64,000 bases of DNA from Phreatobacter aquaticus (GTDB lineage: Bacteria > Pseudomonadota > Alphaproteobacteria > Rhizobiales > Phreatobacteraceae): the NCBI RefSeq assembly GCF_005160265.1, contig NZ_CP039865.1, forward strand, positions 3,682,828-3,746,827, written 5' to 3'. Made by a program: the position numbers and the translations under genes. The notes beneath the pieces are model-generated. The model had not been told where the DNA came from, made no database searches, and saw only the letters and a program-made list of their open reading frames with translations. Positions 1-64,000 of the stretch are shown one piece after another (position 1 is the stretch's first letter; the number at the start of each line of letters is the position of its first letter).

Positions 1-1
1 C

Positions 2-1153
2 GTGCCGGTGAACCAGCTCATCGCTGTGATCGCTGCCGAGGGCGAGGATCCGAAGTCGATCACGGGTGGGGCAGGGGCCAAGAAGTCGGCCGCGCCTGCC
101 GCTGCTCCGGCTGCACCTGCCGCCGCAACTTCTGCCGCTCCGGCACCGGCAGCGCCGACACTCCTTCCGCCGGCCCCCGCCAGCATTGCCCAGGCGGCCT
201 CCGGCATCCGGCTGTTCGCCTCGCCCCTTGCTAAGCGCATTGCCAGCCTCGAGGGCATCGACCTCAGCCAGGTAGTGGGCTCGGGCCCGCACGGTCGCAT
301 TGTCGAGCGCGACGTGAAGGCCGCGGCAGCCGGTGGTGCGGCGAAGGCTGCTCCGGCAGCGGCACCGTCTGCGGCAGCACCAGCGACGGCGCCGAAGCCT
401 GCGGCCGTCGCCGGCCCGTCGGACGAGGCCATCAAGAAGCTGTTCGAGCCGGGGTCCTACGAGGAGATCCCGCACGACAACATGCGCAAGGTGATTGCCC
501 GCCGCCTGATGGAGGCGAAATCCACCATTCCGCATTTCTACCTGACGATCGACTGCGAGCTGGATGCCTTGCTGGCGCTGCGCGAGCAGATCAACAAGGC
601 CGCGCCCGTCAAGGACGGCACACCCGCCTACAAGCTGTCGGTCAATGACATGGTCATCAAGGCCCATGCCATGGCGCTGCGCGCCGTGCCCGACGCCAAT
701 GTCTCCTGGACCGATGGCGCGATGCTGAAGCACAAGCATGCCGATATCGGCGTCGCCGTCTCGATCCCCGGCGGGCTGATCACGCCAGTGATCCGCGATG
801 CCTGCCACAAGACCCTGTCGACCATTTCAAACGAGATGAAGGACCTGGCCGCCCGCGCCAAGGCCCGCAAGCTGAAGCCCGAGGAATTCCAGGGCGGCAC
901 GTCGGCGGTGTCCAATCTCGGCATGTTCGGCATCAAGGACTTCGCGGCCGTCATCAACCCGCCGCACGCGACCATTCTCGCGGTAGGCGCTGGTGAGCAG
1001 CGCGTGGTCGTCAAGGCCGGTCAGCCGGCTGTCGCGATTGTCATGAGCGTGACGCTATCGACCGACCACCGTGCGGTCGATGGCGCGCTCGGCGCAGAGC
1101 TGCTTCAGGCCTTCAAGCGCTACATCGAAAATCCGATGGGGATGCTCGTCTGA
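2..1153 (+). CDS. pdhC: Dihydrolipoamide acetyltransferase, PDH complex E2 (5' part missing)
   Basis: Acetyl-transferring core of the pyruvate dehydrogenase complex, which passes acetyl groups from lipoyl arms to CoA. The 383 visible codons run in frame from the first bases of the window with no natural start, so the lipoyl domain(s) lie upstream. Visible parts in order: an Ala/Pro-rich linker, the peripheral subunit-binding domain (FASPLAKRIASLEGIDL to GRIVERDV, about residues 72-105), a second Ala/Pro linker, and the catalytic 2-oxoacid dehydrogenase acyltransferase domain from about residue 150. The active-site signature DHRAVDG is near the C-terminus. lpdA lies about 1 kb downstream on the same strand, as expected of a pdh operon. 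Truncated only by the window edge. Confidence 0.95.
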   Translation: MPVNQLIAVIAAEGEDPKSITGGAGAKKSAAPAAAPAAPAAATSAAPAPAAPTLLPPAPASIAQAASGIRLFASPLAKRIASLEGIDLSQVVGSGPHGRIVERDVKAAAAGGAAKAAPAAAPSAAAPATAPKPAAVAGPSDEAIKKLFEPGSYEEIPHDNMRKVIARRLMEAKSTIPHFYLTIDCELDALLALREQINKAAPVKDGTPAYKLSVNDMVIKAHAMALRAVPDANVSWTDGAMLKHKHADIGVAVSIPGGLITPVIRDACHKTLSTISNEMKDLAARAKARKLKPEEFQGGTSAVSNLGMFGIKDFAAVINPPHATILAVGAGEQRVVVKAGQPAVAIVMSVTLSTDHRAVDGALGAELLQAFKRYIENPMGMLV

Positions 1154-1173
1154 GGGCGGAGCCGGGCGGTGCG

Positions 1174-1590
1174 ATGAAGACCTTCCTGACCCTGGTACTG
1201 GCCTTCGTCCTCTCGCTGTTCGCTGGCGGCATGGTCGTTCAGATCGTTGCCGAGGCCGTCCGCGGCGACGAGGCCTTCATCATCGCCTATGCGGTCATGC
1301 CGGTTTTCGTCACCCTTTCCATGCTGGTGCTGACCATCGTCTACAAGATCACCCATCGCGCCAGGGCGGTAGGCCTGGCCGCCGGCGTGATGGCAGGCCT
1401 GCTGCTCCTGGCCGCGACTGGCGCCATCCTGTTCGACTACGCCGCCACGGGCAGCCGGATCTGGGCGCGCAGCGTGCCGTTATTCGGAAGCGTCGCGGTG
1501 GGCGGCAGTCTGGCGGTAGCCATTCAATATTGGCTCCTCCGCCGGCGCGCGCTCCAGCGAGCCGGTGAGACTGGCGGGATCGCGCCATGA
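1174..1590 (+). CDS. Small integral membrane protein, unknown function
   Basis: 138 residues with about four hydrophobic segments: an N-terminal one with a run of Leu/Val, then segments around residues 36-58, 65-88 and 108-122, and a basic C-terminus. No catalytic motif is visible. The gene starts 20 bp after pdhC with a GGGCGG-like purine stretch upstream, and its stop overlaps the start of the next gene (ATGA), so the two are probably translated together within the pdh operon. I do not recognise a family; a structural or accessory membrane role is only a guess. Confidence 0.7.
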   Translation: MKTFLTLVLAFVLSLFAGGMVVQIVAEAVRGDEAFIIAYAVMPVFVTLSMLVLTIVYKITHRARAVGLAAGVMAGLLLLAATGAILFDYAATGSRIWARSVPLFGSVAVGGSLAVAIQYWLLRRRALQRAGETGGIAP

Positions 1591-2087
1591 ACGGAGCCGG
1601 TCGCAATCTCTTGCCGATCGTCTCGCTCTGCGTTGCGGGAATGTCGTTTGCCGCCGCCGGCTATCAGTCCTATTCGCACCACCGCAATCTCGAGATCGTC
1701 CAGCGCAACGTGATCCGCGCCGAATTTCTGCGCACCTGCCGCGAGATCATCGAGGCCTATTTCGCGGTGAAGATGCGCGCCTATGCGATGAACGAAGCGG
1801 TCATCGCGCAGGGCCGCGGGCCAGACGTGGTCGATCCCCTGATCCAGCGCGAGGTTGAGGGGCAGGTTTTCAAGTTCGGCGCTCTCGGCACGTTCCTCGC
1901 CAATTTCCGTGAGGATGGCAGTATCCGCGAGCGCTACACACAACTGTCCTGGAAGCTGCTCGCCATTGTCCGCGAGAGCTACAAGCAGCCGCGCGTGACG
2001 TTCGACCAAGCCTATGCCGAGGCCGATACCCTGTTCGGCGACATGAACGAGGACTGCGCAAGGACCGCGCGGCTCTCCATCCTCTGA
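1587..2087 (+). CDS. Hypothetical protein with N-terminal membrane anchor
   Basis: 166 residues. A hydrophobic segment at about residues 8-26 (LLPIVSLCVAGMSFAAAGY) is followed by a soluble, mainly helical, charged domain with two Cys (the RTCREI region and EDCARTARL at the end). It overlaps the preceding membrane-protein gene by 4 bp and lies 31 bp before lpdA. The protein is likely a single-pass protein with its bulk on one side of the membrane. No family was recognised. Confidence 0.65.
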   Translation: MNGAGRNLLPIVSLCVAGMSFAAAGYQSYSHHRNLEIVQRNVIRAEFLRTCREIIEAYFAVKMRAYAMNEAVIAQGRGPDVVDPLIQREVEGQVFKFGALGTFLANFREDGSIRERYTQLSWKLLAIVRESYKQPRVTFDQAYAEADTLFGDMNEDCARTARLSIL

Positions 2088-2118
2088 CCCGTATCGATCA
2101 GTAGAAAGGCCCAGCGCC

Positions 2119-3558
2119 ATGTCCTCTTACGACATCATCGTCATCGGCGGCGGCCCCGGCGGCTATGTCGCGGCGATCCGCGCGGCACAGCTTGGCTTCA
2201 AGACGGCCGTCATCGAGCGCGAACATCTCGGCGGCATCTGCCTCAACTGGGGCTGTATCCCGACGAAAGCGCTGCTGCGCTCGGCGGAGGTGTTCCACTA
2301 CGCGACCCACGCCAAGGATTACGGCCTGACGCTGAACGGCACGATGACCTTCGATCCGGCTGCCGTGGTGAAGCGTTCCCGTGGCGTCTCGGCGCAGCTC
2401 AACGGCGGTGTCGGCTTCCTCCTGAAGAAGAACAAGGTGGATGTCATCTGGGGCGAGGCGAAGATCGCCAAGGTCGGCCAGGTCGTGGTTTCCGCTCCCA
2501 CCAAGCCCGCTGTGCAACCGCAAACGCCGCCGCCCAAGGGCACGCTGGGCGCTGGCACCTATTCCGCGAAGAACATCATCGTCGCAACCGGCGCCCGGCC
2601 GCGGGTCCTTCCGGGCATCGAGCCGGACGGCAAGCTGATCTGGACCTATTTCGAGGCCATGGTTCCGGAAACCTTCCCCAAGAGCCTGATCGTCATGGGC
2701 TCGGGCGCCATCGGCATCGAGTTCGCCTCGTTCTATCGCACGATGGGTGCCGAGGTGACGGTGGTCGAGGTTCTCCCCCAGATCATGCCGGTGGAGGATG
2801 CCGAGATCGCGGCCATTGCCCGCAAGCGCTTCGAGAAGCAGGGCATCAAGATCCTGACCTCGACCAAGGTGACCAAGGTCGAGAAAAGTGCCAATGGCGT
2901 CACCGCCACGGTCGAGGACGAGAAGGGTGCGAAACAGACACTCTCAGCCGATCGCCTCATCTCGGCCGTCGGCGTGGTCGGCAATATCGAGAACCTCGGG
3001 CTGGAGGCCCTTGGCGTCACGATCGATCGGGGCACGGTCAAGACCGATGGCCTCGGCCGCACCAATGTTCCCGGCATCTATGCCATCGGCGATGTCGCCG
3101 GCCCGCCGATGCTCGCCCACAAGGCCGAGCATGAGGGCACGCTCTGCGTCGAGGCGATCAAGGGCCTGCCAGCCCACGCCATGGACAAGCTGAAGATCCC
3201 AGGCTGCACCTATTGCCACCCGCAGGTCGCCTCCGTCGGCCTGACGGAAGCCAAGGCCAAGGAGGCCGGCTATTCCCTGAAAGTCGGGCGCTTCCCGTTC
3301 GTCGGCAATGGCAAGGCCATCGCGCTTGGCGAGCCGGATGGTCTGGTGAAGACCATTTTCGACGCCAAGACCGGCAAGCTTCTCGGGGCCCATCTGGTCG
3401 GCGCCGAAGTCACCGAACTGGTGCAGGGCTTCGTCATCGCGATGAATCTGGAGACGACGGAAGAAGACCTGATCCATGCGGTCTTTCCGCATCCGACGCT
3501 GTCGGAGACCATGCACGAGAGCGTTCTCGATGCCTATGGCCGCGTGATTCACACGTGA
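2119..3558 (+). CDS. lpdA: Dihydrolipoamide dehydrogenase (E3)
   Basis: FAD flavoprotein that reoxidises dihydrolipoamide and reduces NAD+. The N-terminal FAD dinucleotide fold reads GGGPGGYVAAIRAAQLG, and the redox-active disulfide motif GGICLNWGCIPTKALL sits near residue 40. A second Rossmann motif (GSGAIGIEF) binds NAD, followed by the FAD motif YAIGDVAG. The C-terminal dimerisation domain carries the catalytic dyad in HPTLSETMHE. At 479 residues it has a Pro-rich insert (around residues 130-150, PTKPAVQPQTPPPKG) that I know from PDH-associated E3 proteins of alphaproteobacteria. Its position after pdhC assigns it to pyruvate dehydrogenase. Confidence 0.95.
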   Translation: MSSYDIIVIGGGPGGYVAAIRAAQLGFKTAVIEREHLGGICLNWGCIPTKALLRSAEVFHYATHAKDYGLTLNGTMTFDPAAVVKRSRGVSAQLNGGVGFLLKKNKVDVIWGEAKIAKVGQVVVSAPTKPAVQPQTPPPKGTLGAGTYSAKNIIVATGARPRVLPGIEPDGKLIWTYFEAMVPETFPKSLIVMGSGAIGIEFASFYRTMGAEVTVVEVLPQIMPVEDAEIAAIARKRFEKQGIKILTSTKVTKVEKSANGVTATVEDEKGAKQTLSADRLISAVGVVGNIENLGLEALGVTIDRGTVKTDGLGRTNVPGIYAIGDVAGPPMLAHKAEHEGTLCVEAIKGLPAHAMDKLKIPGCTYCHPQVASVGLTEAKAKEAGYSLKVGRFPFVGNGKAIALGEPDGLVKTIFDAKTGKLLGAHLVGAEVTELVQGFVIAMNLETTEEDLIHAVFPHPTLSETMHESVLDAYGRVIHT

Positions 3559-3646
3559 TCGCTCCATCATCCGGATGCCTCCCGAGTAGACGCCCGAGAT
3601 AGGGCATTTACGCTTGGTCCTTCTGGGGGACGGTTGGAGGCCAATC

Positions 3647-4414
3647 ATGACGAGGGCGATCGCGCGGGCGGCAATTGGTTTGGTCATGATGCTGACTGGC
3701 ATGTCTGGCCTTGCCCATGCCTGTTCGGCGCCCAGTTGTGCCAACGGCCTTGCTTACCAGGCCTATGGGCCTGCTCAGGCACGAACCTTGGCCGTGTTCG
3801 TGCATGGCGATGTCTCCTCCGGCGGTCCGGCCGACTATATGTATCGCTACGCGCAATCCTTTGCGGCGGGGCGGCGCGACGTGGCGGCGGTGGCCCTGCT
3901 TCGGCCGGGCTACTATGATCGGGTGGGCAACCGGTCCGCCGGATCGGACGGCGGTCGTCGCGACACCTTCGATGCTGGATCCATTCGCACCATCGCGGGC
4001 GCCATCCGCGAGCTAAAGGCAAAGTACGGAGCCCAGCGGGTTATCGCGCTGGGACATTCAGGCGGCGCTGGTGTCCTAGGCGTCATCGCCGGAAACTCCG
4101 GCGGCCTGCTCAACGGCGTGGTGCTCGCCTCCTGTCCATGCGACGTCCAGGCTTGGCGCGCGTCGCGCGGCAGTGGGCGCGGCTTCTCGTCCCTGTCACC
4201 GGTTGACTACATCAGCGGTGTGCCAAGCTCTACGGCCATCGTCGCTGTAACCGGCGCAGGTGACACCAATACGCGACCGGCCTTGGCCGAAGATTACGTG
4301 GCCCGCGCCAGGGCGGCCGGACGGAACGCCCGGGTGGAGATCGTTGCGGGCGGCCATGGCTTCGGCAGCGTCGCCGGCCCCTCAGTCCGCGCGCTCACCG
4401 GCATGGCGCGCTAA
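3647..4414 (+). CDS. Exported alpha/beta-hydrolase-like protein
   Basis: 255 residues from the ATG preceded by TTGGAGG. An N-terminal signal peptide (hydrophobic stretch ending near LAHACS) precedes a domain with a nucleophile-elbow sequence GHSGGAG, an upstream AVFVHGD strand/oxyanion region, an Asp in a VTGAGDTNTRP loop and a C-terminal His in AGGHGFGS. That layout fits an alpha/beta hydrolase with a Ser-Asp-His triad. The substrate is unknown. It stands alone, 88 bp after lpdA and convergent with the L,D-transpeptidase gene. Confidence 0.7.
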   Translation: MTRAIARAAIGLVMMLTGMSGLAHACSAPSCANGLAYQAYGPAQARTLAVFVHGDVSSGGPADYMYRYAQSFAAGRRDVAAVALLRPGYYDRVGNRSAGSDGGRRDTFDAGSIRTIAGAIRELKAKYGAQRVIALGHSGGAGVLGVIAGNSGGLLNGVVLASCPCDVQAWRASRGSGRGFSSLSPVDYISGVPSSTAIVAVTGAGDTNTRPALAEDYVARARAAGRNARVEIVAGGHGFGSVAGPSVRALTGMAR

Positions 4415-4598
4415 TCATTCGTCCCGTACCGAGCGCGCCGTCCTGCTCCAAGCCCTGGTAGCGAAGGTCACCCGTGCCATTCATCACGACATTGAATGGG
4501 ATCGCGGTCCTATGGGGTCAAAGTCCTATCTCCAGGCGCATTTCTGCCGCATGTCGGATCGCTGCAAAGCGCCTGCGGCGCTTAGCAGCGCTCCGCCA

Positions 4599-5264
4599 TC
4601 AGGCGCCAGCCGTTCCTGGCAGGATCACTGCACGGGTACCGGTCGGCACACGCCGGTAGAGGTCGATGATGTCCTGGTTCATGAAGCGGATGCAGCCGGA
4701 CGACACCATCGTTCCAATCGTCCAGGGCTCGGTCGTGCCATGCAGACGATAGAGCGTGTCGCGATTGCCCCGATAGAGATAGAGCGCCCGCGGCCCGAGC
4801 GGATTGGTCGGACCAGGCGGCATGCCGGCGGAGAAGGGTCCGTAACGCTCCGGTTCGCGACGGATCATGTCCTGCGTCGGGGTCCAGCGGGGCCATTCGG
4901 CGCGGCGACCGATAGTGGCCTCGCCCGTCAGGTTGAATCCTTCTTCCTTGCCGACACCGACGCCGTAGCGCATGGCCCGGCCGCCTTCCATGACGAGATA
5001 GGCATGGCGTTCGTTGGGATCGACCACGATTGTGCCCGGTTGCTCCCGCGTCTGATAGCGGACTTCGCGGCGCCAGAAGCGCTCGTCCACCTGGCTGAGG
5101 TCGACCGCTGGGACAGGGTAGGGCTCACCCGTCACTTCGCCATACATGGCCAGATAGGCCGGGTCGAACTGCGGACCGATGGCGGTTTCGGGGCGGGGAC
5201 CGGTGGCGCATCCGGTCAGAACGACGGGCGCTGCGGCGACGAAAAGGCGACGGGATATGATCAT
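4599..5264 (-). CDS. L,D-transpeptidase (YkuD domain) lipoprotein
   Basis: 221 residues. The N-terminus (MIISRRLFVAAAPVVLTGCATG) is a lipoprotein signal with lipobox LTGC, and the RR may allow Tat export. The YkuD catalytic signature is clear: the His region YRLHGTTEPWTIG followed by SSGCIRF, whose Cys is the nucleophile. Such enzymes make 3-3 peptidoglycan cross-links or attach proteins to peptidoglycan in the periplasm; which of these this one does cannot be read from the sequence. It is transcribed toward the hydrolase gene and away from rimO. Confidence 0.9.
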   Translation of the reverse strand: MIISRRLFVAAAPVVLTGCATGPRPETAIGPQFDPAYLAMYGEVTGEPYPVPAVDLSQVDERFWRREVRYQTREQPGTIVVDPNERHAYLVMEGGRAMRYGVGVGKEEGFNLTGEATIGRRAEWPRWTPTQDMIRREPERYGPFSAGMPPGPTNPLGPRALYLYRGNRDTLYRLHGTTEPWTIGTMVSSGCIRFMNQDIIDLYRRVPTGTRAVILPGTAGA

Positions 5265-5395
5265 TGCGACGAAGAACTCCGGAACCGACGAACAGTTCCC
5301 TGCGGGGAAAGGCTCGTTAGCACCGGAGAATGGGGAGGAAAGATGACGATCGCGTGAGGCATCAGCACCACGCTTTTACCTGTTGCTGCAATGCA

Positions 5396-6706
5396 TCACA
5401 GGCTGGCGTGGAGATCGTATTCCGTCGCCCGGTCGATTTTGACAGTCACGAATTCGCCAAGCTGAAGCTTGCGCTTGGTGTGGATGTAGACGGCACCGTC
5501 GATCTCCGGCGCATCGCCCTTGGAGCGAGCCTTGACGACGGTTGTCCCGAGCTCGTCGACCATCACCTGCTGGCGGGTACCCACCTTGCGCTTCAGGCGT
5601 TTGGCCGAAATTTCGGCCTGCTTCTTCATGAAGCGGTGCCACCGGCGGTCCATGACCTCGGGCGCCACGTGATCTGGCAGGTCGTTCGAGGTCGCGCCAG
5701 CAACCGGCTCGTATTTGAAGCAGCCAACGCGATCGAGGCCGACCTCGTCGAGCCAGTCGAGCAGGAACTGGAACTCCTCTTCGGTCTCGCCGGGAAAGCC
5801 TGTGATGAATGTGGAGCGGATCGTCAGGTCGGGGCACATGTCGCGCCAGCGACGGATACGCTCAGCGGTCTTTTCCTGATGCGCCGGACGTTTCATGCGC
5901 CTGAGCACGTCGGGATGGGCATGCTGGAAGGGAATGTCGATATAGGGGAGGATCTTGCCCGCGGCCATCAACGGGATGACCTCGTCGACATGCGGGTAGG
6001 GATAGACATATTGCATCCGCACCCAGACGCCGAGCTCGCCGAGGGCCTGGGCGAGGTCCAGGAACTTCGTCCGCCAGTTCCGGTCGCGCCAGCGGCTTTC
6101 GGCATATTTCACATCGACGCCATAGGCGGATGTATCCTGGCTGATCACCATGATTTCTTTGACGCCGGCGGCGACCAGCTTCTCCGCCTCGACCATCACC
6201 TCGCCCAGCGGGCGTGACACGAGATCGCCGCGCAGCTTCGGAATGATGCAGAACGTGCAGCGATTGTTGCAGCCTTCGGAAATCTTCAGATAGGCGTAGT
6301 GGCGCGGCGTCAGCTTGATCCCCTGCGGCGGCACCAGATCGAGGAACGGCTTGTGCTGCGGCGGTACGGCTTCATGGACAGCCGCAAGCACGCTTTCATA
6401 TTGCTGCGGTCCGCTGATCGCGAGCACGGAGGGGTGAACCGCGCGAATCTGCTCCGGCTCGGCGCCCATACAGCCGGTGACGATGACCCGGCCATTGTCC
6501 TTCAGTGCATCGCCGATCGCCGCCAGGCTCTCAGCCTTCGCACTGTCGAGGAAACCGCAGGTGTTGACCAGTACCAGGTCGGCGCCCTGATGCGTGCGCG
6601 ACAGGTCATAGCCTTCGGCACGCAGCCGGGTGATGATGCGTTCGCTGTCAACAAGCGCCTTCGGGCACCCGAGCGAAACGAAGGAAATCTTAGGGGCGGC
6701 AGTCAT
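5396..6706 (-). CDS. rimO: Ribosomal protein S12 methylthiotransferase RimO
   Basis: Radical-SAM enzyme that methylthiolates the conserved aspartate of ribosomal protein uS12. The N-terminal UPF0004 domain ([17 protein letters not shown], with Cys in VNTCGF and TGCMG) binds the auxiliary 4Fe-4S cluster. The radical-SAM motif CNNRCTFC is in the middle, and a TRAM domain ends the protein. A longer frame opens 28 codons upstream (6790), but the start here, directly before [16 protein letters not shown], gives 436 residues, close to the family length. The [12 protein letters not shown] sequence separates RimO from MiaB. Confidence 0.93.
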
Positions 6707-6808
6707 CGCGGCAGCTTTCGGGGCGGCGGCAGCCCAAGGCTGCCTGCGGAGCGCGGCACATAGGCGAAAGCAGCTCCATGCACAAGGCAAACGCGGGTCA
6801 GTGACCCG

Positions 6809-7267
6809 CTACTCGATGTTGCAGGCCTCATGAATGAGTTCTGAGCGCTGACGCAGAGGTGTGAGGTCGTAGGTCTGTTCGACACCGGCAAAGGAGAAGA
6901 AAACCTTGGTTGCGCCCGTGAGGTCACTCAGCAGGCGCTGCGTATCGGGGGCTGCTACAAGCGCGAGGTTGCCGGAGATGCGCCAACGCAGCGGCCGCGG
7001 CGGCTCCGCGTCCACCCGGTAGATCCCCTCGACCAGCAAGGTGCTCGGCAGCATCCGGTAACCCGGCGAAAACGACACGAGACCGATGCCGTGGCTGCAG
7101 ACGATGCTCAGGCGCTCGCCGGAACTGCGATAGGAGATTTCGAGGCTTGCAGACGATTGCGGGGTGGCCGGGACATGCTGAATGTCCCACTGCGCCCATG
7201 CCAGCGTCGGGCACAGGCAGAGCGCGGCGACGAGACAGATAAAGGGGGGCTTCGACAGGCGTGCCAT
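6809..7267 (-). CDS. Small exported protein, unknown function
   Basis: 152 residues from the chosen ATG; a TTG start 8 codons upstream (7291) is possible. The N-terminus is a standard Sec signal peptide ending at AWA-QW, so the product is probably periplasmic. The rest is beta-rich with two Cys (LSIVCSHGIG and the IHEACNIE end). I recognise no family. It lies upstream of rimO on the same strand with a gap of about 100 bp. Confidence 0.6.
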   Translation of the reverse strand: MARLSKPPFICLVAALCLCPTLAWAQWDIQHVPATPQSSASLEISYRSSGERLSIVCSHGIGLVSFSPGYRMLPSTLLVEGIYRVDAEPPRPLRWRISGNLALVAAPDTQRLLSDLTGATKVFFSFAGVEQTYDLTPLRQRSELIHEACNIE

Positions 7268-7567
7268 CGGGTTCCGCGGGGGATAGATCAACTCATATAG
7301 CAGGAGCCCTGTTGGCGAGGGAACCCTGACGACGGCACCGTCAGCACCCGTCCTTGGCTATGTTTCACGGGATATAGCCGGTCACGATTGGTTGAGCCTG
7401 CAATCGATTGACGCACCGGCACCCGCAGACCAGACTTCGACCCAAGAAGGTTTCTGATGAACCGGGGCGGCGCTCCGGTCGCAGCCGTCAATGTCAAGGT
7501 TGCCGCAAGCGAACTGGCAAGCCCTGCCACTTCGCCAAGCACCGCAAGACGATCCCAGGGGAACGCC
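7268..7567. other. Intergenic region between divergent genes
   Basis: About 300 bp between the small exported protein (minus strand) and the molybdenum hydroxylase operon (plus strand). It should contain promoters in both directions, but I see no convincing -35/-10 pair, operator palindrome or RNA gene. A longer reading frame runs into iorA from 7457, but the conserved 2Fe-2S protein begins only at 7568, just after an AGGGG ribosome-binding site. Confidence 0.5.
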
Positions 7568-8020
7568 ATGCCGAAGCTCTCGATCAACGGGAAGATCCAC
7601 GACATCACCGTCGAGGACGATACGCCGCTGCTGTGGGTCATCCGCGAGCAGGTTGGTCTCACAGGAACCAAATATGGTTGCGGCGTTGCGGCTTGTGGAG
7701 CCTGCACGGTGCATATCGACGGGCAGCCGGTGCGCTCCTGCTCGATGCCGGTGAGCGCCGTGACTGAAACCCAAAAGATCACCACGATCGAGGGCCTGTC
7801 GGCGGATTCGACCCACGCCCTGCAAAAGGCCTGGGTGGCGCTCGACGTTCCCCAGTGCGGCTATTGCCAATCGGGGATGATCATGGCCGCAGCGGCCCTG
7901 CTGGCAACCAATCCGAAGCCGACTGACGCGGATATCGACGCCGAAATGACCAATATCTGCCGCTGCGGCACCTATAATCGGGTGCGCGCCGCCATCCACA
8001 TGGCCGCCAATAACGGTTGA
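7568..8020 (+). CDS. iorA: Isoquinoline 1-oxidoreductase-type small subunit, 2x[2Fe-2S]
   Basis: 150 residues, electron-transfer subunit of a xanthine-oxidase-family molybdenum hydroxylase. The plant-type ferredoxin domain has the Cys pattern [17 protein letters not shown]...RSC, and the second cluster domain has CGYCQSGM and CRCGTYNRV. There is no signal peptide; proteins of this type are usually exported together with the Tat-signal-bearing large subunit. The start at MPKLSING follows AGGGGAACGCC. It is followed 26 bp later by the large subunit. Confidence 0.88.
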
Positions 8021-8046
8021 ACCGACAGGATCTGAGGAGGCTCTCA

Positions 8047-10209
8047 ATGACTGCGCTCGATGTCTCGCGCCGCTCGTTCCTGGTCGGCGCTGCCGCTGCC
8101 GGGACCGGCTTTTCGCTCGGTTTCCACATTCCTTTCGCCGAGGCCCAGGGGCTTCCGCCCGAGGTGAACGCCTGGGTCGTCATCAAGCCGGATGACACCG
8201 TCGTCATCCGCATCGCGCGCTCCGAGATGGGGCAGGGTACCCTCACAGGCCTCGCCCAGCTGGTCGCCGAAGAACTCGAATGCGACTGGTCCAAGGTCAC
8301 GACAGAATATCCGACTCCGGGTCAGAACGTCGCCCGCAACCGCGTCTGGGGCAATTTCTCGACCGGCGGCAGCCGCGGCATCCGCGAAAGCCACGATTAC
8401 GTCCGCAAGGGCGGCGCTGCCGCACGCATCATGCTGGTGGCCGCTGCAGCTCAAGGCTGGGGCGTGCCAGCTTCCGAATGCCGGGCCGCCAAGAGCCGCA
8501 TCACCCATGCAGGCTCAGGCCGTTCGGTCAGCTATGGTCAGGTCGCCGAGGCCGCTGCCAAGATCACACCACCAGCCGACATTCCGCTCAAGGATCCCAA
8601 GACCTGGACGATCGCCGGCCAGTCGGTGAAACGCCTCGACACGGCCGACAAGGTCAATGGCCGGCAGGTCTATGGCGCGGATCTCAATCTGCCAGGCATG
8701 CTGAATGCCGCTATCAAGGATTGCCCGGTCTTCGGCGGCAAGGTGAAGAGCTTTGATGCCGCCAAGGTGGCCTCAATGCCCGGCGTGAAGAAGGTCGTGC
8801 AGGTGGAAGAGACCGGCGTCGCCGTGATCGCCGACACCTGGTGGCGGGCAAAGACCGCCTTGGACGCCCTTCCCATTGTCTGGGACGAGGGGCCGAACGC
8901 CAATGTGACCTCGGCCTCCATCGACGCGATGCTGAAGGAGGGCCTCACTGCGGCCCAGGCCGTCGTCGGCAACGAGGCAGGCGACGCCAAGAAGGCCATT
9001 GCGGGCGCCGCCAAGGTTGTCGAGGCAACCTACAACTATCCATTCCAGAACCATGCGACCATGGAGCCGATGAACGCCACGGCGCTGTTCACGGCCGACA
9101 AGTGCGAGGTCTGGTGCCCGACGCAGAACGGTGAGGCGGCGCTTGCCGCCACCGCAGCCGCGGCCGGACTGCCGGTCGCCAAATGCGACGTCTACAAGAT
9201 CAATCTTGGCGGCGGCTTCGGCCGGCGCGGCGCCACCCATGATTTCGTCCGCCAGGCCGTGATGATCGCCAAGCAGATGCCGGGTGTTCCGATCAAGCTG
9301 CTCTGGTCGCGCGAAGAGGACATGCTCCACGGCCGCTACCATCCCATCACCCAGGCGAAGATGGTCGGAGGGCTCGACGCCAGCGGCAAGCTTGTCGGTC
9401 TGCACATGCGCATTTCCGGCCAGTCGATCCTGGCCGGCCTTGCCCCCGGTGGCGCCTTGCCGGGTGGTGCTGTCGATCGCGTGGTGTTCCAGGGCCTCAA
9501 TCCGGGCGGGCCGGAAGCTTCGTTCGGCTATACGATCCCGAACCTGCTGATCGACCATGCCATGCGCAACCCGCATGTGCCGCCAGGATTCTGGCGCGGC
9601 GTCAACGCCAACCAGAACGCCATCTATGTCGAGTGCTTCATGGATGAGCTCGCCAAGGAGGCCGGCAAGGATCCGCTCGCATTCCGCCGTGAGATCATGT
9701 CGGGCAATCCGAAGAACCTCGCGGTTCTCAATGCGGTTGCCGAAAAGGCCGGCTGGGGAACACCGGCGCCAGCTGGGGTCTTCCGCGGCCTTGCCCATCT
9801 CCATGCCTTCGGCAGCTACATTGCGGCCTGCGCAGAGGTGTCGGTGACCGGTGGACGGCTGAAGATCCACCGGATCGTCGCTTCCACTGACCCTGGCTAC
9901 GTCGTCAATCCGCAGCAGGTCGAGGCCCAGATCGAGGGCTCGTTCGTCTACGGGCTGTCGGCGCTGCTCTATGGCGAGTTCACCGTGAAGGGGGGCCGCA
10001 TGGAGCAGGAGAACTTCGACACCTACAACGTCATGCGCATGGACGAGATGCCGAAGGTCGAGACTGTGCTGGTGCCGTCGGGCGGGTTCTGGGGCGGTGT
10101 TGGCGAACCGACCATTGCGGTCGCTGCACCGGCGGTGCTCAACGCCATCTTCGCGGCGACCGGCAAGCGCATCCGCTCGATCCCGTTGAAGAACCATCAG
10201 CTCGCCTGA
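8047..10209 (+). CDS. iorB: Isoquinoline 1-oxidoreductase-type large subunit, molybdopterin-binding
   Basis: 720 residues with an N-terminal twin-arginine signal (SRRSFLVGAAAAGTGF), so the complex probably works in the periplasm. Molybdopterin-binding hallmarks are EMGQGTLTGLAQL, GGGFGRRG and the C-terminal GGVGEPTIAVAAPAVLNA, whose Glu is the catalytic base of the family. The start is fixed by GAGGAGG five to six bases before the ATG. No FAD subunit is encoded, so electrons probably leave to a cytochrome, and a cytochrome c gene follows after one base. The substrate (N-heterocycle, aldehyde or other) cannot be read from the sequence. Confidence 0.88.
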   Translation: MTALDVSRRSFLVGAAAAGTGFSLGFHIPFAEAQGLPPEVNAWVVIKPDDTVVIRIARSEMGQGTLTGLAQLVAEELECDWSKVTTEYPTPGQNVARNRVWGNFSTGGSRGIRESHDYVRKGGAAARIMLVAAAAQGWGVPASECRAAKSRITHAGSGRSVSYGQVAEAAAKITPPADIPLKDPKTWTIAGQSVKRLDTADKVNGRQVYGADLNLPGMLNAAIKDCPVFGGKVKSFDAAKVASMPGVKKVVQVEETGVAVIADTWWRAKTALDALPIVWDEGPNANVTSASIDAMLKEGLTAAQAVVGNEAGDAKKAIAGAAKVVEATYNYPFQNHATMEPMNATALFTADKCEVWCPTQNGEAALAATAAAAGLPVAKCDVYKINLGGGFGRRGATHDFVRQAVMIAKQMPGVPIKLLWSREEDMLHGRYHPITQAKMVGGLDASGKLVGLHMRISGQSILAGLAPGGALPGGAVDRVVFQGLNPGGPEASFGYTIPNLLIDHAMRNPHVPPGFWRGVNANQNAIYVECFMDELAKEAGKDPLAFRREIMSGNPKNLAVLNAVAEKAGWGTPAPAGVFRGLAHLHAFGSYIAACAEVSVTGGRLKIHRIVASTDPGYVVNPQQVEAQIEGSFVYGLSALLYGEFTVKGGRMEQENFDTYNVMRMDEMPKVETVLVPSGGFWGGVGEPTIAVAAPAVLNAIFAATGKRIRSIPLKNHQLA

Positions 10210-10210
10210 C

Positions 10211-10516
10211 ATGGCGGGCCAATGGCTCCTGCATGTCGCGGTCCTCGGGGCTGCGGCATGGCTTGCCGGGATGTCGCCGGGAGGCGCCCAGTCCATCCCT
10301 CCGGGTGCGGTCGCCTGCAGCGGCTGCCACCCGCCATCGGCCGGCGGCGCCATCCCCCCTCTCGCCGGCATGTCATCCGAGGCGATCACCGCCTCGATGC
10401 TGGCTTTTCGAACAGGCGCGCGGCCGGCAACCGTCATGGACCGCATATCCAAGGGCTTTTCGGACCAGGAGGTGCGCGCCATCGCTGACTGGTTCGCACT
10501 GGGTAAGCTGCCGTGA
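10211..10516 (+). CDS. Class I cytochrome c, FccA/SoxE-like
   Basis: 101 residues with a signal peptide (hydrophobic to GGAQS) and one c-type heme site CSGCH at about residues 36-40. The following IPPLAGMSSEAITASMLAFRTG...ATVMDRISKGFS resembles the cytochrome subunit of sulfide dehydrogenase (FccA), with the distal Met probably in TVMDRI. It starts one base after the iorB stop and overlaps the flavoprotein gene by GTGA. It could therefore serve the flavoprotein, the molybdenum enzyme, or both. Confidence 0.82.
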   Translation: MAGQWLLHVAVLGAAAWLAGMSPGGAQSIPPGAVACSGCHPPSAGGAIPPLAGMSSEAITASMLAFRTGARPATVMDRISKGFSDQEVRAIADWFALGKLP

Positions 10517-11772
10517 GCCGCTCAAGACTCACCCGGCGCGCCGCCATGTTGGCAGCGGCCAGCCTCGCTGCCCCCTGGGCGGCACGTGCCCAGGCACGAC
10601 CAAGCATCGTTGTAATCGGCGGTGGATTTGGCGGCGCGACAGTCGCCCGCGCACTCGGCCTTGCAGGCATGGCCGTGACACTGGTCGAACGCGACCCGAC
10701 CTTCCTGGCCTGTCCCTTCAGCAATGCCGTGCTGGTCGGAATGCGCAGTCTCGAGCAGCAGCGCTTCGGCTATGACGCGCTCCGGAAGGCCGGCATCACT
10801 GTTGCCATCGACACGGCGACGGCCTGTGATCCCTCGGCCCGAAGGGTGACGCTCGCGGCAGGCCAGACACTCAGCTACGACCGACTGATCCTGTCGCCGG
10901 GCATTGATCTTCATTTCGCGGGGCTGCCCGGCTATTCGGAACAGGCCGCCGAAACCCTTCCGCATGCCTGGAAGGCGGGTGCGCAGACGGCGCTGCTGGC
11001 GCGCCAGCTCGCGGCAATGGACGATGGCGACACGGTGCTCATGTCGGTGCCTGCCAATCCCTATCGATGCCCACCGGGCCCTTATGAGCGCGCCAGCCTG
11101 ATCGCCTGGTACCTGAAGACCCGCAAGCCGCGCTCAAAGCTCATCGTTCTGGACGCCAAGGATACGTTTTCGAAGCAACGCCTCTTCATGGAGGCCTGGA
11201 GCACGCTCTACCCCAACCAGATCGAGTGGATCGGGCAGTCCAAGGGCGGCGCGGTGACATCGGTCGAGGCTGGAGATCGGACACTGGTCACCGATTTCGG
11301 TCGGCACAAGGGCTCGGTGGTGAATGTCATTCCACCGCAGCGGGCAGGGCGCATTGCCGAGGCCGCCGGCGCGGCCGATCGCTCGGGCTGGTGTCCGGTG
11401 GACCCGGTGACATTTGAATCGCGTCGCCAGCCGGGCATCCATGTCATCGGCGATGCCGGCATCATGGGCGCCATGCCGAAATCGGCCTTTTCGGCCCATG
11501 CCCAGGCCAAGGCCTGCGCTCTGGCCGTGGCCGCACTGGTGCGCGGTGAGGCTCCGCCGCCGGTGAAGCTGATCAATACCTGCTACAGCCTTGTGGCACC
11601 CGAGTACGGAATTTCGGTTGCGGGTGTCTATCGTCCGGCCAATGGCCTGCTCGCCGATGTCGAAGGCGCCGGTGGTACCAGTCCGCTCGGCGCGCCGGCA
11701 GGGCAGCGGGCTCTGGAAGCCCGCTATGCGGAGAGCTGGTTCTCGACCATCACGAGCGACGTCTATGGCTAG
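10513..11772 (+). CDS. soxF: FccB/SoxF-type flavoprotein (sulfide dehydrogenase flavin subunit)
   Basis: 419 residues. A twin-arginine-like signal (SRLTRRAAMLAAASLAAPWAARAQ) is followed by an FAD fold (IVVIGGGFGGATVARAL). The two Cys that form the active-site disulfide in flavocytochrome c sulfide dehydrogenases are present as NPYRCPPGPYERA and INTCYSLVAPEYGIS, the latter in the C-terminal FCSD-flavin domain. The reaction is expected to be sulfide (or protein-bound persulfide) oxidation with electrons to the adjacent cytochrome. It starts at a GTG overlapping the cytochrome stop and ends 8 bp inside soxX. Confidence 0.87.
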   Translation: MSRSRLTRRAAMLAAASLAAPWAARAQARPSIVVIGGGFGGATVARALGLAGMAVTLVERDPTFLACPFSNAVLVGMRSLEQQRFGYDALRKAGITVAIDTATACDPSARRVTLAAGQTLSYDRLILSPGIDLHFAGLPGYSEQAAETLPHAWKAGAQTALLARQLAAMDDGDTVLMSVPANPYRCPPGPYERASLIAWYLKTRKPRSKLIVLDAKDTFSKQRLFMEAWSTLYPNQIEWIGQSKGGAVTSVEAGDRTLVTDFGRHKGSVVNVIPPQRAGRIAEAAGAADRSGWCPVDPVTFESRRQPGIHVIGDAGIMGAMPKSAFSAHAQAKACALAVAALVRGEAPPPVKLINTCYSLVAPEYGISVAGVYRPANGLLADVEGAGGTSPLGAPAGQRALEARYAESWFSTITSDVYG

Positions 11773-12178
11773 GTTGATCGCGCTCTGGATTGTGCTGGTC
11801 TCGCTGACCGACCCCACGTTCGCCGATGCACGGCTGGCGGCGCCAGCTGGCCTGACCGGTGATGCCGTACGCGGACGCGCGCTCGTTGGCGACCGGCGCA
11901 AGAGCTTCTGCCTCTTGTGCCACACCGGGCCCTTTCCGGAAGAGCGGTTCATGGGCAATCTGGCCCCGCCGCTGGACGGTGCCGGCAGCCGCTGGAGCGT
12001 CGACGAATTGCGCCTGCGCCTCGTCGATTCCACCCGTCTCAACCTGGACACGATCATGCCAGCCTATGGGCGGGCCGATGGCCTGGAGCGGGTTGCGCGG
12101 CAGTTCCAGGGGCAGCCCCTGCTGTCGCCGCAGGACATCGAGGATATTGTCGCCTTTCTCGCGAACCTGAAGGAGTGA
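11765..12178 (+). CDS. soxX: SoxX, monoheme cytochrome of the SoxAX complex
   Basis: 137 residues, exported. The signal peptide ends near FADARL, the heme site is C49-L-L-C52-H53, and a probable distal Met98 lies in TIMPAYG. SoxX pairs with SoxA to form the SoxAX heterodimer that attaches sulfur substrates to the SoxY cysteine and takes up the electrons. The ATG lies inside the end of the flavoprotein gene (8-bp overlap). Confidence 0.87.
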   Translation: MARLIALWIVLVSLTDPTFADARLAAPAGLTGDAVRGRALVGDRRKSFCLLCHTGPFPEERFMGNLAPPLDGAGSRWSVDELRLRLVDSTRLNLDTIMPAYGRADGLERVARQFQGQPLLSPQDIEDIVAFLANLKE

Positions 12179-12181
12179 GCC

Positions 12182-12649
12182 ATGGGTCCCCCGCCTGATG
12201 CGCGCCCGATCGATCGTCGAACCGTGCTCGGCGCGGCAGCGGGTCTGCTCGTCCTGACCGCCCTGCGTCCGGTCGGCGCCACACCGGCCGAAATGGCCGA
12301 CGCGATCCGCGCCTTCACCGGTGGGGCTCCCGTCATCGCCGGGCGCGTCAAGCTGGACATTCCGCCCCTGACCGAGAACGGCAATGCCGTGCCGCTGGCG
12401 GTCACGGTCGAGAGCCCCATGACGCTTGCGGATCACGTCACAGCCATTGCCGTGTTCAACGAGAAGAACCCCCAGCCTCATGTCGCAACCGCCACATTCG
12501 GGCCTCGGGCGGGCAGGGCGGGCTTCCAGACCCGTATCAGGCTGGCCGATTCCCAAATCGTCACGGCAGTCGCGCGGATGAGTGACGGGCGCTTCTTTTC
12601 CGACAGCGCCGAAGTGGTTGTCACCCTTGCCGCCTGTCTGGAGGGGTGA
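12182..12649 (+). CDS. soxY: SoxY, sulfur-carrier protein with variant C-terminal arm
   Basis: 155 residues, Tat-type signal (DRRTVLGAAAGLLVLTA). In SoxYZ the substrate is carried covalently on a Cys in a flexible C-terminal arm, classically Gly-Gly-Cys-Gly-Gly. Here the protein ends VTLAACLEG, so the Cys (residue 152) is present but lacks its flanking Gly-Gly pairs and is followed by three residues rather than two. The remainder (a beta-sandwich with KNPQPHVATATFGP) fits SoxY. The gene sits 3 bp after soxX and overlaps the soxZ leader. Confidence 0.85.
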   Translation: MGPPPDARPIDRRTVLGAAAGLLVLTALRPVGATPAEMADAIRAFTGGAPVIAGRVKLDIPPLTENGNAVPLAVTVESPMTLADHVTAIAVFNEKNPQPHVATATFGPRAGRAGFQTRIRLADSQIVTAVARMSDGRFFSDSAEVVVTLAACLEG

Positions 12650-12651
12650 CC

Positions 12652-12969
12652 ATGGCCGCCTTGCTCAATGTGCCGAAGACGGCAAGACCCGGCGAGATCA
12701 TCGAGATCAAGACGTTGATGTCGCATCCCATGGTAACGGGTTATGGCCGCGACGACGAGGGCAAACCCATGGCGCGCGACATCATCCGCCAGTTCGTCTG
12801 CCGCTACGACGGCGAGGAGGTCTTCCGCCTCGAGCTCACCCAGGCCATCGCCTCGAACCCGTTCATCGTGTTCTCTACCCGGGCAACGCAGACCGGCACG
12901 CTGGTCTTCGAATGGACCGACGAGAAGGGCGAGACCTGGCGCGAGATCGCCGTGCTGACCGTCACCTGA
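12652..12969 (+). CDS. soxZ: SoxZ, partner of SoxY
   Basis: 105 residues with no signal peptide; SoxZ is normally exported in complex with SoxY. The sequence (TARPGEIIEIKTLMSHPMVTGYGRD...RDIIRQFVCRYDGEEVFRLEL...NPFIVFSTRATQTGTLVFEWTDEKG) is a clear SoxZ beta-sandwich. The ATG chosen follows GGAGGGG with five bases between; a GTG two codons upstream (12646) is less well placed. Its stop overlaps the soxA start (TGATG). Confidence 0.9.
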   Translation: MAALLNVPKTARPGEIIEIKTLMSHPMVTGYGRDDEGKPMARDIIRQFVCRYDGEEVFRLELTQAIASNPFIVFSTRATQTGTLVFEWTDEKGETWREIAVLTVT

Positions 12970-13739
12970 TGCGGGCGATCCTGGCTGCACTCCTGATCGG
13001 CTGGGCGAGTGTGGCCAGCGCGGGCGAAATCCCGCTGGATCAACGGCTGTCCGGCTTCGACCAGATGCAGCCCGAGACGCAGGCCATGCAGCGCGACGAT
13101 ACCGCCAATCCCGGCATGCTCGCCGTCAGGCAGGGCGAAGGCTTGTGGCGCCGGCCGGCCGGCACCAGCGGCAAGGCTTGCGCGGATTGCCACGGCGCCG
13201 ACGGGACGTCGATGCGCGGTGTCTCGGCCCGCTACCCTGCCTTCGACGAGGCGCGCGGCCGGCCAATCGATCTCGCGGGCCGCATCAACCAGTGCCGCAC
13301 CGAGCGGCAGGGCGCTCCGGCGCTGGCATCTGAAGCGGGCGATGCGCTGGCGTTGGCCGCCTTCGTCGGCCGCCAGTCACGCGGCAAAGCCGTGGCGCCA
13401 CCGGACGATGCGCGCCTCGCCGCATTCACGGCCAATGGTGAGCGCTTGTTCCGCGCGCGCATGGGTCAGCTCAACTTCTCCTGCAGCCAGTGCCACGACG
13501 ACAATTGGGGACGCCGGCTCGGCGGCTCGACCATTCCCCAGGGCCACGCCAACGGCTATCCGATCTACCGCCTGGAATGGCAGTCCATGGGATCGCTGGC
13601 ACGCCGCCTGCGCAACTGCATGGTCGGGATGCGGGCGGAGCCGTTCGCGGCCGGGTCTGCCGAGGCCATCGATCTCGAACTCTATCTCGCGAGCCGCGGC
13701 CGCGGTCTGACGGTGGAGACGCCGGCTGTGCGGCCCTGA
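12969..13739 (+). CDS. soxA: SoxA, diheme cytochrome of the SoxAX complex
   Basis: 256 residues with a Sec signal (to ASAGE). Two c-type heme motifs, C71ADCH and C172SQCH, make it a two-heme SoxA. The Cys that ligates the active-site heme and carries the persulfide is C217 in RNCMVGMRAEPF. The INQCRTERQG sequence is typical of the family. It is the last gene of the sox-like run; the next gene is a peptidase, not soxB. Confidence 0.9.
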   Translation: MRAILAALLIGWASVASAGEIPLDQRLSGFDQMQPETQAMQRDDTANPGMLAVRQGEGLWRRPAGTSGKACADCHGADGTSMRGVSARYPAFDEARGRPIDLAGRINQCRTERQGAPALASEAGDALALAAFVGRQSRGKAVAPPDDARLAAFTANGERLFRARMGQLNFSCSQCHDDNWGRRLGGSTIPQGHANGYPIYRLEWQSMGSLARRLRNCMVGMRAEPFAAGSAEAIDLELYLASRGRGLTVETPAVRP

Positions 13740-13822
13740 TCAGCAGGGCGCCTCTGCCTTGGCGGCACTCCTCGCCAGCTCCGGGATGAGCACAATGGCG
13801 TTCGAACCACCCGCGGAGACCC

Positions 13823-15025
13823 ATGACAATGATTGCCCACGATTCCCAAGCCGCCCTCGATCGTCTGATGCGCTTTCTCCGCGTGGAAGGTGTCACCGGC
13901 CAGGAAAAGGCGATCGGCGAGGACGTCGCCCGCGCGCTTGTCGAGGTTGGCGTTCCCGCCGCCGTGATTGCCTATGACGATGCCAATACCCGCATCCCCG
14001 TGCCGACCGAAACCGGCAATCTGATCGTCAAGCTGCCGGGGCGCGGTGCACTCGCCAACAGCCCGCCCTTGCTGTTCATGACCCATCTCGACACCGTGCC
14101 GCTCTGCGCCGGTGCCAAGCCGCGGATCGACGGATCCCGGATCGTCAGCGGCGGCGACACAGCGCTTGGAGGCGACAACCGGACCGGCTGCGCCGTGCTG
14201 GTCACCATGGCCGCCGAGCTTGCTCGGCACAATCTCGACCACCCACCGCTCGTTCTGGTCTTCTGCGTCCGCGAGGAAAGCGGATTGTGGGGCGCGCGCC
14301 ATATCGACCTCGACATGGTGGGGCCGGTGGCAATGGGTTTCAATTTCGACGGCAGCAAGCCGTCCGACATCGTCACGGGCGCTGTCGGTGCCGACAGCTG
14401 GGAGGTCGAGATCTTCGGCCGCGCGTCCCATGCCGGCGTCGCACCGGAGCGGGGCATCTCCTCCACCATGATCGCAGCGCTGGCTCTCGCTGACGCGCGC
14501 GCCGGCGGCTGGTTCGGCAAGGTGGTGAAGGGCGACAAGGCCGGTACGAGCAATGTCGGCACGGTCGCGGGCCGTGGCGGACGGGCCGCGGGCGACGCGA
14601 CAAACGTCGTCACCGACTATGCCTTTGTCGAAGGCGAGAGCCGCAGCCACGACATGAGCTTCGTCGACGAGATCACCAATGCTTACGAGGCGGCCTTCCA
14701 GAAGGCGGTGAAGACGGTGACCAACAGCGAGGGCAAGACCGGCACGATCACCTTCACCCGTCACCGGAAATACCATGCCTTCTCGCTCGACCGGACGCTG
14801 CCCGTGGTTGCCCACGGCACAGCCGCGGTGGCGAGCCTCGGCCTCACCGGAAATCCGCGTCTCGCCAATGGCGGGCTCGACGCCAACTACCTGACCCTGC
14901 ATGGCATCCCCACCATCACCTTCGGCGCGGGCCAGAATGAACCGCATACTGTCGACGAGTGGGTGGATATCGCCGCGTTCCAGGACGCGTGCCGGGTCGC
15001 CATCGCACTGGCCACTCTGCGCTAG
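13823..15025 (+). CDS. M20/peptidase T-like zinc metallopeptidase
   Basis: 400 residues, no signal peptide, so cytoplasmic. Metal-binding hallmarks of the M20 family are MTHLDTVP (first His/Asp), GGDNRTGCA (bridging Asp) and EESGLWGA (catalytic Glu-Glu). The dimerisation domain contains EIFGRASHAGVAPERGISS. The closest recognisable pattern is a tripeptidase T-like aminopeptidase. The start ATG follows GGAG by five bases. It lies directly upstream of the peptide-type ABC transporter and may break down imported peptides or amides. Confidence 0.8.
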   Translation: MTMIAHDSQAALDRLMRFLRVEGVTGQEKAIGEDVARALVEVGVPAAVIAYDDANTRIPVPTETGNLIVKLPGRGALANSPPLLFMTHLDTVPLCAGAKPRIDGSRIVSGGDTALGGDNRTGCAVLVTMAAELARHNLDHPPLVLVFCVREESGLWGARHIDLDMVGPVAMGFNFDGSKPSDIVTGAVGADSWEVEIFGRASHAGVAPERGISSTMIAALALADARAGGWFGKVVKGDKAGTSNVGTVAGRGGRAAGDATNVVTDYAFVEGESRSHDMSFVDEITNAYEAAFQKAVKTVTNSEGKTGTITFTRHRKYHAFSLDRTLPVVAHGTAAVASLGLTGNPRLANGGLDANYLTLHGIPTITFGAGQNEPHTVDEWVDIAAFQDACRVAIALATLR

Positions 15026-15270
15026 ACGTAAGCCGGACAAGCCGGCATTCGCGGAGCAGGCTGGTGGCCGATCGGATCTTGATCGGGTCAAGCCCCCTGC
15101 CTCTGGCCGGCTGCGCAAAGCCGGACTTGGTCCGTTTTGTGCCTTGTTCGCCGAGCGAATGAGGGGGATGCGGTCCGGCGCTCTTGCCGAAGCCGGTCCG
15201 TGCCCCATAGGTTCGCAACATCGTGTGGCGCCCCGCGCCCACGCAGCATTTCCGAGGATTTCAGGACATC

Positions 15271-17160
<1,890 letters not shown>

Positions 17161-17400
17161 TCGGCGACGCACCGCCCACGGCAGAACCCTCAGGGCCTGC
17201 AACCTCACGCTGGTGCCAGCAGTTGCGCAACTGCGGTCAATGCGCGACCGTATCAGGGTGGACGCTTGACCACCGGTTGCATGGCACCCCTGCCGTGCCG
17301 TGCCTGTCCCTAGGGCATGCTTGTCCTGAAAAATGGATTGGCTCACTATTGGGTCAGATTGATCCGGCATTGATCAGTCCATGTCGCGCTGGAATGACCG

Positions 17401-18534
17401 ATGAAAATTCGAGACCTGTCCTTCGTTGCCATTCAGGCGCCATTGCCCGAGGGCAAGGCCTATGGGATGGCGAAGTCGCTGGCGACGGCGCGCGCGACCA
17501 CTCTGGTTCGGCTGGTTCTGGAGGACGGCACCGAAGGCAACGGCGAATGCTGGGGCATGCCGCTGGTCAATCTGGCCATGCTACCGCTGCTCAAGGGCTA
17601 CCTGATCGGCGTCAACGTGCTGGATGTCGAGCACGCCTTCGCCCAGATGTTCGCCCGGCATTACCATTTCGGCGTCCAGGGGCCGATGACCTGGTGCATC
17701 TCCGGCATCGACATGGCCGCCAAGGACGCTGCCGGCAAGATGCTCCGCCAGCCGGTTCACCGGCTGATCGGTGGCAAGCAGTCGGACCACGTGCACATCT
17801 ATGCCTCGGGCGGCTATCTGACCGAGAACAGCACCCGCGACTTCGAGCCTCAGATCGAGCTGATGGCCAGGGGCGGCCACAAGGCGGTGAAGATCAAGAT
17901 CGGCGTGTCGCCGGCCAATGACGAGGAGCGCGTCGGCATCGCGCGACGCATTCTCGGCCCCGATGTCGAGATCATGGTCGACATCAATTCAAACTACACC
18001 CTGGATCTTGCCCGCGAGAGCATCACGCGCATGGCGCCTCACGGTCTCGGCTGGATCGAGGAGCCGCTCAGCCCGCAGGATTTTTCCGGCTATGAATTGT
18101 TGCAGCGCTGGAGCCCGGTACCGATCGCAACCGGCGAAGCGCTCTACAGCGTGTTCGACTTCAAGCGCCTCGTCGACCGACGCTCCGTGGATGTCGTCCA
18201 GCCGGATCTCTCGCTGTGCGGCGGCTTCTGGCAGGGCCGGCAGATCGCCCAACTCGCAGCGCAGGAGCATTTGCGCCTGTCGCCCCATGTCTGGGGTAGT
18301 GGCATTGGCCTTGCGGCGGCGATCCATTTCGTCGCATCGCTGCCGGTCTCGCCGCATTCCCACAACATTCCGCGCCCGACGCTGGTCGAATATGACCTCG
18401 GCACCAATCCGCTGCGTGACGGCATCCTGCGCAATCCGCCGAAGGCAGAGGGCGGCCGCATCGCGGTCTCCGACGCGCCAGGTCTCGGGATCGAGATCGA
18501 TTGGGACGCAGTGGAACACCATGTCATCCGGTAG
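17401..18534 (+). CDS. Enolase-superfamily enzyme (mandelate racemase/muconate lactonising type)
   Basis: 377 residues. Superfamily signatures are visible: a KAVKIKIG strand with the Lys pair, metal ligands in VDINSNY, WIEEPLSPQD and ATGEALYS, and a C-terminal SPHVWGSGIG whose His could act as the general base. These enzymes abstract an alpha proton from a carboxylate (racemisation, dehydration or cycloisomerisation). Sugar acids or N-acyl amino acids are possible substrates, but the exact one cannot be told. The gap of 240 bp upstream suggests its own promoter; the epimerase follows after 9 bp. Confidence 0.85.
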   Translation: MKIRDLSFVAIQAPLPEGKAYGMAKSLATARATTLVRLVLEDGTEGNGECWGMPLVNLAMLPLLKGYLIGVNVLDVEHAFAQMFARHYHFGVQGPMTWCISGIDMAAKDAAGKMLRQPVHRLIGGKQSDHVHIYASGGYLTENSTRDFEPQIELMARGGHKAVKIKIGVSPANDEERVGIARRILGPDVEIMVDINSNYTLDLARESITRMAPHGLGWIEEPLSPQDFSGYELLQRWSPVPIATGEALYSVFDFKRLVDRRSVDVVQPDLSLCGGFWQGRQIAQLAAQEHLRLSPHVWGSGIGLAAAIHFVASLPVSPHSHNIPRPTLVEYDLGTNPLRDGILRNPPKAEGGRIAVSDAPGLGIEIDWDAVEHHVIR

Positions 18535-18543
18535 CCAGACGCC

Positions 18544-19524
18544 ATGACAGCAGCGGGCTCCGACGACCTCGCAGGCCACACCGTGCTTGTCGCGGGCGGT
18601 CGAGGCTTCGTCGGTTCCCACGTCGTTCGCGCATTGGTCTCGGCCGGCGCAAGGCCTGTCGTGTTTGGCCCGCCCATGGCGGACGACCTGCTTGCCGACA
18701 TCACGGGGCATTTCGACGACATCACGGGATCGGTTGAGGACGACGACGCGCTGGACCAAGTCTTCGCCACGACCCGACCGCCCCTGGTCATCTCCTGCAT
18801 TGCCCATGGTGCCGGGAAGCTCGGCCTGATGCGCACCGGCGAGGCGGATCTGCAGGCCTCGCTGGCCGTCAATGTCGCAGGCTTCGCCAAATTGCTCGAT
18901 GCCGCACGGCGAGCCCATGTCAGACGCGTGGTCTGGACCAGCTCGACCGTCGTCTATGGCCCGGCCTCCGCCTATGGTGGCCGCACGGTCAACGAGGCAG
19001 ATGCAACAGGGCCAGTAACCAATTACGGGCTCACCAAGGAACTGGCTGAGACGGTCGCCGCCTATCATCACCGCCGGCATGGCCTCCACGTGGTCGGCCT
19101 GAGGCTGCCTTTGGTGCTGGGGCCAGGCCTTTGGTACCAGGGCGTCGCCAGCACGATTGCCGGCCTGTTCGCCACTATCCGCGAGGGCAGGGCGGCGCAT
19201 ATCGCCTTCCACGACGACGCCATGGACCTGATGGAAGTCGGCGATGTCGCCAGGGCGCTGCTGATTGCCGCCCAGCACCCCCGAAAGCTTGATCCCATCT
19301 ACAATCTCGCCGGTTTTACCGCCGCGATGAGCGACATCGTCGCCGCCGTCTCGCGGTTACGTCCCGACGCTCGTATCACCCGCGATCTGGTCCCCGCCGC
19401 ACAGACCTTTCCACCGATCGATGGCCGCCGTTTCAGTCAAGCGACCGGCTTCACCGCCACGCACGATCTCGACAGCCTCGTCGCATCGCTGCTCACCCCG
19501 GAGGCCGAGACGGCCCATGTTTGA
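18544..19524 (+). CDS. NAD-dependent epimerase/dehydratase family protein
   Basis: 326 residues, extended short-chain dehydrogenase fold. Nucleotide-binding motif GGRGFVGSHVVRAL near the N-terminus, VVWTSSTVVYG strand and the catalytic Tyr/Lys pair in TNYGLTKELAE. The substrate is unknown; sugar or sugar-acid oxidation/epimerisation would suit its place between the enolase-superfamily enzyme and RidA. Its end overlaps the RidA start by 8 bp. Confidence 0.85.
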   Translation: MTAAGSDDLAGHTVLVAGGRGFVGSHVVRALVSAGARPVVFGPPMADDLLADITGHFDDITGSVEDDDALDQVFATTRPPLVISCIAHGAGKLGLMRTGEADLQASLAVNVAGFAKLLDAARRAHVRRVVWTSSTVVYGPASAYGGRTVNEADATGPVTNYGLTKELAETVAAYHHRRHGLHVVGLRLPLVLGPGLWYQGVASTIAGLFATIREGRAAHIAFHDDAMDLMEVGDVARALLIAAQHPRKLDPIYNLAGFTAAMSDIVAAVSRLRPDARITRDLVPAAQTFPPIDGRRFSQATGFTATHDLDSLVASLLTPEAETAHV

Positions 19525-19975
19525 AAAGCGCCTTGCCGAACTTGGTCTCATCCTGCCTGACGCCGCCGTACCCGCGTTCAACTATGTTCCGGTGACGCTC
19601 CATCGCGGCCTCGCCCATGTCTCTGGCCAATTGCCCAAGATCGGCGGCGACATCCAGGTGCGTGGCAAGGTCGGCGCCGAGGTGTCGCTCGAAACCGCCC
19701 AGGGTGAAGCGCGCATCTGCATTCTTCAGGGCCTTGCATGTCTCAAGCAGGCGCTTGGCTCGCTCGACCGGATCGAGCGGATCCTGAAAGTGGGTGGCTT
19801 CGTCGCGTCCGCGTCAGGCTTCAACGACCAGCCGAAGGTTCTCGACGCTGCGTCGAACCTGCTTGGCGACATTTTCGGCGAGGCCGGGCGCCATGCGCGA
19901 TCCGCCATCGGCGTTGCCGAGCTTCCACGCAACGCGGCCGTCGAGATCGAGATGACGGTCGCCTATCGCGAATAG
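19517..19975 (+). CDS. RidA/YjgF family protein
   Basis: 152 residues (start at MFEKRLAEL, inside the epimerase stop). The sequence LAHVSGQLP, GEARICILQGLACLKQALGSLDRIERILKVGGFV and ARSAIGVAELPRNAAVEIEM, with the conserved Arg near the C-terminus, is the YjgF/YER057c/UK114 fold. RidA proteins hydrolyse reactive enamine/imine intermediates, which would fit a pathway handling amino- or keto-acids. Probably translationally coupled to the epimerase. Confidence 0.87.
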   Translation: MFEKRLAELGLILPDAAVPAFNYVPVTLHRGLAHVSGQLPKIGGDIQVRGKVGAEVSLETAQGEARICILQGLACLKQALGSLDRIERILKVGGFVASASGFNDQPKVLDAASNLLGDIFGEAGRHARSAIGVAELPRNAAVEIEMTVAYRE

Positions 19976-20057
19976 TCAGTGCCTGCAATGCGCGTCGGCG
20001 CCCTGGGCTTGGGCGGCGATGACGACGGGATCACGGCCCTTTGGAGAAGAGACCACC

Positions 20058-21653
20058 ATGACCAAGCCGACCATCTTCGATCTCCTCGATCGCCGTACCG
20101 TGCTGGCGCTCGGCGGCATGGCTGCGGCCGCTGCGCTCGTTGGGCCGGCACACGCCGAAGACCTCTACGGTCCCAATGTGACCGGGGCCAAGTCAGGCGG
20201 CACGCTCAATATGGGCCTGCTGCTGGAGCCGCCGGGTCTCGATCCCTTCCATCAGGGCGCGGAAGCCCGCATTCGCATCACCGTGCTGATCTATCAGGGC
20301 CTGTTCTATGAGAGCCCGACCGGCCAGCCCCTGCCGCTGCTCGCCGAGGGCTTCGATCTCTCGGCCGACAAGCTCACCTACACAATGCGCATCCGCAAGG
20401 GCGTCAAGTTCCACACCGGTCAGCCGATGACCGCCAAGGACGTCGCCTACAGCTACAATTACATCCGCGATTCCAAGAATGGTTCGCCCGGCGCCGGCGA
20501 TTTCGGCCTGATCAAAACGATCGAGCCGACCGACGACCATACGATCAAGATCACGTTGTCGGCCCCCAATGCCGCGCTCCCCATGACCATGGGCAACAAA
20601 TATGGCGGCGTGGTTCCGGCGGGTTATTTCGACGCAGCGGATGCCAAGGCGAAGATGAACCAGGTGACGGTCGGCACCGGCCCGTTCAAGCTCGCCGAGT
20701 TCAAGGCGAACAGCAATGTGACGCTGGTGCGCAATCCCGATTACTGGGAGCCGGGCGTGCCCTATCTCGACCGGATCAACTTCGTCATCGTGCCGAATGG
20801 TGCAAGCCTGCTCGTCGGCCTGCGCAATGGCCGCATCGACATCGCGCCCCTGACGCGCCCGCAGGACATCCGGCAGGTCGAGAATGTCCGGGGCCTGGTG
20901 GTCGAGCGGAAGCCGTCATTCAACCAGAAGGCGCTCGATCTCGGCTCCGAGCTGAAGCCGCTCGACGACGAGCGCGTGCGCCGTGCCATCGCGCTCGCCA
21001 TCGACAAGGACGAACTGATGCGCGCGTCCGTCGGTGGCTTTGGCGTGGTCATCGGGACCATGGTGGCCAGCATGCAGGACGCCTGGGGCGTGCCGCTCGA
21101 CAAGCTGCCGAACCAGAAAGTTGATCTTGCGGCGTCCAAGAAGCTGCTCACCGAGGCCGGCCACCCCAACGGCTTCGATCTGACGCTGACCTCGATCATC
21201 GGTTACGACTGGATGGACGCGGCCTCCGTCACGCTGAAGGAGCAACTCGCCAAGGTCGGCATCCGCTTGGCCATCCAGCGCGTCGAGATCGGCGTCTGGA
21301 TCAAGAATTTCCAGTCGAAGCAGATGGGCTTCACCTTCAACGACTGGGCGACCGTTCCCGATCCGAGCCTGCTGTTCTACCGGCATTTCCGCAGTGCGCC
21401 GGAAGGCGCCGATTTCCGCAACTGGAAGAATGCCGAGGCGAGCAAGCTCCTGGACGAAGGCCGGACTGAGAGCGACCTTGCCAAGCGCAGGGCCATCTAT
21501 GCCCGCTTCCAGCAGATCATGGCCGAGAGCGTCCCGACGGTGATGATGTTCAGCGCGGATCATGTGACGGTTCGCGCCGACAAGGTCCGCAATTACGACC
21601 AGCACGCGACCGGCTGGTTCTACGGTCTCGCCAAGACCTGGATCGCGACCTGA
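20058..21653 (+). CDS. ABC transporter substrate-binding protein, family 5 (peptide/opine type)
   Basis: 531 residues. The N-terminus (DRRTVLALGGMAAAAALVGPAHA) is a twin-arginine-like signal. SBP family-5 features are SGGTLNMGLLLEPPGLDPFHQGAEA, the LTYTMRIRKGVKFHTGQPMTAKDVAYSYN segment, and TGPFKLAEFKANSNVTLVRNPDYW. The start follows GGAGAAG. It captures the substrate in the periplasm for the two permeases just downstream; the ligand could be a peptide, opine or glycoside. Confidence 0.92.
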   Translation: MTKPTIFDLLDRRTVLALGGMAAAAALVGPAHAEDLYGPNVTGAKSGGTLNMGLLLEPPGLDPFHQGAEARIRITVLIYQGLFYESPTGQPLPLLAEGFDLSADKLTYTMRIRKGVKFHTGQPMTAKDVAYSYNYIRDSKNGSPGAGDFGLIKTIEPTDDHTIKITLSAPNAALPMTMGNKYGGVVPAGYFDAADAKAKMNQVTVGTGPFKLAEFKANSNVTLVRNPDYWEPGVPYLDRINFVIVPNGASLLVGLRNGRIDIAPLTRPQDIRQVENVRGLVVERKPSFNQKALDLGSELKPLDDERVRRAIALAIDKDELMRASVGGFGVVIGTMVASMQDAWGVPLDKLPNQKVDLAASKKLLTEAGHPNGFDLTLTSIIGYDWMDAASVTLKEQLAKVGIRLAIQRVEIGVWIKNFQSKQMGFTFNDWATVPDPSLLFYRHFRSAPEGADFRNWKNAEASKLLDEGRTESDLAKRRAIYARFQQIMAESVPTVMMFSADHVTVRADKVRNYDQHATGWFYGLAKTWIAT

Positions 21654-21728
21654 GCGAGCTTGCCGACCCAAGCCCGTGGCGCCCATGGTGCCGCGGGCCT
21701 TGTCCCCCAACCAGCGTGACATGAGGCG

Positions 21729-22673
21729 ATGGCCGTCTATCTGATCAAAAGGCTCGCCGCTTCGGTCCTCACCGCGATCCTCGCCTCGATCGTCGTGTTC
21801 ATGATGATGCGCAGCGTGCCCGGCGACGTCGTGGGGCAGATGCTCGGCCAGACCAGCGACCCCGTAGCGGCCGCAGCGCTGCGCGAATTCTTCGGTCTCG
21901 ATCAGCCCGTCTGGCGGCAATATCTGGGTTGGCTCACGCGGGTGGTGAGCGGTGACCTTGGAACCAGCTGGACGCGCGGCCAGCCGGTCGCTGGCATGAT
22001 CGGATCGGCGCTTGGCGTGACGCTTCAACTCTCGGCCGCCACGCTGGTGCTCGCAACACTTGTCGGCGTGCCGCTCGGTGTGGTCGCCGCCATGTACGAG
22101 GGACGCACGATCGACCGGATCGTCCAGTCGTTCAGCCTGTTCGGGCTGGCGGCACCCGTGTTCTGGATCGGGCTGATGATGCTGGTGGGCCTGTCCGCGA
22201 TATCCGGCTGGTCGCCGCCACTTCTCTACGTGCCGCCAACGGAGTCGCTGGTCGAGAACGCCTCCATCATGGCGCTTCCGATCCTCAGCCTCGCGGTCCT
22301 TCAGGCCGCCGCCTATAGCCAGTTCGTGCGCCAGAGCGTCGTCGCGGCCTTCTCCGAGGACTATGTCCGCACGGCCGTCGCCAAGGGCGTGCCGCGCCGC
22401 TCGGTATTCTTTACCCACGTCCTGCGCAATGTGGCGATCCCGCTTGTCACCTTCATGGGCCTGATCCTCATCCAGATCCTCGGCGGCGCGGTGATCATCG
22501 AGAGCCTGTTCTCATTGCCGGGGCTCGGCCGCCTCATGCTGTCGGCCATCGAGACCCGCGACTATCCGGTGCTGCAGGGGGCGCTGCTGATCGTTGTGGT
22601 GCTCGCCATGGCGGTCAATCTGGCGGTCGACCTGTTCTATCGCGTCATCGATCCACGCGTGCGGCTGGGCTAG
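21729..22673 (+). CDS. ABC transporter permease, DppB type
   Basis: 314 residues with about six membrane segments. The inner-membrane permease signature EDYVRTAVAKGVPRRSVFFTHVLRNVAIPLVTFMG is the EAA loop that docks on the ATPase. The N-terminal AVYLIKRLAASVLTAILASIVVFMMMRSVPGD is typical of the DppB/OppB subunit. It is preceded by GAGGCG and followed after 8 bp by its partner permease. Confidence 0.93.
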   Translation: MAVYLIKRLAASVLTAILASIVVFMMMRSVPGDVVGQMLGQTSDPVAAAALREFFGLDQPVWRQYLGWLTRVVSGDLGTSWTRGQPVAGMIGSALGVTLQLSAATLVLATLVGVPLGVVAAMYEGRTIDRIVQSFSLFGLAAPVFWIGLMMLVGLSAISGWSPPLLYVPPTESLVENASIMALPILSLAVLQAAAYSQFVRQSVVAAFSEDYVRTAVAKGVPRRSVFFTHVLRNVAIPLVTFMGLILIQILGGAVIIESLFSLPGLGRLMLSAIETRDYPVLQGALLIVVVLAMAVNLAVDLFYRVIDPRVRLG

Positions 22674-22681
22674 GCGGGCCA

Positions 22682-23542
22682 ATGACCTCTCTTGATCAAC
22701 AGGCGCCAAGGCCGGGCTTTCTCTCCGTGATGCTCCGCAAGGCGCGCCACGAACCTGACCTGGCGGTCGGGCTGGTCATCTCGGCATTCATCGCTGTCGT
22801 GGTGATCTTTCCAGGACTGTTTTCCAGCCAGTCGCCGCTCGCAATCGACATCGCGCGGTCGCTCGAGGCCCCCTCGGCACTCAACATCTTCGGCACCGAT
22901 GATGTCGGCCGCGACGTGTTCGCCCGCATCGTCCACGGCGCGCGCATCACGCTGCTGATCTGCGCCGGTGCGCTGGCTGCGGCTGCTTTCATCGGCGGCG
23001 CGCTCGGCATTCTGTCGGGCTTCGTCGGCGGCCGGCTGGACATGCTGCTCGGGCGGCTGATCGACGTGGTGCTGAGCTTTCCACCGATCATCCTCGGCGT
23101 GATGGTCACCGGTATCCTGGGGCCCAAGACCGCCAATCTCGCCTTCGCGCTGACCGTCGTCTATGTCCCGGCCTTCTTCCGCATCGCCCGCTCCGGCGCC
23201 ATTTCGGAGGCAAGCCGGTCCTATGTGGAGGCTGCCCGCAGCGGCGGTCTGTCGGAGCCGCGAATCCTAGTCAATCATGTGACGCGCAACGTGCTGCCGC
23301 TCATCATGATGCAATGCGTTGTGCTGTTTCCGCTCGTCCTGCAGATCCAGTCGGCGCTCGGCTTTCTCGGGCTTGGCGTCCAGCCGCCGACGCCCGACTG
23401 GGGCTCCATCCTGCAGCAGGGCAAGGACTACATCCTGTTCGCGCCGTGGATGTCGGCCTTTCCCGGCTTCGCCATCCTGATCACGGCGCTGGCCTTGATG
23501 CTGGTCAGCCGTGGCGTCCAGCGGCGGTTCGACCGCCGCTAG
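22682..23542 (+). CDS. ABC transporter permease, DppC type
   Basis: 286 residues with an N-terminal membrane segment preceding the permease domain. DppC hallmarks are FGTDDVGRDVFARIVHGARITL and the EAA loop SRSYVEAARSGGLSEPRILVNHVTRNVLPLI, ending with the conserved FLGLGVQPPTPDWG. Together with the DppB-type permease it forms the channel used by the double ATPase upstream. It ends 4 bp from the convergent GntR regulator. Confidence 0.93.
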   Translation: MTSLDQQAPRPGFLSVMLRKARHEPDLAVGLVISAFIAVVVIFPGLFSSQSPLAIDIARSLEAPSALNIFGTDDVGRDVFARIVHGARITLLICAGALAAAAFIGGALGILSGFVGGRLDMLLGRLIDVVLSFPPIILGVMVTGILGPKTANLAFALTVVYVPAFFRIARSGAISEASRSYVEAARSGGLSEPRILVNHVTRNVLPLIMMQCVVLFPLVLQIQSALGFLGLGVQPPTPDWGSILQQGKDYILFAPWMSAFPGFAILITALALMLVSRGVQRRFDRR

Positions 23543-23546
23543 GCGA

Positions 23547-24215
23547 TCAGCTGCCGCCGACCGACATCAAGGTCCGCAGAAGGTAGGTGCGGATGAGTTC
23601 GCGGGCCACCTCGGTGTCCCGACGGACCAAAGCGTCGACGATCGCCTCGTTGTCCTTGGCGGCCGCCTCGCGCCGAGCGGCGATGATGGTTTCGAACATG
23701 GCGACCAGGAAGCTGTTGCCGGAAGCGCGCACGATCGCCAGATGCAGCGCGTATTTGGCCTCCTTGAACTCGATCCAGCTGGTCGCGCGCCGCAACGCCT
23801 CCAGATAGGAGGGGAGCCCGGCGAGTGTCTCGTCGCTGGCGCGCTCGGCCACCAGCTCGGCCAGCATGGGCTCGAACATCAGGCGCGCCTCCAGCAGTTC
23901 GCCGAGGCTGAACTGCGGCTCGTCGGTTGCCGTCTCCTGGGGCTTCACGTCCGGCGCGACGAAGGTTCCGCGCCCGACATGGCGGATGATCAGACCCTCC
24001 GCGGCAAGCCGGTTCATCGTGCGCCGAACCGTGTTGCGCGCAGCCCCGAAGCGGCTGGCCAAAGCCCGTTCCGTCGGCAGGCGCGCGCCCGAGCGCAGAT
24101 GCCCCCCGGCGATCGACCCGGAGAGGCTTTGATAGATCGCCTGGCCATCGGAATCGGATTTGGCGCGCGTGCTGACCTCTTCCGGTCCGCCCTGCGGGCG
24201 CAATGGCTCGAACAT
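23547..24215 (-). CDS. GntR-family regulator, FadR/FCD subfamily
   Basis: 222 residues from ATG (a TTG six codons upstream, at 24233, is possible). The N-terminal winged helix has LPTERALASRFGAARNTVRRTMNRLAAEGLIIRHVGRGTFV. The C-terminal helical FCD domain has the LHLAIVRASGNSFL core. In most FCD proteins the helix before the ligand His carries an Asp four residues ahead; here that position is Lys (EAKYALH), so metal or ligand binding may differ. It is convergent with the transporter and divergent from the hydrolase gene, and probably controls one or both. Confidence 0.85.
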   Translation of the reverse strand: MFEPLRPQGGPEEVSTRAKSDSDGQAIYQSLSGSIAGGHLRSGARLPTERALASRFGAARNTVRRTMNRLAAEGLIIRHVGRGTFVAPDVKPQETATDEPQFSLGELLEARLMFEPMLAELVAERASDETLAGLPSYLEALRRATSWIEFKEAKYALHLAIVRASGNSFLVAMFETIIAARREAAAKDNEAIVDALVRRDTEVARELIRTYLLRTLMSVGGS

Positions 24216-24379
24216 GGTCTGGTTTGGTCCCAAGGGTCAAAAAGCTCGATACACGATCCGCTTCGAATGTTCAAAAGGCGGATCGCGCGCTCTGCTGTCA
24301 TGCAAAATGGCTGCCTATTGGGCGCGATTGCGATGATATTGGTTGGTGATCGTGTCGATTGAAGAAAGCGCAACGCGCC

Positions 24380-25255
24380 ATGGGGAATGATGGTCCGCTC
24401 TGGTCCGGCCTGACGCCTGAAGAGCACGAATTCCAGTACAATCCGCAGGCGGCTTTCCCCAATTTCAAGGACGCCCAGGCGGGCCGCGCGGCAATCAATG
24501 AGGCGGCGCTCAAGGCGCTCGAGCGCCAGACCGACCTGGCCTATGGCGACCATCCGCTGCACAGGGTCGATGTCTATCCGGCGACCGGCGGGGCAGCCGG
24601 GCCACGCCCCGTCCACATCTTCTTCCACGGCGGCTACTGGCGCGCGCAGGACAAGCAGAACTTCGCCTTCATCGCGAGGCCCCTGGTGGCACAAGGCATC
24701 ACGACGGTTATTGCGAATTACGAGCTCTGTCCGGCATCCACGCTGGATGGCGTTGCCAACTCGGCCATCGCGGCGGTCGCCTGGGTGCATCGGAACGCCG
24801 CGAGCTTCGGCGGCGATCCCAGCCGGATCACACTGTCGGGCCATTCAGCGGGTGCGCATCTGGTCGCGGAGGCGATGGCGCATGACTGGGCAGGCGCCGG
24901 TATCAGCCCGTGGTTCATCAGGGGCGCCGTGCCGATCAGCGGCATCTTCGACCCGCGCCCGGTCATCGGGACGACCGTGAATGCCGATGTCCGCCTGACC
25001 GAGGAGATCGCGGCGAGACGGGATGTCGAGCGCCGCAAGGTCACCGTCGCCTGTCCGACGTCGATCTTCGTCGGCGGCCTCGAACCCTGGCAATGGATCG
25101 ACCAGTCCTACCGTTATGGCCATCATCTGCATCGCAGCGGAGTGAACCCCGAAGTGCACGTTCTGCCGCGCTGGGGTCATTTCGATATTCTCGGCGAGTT
25201 CATGGAACCCTCAAGCCCCATCCTCAACGCGGTCCTCCGCCACGCCACTGCGTAA
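24380..25255 (+). CDS. Alpha/beta hydrolase, arylformamidase (KynB-like) type
   Basis: 291 residues from ATG; a TTG seven codons upstream (24359) is possible. HGGYWRAQDKQNF is the oxyanion-hole motif typical of kynurenine formamidase-like esterases, and LSGHSAGAHLV holds the nucleophile Ser. The C-terminal LPRWGHFDIL supplies His and Asp. It could hydrolyse an N-formyl or ester group on the compound handled by this cluster; a role in tryptophan breakdown is not supported by other kyn genes here. The 164-bp gap to the divergent GntR gene is the likely control region. Confidence 0.8.
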   Translation: MGNDGPLWSGLTPEEHEFQYNPQAAFPNFKDAQAGRAAINEAALKALERQTDLAYGDHPLHRVDVYPATGGAAGPRPVHIFFHGGYWRAQDKQNFAFIARPLVAQGITTVIANYELCPASTLDGVANSAIAAVAWVHRNAASFGGDPSRITLSGHSAGAHLVAEAMAHDWAGAGISPWFIRGAVPISGIFDPRPVIGTTVNADVRLTEEIAARRDVERRKVTVACPTSIFVGGLEPWQWIDQSYRYGHHLHRSGVNPEVHVLPRWGHFDILGEFMEPSSPILNAVLRHATA

Positions 25256-25279
25256 TGCAACATTTCTATTGGAGAGCCG

Positions 25280-25918
25280 ATGACCACCCAATCCTGGCGC
25301 CTGTCCGTCTATGACATCAAACCCGGCGCGATCTACACGGTGCCTGGCGACGCCCACCATTTCCTCTATGTCGAGAAGGGAGAGGCCATGGCCGCTTCCG
25401 CCTCCGGCATGGTGACGCTCCCGACCGAGAGCGGGCACTTCCCGGTCGGCGGCGAGATGATCCATGCGGGCGAGCGCACCTGGCTCTACGAGGTTCGCCC
25501 CGGCGCCCCCGGCTTGCGCACCCATGAAGACCTGACACCGGTTCTGTCGCGCACGATTTCGATCGGGGAGGGGGCCATGCTGCTTCGGGCCGACCGCATC
25601 GACCAGCCGGCTGGAATGGTGACGCCCTCCCATCACCACCGCGGACCGGGCATCCGGCGCCTGTCCGCCGGCTTGCTGCTGGCCGAGGTCGGCGACCATG
25701 TCGACCTGATCCAGCCGGGCCAGGCCTGGTTCGAAACGGGCCGCGAGGCCGTTGTCGGCTCCAACATCAGCGACAAGACCAATATCTTCATCCGCATCAT
25801 GCTGCTGCCGGCCGAACTTGAGGATGGCAAGAGTTCGTTCGTGGCGACAACGCCGGCCGATGCCGCGCGACCGCGGGGCGTGGTGCCGCGGGTCTTCGGA
25901 GAGCGCATGCTTGCGTGA
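25280..25918 (+). CDS. Cupin-fold protein, unknown substrate
   Basis: 212 residues; two beta-rich halves suggest a double cupin. The second half, PSHHHRGPGIRRLSAGLLLAEVGDHVDLIQPGQAWFETGREAVVGSN, has the His cluster and the Gly/Pro turns of a cupin barrel, and the first half (AHHFLYVEKGEAMAA) is more degenerate. It starts 24 bp after the hydrolase gene, preceded by a GGAGAGCC stretch, so the two are probably co-transcribed. Enzyme or sensor role unknown. Confidence 0.65.
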   Translation: MTTQSWRLSVYDIKPGAIYTVPGDAHHFLYVEKGEAMAASASGMVTLPTESGHFPVGGEMIHAGERTWLYEVRPGAPGLRTHEDLTPVLSRTISIGEGAMLLRADRIDQPAGMVTPSHHHRGPGIRRLSAGLLLAEVGDHVDLIQPGQAWFETGREAVVGSNISDKTNIFIRIMLLPAELEDGKSSFVATTPADAARPRGVVPRVFGERMLA

Positions 25919-26022
25919 GGGCAGGAACCTGAGCCGAGTTGAATTCGCGTTGAGTAAGCTCGATTCGATACATCGGAGAGTTCTCTCCCAACCGATCTCG
26001 ATTGGCGGCGGACCGCAAAGCC

Positions 26023-26676
26023 ATGTGCAACCTCTACAGCCTCACCAAGGGCCAGCAGGCCATCATCGCTTTGGCTCGGGCGATGAACGATCGCACCGGC
26101 AACCTCCCGCCCATGCCGGGCATCTTCCCCGACTATCCGGCGCCGATCGTGCGCCAGGTCGGCGGCGAGCGGGAATTGGCCATGGCGCGTTGGGGGATGC
26201 CGTCGCCGGCCTTCGCGCTCGAGGGCAAGAAGACCGATCCGGGCGTGACCAATGTGCGCAACACGACCTCGCCGCACTGGCGGCGCTGGCTGAAGCCCGA
26301 GAATAGGTGCCTGGTTCCGTTCACGTCGTTCTCGGAGTTCAATCGCGAAGCCGGGGGAGACGTTTGGTTCGCGCTCGACGAAAGCAGGCCGCTCGCATGC
26401 TTCGCTGGCATCTGGACAGCCGGTTGGACCAGCACCCGCAAGGTCAAGGAAGGCCCGGTCACCACCGACCTCTACGCCTTCCTCACCACCACGCCCAATG
26501 CCGAGGTCGGCGCCATCCACACCAAGGCCATGCCGGCCATTCTCACCGAGCCGGATGAGTTCGAAATCTGGATGAATGCGCCCTGGGAGATCGCCAGGGA
26601 TCTGCAGCGTCCCTTGCCCGACGGTGCACTCAAGATCGTCGCCAAGGGCACGAAGAAGGACGCTACCCATGCCTGA
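26023..26676 (+). CDS. SRAP family protein (YedK/HMCES), abasic-site DNA-protein crosslinker
   Basis: 217 residues beginning MCNLYS, so removal of Met leaves Cys at the N-terminus, the residue that forms a thiazolidine link with abasic sites in single-stranded DNA. The other active-site positions are present: Asn in VTNVRNTTS, Glu in CLVPFTSFSEF and His in AIHTKAMPAIL. In-frame codons extend 7 residues upstream, but the family requires Cys at position 2, which fixes the start. It is the last host gene before the left end of the integrated element. Confidence 0.9.
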   Translation: MCNLYSLTKGQQAIIALARAMNDRTGNLPPMPGIFPDYPAPIVRQVGGERELAMARWGMPSPAFALEGKKTDPGVTNVRNTTSPHWRRWLKPENRCLVPFTSFSEFNREAGGDVWFALDESRPLACFAGIWTAGWTSTRKVKEGPVTTDLYAFLTTTPNAEVGAIHTKAMPAILTEPDEFEIWMNAPWEIARDLQRPLPDGALKIVAKGTKKDATHA

Positions 26677-26913
26677 AGTGATGCTCGCGGCCAGTCTCGC
26701 CGGCTGCGCAGCAAGCGACTATCGCGACAGCACCGCGCCGCGCACCGCACCATTTTGAATCTCAGCTGACGGAATCGGACGTCAGTGGCACTGAAGGTCA
26801 GCCTGTTGCAATCCGTTACCCAATGCTCGGCCAGCCGCGATCAACGCGCAATAGGGAGCTAGACGGGGAAGACGTCCCTTGCTCGCAAAAAGAGACGCGA
26901 TTCCAGAGGGGTA

Positions 26914-26927
26914 TGGCGGAGGAGGTG
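26914..26927. repeat. attL: copy of tRNA-Ser 3' end
   Basis: The 14 bases TGGCGGAGGAGGTG equal the complement of the tRNA-Ser 3' end, including CCA, at 39775-39788. Similarity continues weakly beyond (2 mismatches in the next 5 bases). This is the expected left attachment site, where the element carried a substitute for the tRNA tip. Confidence 0.8.
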
Positions 26928-27077
26928 GGACTAGTAGTGTAGATTTCGCCTGTCTCCCCCTGTTTCAGAGTGTTGCGATAAGCCATTGAAAAGACGCTTA
27001 TTTGGCTCGACCCGGCGCGAAATTGAGACCGGATAACGGCCGTTGTGTTTCAGCCTGTTCCGTGCAATTTCGAGCCC

Positions 27078-27099
27078 GTGGCCCTGTGGTGGCCCTGCG
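27078..27099 (+). repeat. 22-bp direct repeat, copy 1 (candidate integrase arm site)
   Basis: Identical to 39721-39742 in the same orientation. Each copy contains the octamer GTGGCCCT twice, 11 bases apart start to start, i.e. one helical turn. It lies about 150 bp inside attL, just before the integrase start, the place expected for arm-type integrase binding sites. Confidence 0.65.
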
Positions 27100-27115
27100 G
27101 CTTGGGAATGACACG

Positions 27116-28369
27116 ATGGAAAAAGGCATGGCGAAGCTCTCGGCGCGCAAGGTCGCGTCGGCCGGGAAGGGGGAGCATGCGGATGGCGGCGGGCTGGTCC
27201 TGCAGGTCACCGGGACGGGCCATAAGTCATGGCAATTCGTGTTCAAGAGGGGCGCGCGCGGTGAGGCGAAGCGGGTGCGCCTGTCCCTCGGCTTGCTCGC
27301 TGACATGACCTTGGCCGACGCGCGCGCCAAGGCTTCCGAGCTTCGCGCCGAGCTTGCAGCCGGCCGCGATCCCGGCTTGCTCTTGGCCCCGGCTCCTAGA
27401 GCAGCATCACCTACCACGTCACCGGAACAAGGCCCGGACACGTTCGGCCATTGGGCGGAACTCAAGATTGCCGCGATGGCTGATGAGCTTCGAAACCGGA
27501 AGCACCATGACCAATGGAAGATGACGCTTCGGACCTATGCGGGCGATCTGTTCCCCAAGCCGCTGGCTTCGATCACACGCGGCGACGTGGTCGAGGTCAT
27601 CAAGCCCCGCTGGTTGACCACGCCAGAGACGATCCAACGAACGCTTGGCCGTATCGCTGCGGTCTTCGACTATGCGGCTGCCCATGACGCCTATGACGGG
27701 GGCAATCCGGCGCGGTGGGATGCCGCAATGAAGCTGAGGCTCGGTCCACGGCTCAAGCTCTCCCGCGGACATATGGAGGCCATGCCATATGGGGACGTCC
27801 CGGCGTTCATGGTCAGGCTAGCGCAGGTCAAGGGGACCGGCGCGCAGGCGCTGGCCCTTGTGGTGCTCACCGGGGCGCGATCTGGCGAAGTCCGACTCGC
27901 GACGTGGGGTGAGATTGATCCCGAGGCGGCAGTGTGGAGCGTCCCGGCGGAGCGCATGAAGGCCAAGAAGCCGCACAAGGTTCCGTTGTCACCGGCAGCG
28001 CTGGCGATCCTCGGCGAGCCCGGCGAGCCCGATGACTATGTATTCCACGGCAGGAAGCACGGCCGGCCGCTGTCCGACATGACGCTGTCGAAGCTGCTGC
28101 ACTCGCTCGATGACGGCGGGTATGTGCCGCACGGCTTCCGCACTTCGTTCCGCATGTGGGCACAGGACAACGGCATCCCCTATGAGGTCGCCGAGCGCTG
28201 TCTTTCGCACGAGGTCGGAAACAAGGTGTCGCGCGCATATGCCCGGTCGGACATTCTAGAGGTGCGCAGGCCGATTATGGCCGATTGGGCGGCGCACGTG
28301 ATGTCTGCGTTTGGGCAGGAACCGGCGGGCATGGTGACGGACGAACACGGGTTCATCGTGGCGGCGTGA
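27116..28369 (+). CDS. int: Tyrosine-type site-specific integrase (DUF4102/P4-like)
   Basis: 417 residues from ATG; a second Met lies four codons on. The N-terminal DUF4102 arm-DNA-binding domain has MAKLSARKVASAG...DGGGLVLQVTGTGHKSWQFVFKRG, followed by a core-binding domain and the catalytic domain. The catalytic set is visible: Arg in LTGARSGEVRLATW (about residue 254), HGFR (His and Arg, about 338-341), a second His in CLSHEVGNKVSRAYAR and the nucleophile Tyr in SRAYAR (about 373). The gene adjoins the left att site and points into the element. Family members integrate at tRNA genes, as seen here. Confidence 0.93.
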   Translation: MEKGMAKLSARKVASAGKGEHADGGGLVLQVTGTGHKSWQFVFKRGARGEAKRVRLSLGLLADMTLADARAKASELRAELAAGRDPGLLLAPAPRAASPTTSPEQGPDTFGHWAELKIAAMADELRNRKHHDQWKMTLRTYAGDLFPKPLASITRGDVVEVIKPRWLTTPETIQRTLGRIAAVFDYAAAHDAYDGGNPARWDAAMKLRLGPRLKLSRGHMEAMPYGDVPAFMVRLAQVKGTGAQALALVVLTGARSGEVRLATWGEIDPEAAVWSVPAERMKAKKPHKVPLSPAALAILGEPGEPDDYVFHGRKHGRPLSDMTLSKLLHSLDDGGYVPHGFRTSFRMWAQDNGIPYEVAERCLSHEVGNKVSRAYARSDILEVRRPIMADWAAHVMSAFGQEPAGMVTDEHGFIVAA

Positions 28370-28610
28370 GGCCCGGCGCGTCATGGTGCTCGATTGGACG
28401 GCGTATGTTTTAAGATAGCAAACCCCTTAGCCGCATTGACCCATAATTGAAGCTAAGCGCGTCCCCCCTCGCAACTGCGAGCAAATCTGTCTGCCGTTGG
28501 CCAGCCAAATCCGCTTCCGAGCGCCGGGGGATATCTGGTCATTTTGGATGCGGGTCCCAATTCTGTCTGTTAAATTTCGACTCTGTCGATTGTGACTGGT
28601 CGGGGAACGC

Positions 28611-29372
28611 ATGCACATCCTGTTTACTGATGAGTCAGGAACTCCGCCGAAGCGCAACGCGGTCAAAGGCCCCCGCTACTTCACTATTGCCGGCGTTGCC
28701 ATTCCAATTGAACTATGGCGACAGGTCAACGATGCGTTCTGCGCACTGAAGGACGACCCCCGTTATCAAATCGTCGGCGAGGTCAAGTGGAAGCATTTTG
28801 GCGAGCGTAGACCGGGCGTCACCAACAACGTCACGCACCTATCTATGGATGAACGCATCTCGTTTCGGCGAGAACTATTTGATATCATTACGAAACGGGA
28901 ACGCATCAAGATAATCAGTTGCGTTTGCTCGGCCGCTGCTGCCTATGAAACGTCGTATATTAAAGACGAAAACGATCTATATGAATATACTTACAAGCCC
29001 GTTTCAGAGAGATTCCAATATTATCTACAGGACATCAGCACACCCGAGCATATCCAGTATGGTCTCATCGTCTGCGACCACAGAGATCGGCACCAAGACG
29101 ACCGACTTCGGCGGAGACATCAATCATTTGTCAATTCGACATATAAGAATTTCTCGAACTATAATAATCTTGTTGAAGGACTATTCTTGACCCAAAGCGA
29201 CAAGAGCGTCGGCGTACAGCTCGCCGATATGGTAGCCGGCGCGATTGGGCGCTATTTTAACAGCGACGACAAGCATTTCGCATTGCAGCTTAAGCCCTCA
29301 TTTCGTAGCGGCCCCGGCAAGAAGGTGCTCGGATATGGCATCGTGAAATTCCCAAAGGCCGGTTGGCGGTAA
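28611..29372 (+). CDS. DUF3800 domain protein
   Basis: 253 residues. The DUF3800 pattern is visible: an acidic N-terminal strand ILFTDESGTPP followed by RYFTIAGVAI, and a C-terminal VGVQLADMVAGAIGRYF with conserved Asp. The fold is thought to be RNase H-like with the acidic residues at the active site, and members often occur on mobile elements and among defence genes; no function is proven for this one. The gene is visibly richer in A/T than its neighbours, suggesting separate acquisition. The start follows GGGGAACGC. Possible roles are a cargo nuclease or an anti-phage/anti-helper gene. Confidence 0.8.
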   Translation: MHILFTDESGTPPKRNAVKGPRYFTIAGVAIPIELWRQVNDAFCALKDDPRYQIVGEVKWKHFGERRPGVTNNVTHLSMDERISFRRELFDIITKRERIKIISCVCSAAAAYETSYIKDENDLYEYTYKPVSERFQYYLQDISTPEHIQYGLIVCDHRDRHQDDRLRRRHQSFVNSTYKNFSNYNNLVEGLFLTQSDKSVGVQLADMVAGAIGRYFNSDDKHFALQLKPSFRSGPGKKVLGYGIVKFPKAGWR

Positions 29373-29591
29373 TCACACTTCTGGTGCGGCGGGACCTTCG
29401 TTGGCAGGCCGAACATGCGGCCGAATCCACACGTCCCGCGAGCCGCACCGCGAGCACCGAAGCCTATGACGGTAACGTAGGTCTTCTAGCTCGGCGAGGA
29501 TCGGCACCCGCATGGCTTGCCATGACAGCCAAGCCCGATGCCGGCAGCGCTGGCACGAGCACCACGCGCCGGGCACGCCTTGGTGTGCCAT
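29373..29591 (-). CDS. Small zinc-ribbon protein, unknown function
   Basis: 72 residues from MAHQGVPG; an upstream frame continues to 29675 with poor start signals. Two Cys pairs, WCSCQRCRHRAW and RCSRCGSRDVWIRPH, can hold one zinc, with a helix between them (ILAELEDLRYRH). Similar short proteins ending CSRCGSRDVxxRP are common in alphaproteobacteria and their phages, without known function. It is convergent with the DUF3800 gene, ending on the next base. Confidence 0.6.
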   Translation of the reverse strand: MAHQGVPGAWCSCQRCRHRAWLSWQAMRVPILAELEDLRYRHRLRCSRCGSRDVWIRPHVRPANEGPAAPEV

Positions 29592-29787
29592 CTGCAAAAC
29601 CGTGATCCGCCGCCGAGTCCCCATGCGGGGATGTTCGCATTTTGTTCTCACCGGAGGAAGCCGCTTCCAAGACAAGCGGGGATGCTTGCCGCCCTAACGG
29701 TCACCGGACCCTCGCGCATGCGCGCGCGCGAAACCACGTCAGCTCCCATCGTCGGCCGGGCTCAACTCGTGGCCGCAAGGAAGCAAC

Positions 29788-32691
29788 ATGGCCACGCTTA
29801 GCACCATCATCTCCGTATCAGCCCAAGACCAAGCGTCAGGCGTCCTCAATACCCTTGCCTCGAATATCCAGCGGCTCGCTGGCCAGACGGCAAGCGCTAC
29901 CGCGTCCATGGCGCGCAACGTCGCGACCGTCGCGGCAGTGCAGGCAAGCCAAGCTGCGCAGGCAGTCGCGGCCCCGATCCAGAACGCAGCCCGATCCATG
30001 CTCAATGGTGAGGTCACGTGGCAGCGCGCCGCGAACCGCTATGCGATGGCCACGGAAAACTTGCGCGAGGCCGAAGCCCGGTCATGGGGCGCAACCGATC
30101 GGCAGATTGAAGCCCGGCGCGAACAGATGGTCGGTGCGAACATGCGCCGTCACCGGGAAGCCTTGGCGCTGGCGCATCAGGTCGCGCGTGAGTCCGGCAT
30201 TTCGGCAGGCCAAGTCCTGAACGGCATGGCCGATCTGGCGTTCGCAGGTATGCGGGATCACGTCGTGCGAGCGCTCATGCCGGGCATCGCCAAGTATGCC
30301 TTGGCCGGTGACACGGACTTGCAGACGGCAGCGACTGCCACGCGGCAGAGCGTCATGGCCATCGGCGGCGAAGACGCCTTGAACAATGCGCAGCGCGCCA
30401 CGGAAATTGCGCGCCGGGCGAACACTCAGACGGCAGCCGCAGCCAACGCTACCGCCGCGAAGGTGCAGGACATCGAAATGGCGATGCGGTCGGGCGGTAA
30501 TGCCTACGTCGCGAACGCTCGCCGTGCTGCCATCGCCGATGCCGATCAGCGCGGGCTGTCCGGTGCTGAACGTCAGCGGATCATTGACGAGGCGGTCTTT
30601 AAGGCCCGGCGCGAGGCTGTCGCCGATGCAGGCCAGTTGATCGACCGTGGCTTTGAGCCGGGTCAGGCCGGCCGCGCGGTCGGTGCCATGACCAATCGTC
30701 TGTCAGCGATGACACCGCAGGGTCGCCGTGCGGCGCTCGATGCCGGCGTCAATCCGCTCGATTACATGACGCTCCCGCCGAACGTCGGCCAGAAGATCAT
30801 GGAGTCGGTCGTCCGCTCTTTGCCGCAGCTTCCCGAGGCCACGCGGCGCGCGGCCGAAGCGGTCTGGAATGACACGACCAAGTCCGTTCGTCAGCGGTAC
30901 GATGAGGCCAACGCCATCATTGCGCAGCGCGGCGGCGCTGGCGGGACGGCAATGACCGTGCGCGATAGCTTGAAGGCGCAGCGGCTCGCGCAAGAGGCAG
31001 TCGAGAATAACGCGGTCTCGGTCGATATCCGCCGGATGTACAACGAATTGAAGGCGCGTGGCATGAACGAGGCCACTATGCGCCGCGTGTTCGGTGCGCA
31101 CTATTCCCCCGAGATTGCCGAGCTTGATCCGGCGCGAAGCGCTGCAATCGCCAAGCAGATTGAGGGCGCGGAAAACAACCCGCTCTATCTGGAGTCGCTG
31201 TCGAACATCATGAAGACCGGGCTTCCCGCTGCGGTTCATGCCCTGTCAGCGGTCTTTGACGAGTTCCAAAAGAAGCTGTTCGAGACGTTCGGCCCCGAGG
31301 TCATCGCCGGCATCAGCAAGTTGCGCGAAATGCTGACTTCGGTGACGGATGCGATCAGCGCGAAGGACGGAAACGGGGATTTCATCTCTCCCGGCCTGCG
31401 GGAGGTCGTGAAGTGGGCATCGCTGGCAGCGGCCGGGCTTGCCGTGGTCGCTCCTATCATTGCCGGCATTGCCCTTGCGGCTTTGGGCTTGAAGGTGGTG
31501 TGGGGCGGCTTGATGGCCATCGCAGCCGGGGCGCTGGCGGTGGTCAAGTTCGGCGCTGCCATCGTCGGGGCGTTGATGTCGATCCCGGTTGCTATCGGCG
31601 CGGTCGTCGCGGCTGCGGCCGGCCTCGCGATCTTCAATGACCTTGGCGGGTCGCTCGCTCCGTTCATGGCCGCTATCGAGGCTGCCAAGGCCGCATGGGC
31701 GTCTCTGGTCGAGGCCGGCAAGGCGGCGCTGTCCGGTGACTGGTCAAAGGCCGGGGAACTGGCCATGAGCGCGCTGCGGTCGATTGGGTCGGGTCTGTGG
31801 TCCCTCGGCGAAAGCCTTGGCCGTGCGGCGCTCGGCGCTGTGCAGGCTGCAGGTCCGGCAATCTCGTCATGGGCGTCCGAGGTCTGGCAGTCCATGAAGC
31901 AGCTCGGCAAGAACATGGAGGCTGATTTCGACGCGGCGGTCATGCGCTTCGGCGAGTCCGTGCGGTCTGGCGTCGGTGCCACGGTCGAATGGCTGACAGG
32001 GGCTTGGGATAGCGCGGTGGCGTCGGTCTCTGCCAAGTTCACGGCTCTCGGCGATGCCATCAAGTCGGCGATCCAAGGGGCTCTCGATACCGTCACCGGG
32101 ACCTTTGACCGGTTCATGGCCCGCATTGACGGTTGGATTGCGAGCCTGCGCTCGCGCCTGCCTTCCTTCCTCGGTGGCACGCCTGCGGAGCCGGCAACGC
32201 CTGCGGTGCCGAGCGTGCCGCAGTTGCAGGGTCCGGCCGGTGCTGATTGGACGGAGCCTTTCAAGCGCATGGGCGGGGCTGCTTCCGAGGCCGAACGGCA
32301 GGTGACGCCTGTCAGCACGGCCATCCGTGATGTCGGCACCAACGCAGGTTCGGCTGCAGGCCAGCTTGACGCAGTGCGAAATGCACTTTCTGCCATCGCC
32401 CGCATGCCGGTCCCTGCCATGCCGTCTATGCCGGCAGCCCCGTCGCCTGCCGCTCCCGCGGTCCCGGCCGTCCAGCCCGTCAATGCCGGCCAGTCCGCAT
32501 CGGTGCAGGGCTTTAGGTCTTTCCAAGAGGCGGGCGTAGAGCCGCGCGCGCAGCGTGTCGAGATTGGTTCGGGCTCGATTGACGTGAGGGTCAGGGCGGA
32601 GCGTGGCAGCGAGGCGTTTACCTCCGCGCAGACGTCCGGCCGGATCGCAGCCAAGCTTGATGCCGGGGTCAACGATAGCGCTTGGATTTAA
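29788..32691 (+). CDS. Phage tail tape-measure protein
   Basis: 967 residues, by far the largest protein of the element. The N-terminus (STIISVSAQDQASGVLNTLASNIQRLAGQ) matches the usual beginning of tail tape-measure proteins. Long Ala-rich helical stretches follow, with a hydrophobic block of 2-3 membrane-like helices at about residues 538-617, which in tape-measure proteins helps open the inner membrane during DNA entry. An Ala/Pro-rich region comes near the C-terminus. The start follows AAGGAAGCAAC. No other tail gene (tube, terminator, chaperone, baseplate) is nearby. It could set tail length on helper-phage particles, be a prophage remnant, or be a large effector of similar build. It is intact and in frame throughout. 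Confidence 0.75.
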   Translation: MATLSTIISVSAQDQASGVLNTLASNIQRLAGQTASATASMARNVATVAAVQASQAAQAVAAPIQNAARSMLNGEVTWQRAANRYAMATENLREAEARSWGATDRQIEARREQMVGANMRRHREALALAHQVARESGISAGQVLNGMADLAFAGMRDHVVRALMPGIAKYALAGDTDLQTAATATRQSVMAIGGEDALNNAQRATEIARRANTQTAAAANATAAKVQDIEMAMRSGGNAYVANARRAAIADADQRGLSGAERQRIIDEAVFKARREAVADAGQLIDRGFEPGQAGRAVGAMTNRLSAMTPQGRRAALDAGVNPLDYMTLPPNVGQKIMESVVRSLPQLPEATRRAAEAVWNDTTKSVRQRYDEANAIIAQRGGAGGTAMTVRDSLKAQRLAQEAVENNAVSVDIRRMYNELKARGMNEATMRRVFGAHYSPEIAELDPARSAAIAKQIEGAENNPLYLESLSNIMKTGLPAAVHALSAVFDEFQKKLFETFGPEVIAGISKLREMLTSVTDAISAKDGNGDFISPGLREVVKWASLAAAGLAVVAPIIAGIALAALGLKVVWGGLMAIAAGALAVVKFGAAIVGALMSIPVAIGAVVAAAAGLAIFNDLGGSLAPFMAAIEAAKAAWASLVEAGKAALSGDWSKAGELAMSALRSIGSGLWSLGESLGRAALGAVQAAGPAISSWASEVWQSMKQLGKNMEADFDAAVMRFGESVRSGVGATVEWLTGAWDSAVASVSAKFTALGDAIKSAIQGALDTVTGTFDRFMARIDGWIASLRSRLPSFLGGTPAEPATPAVPSVPQLQGPAGADWTEPFKRMGGAASEAERQVTPVSTAIRDVGTNAGSAAGQLDAVRNALSAIARMPVPAMPSMPAAPSPAAPAVPAVQPVNAGQSASVQGFRSFQEAGVEPRAQRVEIGSGSIDVRVRAERGSEAFTSAQTSGRIAAKLDAGVNDSAWI

Positions 32692-32703
32692 GCGAACAGC
32701 GAG

Positions 32704-32729
32704 CGCTTAGGCAGGCCATGTCCTAAGCG
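32704..32729. terminator. Hairpin after the tape-measure gene
   Basis: Perfect 8-bp inverted repeat CGCTTAGG / CCTAAGCG with a 10-base loop, 12 bp after the tape-measure stop. No T-run follows, so a Rho-independent terminator is possible but not clear. Confidence 0.4.
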
Positions 32730-32733
32730 TTCT

Positions 32734-32771
32734 AGCGGTCGGTGACGGATTGAGCCCTGTCACCGGCCGCT
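32734..32771. repeat. Long inverted repeat upstream of terS
   Basis: 13-bp arms AGCGGTCGGTGAC and GTCACCGGCCGCT with one G-U type mismatch and a 12-base loop, immediately after the preceding hairpin and about 185 bp before the small terminase gene. It could be a second terminator hairpin or a structured leader. Packaging (pac/cos) sites often lie near terS, but nothing here proves one. Confidence 0.45.
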
Positions 32772-32955
32772 CAATTCCAAGCCCGGCGGGGCCATGTCCA
32801 TCCGGTGCTATGACCATAATACAATTCACGGGTCCCTCCTACCGCAAAAAGAGCCTGCGGAGCGCGCAGCCCCCTTCCTATGTGGAGGATAAGGCCATTT
32901 TTAGACTCCTAAATGCCGATTTTGGCCCCGAAAACCGTAATACAAAGTGGGAAAA

Positions 32956-33441
32956 ATGACCGATTTTCTGACGCGGAAGGCACTGTCGAAGGCCCTCGGA
33001 ATCTCCGAGCGGCGGATTTCTCAGTATGTCGAGGAAGGCCGATTGAGCCGGACGGCCGAAGGGCTCTATTCGCTCGCCGAGGCGCGGGAGCTTCGCGCAA
33101 CCGGCGTTGATCACGAGCGGAACAGGGGCGGGGGAGCGCGCACCGGGCGTCCGGTGACTGCCAACCCGGCAACCGGCGTTGCGACCAAGGCGAAGCTGCA
33201 CGAGCTGGCCTATCGGGCGAAGTCGAGGGAGCTGGCCTATAAGAACGAGGCCAGTGACCTAGTGGAAGCGGCTGCGGTGACGGAAACCTGCGAGGCCATG
33301 GCCGGCGTGATCACTGCCAAGCTGGACTCGTGGAATCCCGCGTTCCTAGAACACCTGAACGAGCGCGGGCTCGCGGTCTTCCGGGCTCTGATTGACGAGC
33401 TGCGTGACGAGACGGTCGAGGCTTTGCGCAAGGTCGCCTAG
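32956..33441 (+). CDS. terS: Nu1-like phage small terminase
   Basis: 161 residues. The N-terminal winged-helix/HTH (FLTRKALSKALGISERRISQYVEEGRLSR) resembles the DNA-binding domain of lambda Nu1. A flexible, Gly/Arg-rich linker follows. The C-terminal helices (TKAKLHELAYRAKSRELAYKNEASDLVEAAAV...VITAKLDSWNPAFLEHL) have the order and spacing of Nu1-type oligomerisation helices with the typical L-V-E-A-A-V turn. A small terminase recognises the DNA to be packaged and hands it to the large subunit; no large subunit is present, so it would have to use one from a helper phage. A GTG three codons upstream is possible. A plain HTH regulator is the alternative. Confidence 0.6.
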   Translation: MTDFLTRKALSKALGISERRISQYVEEGRLSRTAEGLYSLAEARELRATGVDHERNRGGGARTGRPVTANPATGVATKAKLHELAYRAKSRELAYKNEASDLVEAAAVTETCEAMAGVITAKLDSWNPAFLEHLNERGLAVFRALIDELRDETVEALRKVA

Positions 33442-33726
33442 AACCGGCTTCGCGCTCGCCTGTGCAAGCTCGCTGGCAGCGCAGCGCCAACGCTCGCCGG
33501 TATCGCTCCGCAAGTCATAGACGCTGATCGTCAGGCCGGGCTCGGCTTGCGAGTGCCAATCCCATCGCTCGGCGACGGTCCAGCGATGCCCCCGGCCCGT
33601 CAACTCGTCACCGACTTCGAGCTTGGGGAAGGGCAGGCGCTTGGCCGGCCGGATTTCGTTGCGGTCGAAAGCCTCCCGCGGCTGCGGATCGGTGGCGAAC
33701 AGGGGCGGCAGGGTGTTGCGTGTCAT
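33346..33726 (-). CDS. Hypothetical protein overlapping the terS 3' end
   Basis: 126 residues from MTRNTLPPL (ATG three codons upstream also possible). The middle is beta-rich with a compact domain (LEVGDELTGRGHRWTVAERWDWHSQAEPGLTISVYDLRSDTGERWRCAASEL); the tail is helical. The last 96 bp lie opposite the 3' end of terS, a tail-to-tail overlap. Amino-acid composition is protein-like, but no family was recognised, and the overlap lowers confidence. Confidence 0.45.
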   Translation of the reverse strand: MTRNTLPPLFATDPQPREAFDRNEIRPAKRLPFPKLEVGDELTGRGHRWTVAERWDWHSQAEPGLTISVYDLRSDTGERWRCAASELAQASAKPVLGDLAQSLDRLVTQLVNQSPEDREPALVQVF

Positions 33727-33776
33727 CGGCCCCATGTGCGGTGCGCCGGCCGATCCGCAAGCCGCGCATAGCAGAT

Positions 33777-33809
33777 ATTCCTAGTTGTTACGTCCACAGT
33801 CCTAGGAAT
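33777..33809. repeat. Inverted repeat ATTCCTAG/CTAGGAAT
   Basis: Perfect 8-bp arms at 33777-33784 and 33802-33809, with 17 bases between, about 50 bp upstream of the minus-strand unknown gene ending at 33346. The place and form suit an operator. A related CTAGG-CAT-CCTAG palindrome lies at 34433-34445. Confidence 0.4.
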
Positions 33810-33927
33810 GTGTGCCAATCGGCCGGCACGCGCGGCGGGTCGAGCCCGATGACTTGAATAGGCCCGCAATCGGCCGGAAACGGGGGTAGGAGCGGCGCGG
33901 GCGGGGTCTCGGCTAGGTCTTTGGCTG

Positions 33928-34326
33928 TCAGTCGTCGGCAGGGACACGCTGCGGCGAAACGGCTCCGGTCAGAAATGCGCGAAATTCCTTCCCGTCGTCA
34001 TAGCGGTCGATCCCCTGCATTTCGTCCAGAGACGAGCGCTTCGGGGTGTGCTCCCAACGAATGTCGCACCAATTGCCGCGCTGCGTGCCAGCGGCGCTAT
34101 GGGATGCCCACAGGCCATCGCGCCCGCGCCGGTAGACGACATCAGGCTTCTCGCCTCGGAACGTAGCGACTTCGATCACGTCAGGATCGACCCGGCGGAA
34201 ATAGTTGATGGCGCCGGACATGTCAGTGCTGCCGAACTCGTCCAGCACCACACGGCCAGCGCGCGCGCGGAAGTCGTAGGTCAGCGAAACAACGTTGCAC
34301 ATAAGTTCCATGCTGTAAGTGGTCAT
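33928..34326 (-). CDS. Hypothetical protein
   Basis: 132 residues. The start at MTTYSMELMCNVVSLTYDF is supported by a GGGGGA ribosome-binding site six bases upstream. Content is soluble and mixed alpha/beta (GRVVLDEFGSTDMSGAINYFRRVDPDVIEVATFRGEKPDVVYRRGRDGLW), with an acidic end. No family or motif was recognised. It is the first minus-strand gene left of the AT-rich repeat region. Confidence 0.65.
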   Translation of the reverse strand: MTTYSMELMCNVVSLTYDFRARAGRVVLDEFGSTDMSGAINYFRRVDPDVIEVATFRGEKPDVVYRRGRDGLWASHSAAGTQRGNWCDIRWEHTPKRSSLDEMQGIDRYDDGKEFRAFLTGAVSPQRVPADD

Positions 34327-34789
34327 TGATATCCCCCGATAGATGATAATCGAAAGTCGCCTGCAACTGAGGCAGAAGGGCGGCATGCCCACACTTGGAG
34401 TCCGGTGACTGTGGGAAGGCGCGGCTCCGATACTAGGCATCCTAGACGGTCGTCTCGGCGCGGGGCAGGAAGTTTAGCCCCCTATATATAGGACACCCCC
34501 CTTAAACAGCATGATCCTTGAAATAATGTTGCGCAGAACACCAACTTAGAGAGGGGGGTATAGAACTAACCGATATAACCGAAGATACTATATAACCCTT
34601 TATAAAAACTAGGTTTTCAAGGGGTCTGTTTGTTCGCGGATTGGGTCGGATGAACCCGAAGGAAGCCCTTCCGACAAATCCCCCTTCTGTCGGGGTTACG
34701 TCCCCCCCTTTTCAGGGGTTACTTCGGGCACAAAAAAGGCCCCGCCAGAACGAGCCGGCAGGGCCATCAACACGTCATAGGATTGGGTC
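34327..34789. other. AT-rich, repeat-bearing non-coding region (candidate replication origin)
   Basis: 463 bp without a gene between the unknown minus-strand gene and the helicase-like gene. The stretch 34480-34620 is strikingly A/T-rich for this genome. Short repeats are visible: ATATAACC at 34573-34580 and 34590-34597 (17 bp apart), GGGGTTAC at 34692-34699 and 34715-34722, an inverted pair CCGACA/TGTCGG at 34671-34676 and 34688-34693, and CTAGGcatCCTAG at 34433-34445. Such a mix next to a replication-protein gene suits an origin or a control region. The right end is the terminator of the helicase gene. Confidence 0.45.
34732..34765 (-). terminator. Rho-independent terminator of the DUF3987 gene
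   Basis: Read on the minus strand: GGCCCTGCC, a 10-base loop, GGCGGGGCC, then six T. The 9-bp stem has a single G-U pair. It lies 25 bp after the stop of the DUF3987 gene. Confidence 0.85.
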
Positions 34790-36985
34790 TCAGGCGGTCT
34801 TATTCAGCTTATAGACCTTGCCCGGCCGGCCACCCTGTTCGCCCGGCTTAACGGTCTCCTCGGCAACCTCTCCGCCGTCGATCAGAAGCCGCACCGCGTC
34901 ATCAAGGTCGCGTGCCTTCATGGTGCCGTCCAAGGCGCGAACGAGCTTGGTCCGTGTCATGGTCCCGCCGGCCTTCCTGATGATCCGGCGCACCTCCTTA
35001 AGGTTGGCCTGATGCTCGCTGTCGGCGATGAAGTCGACTCCGTTGCTGGCCATTGCCGTGGTCGAGAGGCCGACAATCCACGAGCCCCATTCGAGGTCAG
35101 CGACGGTGATGACAGGCTGCAGAGGATTGATGCCGATGGCCCTGATCTGCGCAACGCGAAGCGACATTTCAGCGGCCCGGCGGAAGAACAGGCCAATAGC
35201 CGGGTTGGCTGCCCTCGTGGCAAAGCCGTCGCGCATCCTCGTCCAGTAGTCTTCGGCTCCGTCGCCGAACGGGATGTCGATAACGTGTCCAAGGCTCTCC
35301 CGGTCATTGCGATCAGGATACATCTGGTCCCCATAGATCGCCTTAAGCAGGGTCACGATGCGATCTGGCACCCCCTCGTCACAGGGCTTGTGCGACGGGT
35401 CATGCTTGCCCGGTTCGGCTGTCAGAACGAGCATGCGATTCAGCGTGCCGTCTTCGACATTCGAGCCGCGCAACGAATGCCAGAACTGCTTGGGCGTCGA
35501 AGCGCCGATGATCGAAAAGTGAGGGGCGATAATGGTGACGCTGGCGTCCAGTGCCTTGGCGGTGGTTTCCAGCGATCCGAAGTTCTTGCCCCATTGCGTG
35601 CGCATGTAACGGGCGATCTTGCCCATCCAAGGCATGCGCTGATTGTTCATGTCGCTCCAAACGCTGCCGAACTCGTCAACGGCGGAGAAGCCGAGCGGCT
35701 GCTTGGTGACGGTCTTCATGAACGCTTCGCCCGATGCGAACTCGCCGGGACCGATATGCTGTCCCAAGCCGGCCTTGCGCATGATGACCTTGGCCGTGTC
35801 CATAGGGTGTTCCTTGCCGGTGCCGGACTCCGCGATATTGGCGACGTACAGGACGCAAGAGCACTTGGTCGGCCCGCGATAGCGACGGCCGGCAGCGGTG
35901 CCAATGGCGACGAGGGCAGCCCCAAGGGCGTGCAAGGGCATCGGCTGCAAGGCGGTATCGCAGATATAGCGAGTGATGGCCCCCACGAGCCCCGGAACGT
36001 CATAGAGCGCGGCGTAAGGGTCGGCCGCGGGAGGCGCGGCGGGCGCGGGTGCGGGGACGGGTGTGGCGGCGGCAGCTTCCTTGTCCTTGTAATCGAGCCA
36101 TGCTTGTGCGGCTGCTTCGATCCGTTCGGCTTCGGCTGCCTCGGCTTCGGCCTCTGCCTTGATGGCCTCGGCGATGCCGGCCTTGCGATCCTCGTCAAAC
36201 TGCCGTTCTGCGGCGACGTCTTCGGCTGTCACGTCATAGTCGAGGCGGGCGGCGCGGATAGCGCACTGCCTCTTGTCATTGGACAGGTTCGTATTGGCTT
36301 CGGCGGTGGCGATGGCTTCGGCAAGCTGGCGCTGGCAGCGTTCGGCCTCGGCGCGATCTGCGGCGGTCACGCCACGCTCTGCGGCCATCTGGCGGCGGTA
36401 GTCCCGCTCAACCTCGGCGGCTGCCTTCAACTCGGCTTCGATGACGGCTGGGTCTCGGTGATCGGCGCAGAATGCCTGCGCAGCGCGGCGGGCGGCAAGC
36501 TCGATGCGGTCGGCGGTCGTGAGGTCGAAGGCGAAAAGGGCTGCCCTCATGTCGTCATAGGACAAGCTGGCGTCGCCCTCGATAGCGGCCCGCTCGGCGG
36601 CGATCTTGGCGCGCTCGATTGCGGTGGCAGCTTCGGCTTCAAGCCGCGCGGAATCTGCGAACGGCGCGAGGTCGGATTCGGTGAGCAAGGGGAGGGCATT
36701 AGCGGGCGGCAGGTCGCCTGCGGGCAGTTCCACGTCACCGGCGATGACGGACACGACATGCTCGCCGAAATGCCATCCGCGCTCGCTGCAGCCGAACGTC
36801 AGGGCAAAAGGATCGGCGGAGCGGAACCAGCGCACCTCGCGGCAGTCATTGGCGTCCGGCGGAATGGTTGCGGGGCTCTCGGGGAGGATGAAAAGGTGAG
36901 CCGGTGACGTCACCACGAGGGCGACATAAAAGTCATCGGGGACGTGGGTCCGCACGGCGGCGGCAGGCAGGCATTCGGTATTCAC
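34790..36985 (-). CDS. DUF3987-type P-loop helicase-like replication protein
   Basis: 731 residues from a GTG start. Residues 1-120 form an unrecognised N-terminal domain. About 120-330 is a highly charged, Ala/Glu/Arg-rich helical stretch, probably coiled coil. From about 330 a DUF3987 domain follows with a Walker-A-like AESGTGK (about 386-392), a Walker-B-like FSAVDEFGSVWSD and an ATPase sensor region HFSIIGASTPKQFWHSL. The C-terminus (ADLEWGSWIVGL...GGTMTRTKLVRALDGTMKARDLDDAVRLLIDGGEV) is a winged helix. DUF3987 proteins act as replication helicases of phages and mobile elements. No primase motif was found in the N-terminal part, so host or helper priming is likely. Confidence 0.8.
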   Translation of the reverse strand: MNTECLPAAAVRTHVPDDFYVALVVTSPAHLFILPESPATIPPDANDCREVRWFRSADPFALTFGCSERGWHFGEHVVSVIAGDVELPAGDLPPANALPLLTESDLAPFADSARLEAEAATAIERAKIAAERAAIEGDASLSYDDMRAALFAFDLTTADRIELAARRAAQAFCADHRDPAVIEAELKAAAEVERDYRRQMAAERGVTAADRAEAERCQRQLAEAIATAEANTNLSNDKRQCAIRAARLDYDVTAEDVAAERQFDEDRKAGIAEAIKAEAEAEAAEAERIEAAAQAWLDYKDKEAAAATPVPAPAPAAPPAADPYAALYDVPGLVGAITRYICDTALQPMPLHALGAALVAIGTAAGRRYRGPTKCSCVLYVANIAESGTGKEHPMDTAKVIMRKAGLGQHIGPGEFASGEAFMKTVTKQPLGFSAVDEFGSVWSDMNNQRMPWMGKIARYMRTQWGKNFGSLETTAKALDASVTIIAPHFSIIGASTPKQFWHSLRGSNVEDGTLNRMLVLTAEPGKHDPSHKPCDEGVPDRIVTLLKAIYGDQMYPDRNDRESLGHVIDIPFGDGAEDYWTRMRDGFATRAANPAIGLFFRRAAEMSLRVAQIRAIGINPLQPVITVADLEWGSWIVGLSTTAMASNGVDFIADSEHQANLKEVRRIIRKAGGTMTRTKLVRALDGTMKARDLDDAVRLLIDGGEVAEETVKPGEQGGRPGKVYKLNKTA

Positions 36986-37376
36986 GGCATCGTCTTTCTG
37001 GCTGAAAATGTTGGCCAGAGAGGCTTGAAAACCGGTGATCGCTTACCAAATCAGGTCTGCGTCTTCCGCGCTTTCTGAGCCCTTCTTTGCACCAGCATCA
37101 GCCCGGTCCCATTTGCCGTGGGGCCGGGCATTTCTTTGCGCGCCGTGCGGGTCATCCGCCGGCATCGATCCGCAAGTGGGTGCCTGCGGAAATTTTCACA
37201 AGAACCCCGTTGACATTTATCTTGCAGTGTGATCCTGCCGCGTGTTCCCGGCAAATGTAACTGATCGTAACATGTAATTCCTTCCCCGGTTGATGATCTT
37301 GCCGATCCTTTCGATTTTTTCTTTCGAGCATATCTCATGGTCACCGGCAGCAAAGCCGAGGCAAAGAGAGACGGAT
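36986..37376. promoter_or_regulatory. Divergent control region of the replication gene and small-gene operon
   Basis: 391 bp between the minus-strand helicase-like gene and the plus-strand small-gene operon. It contains a consensus-like -35 hexamer TTGACA at 37210-37215 facing the operon, without an obvious -10. Two GTAAC pentamers lie exactly 10 bp apart (37257-37261 and 37267-37271), followed by ATGTAA. The one-turn spacing suggests a bound regulator. No RNA gene is visible. Confidence 0.4.
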
Positions 37377-37580
37377 ATGACACTTCCCGAAAATTTTCTG
37401 ACAGGTCAGGCGGCTGTGATCGCCAATGAAGCCGAAGCCGAATTGGCCAAGCTCAGCAACGAAATCATCAAGGCACTGAGTCTGCAGGTCTACGATGCTG
37501 CGGCACGCGATGAGTTCCACCGAGTTCATGTTATCGCTCACAAGCTGGCGCGCATCAGCGCGATCATGTTGGAGGACTGA
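37377..37580 (+). CDS. Small hypothetical protein, first gene of a five-gene operon
   Basis: 67 residues, soluble and helical (TLPENFLTGQAAVIANEAEAELAKLSNEIIKAL...VIAHKLARISAIMLED). The start follows AAAGAGAGACGGAT. It has the look of a small phage-type regulatory or accessory protein, but no family is recognised. The next gene begins one base after the stop. Confidence 0.6.
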   Translation: MTLPENFLTGQAAVIANEAEAELAKLSNEIIKALSLQVYDAAARDEFHRVHVIAHKLARISAIMLED

Positions 37581-37581
37581 C

Positions 37582-37815
37582 ATGGCCATCAATATCGCAG
37601 GCCGGCAGATGGTCGGCCTTCCCGAAATCGTTGACGAGACCGGCCTCACGCGGACGGTCCTTGCCGGCGCTGCGGAGCGCGCTGGCGTAACGCTGCGCAA
37701 GCTCGGCGGTCGGTATTGGTTCGATGCCGAAGCGCTCGCCGAAACGCTCTCAATCGAGCATGCCGACGCGGCCAAGATCATCAGCAGCATCGCAGCCAAG
37801 GAGTCGGCCCGATGA
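37582..37815 (+). CDS. Small HTH DNA-binding protein (excisionase/MerR-like)
   Basis: 77 residues, preceded by GGAGG. The segment VGLPEIVDETGLTRTVLAGAAERAGVTLRKLGGRYWFDAEALAETL reads as a winged helix-turn-helix of the excisionase/MerR type with a basic-aromatic wing (GGRYWF). It could control the element's promoters or assist excision. It overlaps the next gene by ATGA. Confidence 0.55.
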   Translation: MAINIAGRQMVGLPEIVDETGLTRTVLAGAAERAGVTLRKLGGRYWFDAEALAETLSIEHADAAKIISSIAAKESAR

Positions 37816-38258
37816 GCATCGTTTGCGCAATCGCCGAGGGCATGGACGAGGAACGGCTGCACGAGGTCACGGACGTCTGCAGGGCTTACAACGCTGCTTG
37901 TGCTCGGCTCGGAATCCAGTCGATCAAGCTCGCTGATCGTATCGAGGAACTGCACAACGTCGGCGTTCACGTCCGCAATGCCAGTCAGCGCGATCCCGAT
38001 CTGGATGGACGCAAGGACTTCGTGTCGATCAACCGCGTCGCCGACGCGCTCGATTGGAGCCCCGAACTGATGGCCGAAGTCGGTCGCAGCCTTCGGGACG
38101 AAGATGACGACGTGTTCGGCTACCTGCAGCCGCTCAATCGCGATGACCGGCGCGCTTACCGTGACGAACAGCAGGAACTCGCGCTCAAGGGGCATGACCG
38201 GAAGTCCCGCACGATTCAGCTCATTGGCGCGCGCGCCTACGAATCCATCAACTTCTGA
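37812..38258 (+). CDS. Hypothetical protein
   Basis: 148 residues, acidic and helical, with a DWSPELMAEVGRSLRDEDDDVFGYL segment and a basic C-terminal part. Start codon overlaps the stop of the HTH gene, showing translational coupling. No recognised domain. Confidence 0.6.
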   Translation: MSIVCAIAEGMDEERLHEVTDVCRAYNAACARLGIQSIKLADRIEELHNVGVHVRNASQRDPDLDGRKDFVSINRVADALDWSPELMAEVGRSLRDEDDDVFGYLQPLNRDDRRAYRDEQQELALKGHDRKSRTIQLIGARAYESINF

Positions 38259-38268
38259 GGAGCCAACC

Positions 38269-38448
38269 ATGGCCAAGATTCCCTATGACCGGGTCAGCGA
38301 CTCGATCCGTACCTCTCACAACGGTGCACCGCTCGGTGCACCTCGTTCGACCGAAGGCCAGCGCGCGGTGCCGTCGACTCCGCGTGAACAGCCCCGCAAT
38401 GAGCTTGGGTCAGGCCCCAAGCCGAGCTTTGCGCCGAGGCGCGCATGA
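38269..38448 (+). CDS. Small hypothetical protein
   Basis: 59 residues, rich in Pro, Ser, Arg and Gly, probably disordered (AKIPYDRVSDSIRTSHNG at the N-terminus). Preceded by GAGGAG, and its stop overlaps the next start by ATGA. No family recognised; the good ribosome-binding site and coupling are the main support. Confidence 0.5.
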   Translation: MAKIPYDRVSDSIRTSHNGAPLGAPRSTEGQRAVPSTPREQPRNELGSGPKPSFAPRRA

Positions 38449-38888
38449 GCGTCGCGGCATCGAATACCGTCTCGTACATCGTCGCCCAACGCCTGTGGCG
38501 CGAAGGGAAGGGCACGAAGCCCGATCCCGCTGCATTTGGCATGGATCAGGTGCCACAGGGTGCCAAGGCAGCCACGGTGACGGCCAAGGCGGCTGCCCCG
38601 GCACCATCGAAGTCACCGGCCCCGGTCGCGGCTCCCGCGGTCCCTCTGGCGGCTTCCGTGGCACTGCAGGCGGCAGCACTGGCACCGGCACGGCCGGCGG
38701 TCGATCCGCAGGCGGCACGGCTCGCTGAAATCAAGGCGAATATCCCGGCACACCTCCGCCGCAAGTCACCGGCCCGGCAGCTTGCCAAGGTCGAGACGGC
38801 CAACCCGGCGCATGCCGGCGGCATGTCAGCGGATCGTCTGGCGGAAATCCGAGCGGCGACTCGCTCGATTGGGCGCGGGCGTCGGTGA
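38445..38888 (+). CDS. Hypothetical Ala/Pro-rich protein
   Basis: 147 residues. A short ordered N-terminus (NTVSYIVAQRLWREGKGTKPDP) is followed by an Ala/Pro-rich linker of about 60 residues and two similar basic segments, each beginning RLAEI (RLAEIKANIPAHLRRK and RLAEIRAATRSIGRGRR). This suggests a scaffold- or DNA-binding-type tail. Last gene of the operon; a strong hairpin follows at 38992. Confidence 0.5.
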   Translation: MSVAASNTVSYIVAQRLWREGKGTKPDPAAFGMDQVPQGAKAATVTAKAAAPAPSKSPAPVAAPAVPLAASVALQAAALAPARPAVDPQAARLAEIKANIPAHLRRKSPARQLAKVETANPAHAGGMSADRLAEIRAATRSIGRGRR

Positions 38889-38991
38889 CGCAGCGCTGAT
38901 GCGAGCCGAGCCCGGATGAACGGCCGGCCGCATCGAAATTCCCTCGTGCTGTCAGCTTAATCCTCTGGAACAGTACGAGGTCTATGCAAGG

Positions 38992-39016
38992 CCCCGGACG
39001 CGGCGAACGTCCGGGG
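38992..39016. terminator. Strong hairpin between convergent genes
   Basis: Perfect 9-bp stem CCCCGGACG / CGTCCGGGG with a 7-base loop, between the plus-strand operon and the minus-strand small gene. Only short T-containing tracts flank it, but the location suits a bidirectional terminator. Confidence 0.6.
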
Positions 39017-39026
39017 TCTTCGCATA

Positions 39027-39254
39027 TCAGGCTGCCTGCTTGTCACTGCCAATCCAGAGGCAGGCCGCGTCGAGGCCCTGAGAAGCTGCCACGTCGCGCA
39101 AGGCGTCCATGGCAAGCACGATGGCTGCAGCGTTCGGCAGTGACAGGCGCGTGAACCCGACAACCTCGTCAAGCAGGCGCTCGCCGAGTTCGCGGCTGTC
39201 GATTGCCGGGATGTCGCGGGCAGGGGCGGTGTGGTGGATTTCGATGATCGTCAT
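39027..39254 (-). CDS. Small hypothetical protein
   Basis: 75 residues (TIIEIHHTAPARDIPAIDSREL then a helical LLDEVVGFTRLSLPNAAAIVLAMDAL). Start preceded by AAGGAACGAG. Unknown function. It lies 105 bp downstream of the HTH gene and may share its promoter. Confidence 0.55.
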   Translation of the reverse strand: MTIIEIHHTAPARDIPAIDSRELGERLLDEVVGFTRLSLPNAAAIVLAMDALRDVAASQGLDAACLWIGSDKQAA

Positions 39255-39359
39255 AGGTCTCGTTCCTTGGTTTGGTGACTGACAGGCTGACCATCGCCTC
39301 CCGGCTTAATGGCGTCAACCCATTGAAATGGCAGATGAAATTTTGACAGATTGGCAGGA

Positions 39360-39542
39360 TCAGTGCAGCGATGCGAAGCGGCTGACGCTGGCGTCGGTGA
39401 TGCGCACACCGGCCTTGCCGATCTTGATCTTATCGAGCCGGCCATCCTTGCAGAGACGCCAGAGCTGAGTGCGGCTAATTGAGAGGCGGCGGCAGGCTTC
39501 GGAGACGGTGTGAAGCGTGCGGCTCGGATTGTCGGGCGTCAT
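39360..39542 (-). CDS. AlpA/excisionase-like HTH protein
   Basis: 60 residues, start preceded by AAAGGGACC. The core LHTVSEACRRLSISRTQLWRLCKDGRLDKIKIGKAGVRITDASVSRF is the MerR-like winged helix of AlpA/Xis proteins (helix-turn-helix, basic wing, C-terminal helix). In Gram-negative phage satellites AlpA-type proteins switch on excision and gene expression. A frame open to 39815 lies upstream, but it crosses the 22-bp repeat and part of the tRNA and is not credible as coding. Confidence 0.75.
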   Translation of the reverse strand: MTPDNPSRTLHTVSEACRRLSISRTQLWRLCKDGRLDKIKIGKAGVRITDASVSRFASLH

Positions 39543-39720
39543 GGGCAGGTCCCTTTGCGTTGGTGACCTGATGGAAGCTGACGAGTGCGCGTTCGGTTCG
39601 TCAATCGCTGGCACCGCAGAAAGCCGGCAAATCACGTCACCGGATGTCGCTCGCCGTCCAGCCGTGGCAGAATCGTGACACCGGGCTGTCGCACGTCGTT
39701 TCGGGCTGTAGCGCGCAACG

Positions 39721-39742
39721 GTGGCCCTGTGGTGGCCCTGCG
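39721..39742 (+). repeat. 22-bp direct repeat, copy 2 (candidate integrase arm site)
   Basis: Identical to 27078-27099, about 33 bp inside the right att site. The two GTGGCCCT octamers have the same 11-bp period. About 20 bases left of it resemble those left of copy 1 (GTTTC..G.CTGT..CG.GCAA in both), so the similarity reaches beyond the 22 bp. Confidence 0.65.
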
Positions 39743-39774
39743 AAACCGAAACACGTAATGATTTCAATAGATTG

Positions 39775-39788
39775 TGGCGGAGGAGGTG
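39775..39788. repeat. attR: tRNA-Ser 3' end
   Basis: The 14-bp sequence shared with attL (26914-26927). It is the encoded 3' tip (acceptor strand and CCA) of tRNA-Ser, which remains whole here. Confidence 0.8.
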
Positions 39789-39864
39789 AGATTCGAACTC
39801 ACGGTGGGCTTGCACCCACGGCGGTTTTCAAGACCGCTGCCTTAAACCACTCGGCCACCCCTCC
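39775..39864 (-). tRNA. tRNA-Ser(UGA)
   Basis: 90 nt including encoded CCA. Acceptor stem GGAGGGG pairs with CTCCTCC (one G-U), discriminator G; D-loop GCCGAGTGGTTTAAGGC, anticodon loop CTTGAAA (anticodon TGA), a long variable arm as required for serine, and TTCGAAT in the T-loop. It is the integration site of the element. Confidence 0.95.
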
Positions 39865-40048
39865 GGACGGGCCTGTCTAGGGCGAGACGCCATGCCGCGT
39901 CAATCAGCGCCGCAAGGGATAGGCGCAGCCCATCCCGGGTATCGCCGGCAGGGGAGAAATGTGCGGGGGGTTGTGCTGGCAGCAGGCCCGTCGGAATGCG
40001 GGAAACATTAACCTCCGACTGCCATTCTGCGGCCCCCCGGGAGATTCC

Positions 40049-41971
40049 ATGGTCGCATCGAACGCAACCCCGTCGCTGAAACTTCACCGGCACTTCCGGC
40101 CTCTTGCTCTGGGGTTGATCGCGCTGGTCTGCCTCTCGTTCCTCGGGCTCGGCTCCTGGCGCGAATGGGTCTTGCGCGATGTCGAGTTGCGGGGCGCCGA
40201 GACCGAGATCAGCAATCTGTCTCAATCGCTCATCCGTCACGCCGACGACACCGTCGAAATCGCCGATATCGTGCTGAGCGGGCTGGCGCTGAGGCTGGAG
40301 ATGCAAGGCACCTCAGCCCCGGCGCTGCGGACGCTGAAGGACTTCATTGTTTTGCGCAAGCAGGCTGTTGGCCGCCTGCGCGGGCTATTCGTCTACGATT
40401 CCACCGGCAGGTGGCTAGCGGCCTCGGAGGAGGTCGATCTCAACCGCTTCAACAATGCCGACCGTGACTATTTTCGTCATCATCAGGCCAACTCCTCCAG
40501 CACCGTCCATGTGGGGCAGCCAATTCGGAGCCGTTCTGGCGGGCAGTGGATCCTGCCGATCTCGAAGCGCTTCAACAATCCGGACGGGTCGTTTGGCGGC
40601 GTCGTTCTGGCAACGATCGATGTCACGTTTTTCTCGGACTTCTTCCGCACGTTCGACCTTGGGCAACATGGCGTGATCGCTCTTGTCGCGGCGGATCGGG
40701 TGATACTGGCGCGCCATCCCATCGATGAGCAGGCGCTCGGTCGTCAGATCGGCATGACCGTCGCGGGGAGGGCGGAACCCGGTGAAACGGTCCGCCTGGT
40801 GACCCTGGTCTCGCCCGTCGATGGCGTCGAACGCGTCAACGCACTGCGCCGCAGTTCGATCAACCCCTTCTATATCGTCGTCGCCATGTCGCGCGACGAT
40901 ATCCTCGCGGCCTGGCGAAAGGGCGCAGCTGAGCGCATGGCGCTTTCGGCAGTGCTCACACTGATTGTCGCGCTCCTGGCCATATCGACGGTCCGCCGCG
41001 TCGACGAGCGGCACAAGATCCTGATGGCGCTGGCCTCAAGCGAAGCCGAGTTCCGGCTGCTGGCCGAAGGCGCCAACGACATGGTGACGCGGATCAATCC
41101 CGACGGAACGGTTGCCTATGCCTCGCCATCCTCGCTCGACGTGATCGGTTTGCACCCGGAGCAACTCGTGGGGTCCTCGACGCTCCCGAACATCCACCCG
41201 GACGACCAGCAGGCCGTGGCGACGCTGATTGTGGCTCTGCGCAGGGGCGATCTGGTCAAGACCAAGATCAGCCACCGGATGCGCCATTTGGAACGCGGCG
41301 AGATCTGGGTTGAAAGTTCACTGCGTGTCACGCGTGGCGGTGTTGACGGCAAGGTCAACGGCGTCATTGCGGTCACGCGCGACGTCACTCAGCACAAGCT
41401 GCGCGAGGTAGGGCTCGCCGACCTTGCCGGCAAGGATGGGCTGACGGGCATTGCCAATCGCCGGACGTTCGATCAGACCTTGGCGACCGAATGGCTGCGC
41501 TGCCAGCGCGAGCGTCAGTGCCTGTCCCTGCTGATGATCGATGTGGATCATTTCAAGCGCTACAATGATGCGCACGGCCATCAGGCGGGTGATGAATGCC
41601 TTCGCCGGGTCGCATCGGCGCTTGGCGTAACAATCCTAAGGCCGGCGGATCTTGTCGCGCGCTATGGCGGCGAGGAATTTGCGATCCTTCTGCCTGGCAC
41701 CGATGCCGCTGGCGCTCGCGAGGTCGGCGAAAAGGTGCGCGCGGCCGTCGAGGCCCTGGCGCTGCCGCATGGCGCGGGAGGCTCGTTGCCTTTCGTCACA
41801 GCCAGCATCGGCTGCGCGACAGCCTGGCCAAAGGTGCTTGACCCGCTTTCCCATAACGATCTGGTCGAGGCAGCCGACAGGGCGCTTTACATGGCCAAGC
41901 ATGCCGGTCGCAACCGGGTCGAGACCTCCCCGGAGCTGATCGGGGCGGGGCAACGGCGCCTCAGCGCCTGA
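40049..41971 (+). CDS. Membrane-bound diguanylate cyclase (sensor-PAS-GGDEF)
   Basis: 640 residues, start preceded by GGGAG. A first membrane helix (about residues 17-35) and a second (about 300-320) frame a periplasmic sensor of the Cache/PDC type (LFVYDSTGRWLAAS, FNNADRDYFRHH, WILPISKRFNNPDGSFGG). A PAS domain (EAEFRLLAEGANDMVTRINPDGTVAYASPS) and a GGDEF domain follow. The active site is GGEEF in RYGGEEFAILLPG, and an inhibitory site RxxD (RPAD) lies five residues before it. It should make cyclic di-GMP in response to an external small molecule. First host gene right of the tRNA. Confidence 0.92.
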   Translation: MVASNATPSLKLHRHFRPLALGLIALVCLSFLGLGSWREWVLRDVELRGAETEISNLSQSLIRHADDTVEIADIVLSGLALRLEMQGTSAPALRTLKDFIVLRKQAVGRLRGLFVYDSTGRWLAASEEVDLNRFNNADRDYFRHHQANSSSTVHVGQPIRSRSGGQWILPISKRFNNPDGSFGGVVLATIDVTFFSDFFRTFDLGQHGVIALVAADRVILARHPIDEQALGRQIGMTVAGRAEPGETVRLVTLVSPVDGVERVNALRRSSINPFYIVVAMSRDDILAAWRKGAAERMALSAVLTLIVALLAISTVRRVDERHKILMALASSEAEFRLLAEGANDMVTRINPDGTVAYASPSSLDVIGLHPEQLVGSSTLPNIHPDDQQAVATLIVALRRGDLVKTKISHRMRHLERGEIWVESSLRVTRGGVDGKVNGVIAVTRDVTQHKLREVGLADLAGKDGLTGIANRRTFDQTLATEWLRCQRERQCLSLLMIDVDHFKRYNDAHGHQAGDECLRRVASALGVTILRPADLVARYGGEEFAILLPGTDAAGAREVGEKVRAAVEALALPHGAGGSLPFVTASIGCATAWPKVLDPLSHNDLVEAADRALYMAKHAGRNRVETSPELIGAGQRRLSA

Positions 41972-41974
41972 GGA

Positions 41975-43576
41975 TCAATGGCCGCCGCTGCCGGTGCCTG
42001 CGGGCTTGGCCCGTCTCATGAGCAGCACCAGCAGGACCATGGAGACGAACAGCACCGTCAGCACGGTGAACACGTCGCCAAGCGCCATGACCAGCGCCTC
42101 GCGCCGGACAATCGCGGCCATCTGCTTCAGCGCAGCGGCCTCCGCATCGGAGCCGAGTGACTGGAACTGCAGGGTGAGGGCGGCAAGCGTTTCCTCGGCG
42201 CGGAAACGGCCCCAGGCGACCGAATCCCTCAGCCGTTGCAGGTGAAGGTCGGTGCGATCGTTGATCAGCTGGTTGATCAGCGCGAGCCCCACCGCGCCGC
42301 CGAGATTGCGCGTGAGGTTATAGAGCCCCGCCGCGTTCTTGATGCGGGTGAGGGGCAGGGTGCCGAGCGTCAGGTTGTTGATCGGCACCATGCACATCAT
42401 CAGGGAGAAGCCGCGCAGCACCTGTGGCACGATCAGTTCGCCGAAGGTCCAGTCCTTGGTGACGTAGGAGGCCTGCCAGGTGCCGGCGGCGAAACCCAGA
42501 AACCCGATGGCCATCATCAATCTGAGGTCCACCCGCGTTGACAGGCGGCCGACGATCGGGGCGGCGAGGAACATGCAGGCACCGGTGAGGAACATGGTCT
42601 CGCCGATCATCAAGGCTGAGAAGCCACGGACCCGGCTGAGATAGACCGGATAGACATAGGTGAGGCCGTAAAGCCCGATGCCCATGACGAAGGAGGCGAG
42701 GCACCCCGTCCAGAAATTGCGATTGGCGAAGGCCGAGAGATCGACGATCGGCAACTCGCGTGTGAAGGCCCGCCAGAAGAACACGATAGCGCCGCCGCCA
42801 CAGGCGATGCCTGCGATCAGCACGGCCTCGTCGCGAAACCAGTCATGACCGGGGCCTTCCTCAAGCACATATTCGAGCCCGCCGAGGAAAAGCGCCATGG
42901 CGCCCAGGCCCCACCAGTCGAAATGCTTGAGGATCGAGAATTCCGGCTTGTCGAAATCGATATAGCGCCAGACCGTCGCCGTGATGATCAGGCCAGCCGG
43001 GACATTGACCAGGAACAGCCAATGCCAGGAGAACAGATCGGTGAGATAGCCGCCGACCGTCGGGCCTATCGTCGGCGCCATGGTCGCCACCATGCCGATG
43101 AGCGGCGAGACGATCGAGCGCTTGGACGGGGGAAAGATCGTGAACGAGGTGGCGAACACGGTCGGGATCATCGCACCCCCGACAAAGCCTTGCAGCGCGC
43201 GCCAGACGATCATCTCGCCGATCGACGACGACATCGCGCACATCAGGCTCATCAGGGTGAAGCCGGCGGCTGAGGCCGTGAACAGGATCCGCGTCGAGAA
43301 AGCCCGCGACAACAGGCCCGACAGCGGGATCATGATGACCTCCGCGATCAGATAGGCGGTCTGGACCCAGGAGATCTCGTCGGCGCTGGCACCGAGCCCG
43401 GCCTGGATCTCGGCGAGCGACGCCGAGACGATCTGGATGTCCAGGATGGCCATGAACATGCCGAACACCATGGCCGCGAAGGCGATGATGTGGCCGAGCG
43501 GAACGCGCTCTACGGCAGGTGCCGGTGCCGCCGGCGCCGGGATCGTCGATGGACTGGCGGCGGCAGCGGTGCTCAT
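41975..43576 (-). CDS. EmrB-type MFS multidrug efflux pump (DHA2, 14 TM)
   Basis: 533 residues, 14 predicted membrane helices. DHA2 signatures are LDIQIVSASLAEIQAGLGASADEISWVQTAYLIAEVIMIPLSGLLSRAFSTR and the GWRALQ-type VWRALQGFVGGAMIPTVFATSF. It exports drugs in exchange for protons, and with the membrane-fusion protein next to it can span the envelope. The start is about 20 bp after the fusion-protein stop, so the two form an operon under the TetR gene. Confidence 0.9.
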   Translation of the reverse strand: MSTAAAASPSTIPAPAAPAPAVERVPLGHIIAFAAMVFGMFMAILDIQIVSASLAEIQAGLGASADEISWVQTAYLIAEVIMIPLSGLLSRAFSTRILFTASAAGFTLMSLMCAMSSSIGEMIVWRALQGFVGGAMIPTVFATSFTIFPPSKRSIVSPLIGMVATMAPTIGPTVGGYLTDLFSWHWLFLVNVPAGLIITATVWRYIDFDKPEFSILKHFDWWGLGAMALFLGGLEYVLEEGPGHDWFRDEAVLIAGIACGGGAIVFFWRAFTRELPIVDLSAFANRNFWTGCLASFVMGIGLYGLTYVYPVYLSRVRGFSALMIGETMFLTGACMFLAAPIVGRLSTRVDLRLMMAIGFLGFAAGTWQASYVTKDWTFGELIVPQVLRGFSLMMCMVPINNLTLGTLPLTRIKNAAGLYNLTRNLGGAVGLALINQLINDRTDLHLQRLRDSVAWGRFRAEETLAALTLQFQSLGSDAEAAALKQMAAIVRREALVMALGDVFTVLTVLFVSMVLLVLLMRRAKPAGTGSGGH

Positions 43577-43595
43577 GCTCGCATCCCCGCAATGA

Positions 43596-44885
43596 CTATC
43601 GCGACACCTGTCCGAGGCGGGCAGGCTCTGCTTCGCGATCGGTACGGATGGAGACCACCACCGACATGCCGGGCCTCAGACGTCCGGAGGCGACGGTCTG
43701 GGGATCGAGGACGATCCGTACCGGAATGCGTTGGACAATCTTGGTGAAGTTGCCGGTGGCGTTTTCCGGCGGCAGCAGCGAGAAGGTTGCCCCCGACGCC
43801 GGCGCGATGCTCTCGACCCGGCCCGTCAGCGTCTGCTCCCCGAATGCATCGACCTTCAGGGTTACCGGCTCGCCGGGACGCACGCGGGCGAGCTGCGTTT
43901 CCTTCAGGTTGGCTTCGACATAGATGGACGCGGTCGCCACCACGGCCAGCAGGCGCGTGCCGGGCTGGACGAACTGGCCGACCTGCACCGCGCGGTTGCC
44001 GACCACGCCGTCGACGGGCGAGCGGACCAGCGTGAAGTCGAGATCGCGCCGGGCGCGGGCGAGCGCATTGGCGAGTTCGACCTTCTGGGCCTCGGCCTCG
44101 GCACGCTGGCCGTTGAGGACACCAATCTGGGCCTCGGCGCTGGCAACACCCGCCTTGGCCTGTTCGACCTGGGCCAGGATGCGATCACGATCGGCCTTGG
44201 CCGTATCGAGCGCAGCCTGACTTGCGAACTCGTTGCGGATCAGCTGCTGGGCGCGCGCAAGAGCTGCTGTCGTCCGTTGGATATCCACCTCATAGACGCC
44301 AAGCTGCGCGCGGACCTGCTGCACGGCGGTCTGCTGGGCGGCGATCTGGGCATCAACACGGGCGAGAACCGCGTCCTGTGTCGCGACCTTGGCGGCCGCC
44401 GCCTCGACGGCGAGCCGATAGTCGCCGTCGTCGATCTTGGCGAGAATTTCTCCGGCCTTCACAGCCGAATTGTCGCGGACCAGCACTTCGGTGACATAGC
44501 CGGAGGCCTTGGCGGCGAGAATGGTCGTATCGGCCCTCACATAGGCATCATCGGTGGAGACGATGAACCGGCCCGTGGTCCACCAGTCCATGCCATACCA
44601 GCCGCCGGTCGCAACGGCGGCAAGGGCGATCAGGGCCAGAATGCGTTTGCGGCCCGTGCCGCGCCGGGCAGGGGGCGTGGCAGGCGCTGCCGGCGCCACA
44701 GCTGCTTTGGCGGGTCCGGCGGAGCGCGTCGGCTGCGCCGTTTCCGCGACGGGGGCCCCTCCCGGTACGGCCGGCTCATGAAGCGATGCATCGGACTTGG
44801 CGGCGGAGGAATCCAGCACGGAGGTGGTGTTCCGGAATGCGAGACGCGGGCAGGGTGCCGCCTCATGGTCCTTGACACATAGCAC
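43596..44885 (-). CDS. HlyD/EmrA-type membrane-fusion protein
   Basis: 429 residues using a GTG start preceded by AAGGGA. The reading frame continues further upstream, but those codons cross the operator palindrome. A cytoplasmic Ala/Pro-rich stretch and one membrane helix (RILALIALAAVATGGWYGMDWW) precede the biotinyl-lipoyl-like domain (DAYVRADTTILAAKASGYVTEVLVRDNSAVKAGEILAKIDDGDY), a long helical hairpin and the closing beta domain (VRSPVDGVVGNRAVQVGQFVQPG). Another GTG at 44819 is possible. Confidence 0.88.
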   Translation of the reverse strand: MLCVKDHEAAPCPRLAFRNTTSVLDSSAAKSDASLHEPAVPGGAPVAETAQPTRSAGPAKAAVAPAAPATPPARRGTGRKRILALIALAAVATGGWYGMDWWTTGRFIVSTDDAYVRADTTILAAKASGYVTEVLVRDNSAVKAGEILAKIDDGDYRLAVEAAAAKVATQDAVLARVDAQIAAQQTAVQQVRAQLGVYEVDIQRTTAALARAQQLIRNEFASQAALDTAKADRDRILAQVEQAKAGVASAEAQIGVLNGQRAEAEAQKVELANALARARRDLDFTLVRSPVDGVVGNRAVQVGQFVQPGTRLLAVVATASIYVEANLKETQLARVRPGEPVTLKVDAFGEQTLTGRVESIAPASGATFSLLPPENATGNFTKIVQRIPVRIVLDPQTVASGRLRPGMSVVVSIRTDREAEPARLGQVSR

Positions 44886-44909
44886 GTTTCCCTTGATGCT
44901 CAAGATCGA

Positions 44910-44924
44910 ACCGAACGGTTCGGT
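44910..44924. promoter_or_regulatory. Palindromic operator for the TetR-family regulator
   Basis: ACCGAACGGTTCGGT, a perfect 7+1+7 palindrome in the 134-bp gap between the efflux operon and the divergent tetR-type gene. Palindromes of this size and place are usual TetR-family operators. Confidence 0.6.
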
Positions 44925-45019
44925 CGGCATTCTCGCACAGGGCGACCTGTGCAGGGCGCATGGCTTGGACGCGGCCCACCCCGTTGTCCACCAGCTCACT
45001 TGAGGAATTATACGTAGGC

Positions 45020-45697
45020 ATGTCCGACGATTTGGCCCTGATGCCCGATGCCGTCAGCCCGGAGCCCGGGAGCGGGGACGCACGTGCCGATGCGTCCGAC
45101 ACCGCCAAGAAGCGCCAGATTCTCGATGGCGCACGTCGCGTGTTCTTCGAGCATGGCTTCGAGGCCGCGAGCATGAACGACATCACGCGGGCGGCCGGCG
45201 TGTCGAAGGGCACGATCTACGCCTATTTCCCCAGCAAGGAGGCCTTGTTCGAGGCGCTCGTTAATTTCGAGCGCGAGGAACAGGTGGATCGGCTGGTGGC
45301 TTTCGATGTGACCCGCCGGGATATCGATCAGGTCCTGCACGAATTCGCGGTCAGGCTGGTCTCCGCCATGACCGATCCGCGATCGGTTGCGCGCCTGCGC
45401 ATGGTTGTCGGCGTTGCGCCACGCTTTCCCGAGATCGGCCGCAAGTTCTTCGAAGCCGGCGCGCATATTTCGCGACGCAAGCTCGGCGACTTTCTGACGA
45501 TCAAGGCGGAGGAGGGCCTGTTGGTGCTCGATGACCCCTCCGTGGCGGCACGGCAGTTCCTCGACCTAACGGTGGCCGACATCGTGCGGCGGGTCATCTT
45601 CGGCCTGGATACCGACCTGGGCGGCGAGGCAATCGCTCAGAATGCCACCCAGGCCACCGCGATGTTCCTCAAGGCCTATGGACCTGCCGCCACATGA
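45020..45697 (+). CDS. TetR/AcrR-family transcriptional regulator
   Basis: 225 residues. The N-terminal HTH is KRQILDGARRVFFEHGFEAASMNDITRAAGVSKGTIYAYFPSKEALFEALV. The C-terminal ligand domain contains the RRKLGDFLTIKAEEGLLVLDDPSVAARQFLDL segment seen in AcrR-type regulators. It is divergent from the EmrAB-type efflux operon and probably represses it, with drug-like ligands relieving repression. Confidence 0.9.
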   Translation: MSDDLALMPDAVSPEPGSGDARADASDTAKKRQILDGARRVFFEHGFEAASMNDITRAAGVSKGTIYAYFPSKEALFEALVNFEREEQVDRLVAFDVTRRDIDQVLHEFAVRLVSAMTDPRSVARLRMVVGVAPRFPEIGRKFFEAGAHISRRKLGDFLTIKAEEGLLVLDDPSVAARQFLDLTVADIVRRVIFGLDTDLGGEAIAQNATQATAMFLKAYGPAAT

Positions 45698-45737
45698 CAA
45701 CGGCGAAAGCCCGGACTGACACACTGGAGCCAGGCTG

Positions 45738-46124
45738 ATGATCTCGCACCTGTCGTTCGGCGTTGCCGACCTCGTACGCTCCCAGGCCTTCTACGACGCG
45801 GCCCTCGCGCCGCTTGGCGTGGTCAGGGTCTGGGATAACGCGAAGGGGGCGGGTTACGGATTGGCCGGCGGCAATGACAAGCTGGCGCTGTTCGCCAGAC
45901 CCAACGACGTGTCGCCGCCAGGGCCTGGCTTCCACCTGGCCTTCGACGCTCCGAGCCGTCAGGCCGTCCGACTGTTCCATGCTGCGGCACTTGCAAGTGG
46001 CGGCCGTGACGATGGCGGCCCTGGCATCCGGGCGCATTACGGGCCGACCTATTACGCAGCCTTCGTGATCGATCCCGATGGCTACAAGCTCGAGGCAGTT
46101 TGCCAGCACGCATTGGACGCATGA
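45738..46124 (+). CDS. VOC-family (glyoxalase/bleomycin-resistance fold) protein
   Basis: 128 residues. Typical VOC pattern: HLSFGVADLVRSQAFYDAALAPLGVVRVW at the N-terminus, a central HLAFDAPSRQAV strand, and YYAAFVIDPDGYKLEAVC at the end with metal-ligand-type His/Glu. Role unknown: ring-cleaving enzyme, lyase or resistance protein. Preceded by a GGAGCCAGG stretch. Confidence 0.88.
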   Translation: MISHLSFGVADLVRSQAFYDAALAPLGVVRVWDNAKGAGYGLAGGNDKLALFARPNDVSPPGPGFHLAFDAPSRQAVRLFHAAALASGGRDDGGPGIRAHYGPTYYAAFVIDPDGYKLEAVCQHALDA

Positions 46125-46301
46125 GGGGAAGGACCGGACCCAGGGAGCAGTCCTGACAGCCCCATCCGCGATTCGCATAAGGTATATTATGGAACCACGA
46201 TATGTGCCGCATTGGCTGGTGGCTGGCTTTGAAGCCGCGACGCTGGGTCTTCCGACACTGCCAGGCCGACAGCCGCATTCATCAATGACAGCCCGGCTGT
46301 G

Positions 46302-47108
46302 TCACGCGAGATCGATCGCCAGCGTCATTCCGTCATAGGCCGGCACAACGCCATCCGGCAGCCGCGCGGCCAATTGGCGATAGTCGACATCGGTATGGAG
46401 ATTGGTGAGCACGGTCTGCTTCGGTCGATAGCGCGCGACAATGGCCAACGCCTCGTCGATGCTCAGATGGGTCGGATGCCGTGTGAAGCGCAACGCGTCG
46501 AGAATGAGCGTGTCGAGGCCTTCAAAATAGCACGAGGATTCATCCAAAAGAACATTAATATCAGGACAGTACACAACGTTGTTAAACCGAAACCCAAGCG
46601 CCTGATATGGCGCGCCATGCATCACCGGGAACGGAGTCGCGGCGATCTGTCCGCCGGGACCGGCAATTGCCAGCGGTTCGTGTGCTGTCATCGGATGCAG
46701 ATTGATGATCGGCGGATAGTCGCTGCCCGGTGGCGAGACGAAGCAATAGGCGAAGCGCTGTGTCAGTGTGTCGGTTGTCGCTGTATCTGCATAGACTTCC
46801 ACCCGTTTCCGCATGTGAATGGCGAGCGGCCGGAGATCGTCGATCCCGTGGGTGTGGTCGGCATGGTCGTGGGTGTAGAGAACGCCATCGAGACGGGTCA
46901 CGCCTGCGCTCAGCAATTGGTCGCGCAGGTCCGGGCCGGTATCGACCAGCACCGTCGTGGTGCCGTCTGGCCCGCTGCGCTCGACCAGGATGGAACAGCG
47001 CCGGCGGCGGTTGCGCGGCTCGTGGGGGTCGCATTCCCCCCAACCCGATCCCACACGCGGCACGCCGCCCGAGGAGCCGCAGCCGAGGATGGTGACCTTT
47101 GCCGTCAT
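46302..47108 (-). CDS. MBL-fold metallohydrolase (PhnP/YcbJ-like)
   Basis: 268 residues. The metal site THDHADH, further His in PFPVMHG and HLSIDEA, and the Cys-containing N-terminal segment GSGWGECDPHEPRNRRRRCSILVE are typical of PhnP-like phosphodiesterases. Last gene of the tmk-holB-metG-tatD operon, 5 bp after tatD; this neighbourhood is a conserved one in Rhizobiales. Substrate unknown. Confidence 0.87.
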   Translation of the reverse strand: MTAKVTILGCGSSGGVPRVGSGWGECDPHEPRNRRRRCSILVERSGPDGTTTVLVDTGPDLRDQLLSAGVTRLDGVLYTHDHADHTHGIDDLRPLAIHMRKRVEVYADTATTDTLTQRFAYCFVSPPGSDYPPIINLHPMTAHEPLAIAGPGGQIAATPFPVMHGAPYQALGFRFNNVVYCPDINVLLDESSCYFEGLDTLILDALRFTRHPTHLSIDEALAIVARYRPKQTVLTNLHTDVDYRQLAARLPDGVVPAYDGMTLAIDLA

Positions 47109-47113
47109 GTCGG

Positions 47114-47911
47114 TCAGTCCGCGGCGAGCACTTGGGCGCGGTCCGCCTTGGCGAACAGCCGATAGAAATTGTCGGTGGTCTGGCGCGCCATCTCTTCCGG
47201 CGACACGCCCCGCGCCTCGGCGATCGCCTTGCCCGTCTCCACAACGAAGCTCGGCTCGTTGGTCTTGCCGCGGAACTTGCCCGGCGCGAGATAGGGCGCG
47301 TCGGTCTCGATCAGGATCCGGTCGGCGGGCAGCCTGGCTGCGATGTCGCGCAGGTTCTGGGCGCTGCGGTAGGTGGCGATGCCTGAGAAGGAGACATAGA
47401 GCCCGAGCTCGATGCCGGTGATGGCCAGCGCCTCGGACGCCGTGAAGCAGTGGAGAACGGCCTTGAAGGCCCCCTTCCCCATTTCCTCGGTCAGGATCGC
47501 CGCCGTCCGGTCGTCCGCGTCGCGCGCATGGATCACCAGTGGCAGGCCGGTTTCGCGCGCGGCTGCGATATGGGTCAGGAAGCCTTGTTCCTGAGCGTCA
47601 CGCGGCGACTTGTCATAGTGATAGTCGAGGCCTGCTTCGCCGATCGCAACGACCTTCGGATGGGCCGACAACCGCACGAGATCGGCAACCGTCACGTCCA
47701 GTTCCTCGTGGGCATTGTGCGGATGGGTACCGACAGAGCACCAGATGCCAGGATTGTCTGCGGCAATCGGCAATATCTGGTCGAAGCGGCGCACCCGCGT
47801 CGAGATGGTCACCATGGACTGGAGGCCCACCGCCTGGGCGCGCGCGATCAGCCCGGCGCGATCAGCGGCCAGTTCCGGGAAATCGAGATGGCAATGGCTG
47901 TCGACCCACAT
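47114..47911 (-). CDS. tatD: TatD-family metal-dependent DNase/hydrolase
   Basis: 265 residues with the TatD pattern: VDSHCHLDFPEL at the N-terminus, IGEAGLDYHYDKSP, PLVIHARDAD, VLHCFTAS and IETDAPYLAP. These supply the metal-binding His, Glu and Asp. Family members act as 3'-5' exonucleases or D-aminoacyl-type hydrolases. Its start overlaps the metG stop by one base. Confidence 0.92.
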   Translation of the reverse strand: MWVDSHCHLDFPELAADRAGLIARAQAVGLQSMVTISTRVRRFDQILPIAADNPGIWCSVGTHPHNAHEELDVTVADLVRLSAHPKVVAIGEAGLDYHYDKSPRDAQEQGFLTHIAAARETGLPLVIHARDADDRTAAILTEEMGKGAFKAVLHCFTASEALAITGIELGLYVSFSGIATYRSAQNLRDIAARLPADRILIETDAPYLAPGKFRGKTNEPSFVVETGKAIAEARGVSPEEMARQTTDNFYRLFAKADRAQVLAAD

Positions 47912-49455
47912 CAGGCCGCTGTCTCCGGCTCGACATAGCGCGGGAAAACGCCCTGCGGCGGCGGCAGCGCGATGCCGCCGACGAGCGGCGTAGCGAGGCT
48001 CGCAAAGTCGCGCGCGTCCTCCGGCAGTGCCAGCAGGTCAAGCAGCTTCGGCGCGCCGATCGGCAGCGCCGGCTGGGCGAGGATCGCGGCCTGGCGGATG
48101 ACTTCCGCCGTCACGTAGAGCACGGTCTCCATGCGGGCGAAGTCGGTCTTGCGGAGCGCCCAGGGCGCCTGCGCCGCGAAATAGCGATTGCACTCGGCTA
48201 CCACGATCCACACGGCTTCCAGCCAGCGATGGATCTGCTGGGACCCCATCGCCTCGCGTGACGCATCGATCATGCCGCGCGCCTGCGCCAGCATGGCCTC
48301 GTCCTCGGCGGTGAAGGCGCCGGGTATCGGCAACACGCCCTCGCAGTTCTTGGCGATCATCGACAGCGAGCGCTGGGCGAGATTGCCGAGATCGTTGGCG
48401 AGATCGGCATTGGTCCGCGAGACGATCGCCTCATGCGAATAGGAGCCGTCATTGCCGAAGGCGACCTCGCGCAGCAGGAAATAGCGCATGGCGTCGACGC
48501 CATAGCTCTCGGCCATGACGAAGGGATCGACGACATTGCCGATCGACTTCGACATTTTCTCGCCCCTGTTGAACAGGAAGCCGTGGCCATAGACGCGCTT
48601 CGGCAGAGGCAGATTGGCCGACATCAGGAAGGCCGGCCAATAGACCGCGTGGAAGCGCACGATGTCCTTGCCGATGACGTGGAGGTCGGCCGGCCAATAG
48701 GCCCATTTCGGATCGGTCTCGTCGGGGAAGCCTGCGGCCGTGATGTAATTGGTCAGGGCGTCCACCCAGACATACATCACATGGCCATCGGCACCGGGCA
48801 CCGGCACGCCCCAGTCGAAGGTCGTGCGCGACACCGAGAGATCGGCGAGGCCGCTCTTCACGAAGGAGATCACCTCGTTGAACCGGGTGTCCGGTCCGAC
48901 GAACTCGGGATTGGCCTCGTAGAAGGCGAGCAGGCGGTCCTGATATTTCGACAAGCGGAAGAAGAAGGTCTCTTCCTTGGTCCACTCGACCGGCGTGCCC
49001 TGCCCGCCGACCCGCACGCCATCGGCCCCGACGGAGGTTTCCTCCTCGCCATAATAGGCCTCGTCGCGGACCGAGTACCAGCCCTCGTAGCCGCCGAGAT
49101 AGATGTCACCGGCCGCCACCATCCGCTCCCAGATCGCCTGGCTCGCCTTGTAGTGCCTGGGCTCTGTCGTGCGGATGAAGTCGTCGTTCGAAATGGCGAG
49201 CGTCTCCGCCATGGCCCTAAAGCGATCCGAATTGCGGTCCGCCAGTTCGCGCGCGGTCAGATCCTCGCGCGCCGCGGTCTGCACCATCTTGAGGCCGTGC
49301 TCGTCGGTGCCGGTCAGGAAGAACACGTCCCGCCCGTCGAGCCGCATGAACCGCGCGATCGCATCCGTCGCGATCACCTCATAGGCATGGCCAATGTGAG
49401 GGGCGCCGTTCGGATAGGAAATGGCAGTCGTAACGTAGAAGCGAGGCTTCGCCAT
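47911..49455 (-). CDS. metG: Methionyl-tRNA synthetase
   Basis: 514 residues, class I synthetase. HIGH-type motif [18 protein letters not shown] near the N-terminus and KMSKS in [15 protein letters not shown]. The short form lacks the C-terminal tRNA-binding domain seen in E. coli MetG. It charges tRNA-Met for initiation and elongation. Confidence 0.95.
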
Positions 49456-49482
49456 GGGATCGGTTCAAGCTGTTCGTCTGGG

Positions 49483-50529
49483 TCAGGTCGGGCGGCGGCC
49501 GGCTTCGGCAAGCCAGCCGAAAACCTGAAAGACGAAGGGCTTGCGTTCAAGATTGAACGCTTTGACCTGCGCCGATACGCCTTCGACCTTCTCCCATACC
49601 TCGGATAGGGGTGCAAGGCGGCGGGCACCAAGGCTTGCCTCCGCCACCAGGCGGCGATGCATGTGGTCGTTCACCGAGCGCACGAACAGTTCGAAGAGCG
49701 CGTCGTCGCGGCGCGCCAGCTTGTCGCCCAGTGCATGGAGCATGATTGGATCGGTTTCTGGCAACCTGGCGAGCGCCGCATCCAGCGCATCGGCGAATTC
49801 CGCCTGGCCACCATTGGCCAGCATCAAAGCCTGCCGAAGGCTGCCCTCACAGTGCCGGGCGATCATCGCGGCCTCGTTGGCGGGCACCTTGACGGTCTCG
49901 AAGCTCTGAAGCCCTTCGAGAATCTGGGCTTCGCTCAACGTTTGCAGCGTCAGGCTGCGGCAGCGCGAACGGATGGTCGGCAGGAGCCGGCCCGGCATGT
50001 GCGACACGATCAGGAACAGCGACCGCGCCGGCGGCTCCTCGAGCAGCTTGAGCAGCGCATTGGCGCTGGACCGGTTCATCTCGTCGGCGGAATCGACCAG
50101 GCAGATGCGCCAGCCGCCCTCGCCCGCCGTCGAACCGAAGAACCGGACGATCGCGCGCATGGCGCCGACCGAGATGTCCTGCGGGATCTTGTCCTTGCCC
50201 GCTTCCGCGATGCGCCGGAGCGCCAGCAGGTCCGGATGGGCGCCCGCGATGATACGGGCAGCGACCGGATTGTCGGTGGCGACCGACAGGTCGGTTGCCG
50301 CCTGAATGCGGTTCGGATCGGGATTGGCCAGGACGAAGCGGGCAAAGCGGTAGGCAAGCGTCGCCTTGCCGATCCCCTCCGGGCCGCCGATCAGCCAGGC
50401 ATGGTGCATGCGCCCGCCGCGATAGGCATCGAGCAGTGTCTGTTCAGCCTTGTGATGGCCGATCAGCTGGAAGCGCTCGCGCGGATGCGGTGCGCCGTCC
50501 AGGCGGTCAGCGGCTTCCTCATCGATCAT
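49483..50529 (-). CDS. holB: DNA polymerase III delta' subunit
   Basis: 348 residues from ATG overlapping the tmk stop (ATGA). P-loop region GGPEGIGKATLAYRFA, the LVDSADEMNRSSANALLKLLEEPP Walker-B/sensor stretch and the SRC motif in TIRSRCRSLTL are those of the clamp-loader delta' subunit. It loads the sliding clamp onto primed DNA. A frame reaches further upstream (50631), but it lies within tmk. Confidence 0.93.
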   Translation of the reverse strand: MIDEEAADRLDGAPHPRERFQLIGHHKAEQTLLDAYRGGRMHHAWLIGGPEGIGKATLAYRFARFVLANPDPNRIQAATDLSVATDNPVAARIIAGAHPDLLALRRIAEAGKDKIPQDISVGAMRAIVRFFGSTAGEGGWRICLVDSADEMNRSSANALLKLLEEPPARSLFLIVSHMPGRLLPTIRSRCRSLTLQTLSEAQILEGLQSFETVKVPANEAAMIARHCEGSLRQALMLANGGQAEFADALDAALARLPETDPIMLHALGDKLARRDDALFELFVRSVNDHMHRRLVAEASLGARRLAPLSEVWEKVEGVSAQVKAFNLERKPFVFQVFGWLAEAGRRPT

Positions 50530-51191
50530 GTCGCGACCATACGCGGTGCGAGTTCGAAATGCGCGATCACCGTCTCGCGGATCGCGGCCGCAACGGCCGA
50601 GGCATCGCCGGTGGCATCGATCAGCTTGCACCGGTTGGGCTCGGCCTTGGCCAGCGCCTTGAACCCCTGGCGCAGCTTGGTGTGGAAGGCGAGGCCCTCG
50701 CGCTCGAACCGGTCGAGCGCGCCGTCGGAGCGGCGGGCGACACGGGCGAGCCCCACCTTCGGTGGCAGGTCGAGGATCAGCGTCAGGTCGGGGCGATCAG
50801 CGCCCACCGTGGCCCGCTCCAGCTTCAGAATGAAGTCGAGATCGACTTTGCCGGCAACGCCCTGATAGACCCGGGTCGAATCGGAAAAGCGGTCGCAGAT
50901 CACCCAATCGCCGCGCGCCAGGGCCGGCAGGATGGTCTGATCGAGATGATCGCGGCGGGCACTGGCGAACAGGATGGTTTCCGCCTCGGGGCCGAAGGGG
51001 GCCGCAGCACCCGACAACAGCACTTCGCGCATGATTTCCGCCCCGGGCGAGCCACCGGGCTCACGGGTCATCACGCAGCGGATGCCGCGGTCTGCCAGCT
51101 CCTGCACGAGAAAGCGCGCCTGGGTCGACTTGCCCGCGCCCTCCCCGCCCTCGAAGGTGATGAACCGGCCGCGCCGGGCTGTTTCGCTCAC
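50526..51191 (-). CDS. tmk: Thymidylate kinase
   Basis: 221 residues. P-loop FEGGEGAGKSTQARFL, the DRFSDSTRVYQGVAG dTMP-binding motif, and the TREPGGSPGAE segment identify dTMP kinase, needed for dTTP synthesis. It overlaps dacC upstream and holB downstream by 4 bp each. Confidence 0.95.
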   Translation of the reverse strand: MSETARRGRFITFEGGEGAGKSTQARFLVQELADRGIRCVMTREPGGSPGAEIMREVLLSGAAAPFGPEAETILFASARRDHLDQTILPALARGDWVICDRFSDSTRVYQGVAGKVDLDFILKLERATVGADRPDLTLILDLPPKVGLARVARRSDGALDRFEREGLAFHTKLRQGFKALAKAEPNRCKLIDATGDASAVAAAIRETVIAHFELAPRMVAT

Positions 51192-52399
51192 GGCCGCGAC
51201 AGTCCGGTGCGGAGCCAGCCTGAGGCGAGTTCGAGCGCGCCCTGCATGGCGCGCTGGGTCAATGTGCCGACCTCGACGCTTTCCGCCGCATAGACCGGGA
51301 TTTCCAGCGCCAGCTGGCTGCCGCGCAGGACGCGCAGCTTGCCGACTTCGGTGCCGGCAGCAATTGGGGCCCGGATCGGGCCGCGATAGACGATCTGGGC
51401 ACTGACGCGATCCGACTGGCCGCGCGGCAGGAGCAGCCGCACCAGCCGGTTGGCGGTCACGGGCACTTTGGACGCGGCCCCGCCGAAGACATTGACGCTT
51501 TCCAGGACCTCGCCCTCGGAGAACAGTTCACGCAACTCGAACGACCGGAACCCCCAGTCGAGCAGCTTGCGCGCCTCGTTCGAGCGTTCCTGCAGCGATC
51601 GGGCGCCCATGACGATGACGATCAGGCGCTGGCCGTTCTGCACGGCGGACCCGGCGAGGTTGAAACCGGCTTCCTCGATATAGCCGGTCTTCAGGCCATC
51701 GGCGCCAGTATAGGTGCCGAGCAGCGGATTGCGGTTCTGCTGGCGGATATTGTTCCAGGTGAACTCGCGCTCGCCATAGATCCGGTACTGCTCCGGATAG
51801 GTGCGGATGATGTGGTCGGCGATCTTGGCAAGTTCGCGGGCAGTCGAACGCTGCTCGGGATCGGGCAGGCCCGTCGCATTGCGGAACACCGAGCGCGTCA
51901 GGCCGAGATCGCGGGCGCGGCGCGTCAGCAAGGGCACGAAATTGGCCTCGGTTCCGGAAATCGCCTCCGCCAGCGCGATGGACGCGTCATTGCCCGACTG
52001 AATGATGGCGCCGCGGATAAGATCCTGCACCTTCACGCGCGAATTGACCGCGACATACATGGACGAGGTGCGGGACGGGGCCCCTCCCCGCCGCCAGGCG
52101 TCCTGGCTGATGACGACCTCCTGATCGGCCGCGAGGCGGCCCTGCCGCATCTCCTCGAACACCACCGCCAGTGTCATCAGCTTGGCGAGGCTGGCAGGCG
52201 CCTGAAGCTCGTCGGCGGCTTTCTCGAACAGCACCGATTCGGTGCCGACATCGACGAGGATGGCGTTGCGGACGCTGGTCTGGAACGCCTCCTGCGCGCG
52301 GGCATGGCTCAGTGGCACGAAAAGGCCAGCGAACGTCAATGCGGCCGCCAGCCCACCCGTGCGGAGCCAACCCGTCCCAACCTGCCGCGACCTGTCCAT
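51188..52399 (-). CDS. dacC: D-alanyl-D-alanine carboxypeptidase (PBP5/6 type)
   Basis: 403 residues from the third Met (MDRSRQVG), which has a GGGAC upstream; earlier Mets at 52411 and 52420 are possible. Signal peptide to ARAQ. Active site motifs: SLAK (APASLAKLMT), SGN (IQSGNDASIA) and KTG (DGLKTGYIEEAG). A C-terminal PBP5-like beta domain follows. It trims the terminal D-Ala of peptidoglycan stem peptides in the periplasm. Confidence 0.93.
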   Translation of the reverse strand: MDRSRQVGTGWLRTGGLAAALTFAGLFVPLSHARAQEAFQTSVRNAILVDVGTESVLFEKAADELQAPASLAKLMTLAVVFEEMRQGRLAADQEVVISQDAWRRGGAPSRTSSMYVAVNSRVKVQDLIRGAIIQSGNDASIALAEAISGTEANFVPLLTRRARDLGLTRSVFRNATGLPDPEQRSTARELAKIADHIIRTYPEQYRIYGEREFTWNNIRQQNRNPLLGTYTGADGLKTGYIEEAGFNLAGSAVQNGQRLIVIVMGARSLQERSNEARKLLDWGFRSFELRELFSEGEVLESVNVFGGAASKVPVTANRLVRLLLPRGQSDRVSAQIVYRGPIRAPIAAGTEVGKLRVLRGSQLALEIPVYAAESVEVGTLTQRAMQGALELASGWLRTGLSRP

Positions 52400-52506
52400 T
52401 GGCCGTCCCATGCCCTGCATGATCCATGCATGGGACGCCGCAGCCGCGAAATCAAGCGGCGCGGCAGAGCTGCGTCATATTCCCGGTGGAGATGGAGCGT
52501 CTTGGA

Positions 52507-53685
52507 TCAGTAGAGGCTGCCGGCACCGAAGGCGGCGCGCGGCGCGGGCGCGCCCGGCATGGCGGCGAGGGCCGGAGCCTGGGCGGGTGCCGGCGCATAG
52601 GCGGTCGATGTCGGCAGCGTGACCGGTCGCGACGAGGCCGATGCGAGTGACGGCGCGGCCGGAGCGGCAACGGCGGCGGGTGCGGCAGCAGTCGTAACGG
52701 TGACCGTGCTGGAACCGCTCGTGCGGGTGGTGACAGCCGGCGGCTGGCTGACGGCGACCTGCGTGGTCATCACCTGCGCCGGCACCTGCTGGCGGGCGAC
52801 CGTCGTCGTCGACGTGGGTTGGGCAAGCCCAAGGTCAAACGGCCGCTCGGGCGGCAGCGGCATGCCGCCAGCCAGCGGGCTGACGGGCTGGGCGGTCTCG
52901 ACGATAGCCGGCTGGGCCGGGCCGCGTGGAACGAAACGCGGCTCGGCCGACGCGATCATCGTGTTGGAGAGGTTGGCCGGGCGCGGAGCAGCGGAGCCAT
53001 CGGTGCGCAGCGTTGCCATCAGCACGCGGTCGTCGGATCCCTCGAGCGGGGCCCGGCCGACATATTCAACCTTGACCCGCGCGACGCCATGACCGCGAAA
53101 ATCCAGCAGATGGGCGGTGCGGCTCGACAGGTCGATGACGCGGTTGGCATGGAACGGACCGCGATCATTGACGCGCACGATCACCGAATGACCGTTGCGC
53201 ATGTTGGTGACGCGGGCATAGCTGGGCATCGGCATCGTGCGGTGGGCTGCCGACAGCCCATGCATGTCATAGGCCTCGCCATTGGCCGTCAAACGGCCGT
53301 GAAACTGGCGTCCGTACCAGGACGCGACGCCGACTTCGGCATGACCTTCCGGCTTTTCAAAGGGAACGTAACGGCGGCCGGCGACCGTATAGGGACGTCC
53401 GACGCGATAGACGCCGCCACCGCGGGGCACCGGCTGGCCCTCTTCGACGACCCGCGGGCTGGAGGCAACGCCGAGGCGCTGGTTGTAGCGATCGACCGGG
53501 CCGTTCTGTGTCGCGAGACGATCCTGCGTGCCACAGCCGCTCAACGCGATGCCGACGCCGCACAGCAGCGCCAGCCGAAGCGCAGCGGAGCGATCGCCAA
53601 ACACGGATACGCCCGAAAGGGCGCGCGAGACGGTGGTCGTCGCGGATGATGTCAAGCCGTTCGCTCCATGCCCGTGCGGACTCAT
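52507..53685 (-). CDS. rlpA: RlpA-like lytic transglycosylase lipoprotein, without SPOR domain
   Basis: 392 residues with a lipobox LSGC near residue 50 and the double-psi beta-barrel (VASWYGRQFHGRLTANGEAYDMHGLSAAHRTMPMPSYARVTNMRNGHSVIVRVNDRGPF). RlpA cleaves peptide-free glycan at the septum. No SPOR repeat is seen; the second half is a long Ala/Pro/Thr/Val-rich, probably disordered tail. An upstream Met cluster does not matter for the signal. First gene of the dacC-tmk group, 107 bp before dacC. Confidence 0.87.
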   Translation of the reverse strand: MSPHGHGANGLTSSATTTVSRALSGVSVFGDRSAALRLALLCGVGIALSGCGTQDRLATQNGPVDRYNQRLGVASSPRVVEEGQPVPRGGGVYRVGRPYTVAGRRYVPFEKPEGHAEVGVASWYGRQFHGRLTANGEAYDMHGLSAAHRTMPMPSYARVTNMRNGHSVIVRVNDRGPFHANRVIDLSSRTAHLLDFRGHGVARVKVEYVGRAPLEGSDDRVLMATLRTDGSAAPRPANLSNTMIASAEPRFVPRGPAQPAIVETAQPVSPLAGGMPLPPERPFDLGLAQPTSTTTVARQQVPAQVMTTQVAVSQPPAVTTRTSGSSTVTVTTAAAPAAVAAPAAPSLASASSRPVTLPTSTAYAPAPAQAPALAAMPGAPAPRAAFGAGSLY

Positions 53686-53902
53686 TGGACCGCATTGCGC
53701 CGGTGGTCTTAACCGACCTTTAGCGCCGGTCCCATGTTGGGGTCAAATGGGTCCAAATCGTGGCACCTCTCGGGCCGCGGGGCCATGATGGTTAATGGGA
53801 GGTGTGCGGCCACCTGCCCGCTTCCTGTGGATGCAGGCCTGCCAAAAGCTTGCATTCGCCGCGTTTTGGCAGCCCATGGGAGCGAAACAGGCGGAAAACA
53901 TC

Positions 53903-54787
53903 ATGGACCAGCCAAACTCTGCCCTTGCGCCGTTGCCGCCCCTGGAGGACATGGCGCCGTCATCCGACATCCGGCGTTTGATCGAGATCATGGCCTGGTT
54001 GCGGTCGCCGGTTGGCGGCTGCCCCTGGGACCTGGAGCAGGATTTCGCATCGATCGCGCCCTACACGATCGAGGAAGCCTATGAGGTGGCCGAGGCGATC
54101 GAGCGTGGCGATTTCGCCGATCTCCGCGACGAACTGGGCGACCTTCTGCTTCAGGTGGTCTTCCACACACGCATGGCCGAGGAGCAGGGCCTGTTCGCCT
54201 TTCCCGACGTGGTCCGCGCCATCACCGAGAAGCTGATCCGCCGCCACCCCCATGTGTTCGATGCCGCCCATGACCTGTCGCCCGAGGAGGTGAAGGGCCA
54301 GTGGGACAAGATCAAGGCCGAGGAGAAGCGCGCCAAGGCCGCTGAACGCGCCAAGCTCGGGCTGGCCGAACCGGTTGCCGCCGGGATTCTTGCCGGCATC
54401 CCGCACGCCATGCCTGGGCTGATGCGCGCGCTGAAGCTGCAGGAGAAGGCTGGCAAGGTCGGCTTTGACTGGAACGATGTCGGCGCCGTGCTCGACAAGA
54501 TCACCGAGGAAGCCCGCGAGATTGTCGAGGCGCGCGCGTCAGGCGCCGGCCAGGCGGCGATTGCCGATGAGGTCGGCGATCTCCTGTTCGCCGCGGTCAA
54601 TCTCGCCCGTCACCTCGGCGTCGATCCGGAGGCGGCTCTGCGCGGCACCAATGCCAAGTTCGAGCGGCGCTTCGGGTCGATCGAACAGGCGCTGGCCGCA
54701 CGTGGCAAGAGCCCGCAGGAGGCTTCGCTCGACGAGATGGATGCGCTCTGGAACGAGGCCAAGCGCCAGGAGCGCGAGACGCGCTGA
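53903..54787 (+). CDS. mazG: Nucleoside triphosphate pyrophosphohydrolase MazG
   Basis: 294 residues from ATG preceded by GGAAAA; the frame runs upstream but lacks MazG content there. Two MazG repeats are visible: LRSPVGGCPWDLEQDFASIAPYTIEEAYEVAEAIERGDFADLRDELGDLLLQVVFH and a second ending EVGDLLFAAVNLAR. It hydrolyses non-canonical or excess NTPs. Convergent with hflX, which ends on the next base. Confidence 0.93.
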   Translation: MDQPNSALAPLPPLEDMAPSSDIRRLIEIMAWLRSPVGGCPWDLEQDFASIAPYTIEEAYEVAEAIERGDFADLRDELGDLLLQVVFHTRMAEEQGLFAFPDVVRAITEKLIRRHPHVFDAAHDLSPEEVKGQWDKIKAEEKRAKAAERAKLGLAEPVAAGILAGIPHAMPGLMRALKLQEKAGKVGFDWNDVGAVLDKITEEAREIVEARASGAGQAAIADEVGDLLFAAVNLARHLGVDPEAALRGTNAKFERRFGSIEQALAARGKSPQEASLDEMDALWNEAKRQERETR

Positions 54788-56158
54788 TCAGTCGACGGCC
54801 GGCAGCCGCCGTTCCAGCTGGCCGCGCTTGGTTGGCGCGATGCGCAGCGTCACCTCGGTTTCGCCGCTCTCGAGCGCGCGGCGGCTCTCGACTTCCGCAT
54901 TTTCGTGGATCCAGTGCAGCGTCCCGCCATCGGCAGCCGGCACCGTCACCACCATGCGCTCATGGGCGGCCCCCACCTTGGCCTCGATGGCCGAGAGCAG
55001 TTCGGGTAGCCCCTCGCCTGATATCGCCGAGACGAAATGCGGCCGTTGGTCCGGCTCGAAGCGCGCGGCGCGGTTCAATATCTCGACGCGCTGGGTCTCG
55101 TCCAGCAGATCGACCTTGTTCCAGACCTCGATCAGCGCCCGGCTTGCCGGATCCACGCCGAGATCGGCCAGGATCGCCGCGACATCGGCGGCCTGCGCCT
55201 CGGTATCGCCGTGGCTGACATCGCGCACATGCAAGATGACGTCGGCCTCGATTACCTCTTCCAGCGTCGCGCGGAAGGCCGCCACCAGCATGGTCGGCAG
55301 ATCCGAGATGAAGCCGACCGTATCGGAGAGGATCGCCTTCGTGCCATGCGGCAGCTTGAGCTGGCGCAGTGTCGGGTCGAGGGTGGCAAACAGCATGTCC
55401 TGCGCCAGGACGCCCCCGGTCGTCAGCGCGTTGAACAGCGTGGACTTCCCGGCATTGGTGTAGCCGACAAGGGCCACGATCGGATAGGGCACGCGCTTGC
55501 GGCTCTCTCGGTGAAGCCTGCGGGTGCGCGTCACCTGCTCCAGTTCGCGCTCAATGCGCATGATCCGTTCCTGGATCATCCGCCGGTCGGCCTCGATCTG
55601 GGTTTCACCGGGGCCTCCGAGGAAGCCGAAACCGCCACGCTGGCGCTCGAGATGGGTCCATGAGCGGACCAGCCGGCTCTTCTGATAGCTGAGATGGGCC
55701 AGTTCGACCTGCAGCGCGCCTTCCTTGGTGCGCGCACGACGGCCGAAGATTTCGAGGATCAAGCCGGTCCGGTCGACGACCTTGGCATTCCAGGCCTTCT
55801 CGAGATTGCGCTGCTGCACCGGCGAGAGCGCCGCATCGACGAAGATGAGGCCGGCCTCGTGCTCGGCGACCAGCGCGCCAATCTCTTCCACCTTGCCCTT
55901 GCCGATCAGCGTGGCGGGCCTTGGCGTTGCCAGTGACACGATCAGCGAGGCCGCAACCTCAAGCTCGATGGCCGCGGCAAGGCCAACCGCCTCGTCGCGC
56001 TTGGCTTCTGATGACCGCGCGCCCTCGCCTGCTTCCGTGGCGCGGCCGCGCGCGGGCCTGACCGGCACCACGACGACGACCCGCGTCGGTTCGCCGCGCG
56101 GTTCGTCGGCACCCTCGGGGTGCGATCGGGCAATGATGTCAGGCCGGCGTATGTCCAA
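54788..56158 (-). CDS. hflX: GTPase HflX
   Basis: 456 residues. The HflX N-terminal domain ([73 protein letters not shown]) precedes the G domain with G1 [10 protein letters not shown]3 DTVGF and NKVD. HflX binds the 50S subunit and rescues stalled ribosomes. It follows hfq with a 21-bp gap, the usual alphaproteobacterial order. Confidence 0.95.
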
Positions 56159-56179
56159 AGGCTGCTCGCTGGGAGTTGA

Positions 56180-56428
56180 TCAGCCCTTGTCGTCTCCGTC
56201 CTGCGGTTCGAACAGCTGGACCGGCGCGCCGGGCATGATCGTTGATATGGCGTGCTTGTAGACCAATTGCGAGTGGCCGTCGCGCCTGAGCAGCACGCAG
56301 AAATTATCGAACCAGGTGACCACGCCCTGCAGCTTGACGCCGTTGACCAGGAAGATGGTCAGAGGGACCTTGTTCTTGCGAACGTGGTTGAGAAAGGTGT
56401 CCTGGAGGTTCTGAGCTCGTTCCGCCAT
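56180..56428 (-). CDS. hfq: RNA chaperone Hfq
   Basis: 82 residues with Sm1 ([40 protein letters not shown]) and Sm2 ([13 protein letters not shown]) motifs. The hexamer pairs small RNAs with mRNAs. The ATG directly before [13 protein letters not shown] fixes the start; upstream codons are leader. Transcribed with hflX. Confidence 0.97.
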
Positions 56429-56590
56429 TGTCGTTGTCCGTTTGTTGCCGCGGCTGAAGGCTGGCCGCGAAGGTTGGTCGTTTGGCTTGGGAGACTGCCT
56501 GCGACTGAATGATCTTCTTGAGAGTGATGCACTGCACGTCTTGGCCGGCCCCGCCATTCCAGCGCACGGGGCCGATGGAGGAAGAAAGGA

Positions 56591-57451
56591 TCAGGCCGCG
56601 ACTTCCGCGACCTCGTGGAACTTGGCCCTGAGGCCGGTCGCGATGGACCCCGGCGCACCATTGCCGATCGGACGCCCGTCGATCGAGACGATGGGCATGA
56701 CGATCGTCGTGGCCGACGTGAGGAAGCACTCACGCGCTTCCTGGGCCTCGGCGACCGTGAATTGACGCTCCTCGATCTTCACACCTTCGCGGGCGCAGAG
56801 GTCGAACAACGTGGTGCGCGTGATGCCCTTCAAGATGCCGAAATCGGTGAAACGGGTGACCAGCACGCCGTCCTTGGTCACGATCCAGGCATTGGTGGAC
56901 GAGCCCTCGGTGACGAAGCCGTCCTTGTCGACGAGCCAGGCCTCATAGGCGCCAGCTTCGCGGGCCGCCTGCTTAGCCATGCAGTTCGGCAACAGGCCGA
57001 CTGACTTGATGTCGACGCGCTCCCAGCGGTTGTCGGGGCGGGTAATGACGCCGACGCCCTTGGCGGCATTGGCCTCGCCCTTGCGCGGATCGACCGACTT
57101 GGCGGTGACGACCAGCGCCGGCGGCGTGCCGGGCTTGGGGAAGGCGTGGTCGCGACGGGCGACGCCGCGCGTCACCTGCATGTAGACCAGGCCTTCGCGG
57201 ACGCGATTGCGGCGCACGGTCTCGCGGAGCACGATGCCGAGCGCCTGACGCGACATCGGCATGTCGATGCGCAATTCCTTCAGCGAGCGCTCCAGCCGGT
57301 CCATGTGGCGGGTCTCGTCGATCAGGTGGCCATGCCGGATCTCGCAGACCTCGTACACGCCATCGGCGAACTGATATCCGCGATCCTCGATGTGAACGGC
57401 CGCCTCGCCATGAGGCACATAGCTTCCGTTGACATAGGCAATGCGCGACAT
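56591..57451 (-). CDS. dat: D-amino-acid transaminase (class IV PLP fold)
   Basis: 286 residues. Class-IV transaminase pattern: IAYVNGSYVPHGEAAVHIEDRGYQFADGVYEV, the PLP lysine in VDIKSVGLLPNCMAKQAA, and FVTEGSSTNAWIV binding the phosphate. It interconverts D-Ala/D-Glu and keto acids, supplying D-amino acids for the wall. The gene often sits between ntrX and hfq in this group. Confidence 0.9.
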   Translation of the reverse strand: MSRIAYVNGSYVPHGEAAVHIEDRGYQFADGVYEVCEIRHGHLIDETRHMDRLERSLKELRIDMPMSRQALGIVLRETVRRNRVREGLVYMQVTRGVARRDHAFPKPGTPPALVVTAKSVDPRKGEANAAKGVGVITRPDNRWERVDIKSVGLLPNCMAKQAAREAGAYEAWLVDKDGFVTEGSSTNAWIVTKDGVLVTRFTDFGILKGITRTTLFDLCAREGVKIEERQFTVAEAQEARECFLTSATTIVMPIVSIDGRPIGNGAPGSIATGLRAKFHEVAEVAA

Positions 57452-57751
57452 CTGCGCCTCCTTGTTTTCGTTACGAAGGATACGCCGGCTCGGATGATCG
57501 GATCAGACCGAAGTCGCGTCGCATCGTGCGCAATGCGCTGGGTGCACTGCAACACCAATCTTGCACGCTTTGCCTGTCCGCCAAAGAGGCACCGCGCAAA
57601 ATATGCGCAAAGCGGCCCTGTCGAATTTGCGGGGCGACGCCATTCCTCGGCACACAACGATGTGAAAGCCGCGCGTCTTCCGGGGCGCCGGTGATTGTTG
57701 GATGGTCCTCACGAACGGCCGCGGGCGGCCGGCATTGATCGGGAGACAGGA
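57452..57751. other. Intergenic region between divergent dat and SnoaL-like genes
   Basis: 300 bp, no gene, hairpin terminator or clear promoter seen. A reading frame extends into the SnoaL-like gene from 57695, but the ATG at 57752 has GGGAGACAGGA directly upstream. Confidence 0.5.
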
Positions 57752-58201
57752 ATGGACAGGCGCACATTCGGACTGGGACTGGCCGCGGTTCCGGCTGCTG
57801 CGGGTGCAGCCTCGGCGCAGGCATCGACGCTGGAAGCCAACAAGCGCACCGTGGTCGATTTCTACGAAAAAGGCTTGAACCAGAAGGACTTCGAGGCAGC
57901 TGCCGTCCATTTCGGTCCGCGCTACATCCAGCACAATCCGGTGGCACCCGACGGCATCGAGGGCTTCAAGGCTTTCATCGCCTTCCGCAAGGAGCGCACG
58001 CCGCAGGCACGCGGCGAGATCAAGCGCGTCTTCGCCGAGGGCGACTTCGTCATCCTCCATGTCCATGCCAAGCGCGATGCCAATGACCGCGGCACGGCCA
58101 TCGTCGACATCTTCCGGCTCGAGGCCGGCAAGATCGTCGAACACTGGGACGTGATCCAGCCGATCCCGGAAACTATGGCGCACGGCAACGGCATGTTCTG
58201 A
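57752..58201 (+). CDS. Exported SnoaL/NTF2-like protein
   Basis: 149 residues. A twin-arginine-like signal (MDRRTFGLGLAAVPAAAGAASAQA) leads to an NTF2-like fold (NKRTVVDFYEKGLNQKDFEAAAVHFGPRYIQHNP... IVDIFRLEAGKIVEHWDVIQPIPE) characteristic of SnoaL-type polyketide-cyclase relatives. Catalytic function is unknown. It is on the opposite strand to the conserved ntr-hfq block and convergent with ntrX, so it looks like a later insertion in that block. Confidence 0.82.
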   Translation: MDRRTFGLGLAAVPAAAGAASAQASTLEANKRTVVDFYEKGLNQKDFEAAAVHFGPRYIQHNPVAPDGIEGFKAFIAFRKERTPQARGEIKRVFAEGDFVILHVHAKRDANDRGTAIVDIFRLEAGKIVEHWDVIQPIPETMAHGNGMF

Positions 58202-58213
58202 CGAGGGCTGCCG

Positions 58214-59581
58214 TCAGTCGACGCCCAACGCCTTCAACTTACGGTGGAGCGCCGAGCGCTCCATGCCGATGAATTCGGCGGTGCGCGAGATATTGCCGCC
58301 GAACCGGTTGATCTGGGCCGCCAGATATTCCCGCTCGAAGGCCTCGCGTGCTTCGCGCAGCGGCAGCGCCATCAGGTGCTCGCCGCCATGGCCATTGGGC
58401 ATGGAGGGCGCGGCCGAGCCGACATCGGGCGGCAGCATGGACACGTCGACCACCGCGTCGGGATCGCCGCCGGCCAGGATCAGCACGCGCTCGATATTGT
58501 TGCGGAGCTGGCGGAGATTGCCCGGCCAGTCATGCGATTGCAGCACCGCCATGGCGTCGTCGCCGATCCGCCTGCGCGGCAAGCCCGAGACGGTCGCCAA
58601 TTGCTCGACGAAATGCTCGACCAGTTCGGGGATGTCCTCGCGCCGCTCGGCAAGGGACGGCACCTTGATCGGAACAACCGCCAGCCGGTGGAACAGGTCC
58701 TCGCGGAAGCGGCCCTCGGCAATCTCGGTCTGCATGTCGCGCGCCGTCGACGAGATGATCCGCACGTCGACCTGCACCCTGGTCGTGCCGCCAAAGCGCT
58801 GAAAGCTCTGGTCCACGAGAACGCGCAGGATGCGGTTCTGCGTCTCGCGCGGCATGTCGGCCACTTCCTCGAGAAACAGCGTGCCGCCATGGGCCTCTTC
58901 CAGCGCGCCGACCTTGCGGACAACACCCTCGCCGGCCTCGGTGCCGAACAGTTCGATCTCGAAGCGCTCAGGCGTCATGGCCGCGGCATTCAGCACGGAG
59001 AAAGGACCGTTGGCGCGCGCCGATGTCGAGTGAATGGTGCGTGCGGTCAGTTCCTTGCCGCTGCCGGACGCGCCGAAGATCATGATCCGGCTGTTGGTCG
59101 GCGAAACCCGCTCGATCGTCTGGCGCAACTGGTTCATCGCGGTCGACCGGCCGACCAGACCTGCCGCCTGCCCCGAAATCTGCCGGAGCTCACGGATCTC
59201 GCGCCGGAGCCTCGACGTCTCGATCGCCCGCTCGGCCACCAGCACCAGCCGGTCCGACTTGAACGGCTTCTCGATATAGTCATAGGCGCCGCGCTTGATG
59301 GCGGAGACGGCGGTCTCGATATTGCCGTGGCCCGAGATCATCACCACCGGCATGTCCGGGTGGCGCTCACGCACCACGTCGAGCAGCTGGAGGCCATCGA
59401 GCTTGCTGCCCTGCATCCAGATGTCCATGAAGATCAGATTCGGACGCCGGGCCTCGATCGCCGCCAGAGCCTCGTCGGAATGACGCGCCGTCCGGGTCCG
59501 GTAGCCCTCGTCGTCGAGAATGCCGGCAACCACGTCGCGGATATCCGCCTCGTCGTCGACTATCAGGATGTCGCCTGCCAT
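58214..59581 (-). CDS. ntrX: NtrX, sigma-54-type response regulator of the NtrYX pair
   Basis: 455 residues. Receiver domain (ILIVDDEADIRDVVAGILDDEGY with phosphorylated Asp in LIFMDIWMQG), AAA+ domain with FGASGSGKELTARTIH, and a C-terminal FIS-type HTH (ISRTAEFIGMERSALHRKLKALG). The loop that carries GAFTGA in sigma-54 activators reads FGTEAGEGVVRKVG here, as in other alphaproteobacterial NtrX proteins, so it probably acts without sigma-54. It lies 22 bp after ntrY. Confidence 0.94.
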   Translation of the reverse strand: MAGDILIVDDEADIRDVVAGILDDEGYRTRTARHSDEALAAIEARRPNLIFMDIWMQGSKLDGLQLLDVVRERHPDMPVVMISGHGNIETAVSAIKRGAYDYIEKPFKSDRLVLVAERAIETSRLRREIRELRQISGQAAGLVGRSTAMNQLRQTIERVSPTNSRIMIFGASGSGKELTARTIHSTSARANGPFSVLNAAAMTPERFEIELFGTEAGEGVVRKVGALEEAHGGTLFLEEVADMPRETQNRILRVLVDQSFQRFGGTTRVQVDVRIISSTARDMQTEIAEGRFREDLFHRLAVVPIKVPSLAERREDIPELVEHFVEQLATVSGLPRRRIGDDAMAVLQSHDWPGNLRQLRNNIERVLILAGGDPDAVVDVSMLPPDVGSAAPSMPNGHGGEHLMALPLREAREAFEREYLAAQINRFGGNISRTAEFIGMERSALHRKLKALGVD

Positions 59582-59603
59582 GGGTCGATATCCGCTCCGT
59601 TTC

Positions 59604-61847
59604 TTATTCTGCCGCCACGACGGATGTCGCGGAGGTCTTTTGGTCCTGGAAGCTCAGCCGGATGCAGGCGCCGCGCTGGCGCCCATCGGCGTCCGGCGGG
59701 GCATCGAACAGGCCGAGGCCGCCGCCGTGTTCCTCCAGGATCTTGCCGACGATCGCGAGACCCAGTCCGGTCCCCTTCTCGCGAGTCGTGACATAGGGTT
59801 CGAGCAGCCGATGACGGTTTTCCTTGGGCAAACCGATCCCGTTGTCGATGACATCGATGGAGAAGTGCGGCGCATTGGCGGTCAGCCGCACGATGATGCG
59901 GCCCTTGCCGCGATCCGCTTCGGGCACGCCGGCAATGGCCTCTGTGGCGTTCTTGATGATGTTGGTCAGCGCCTGGCTGATCAGCCGGCGATCGAAGGCT
60001 GCAGGAAGCGCGCCCTCGGGGACATCATCGATGATGTCGATCTCCGGATAGCCGACCCGCATCAGGAACACCGCCTGGCGGACCGTGTCTGCGACGTCCT
60101 CGCGTTCGAACACCGGCTTCGGCATCCGCGCGAAGGATGAGAACTCATCGACCATCCGTCCGATATCGCCGACCTGGCGGATGATCGTGTCGGTGCACTG
60201 GTCGAACACCTCGCGATCTTCGGTGATCACCCGGCCATAGCGCCGTTTCAGCCGCTCGGCGGAGAGCTGGATCGGCGTCAGCGGGTTCTTGATCTCGTGG
60301 GCGATGCGCCGGGCAATGTCGGCCCAGGCCGAGGTGCGCTGCGCGACCACCAGATCGGTGACGTCGTCGATCGTCACCACGGCGCCATGCTCGCCGGCAT
60401 CGTCGGCTTCGGGCGCCACCCGCACCACCAGCGTCTTCTCGCGGCCACCGCGCACAACCATGACCTGGCCCTGCACGATGACGGCGTCGCCGGCCAGTGC
60501 CCGGGCGATCAGTTCGCCGAGCTCCGGCGCCTTTTCGGCCAGCACCTGGCCATTCAGTTCGATTTCCGTCAGCCCCAACAGCTCGATGGCAAACCGGTTG
60601 AGCAAGGTCACCCGGCCCTCCGGGTCGAGGCCAACCACGCCAGCGGTCACGCCGGCCAGCACGGCTTCCGTGAACCGCCGGCGGCTGTCGATCTGGTCGC
60701 GGGCGCTGATCAGGTCTTCCCGCTGCTCGCGCAGCTGGGAGGTCATTTTGTTGAACGTGTCGCCGAGATTGGCGAGATCGCCCTCGGACTTGCGAATATG
60801 GACCTCGACATTGAGGTCGCCCGCCGCCACCTGGTCGGCAGCCCCGATCAGCCGGCGGATCGGCTGCACCAGCCGGTTGGCGAAGCTCAGGCCCAGATAG
60901 ACCGCCGACAGCGTGACCAGAAACGCGATCAGCGCGAACATCAGCGCGAAGGCGACCTGCAGGCCGAACCGGCGTTGGTCGAGCTGCTGATATTCGAGCA
61001 GGCCGAGCTGGGTTGCCCTCAGATGCTGTCCGATCTGCTGGTTGATGGGGCGTACGACATAGACATATTCGTCGCCGCCGCGTCGCAGCTTCCAGATCGC
61101 CTCGATGAAGTCGCGGTCGCCACGCGAGGCCACGTTGATGATGATGTCGTCGGTCTTGGCGACCTCTTCCAGCACGGCGGCTGGCACGTTGAACTCGCCC
61201 TGGACCGGAGTTTCCGCCCGCTCGATCACCGTCCCGTCGGGGCGCAGCAGGCGCAGCACCGGGAAGGCGCGGACCATGGCCTGCGCCGACAGGTAACGCC
61301 GCATGTCGATGGCCGGGTTGGCGGCGGCCCGCATCCGCTCGATGTCCTGCGTCAGCGAACCCGCCTGCTCGCGCACCAGCTCCAGCTGCTCGCGCATATA
61401 GGCATTGGCGACCTCGGAGGAGGCTTCGACCGCCCGGCGAACGCTGCCGGTGAAAATGCTGTCGAGCCCGCGGTCGAGCGTGACAGCCGCGGCAATGGCA
61501 ATGACTGCCACCGGAATTGACGCAACGATGGCGAAGAGGCGCACCACGCGTTCATGCAGGCGCGAGGCCGCCTGGCCGGTCCGGCGGGCCCGGCGCAGGG
61601 CCAGGATCTCGCGCACGATCATGAAGATCAGTGCCAGGACGAGGACCGCGTCGATCGACAGGACCGTGAGCACAACCTCGTGGGTCGGCACGATCGGCAG
61701 GAGGCCGGTCACGGTCAGGAAGGTCATCAGGCCGAAGAGCAGCGCGATTCCGACCAGAATCGGCCCCGCCCGGCGCGACCGGAGCCGCGGCAAGGCCGGA
61801 GCCGTGTCGGTGCTCGGGGCTGGCAGGGGCAGGCTCTGTCCTGTCAT
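59604..61847 (-). CDS. ntrY: NtrY, sensor histidine kinase of the NtrYX pair
   Basis: 747 residues. Two or three N-terminal membrane helices, a periplasmic stretch with a further helix, HAMP linker (SFANRLVQPIRRLIGAADQVAAGDLNVEV), PAS domain (AVLAGVTAGVVGLDPEGRVTLLN), HisKA with IAHEIKNPLTPIQLSAERLKRRYG (phosphorylated His) and HATPase motifs NIIKNATEAI, DNGIGLP and GTGLGLAIV. It senses envelope, redox or nitrogen status and phosphorylates NtrX. Confidence 0.95.
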   Translation of the reverse strand: MTGQSLPLPAPSTDTAPALPRLRSRRAGPILVGIALLFGLMTFLTVTGLLPIVPTHEVVLTVLSIDAVLVLALIFMIVREILALRRARRTGQAASRLHERVVRLFAIVASIPVAVIAIAAAVTLDRGLDSIFTGSVRRAVEASSEVANAYMREQLELVREQAGSLTQDIERMRAAANPAIDMRRYLSAQAMVRAFPVLRLLRPDGTVIERAETPVQGEFNVPAAVLEEVAKTDDIIINVASRGDRDFIEAIWKLRRGGDEYVYVVRPINQQIGQHLRATQLGLLEYQQLDQRRFGLQVAFALMFALIAFLVTLSAVYLGLSFANRLVQPIRRLIGAADQVAAGDLNVEVHIRKSEGDLANLGDTFNKMTSQLREQREDLISARDQIDSRRRFTEAVLAGVTAGVVGLDPEGRVTLLNRFAIELLGLTEIELNGQVLAEKAPELGELIARALAGDAVIVQGQVMVVRGGREKTLVVRVAPEADDAGEHGAVVTIDDVTDLVVAQRTSAWADIARRIAHEIKNPLTPIQLSAERLKRRYGRVITEDREVFDQCTDTIIRQVGDIGRMVDEFSSFARMPKPVFEREDVADTVRQAVFLMRVGYPEIDIIDDVPEGALPAAFDRRLISQALTNIIKNATEAIAGVPEADRGKGRIIVRLTANAPHFSIDVIDNGIGLPKENRHRLLEPYVTTREKGTGLGLAIVGKILEEHGGGLGLFDAPPDADGRQRGACIRLSFQDQKTSATSVVAAE

Positions 61848-62125
61848 GCGGTCATTCGTCTCCCGGGCGACGCCGCGGCGCCATCAGCGGCATCCGCGAC
61901 CCTGCCCCAGCGGAATCGTGCGGCTCTCATACAACAGCTGTGACAGAAAAGTCACGCGACAGGGGGACACAGCTGCGCGAGCCGAACCATCACCAGCCAT
62001 GCGGCACGCACAGGCGCACGGCCCGAAAAATGCCGTGTTCCATTGGGCAGCTGACGCCCCGCCGCACCTGCCCTGCAACGTCAGGCAGGCCTAGGAAGCC
62101 GGCTGCCTGACGCTTCGGATCCGGA

Positions 62126-63568
<1,443 letters not shown>

Positions 63569-63580
63569 GGAGAAACCTCG

Positions 63581-64000
63581 TCAGAGAGCTTTGCGGCCAT
63601 TCATGTCGACTTGCGACACGCGGGCCATGGGCAGAAGGATCCGGAACACTGTCTTCCGGGGCTGGCTGTCACATTCGACGATCCCGCCATGGTCGCCGAC
63701 GATCTTGGCAACCAGTGCCAGGCCGAGGCCCGTGCCGGAGCTTTTCGTGGTGACGAAGGCGTCGAAGAGATGGGGCACGAGGTCGTCGGGGACGCCCGGG
63801 CCATTGTCGCGCACGCAGACCTCAAGCGGCAGGGCGACCCGGCTCGAGACGCCCGGCATTGTCAGCCGGACACCGGGACGGAATGCGGTCGACAGCAGGA
63901 TCTCGCCATCCGACGTCTGGTCACCGATTGATTCAGCGGCATTCTTGACCAGGTTGAGGAACACCTGGATCAGCTGGTCGCGATTGCCATAAACCGGCGG
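63581..64000 (-). CDS. ntrB: NtrB, nitrogen sensor kinase (3' part of gene only)
   Basis: About 139 residues of the C-terminal HATPase domain, continuing beyond the window (in frame to 64000 with no start). Visible motifs: [15 protein letters not shown] (N box), [19 protein letters not shown] and [20 protein letters not shown]. NtrB phosphorylates NtrC. It ends 12 bp before ntrC. Confidence 0.93.

What the first reader, a model, noticed from the sequence alone, without database searches (positions are those of the whole stretch)
26914..39788. PICI-like phage satellite in an alphaproteobacterium
A 12.9-kb element sits at the 3' end of tRNA-Ser with both att copies visible. It combines integrase, an AlpA-type HTH protein, a replication helicase-like gene, an AT-rich candidate origin and a Nu1-like small terminase, and lacks large terminase, portal, capsid and lysis genes. 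Known satellites (PICIs) are defined by this set: excision/replication genes plus terS that redirects a helper's packaging machinery. The gene order differs from E. coli PICIs (int and alpA at opposite ends, replication gene central). A decayed prophage would explain some of this, but the genes are intact and compact.
Basis: partly seen in the sequence, partly recalled or inferred. Interest (0 to 1): 0.85.

Follow-up and report, generated by a model that had tools for sequence, protein, structure and literature searches.

The report
Phage satellite carrying a tail ruler
This 12.9-kb island looks like a parasite of bacterial viruses that carries a packaging signal resembling theirs, its own packaging-start protein and, unusually, its own copy of the protein that sets the length of a virus tail, which suggests it rebuilds its helper's tail as well as stealing its shell.

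Summary
The element is real: 26914-39788, at the 3' end of tRNA-Ser(TGA), with a 14-bp exact att pair and a 22-bp exact repeat inside both ends. It encodes a tyrosine integrase, AlpA-type regulator, primase-helicase and Nu1-type TerS; no TerL, portal, capsid or lysis gene was recognised. Two features had been missed: the largest gene (29788-32691, 967 aa) matches tail tape measure proteins (TMP), and a block between it and terS (32830-32902) resembles the cos site of GpA-terminase phages; in Rhodobacter phage RcKemmy the like block spans the genome ends, reported as 11-base 5' overhangs. A same-genus genome holds a second island at tRNA-Glu with a 41%-identical intact TMP, a shared 132-aa gene, a cos-like block and an AlpA-type gene, but another replicase. 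A strict cos pattern hits 3 of 397 genomes of the order, all in this genus. Best reading: a cos-packaged phage satellite whose TMP is built into hijacked helper tails, as shown in 2026 for Vibrio PLEs. PICI membership is partial; induction, helper and capsid redirection are untested, the TMP role is inferred, and no empty site could be shown. New variant of a known kind.

The parts
26914..26927 (.). attL core, 14 bp TGGCGGAGGAGGTG
   Evidence: exact copy of 39775-39788
27078..27099 (+). left 22-nt exact repeat, candidate integrase arm site (role inferred)
   Evidence: D4
27116..28369 (+). tyrosine integrase (ORF open from 27002)
   Evidence: phrog_1 8.8e-45; PF13356, PF22022, PF00589
28611..29372 (+). 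DUF3800 protein, low G+C, cargo slot; candidate defence gene
   Evidence: PF12686 1.4e-14; PADLOC PDC-M04A 1.4e-10
29788..32691 (+). tail tape measure protein, 967 aa
   Evidence: phrog_991 8.9e-10, phrog_1272 2.9e-9, phrog_167 3e-8; PF10145 5.1e-7 with 30.2 bits, below its cut-off of 33.2, but 34.7 bits and over the cut-off in the six-frame search
32830..32902 (+). cos-like packaging block; predicted 11-nt 5' overhang GAGCGCGCAGC at 32860-32870 (inferred)
   Evidence: compared with RcKemmy termini
32947..33441 (+). small terminase, Nu1 type (start 32947 GTG or 32956 ATG)
   Evidence: phrog_57 3.9e-19
33346..33735 (-). ORF of 129 aa, unknown; convergent with and overlapping terS, may not be a gene
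   Evidence: no family hit
33928..34326 (-). 132-aa protein conserved in the second island, unknown function
   Evidence: 43% identity; found in 2 of 12 genomes of the genus
34655..34728 (.). short direct and inverted repeats in an AT-richer gap, weak candidate origin
   Evidence: G+C dip
34790..36985 (-). primase-helicase
   Evidence: phrog_3022 7.7e-59
37290..37580 (+). small ORF, unknown
37495..37815 (+). small ORF, weak recombination-directionality-factor match
   Evidence: phrog_7506 0.024
37716..38258 (+). small ORF, unknown
   Evidence: no hit
38445..38888 (+). small ORF, unknown
   Evidence: no significant hit
39027..39254 (-). small ORF, unknown
39360..39542 (-). AlpA-type excisionase/regulator (ORF open from 39815)
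   Evidence: HTH_17 2e-7, phrog_66 2.1e-7
39721..39742 (+). right 22-nt exact repeat
   Evidence: D4
39775..39788 (.). attR core inside the 3' end of tRNA-Ser
39775..39864 (-). tRNA-Ser(TGA), integration target

Best explanation
A cos-packaged phage satellite integrated at tRNA-Ser. Proposed cycle: AlpA and the integrase excise the island; its own primase-helicase replicates it; its TerS brings a helper's GpA-type large terminase to the island's cos site, where an 11-base 5' overhang is cut; the helper supplies TerL, portal, capsid and most tail parts; the island's own tape measure protein replaces the helper's while the tail is built, giving a chimeric tail. Shown by sequence: att pair, gene content, TMP homology and intactness, a second island with the same TMP/cos/AlpA/132-aa set, and a cos-like block matching phage termini. 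Inferred: excision, replication, use of a GpA-type helper, TMP incorporation, and its benefit (tail length, DNA injection range, or evading a block aimed at the helper's tail).
For: TMP matches several PHROGs tape measure families in both islands. The two TMPs align end to end at 41% identity with no stop inside; dN/dS about 0.49 overall and 0.16 over residues 595-700, with near-saturated dS. Cos pattern GGGTCCYYCN{40,65}GGYCATTTTT: 3 of 397 genomes, 4 places, all in this genus; the reversed-pattern control has one match in the listing, G054; 0 in 100 shuffles of the window. Similar blocks lie upstream of terS in the resident G000 phage-like element, before a methyltransferase-like gene in the G002 prophage, before the small gene that precedes terL in Acetobacter phage phiAP1, and across the genome ends of RcKemmy, for which PMC8601537 gives 11-base 5' overhangs. 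A three-anchor matrix trained on five phage sites ranks 32830 first in the window and 4559 first in the second island. Precedent: PLE satellites incorporate their own TMP (PMC12987554 section 8).
Against: No complete helper prophage was identified in the genome, though only two families (PF05876, PF10145) were searched for; the one GpA-type phage-like element found shows no capsid gene among the ORFs scanned. No tail assembly chaperone or baseplate gene was recognised in the island, unlike PLE11. The second island has no TerS match and its left end is off the contig, so its integrase was not seen. No empty tRNA-Ser site could be shown. The TMP is only weakly related to phage TMPs, so the matching helper tail is unknown. 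The cos anchors were chosen after seeing the satellite sites. Two positions in 12.5 Mb of simulated sequence score as high as the window site.
Confidence: 0.65

Rival explanations
1. Decayed prophage: a deletion derivative of a GpA-type temperate phage that happens to keep int, primase, cos, terS and the tape measure gene.
For: All parts are of phage descent; the same genome carries another phage-like element with TerS, TerL, portal, neck proteins and TMP but no capsid gene among the ORFs scanned, so reduced prophages seem to occur here; no helper seen.
Against: The order TMP-cos-terS does not follow from simple deletions of cos-terS-terL-...-TMP (inference). Two islands at different tRNAs with different replicases share TMP, the 132-aa gene, a cos-like block and an AlpA-type gene, with TMP open over its full length at 41% identity. 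No match to TerL, portal or capsid families among the island ORFs scanned.
Confidence: 0.15
2. Satellite in which the TMP is a poison: it competes with the helper's tape measure or chaperone and blocks helper tails, rather than being used in satellite particles.
For: A satellite protein aimed at the helper's tape measure is known (Rta of PLE11, PMC12987554 passages); DUF3800 nearby matches a candidate defence model.
Against: A full-length TMP conserved from N to C terminus in two islands is more than a decoy needs (inference); in PLE11 the satellite TMP is found in the particles.
Confidence: 0.12
3. Satellite with an ordinary PICI-like life cycle; the TMP is passenger cargo picked up from a phage and has no role in transfer.
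For: The neighbouring slot carries different genes (DUF3800 here, a protein matching phrog_5783 at L004:155-1003 in the second island).
Against: TMP is kept intact in both islands while replicase and neighbour differ.
Confidence: 0.08

Closest known systems
PLE satellites of Vibrio cholerae (PLE1, PLE4, PLE11; PMC12987554)
   Same: Satellite carrying its own tape measure protein that differs strongly from phage TMPs (PLE11 TMP 20% identical to that of ICP1, section 8).
   Different: Tyrosine integrase at a tRNA, AlpA, Nu1-type TerS and cos-like block here; no recognised TAC or BhuB here; another host class; PLEs depend on lytic phage ICP1. PLE proteins were not compared with the island's.
Phage-inducible chromosomal islands (PICIs)
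   Same: Integrase, AlpA, primase, packaging function, small size, no capsid, portal or TerL.
   Different: Carries a TMP; own TerS together with a cos-like site, whereas an introduction passage of PMC10690885 gives TerS to pac-type SaPIs, phage terminase to cos SaPIs and Rpp to Proteobacterial PICIs; gene order differs; no capsid-redirecting gene recognised.
Capsid-forming PICIs (cf-PICIs)
   Same: Some are said to carry putative tmp genes (legend of Extended Data Fig. 10, PMC12987554).
   Different: cf-PICIs encode capsid, portal and both terminase subunits (PMC10690885 passage); no capsid, portal or TerL recognised here.
GpA-terminase cos phages of Alphaproteobacteria (RcKemmy, RcKvothe, phiAP1, phage-like regions of the same genus)
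   Same: cos-like block; Nu1-type TerS family.
   Different: Carry TerL and head genes; satellite TerS only 22-23% identical to four TerS of the genus, three of which are named by position and reading only.
AH14b satellite of Pseudomonas (PMC4936722)
   Same: 16.8-kb element thought to use a resident phage's capsids and carrying one tail-related gene, tail assembly protein I (passages; abstract start).
   Different: No tape measure gene is given for AH14b in the passages seen; VIRFAM found no head-neck-tail protein in it.

Membership tests
PICI | Integrase and specific attachment site | tested here: met
PICI | AlpA-type (or Stl) regulator | tested here: met
   AlpA-type HTH; no master repressor identified
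PICI | Own replication primase | tested here: met
   phrog_3022
PICI | TerS or packaging site that redirects helper packaging | tested here: inconclusive
   TerS family and cos-like block present by homology; redirection not tested
PICI | No TerL, portal, capsid or lysis genes | tested here: met
   16 island ORFs against PHROGs
PICI | No phage tail structural gene | tested here: not met
   TMP at 29788-32691; whether this criterion is strict is a matter of definition
PICI | Capsid size redirection gene | tested here: inconclusive
   none recognised by PHROGs or Pfam; several ORFs have no match
PICI | Induction and mobilisation by a helper phage | not testable with these tools
   needs experiment
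cf-PICI | Encodes capsid, portal and TerL | tested here: not met
PLE | tmp together with tac | tested here: inconclusive
   tmp present; no chaperone match among the ORFs scanned
PLE | Sequence relation to Vibrio PLEs, induction by ICP1 | not tested
   PLE proteins were not fetched or compared
Decayed prophage | Remnants of head and tail operons or broken genes | tested here: inconclusive
   no head-gene match among ORFs scanned, but a tail gene (TMP) is there; stretches between ORFs were not searched for fragments
Decayed prophage | A full-length parent phage with the same TMP | tested here: not met
   TMP searches: 150 relatives, 397 of the order, 385 of the class, INPHARED, IMG/VR patterns; only weak partial phage matches

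The most novel reading that the evidence does not exclude
Alphaproteobacteria hold an independently evolved family of tail-substituting satellites that combine a cos site of the GpA-phage type, an optional own TerS and an own tape measure protein without capsid genes or a tail chaperone; the TMP lets satellite particles inject into cells that the helper's own tails cannot enter, for example helper lysogens protected by superinfection exclusion.
Probability: 0.3. Interest if true: 0.8.

Novelty: new variant of a known kind. Interest (0 to 1): 0.62.

Why it matters
By its authors' account, satellite-encoded tape measure proteins were first reported in 2026 for Vibrio PLEs (PMC12987554 section 8), with putative ones in other satellites mentioned in a figure. 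A further satellite type in another bacterial class, with a TMP kept in two diverged islands, supports tail reprogramming as a general strategy and gives a compact system (one TMP, no recognised chaperone) to test it. The cos-like block predicts the exact packaged ends, so one sequencing run of protected DNA could confirm or refute the satellite claim.

Tried and rejected
Relatives in IMG/VR by primase, TerS or the 132-aa gene: none. TMP in IMG/VR: one partial 29% hit, L007, an ordinary phage contig by reading its ORFs. TMP in INPHARED: none at 1e-5. Weak TMP profile hits in G222 and G182 lie among tail genes of ordinary prophages by reading the ORFs (no family search was run). The weak hits in G034, G143 and G324 were not followed (the G034 contig was fetched and only scanned for tRNAs).

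Empty site: the joined flanks matched the tRNA in 10 of 11 congeners without flanking similarity (G009 had no tRNA match); the SRAP end matched elsewhere in G002, G007 (twice) and G009. Synteny is not conserved, so this is inconclusive. Left att of the second island: no clear second copy in G005; two other places match with 2 and 3 mismatches and were not examined.

Primase relatives occur in 28 of 397 genomes at 1e-10. Of six neighbourhoods fetched I listed ORFs of two (L065, L067) and saw reverse-transcriptase-like genes in both, an integrase in one, and no TMP, by reading. The other four were only scanned for tRNAs.

IMG/VR cos pattern: 22 contigs; 4 examined. Two (L096, L101) have the block before methyltransferase-like genes as in G009, L101 with a TerS-like ORF further on; two (L098, L104) have unrelated contexts and are probably chance (by reading). 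18 not examined. The G005 prophage L031 has a partial block 50 bp before its terS: GGGTCCTCCC, TATGCGGG and CTAG, but no run of T. Two further GpA phages: KLER1-1 shows no block in its first 200 bases; CRP-406 shows a faint one before its terS (AGGTTCTTC and CTAGCG only).

Structure of the 132-aa protein: mean pLDDT 53, not interpretable. PDB sequence searches for TMP and primase: none. A scaffold-like role for L004:9100-9456 or window 38445-38888: no support. blastn of the cos region against INPHARED: none.
Full report
What is there. The island spans 26914-39788 of the window. tRNA-Ser(TGA) is at 39775-39864 on the minus strand. Its 3'-terminal 14 bases are repeated exactly at 26914-26927, and a 22-nt exact repeat lies just inside each end. 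PHROGs and Pfam give a tyrosine integrase, an AlpA-type HTH protein, a primase-helicase and a Nu1-type TerS. Of the 16 island ORFs scanned with PHROGs none matched TerL, portal, capsid or lysis families.

What was missed. The largest gene, 29788-32691, matches several tail tape measure families (phrog_991 8.9e-10, phrog_1272 2.9e-9, phrog_167 3e-8) and PF10145 (below the cut-off, above it). It has no tblastn match at 1e-5 in INPHARED, and in its own genome it matches only itself, so it is not a close copy of the resident phage-like element's TMP.

A second island. In G005, a same-genus genome whose contig C14 is JAIUOO010000008.1, isolate PHREA1 (from this label alone I infer the genus Phreatobacter), an island abuts tRNA-Glu. 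It has a 985-aa TMP, 41% identical end to end and matching PHROGs tape measure families at 8.5e-10, an excisionase-type HTH gene next to the tRNA, and a helicase/primase of other families. It also carries the 132-aa minus-strand gene, 43% identical. It has no TerS match, and its left end is cut by the contig. Synonymous sites are near saturation; dN/dS is about 0.49 for TMP, 0.16 for residues 595-700 and 0.54 for the 132-aa gene. Full-length TMP of this kind was seen only in these two genomes: 2 of 150 relatives, with a weak partial hit in 1 other; 2 of 397 genomes of the order, with weak partial hits in 4 others; in the class sample of 385 only the window's own genome. The samples overlap, G005 was not seen in the class listing, and only 2 to 5 candidates per genome are scored in these three searches.

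The cos-like block. Aligning the sequence after TMP in the two islands showed a conserved block, GGGTCC..C ... GCGG.GC.CGC.GCCCCC ... GG[CT]CATTTTT, at 32830-32902 and L004:4559-4631, both 73 bases. In the window it ends 44 bp before terS. A similar block lies about 90 to 160 bp before terS in the resident G000 phage-like element, before methyltransferase-like genes in the G002 prophage and in G009, and just before the small gene, annotated hypothetical, that precedes terL in Acetobacter phage phiAP1. The strict pattern hits 3 of 397 genomes, 4 places, all in this genus; the reversed control has one match in the listing, in G054; none in 100 shuffles of the window. Rhodobacter phages RcKemmy and RcKvothe carry a TerL about 30% identical to that of the G000 element. 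The RcKemmy record ends ...AGGTTCTTCC...GCTATGCG and starts GGGGGCGGAAGCGCG...TCCCTAG...TTTTTTTT, and PMC8601537 (passages) gives it 11-base 5' overhangs. So the block spans published virion ends in that group. A three-anchor matrix trained on five phage sites puts the window site first on both strands (28.6 against 20.3 for the next independent site) and the G005 island site first (27.7 against 17.3); 2 positions in 12.5 Mb of simulated sequence score as high. The anchors were chosen after the satellite sites had been seen, so this is supportive and not independent. Counter-examples and partial blocks are told under Tried and rejected.

How it probably works. Excision by integrase and AlpA, replication by its own primase, packaging by a helper's GpA-type TerL at the island's cos with the island's TerS (the G005 island would need the helper's), a helper head, and a tail built around the island's TMP. 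Packaging by a GpA-type helper is supported by homology; the rest is inference. The precedent is PMC12987554 (section 8 read in full): PLE11 particles contain the satellite's TMP and BhuB in place of the phage's, and tmp deletions cut transduction by 96% (PLE1), 99% (PLE4) and about 99.9% (PLE11). The legend of its Extended Data Fig. 10 says putative tmp genes occur in PLE-like elements and in a sampling of cf-PICIs; I saw the legend only, so alphaproteobacterial elements there cannot be excluded.

Helper. The only PF05876 TerL in the genome sits in a phage-like element that starts near tRNA-Asn at about 3.484 Mb and runs to about 3.508 Mb (right end not determined). PHROGs gave an integrase, TerS, TerL, portal, a head-protease-like fragment, a tail protein, an 840-aa TMP and a tail-completion protein among 10 ORFs scanned; a Pfam head-tail attachment match is below its cut-off. 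No capsid gene was seen, partly by reading the ORF lists. It is probably not a working helper alone. Prophages with other TerL families were not searched for. G002, G005 and G009 have GpA-type TerL genes in phage-like surroundings.

Rivals. A decayed prophage is disfavoured by gene order, intactness and the second island, but the reduced element above suggests that such decay happens in this genome. TMP as poison or passenger cannot be excluded without experiment.

Literature. Searches (6 papers; 22, 20 listed; 5; 38, 12 listed; 15; 3) showed, by title and start of abstract, no report of a tape-measure-bearing satellite in Alphaproteobacteria and none on Phreatobacter prophages; the library holds open-licence papers only. 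PMC4936722, PMC10690885 and PMC8601537 were seen as passages; PMC12987554 as passages plus section 8.

Verdict. New variant of a known kind: by its parts it works like a PICI for integration, replication and packaging, and perhaps like a PLE for tails; not filed as a PICI, cf-PICI or PLE.

Noticed in passing
G000:C1 about 3483856-3508000 (L029, L030), outside the window: Phage-like element near tRNA-Asn with integrase, TerS, TerL, portal, tail-completion protein, TMP and a primase-like gene (the last by reading), but no capsid or tail-tube gene recognised; a reduced prophage or another satellite type.
   Followed up: partly
L116:4440-4508; L033:4373-4445; L121 about 1503-1576; record ends of MW677517 and OP009275: A shared cos-like block in GpA-terminase phages of Alphaproteobacteria, in some separated from terS by methyltransferase-like or ParB-like genes; could be used to find cos satellites.
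   Followed up: partly
L119:1-15 (OP009275, RcKvothe): The record starts with a few bases not at the start of RcKemmy and has GGGGGCGGA at both ends, perhaps an artefact of how the ends were set.
   Followed up: no
window 28611-29372: DUF3800 gene in a stretch of low G+C (about 48-53%) between int and TMP; matches PADLOC candidate PDC-M04A at 1.4e-10, so possibly a defence gene.
   Followed up: partly
L065:8890-13048 and L067:6784-10303: Relatives of the island's primase lie near reverse-transcriptase-like genes in two other genera of the order (by reading, no family search).
   Followed up: no
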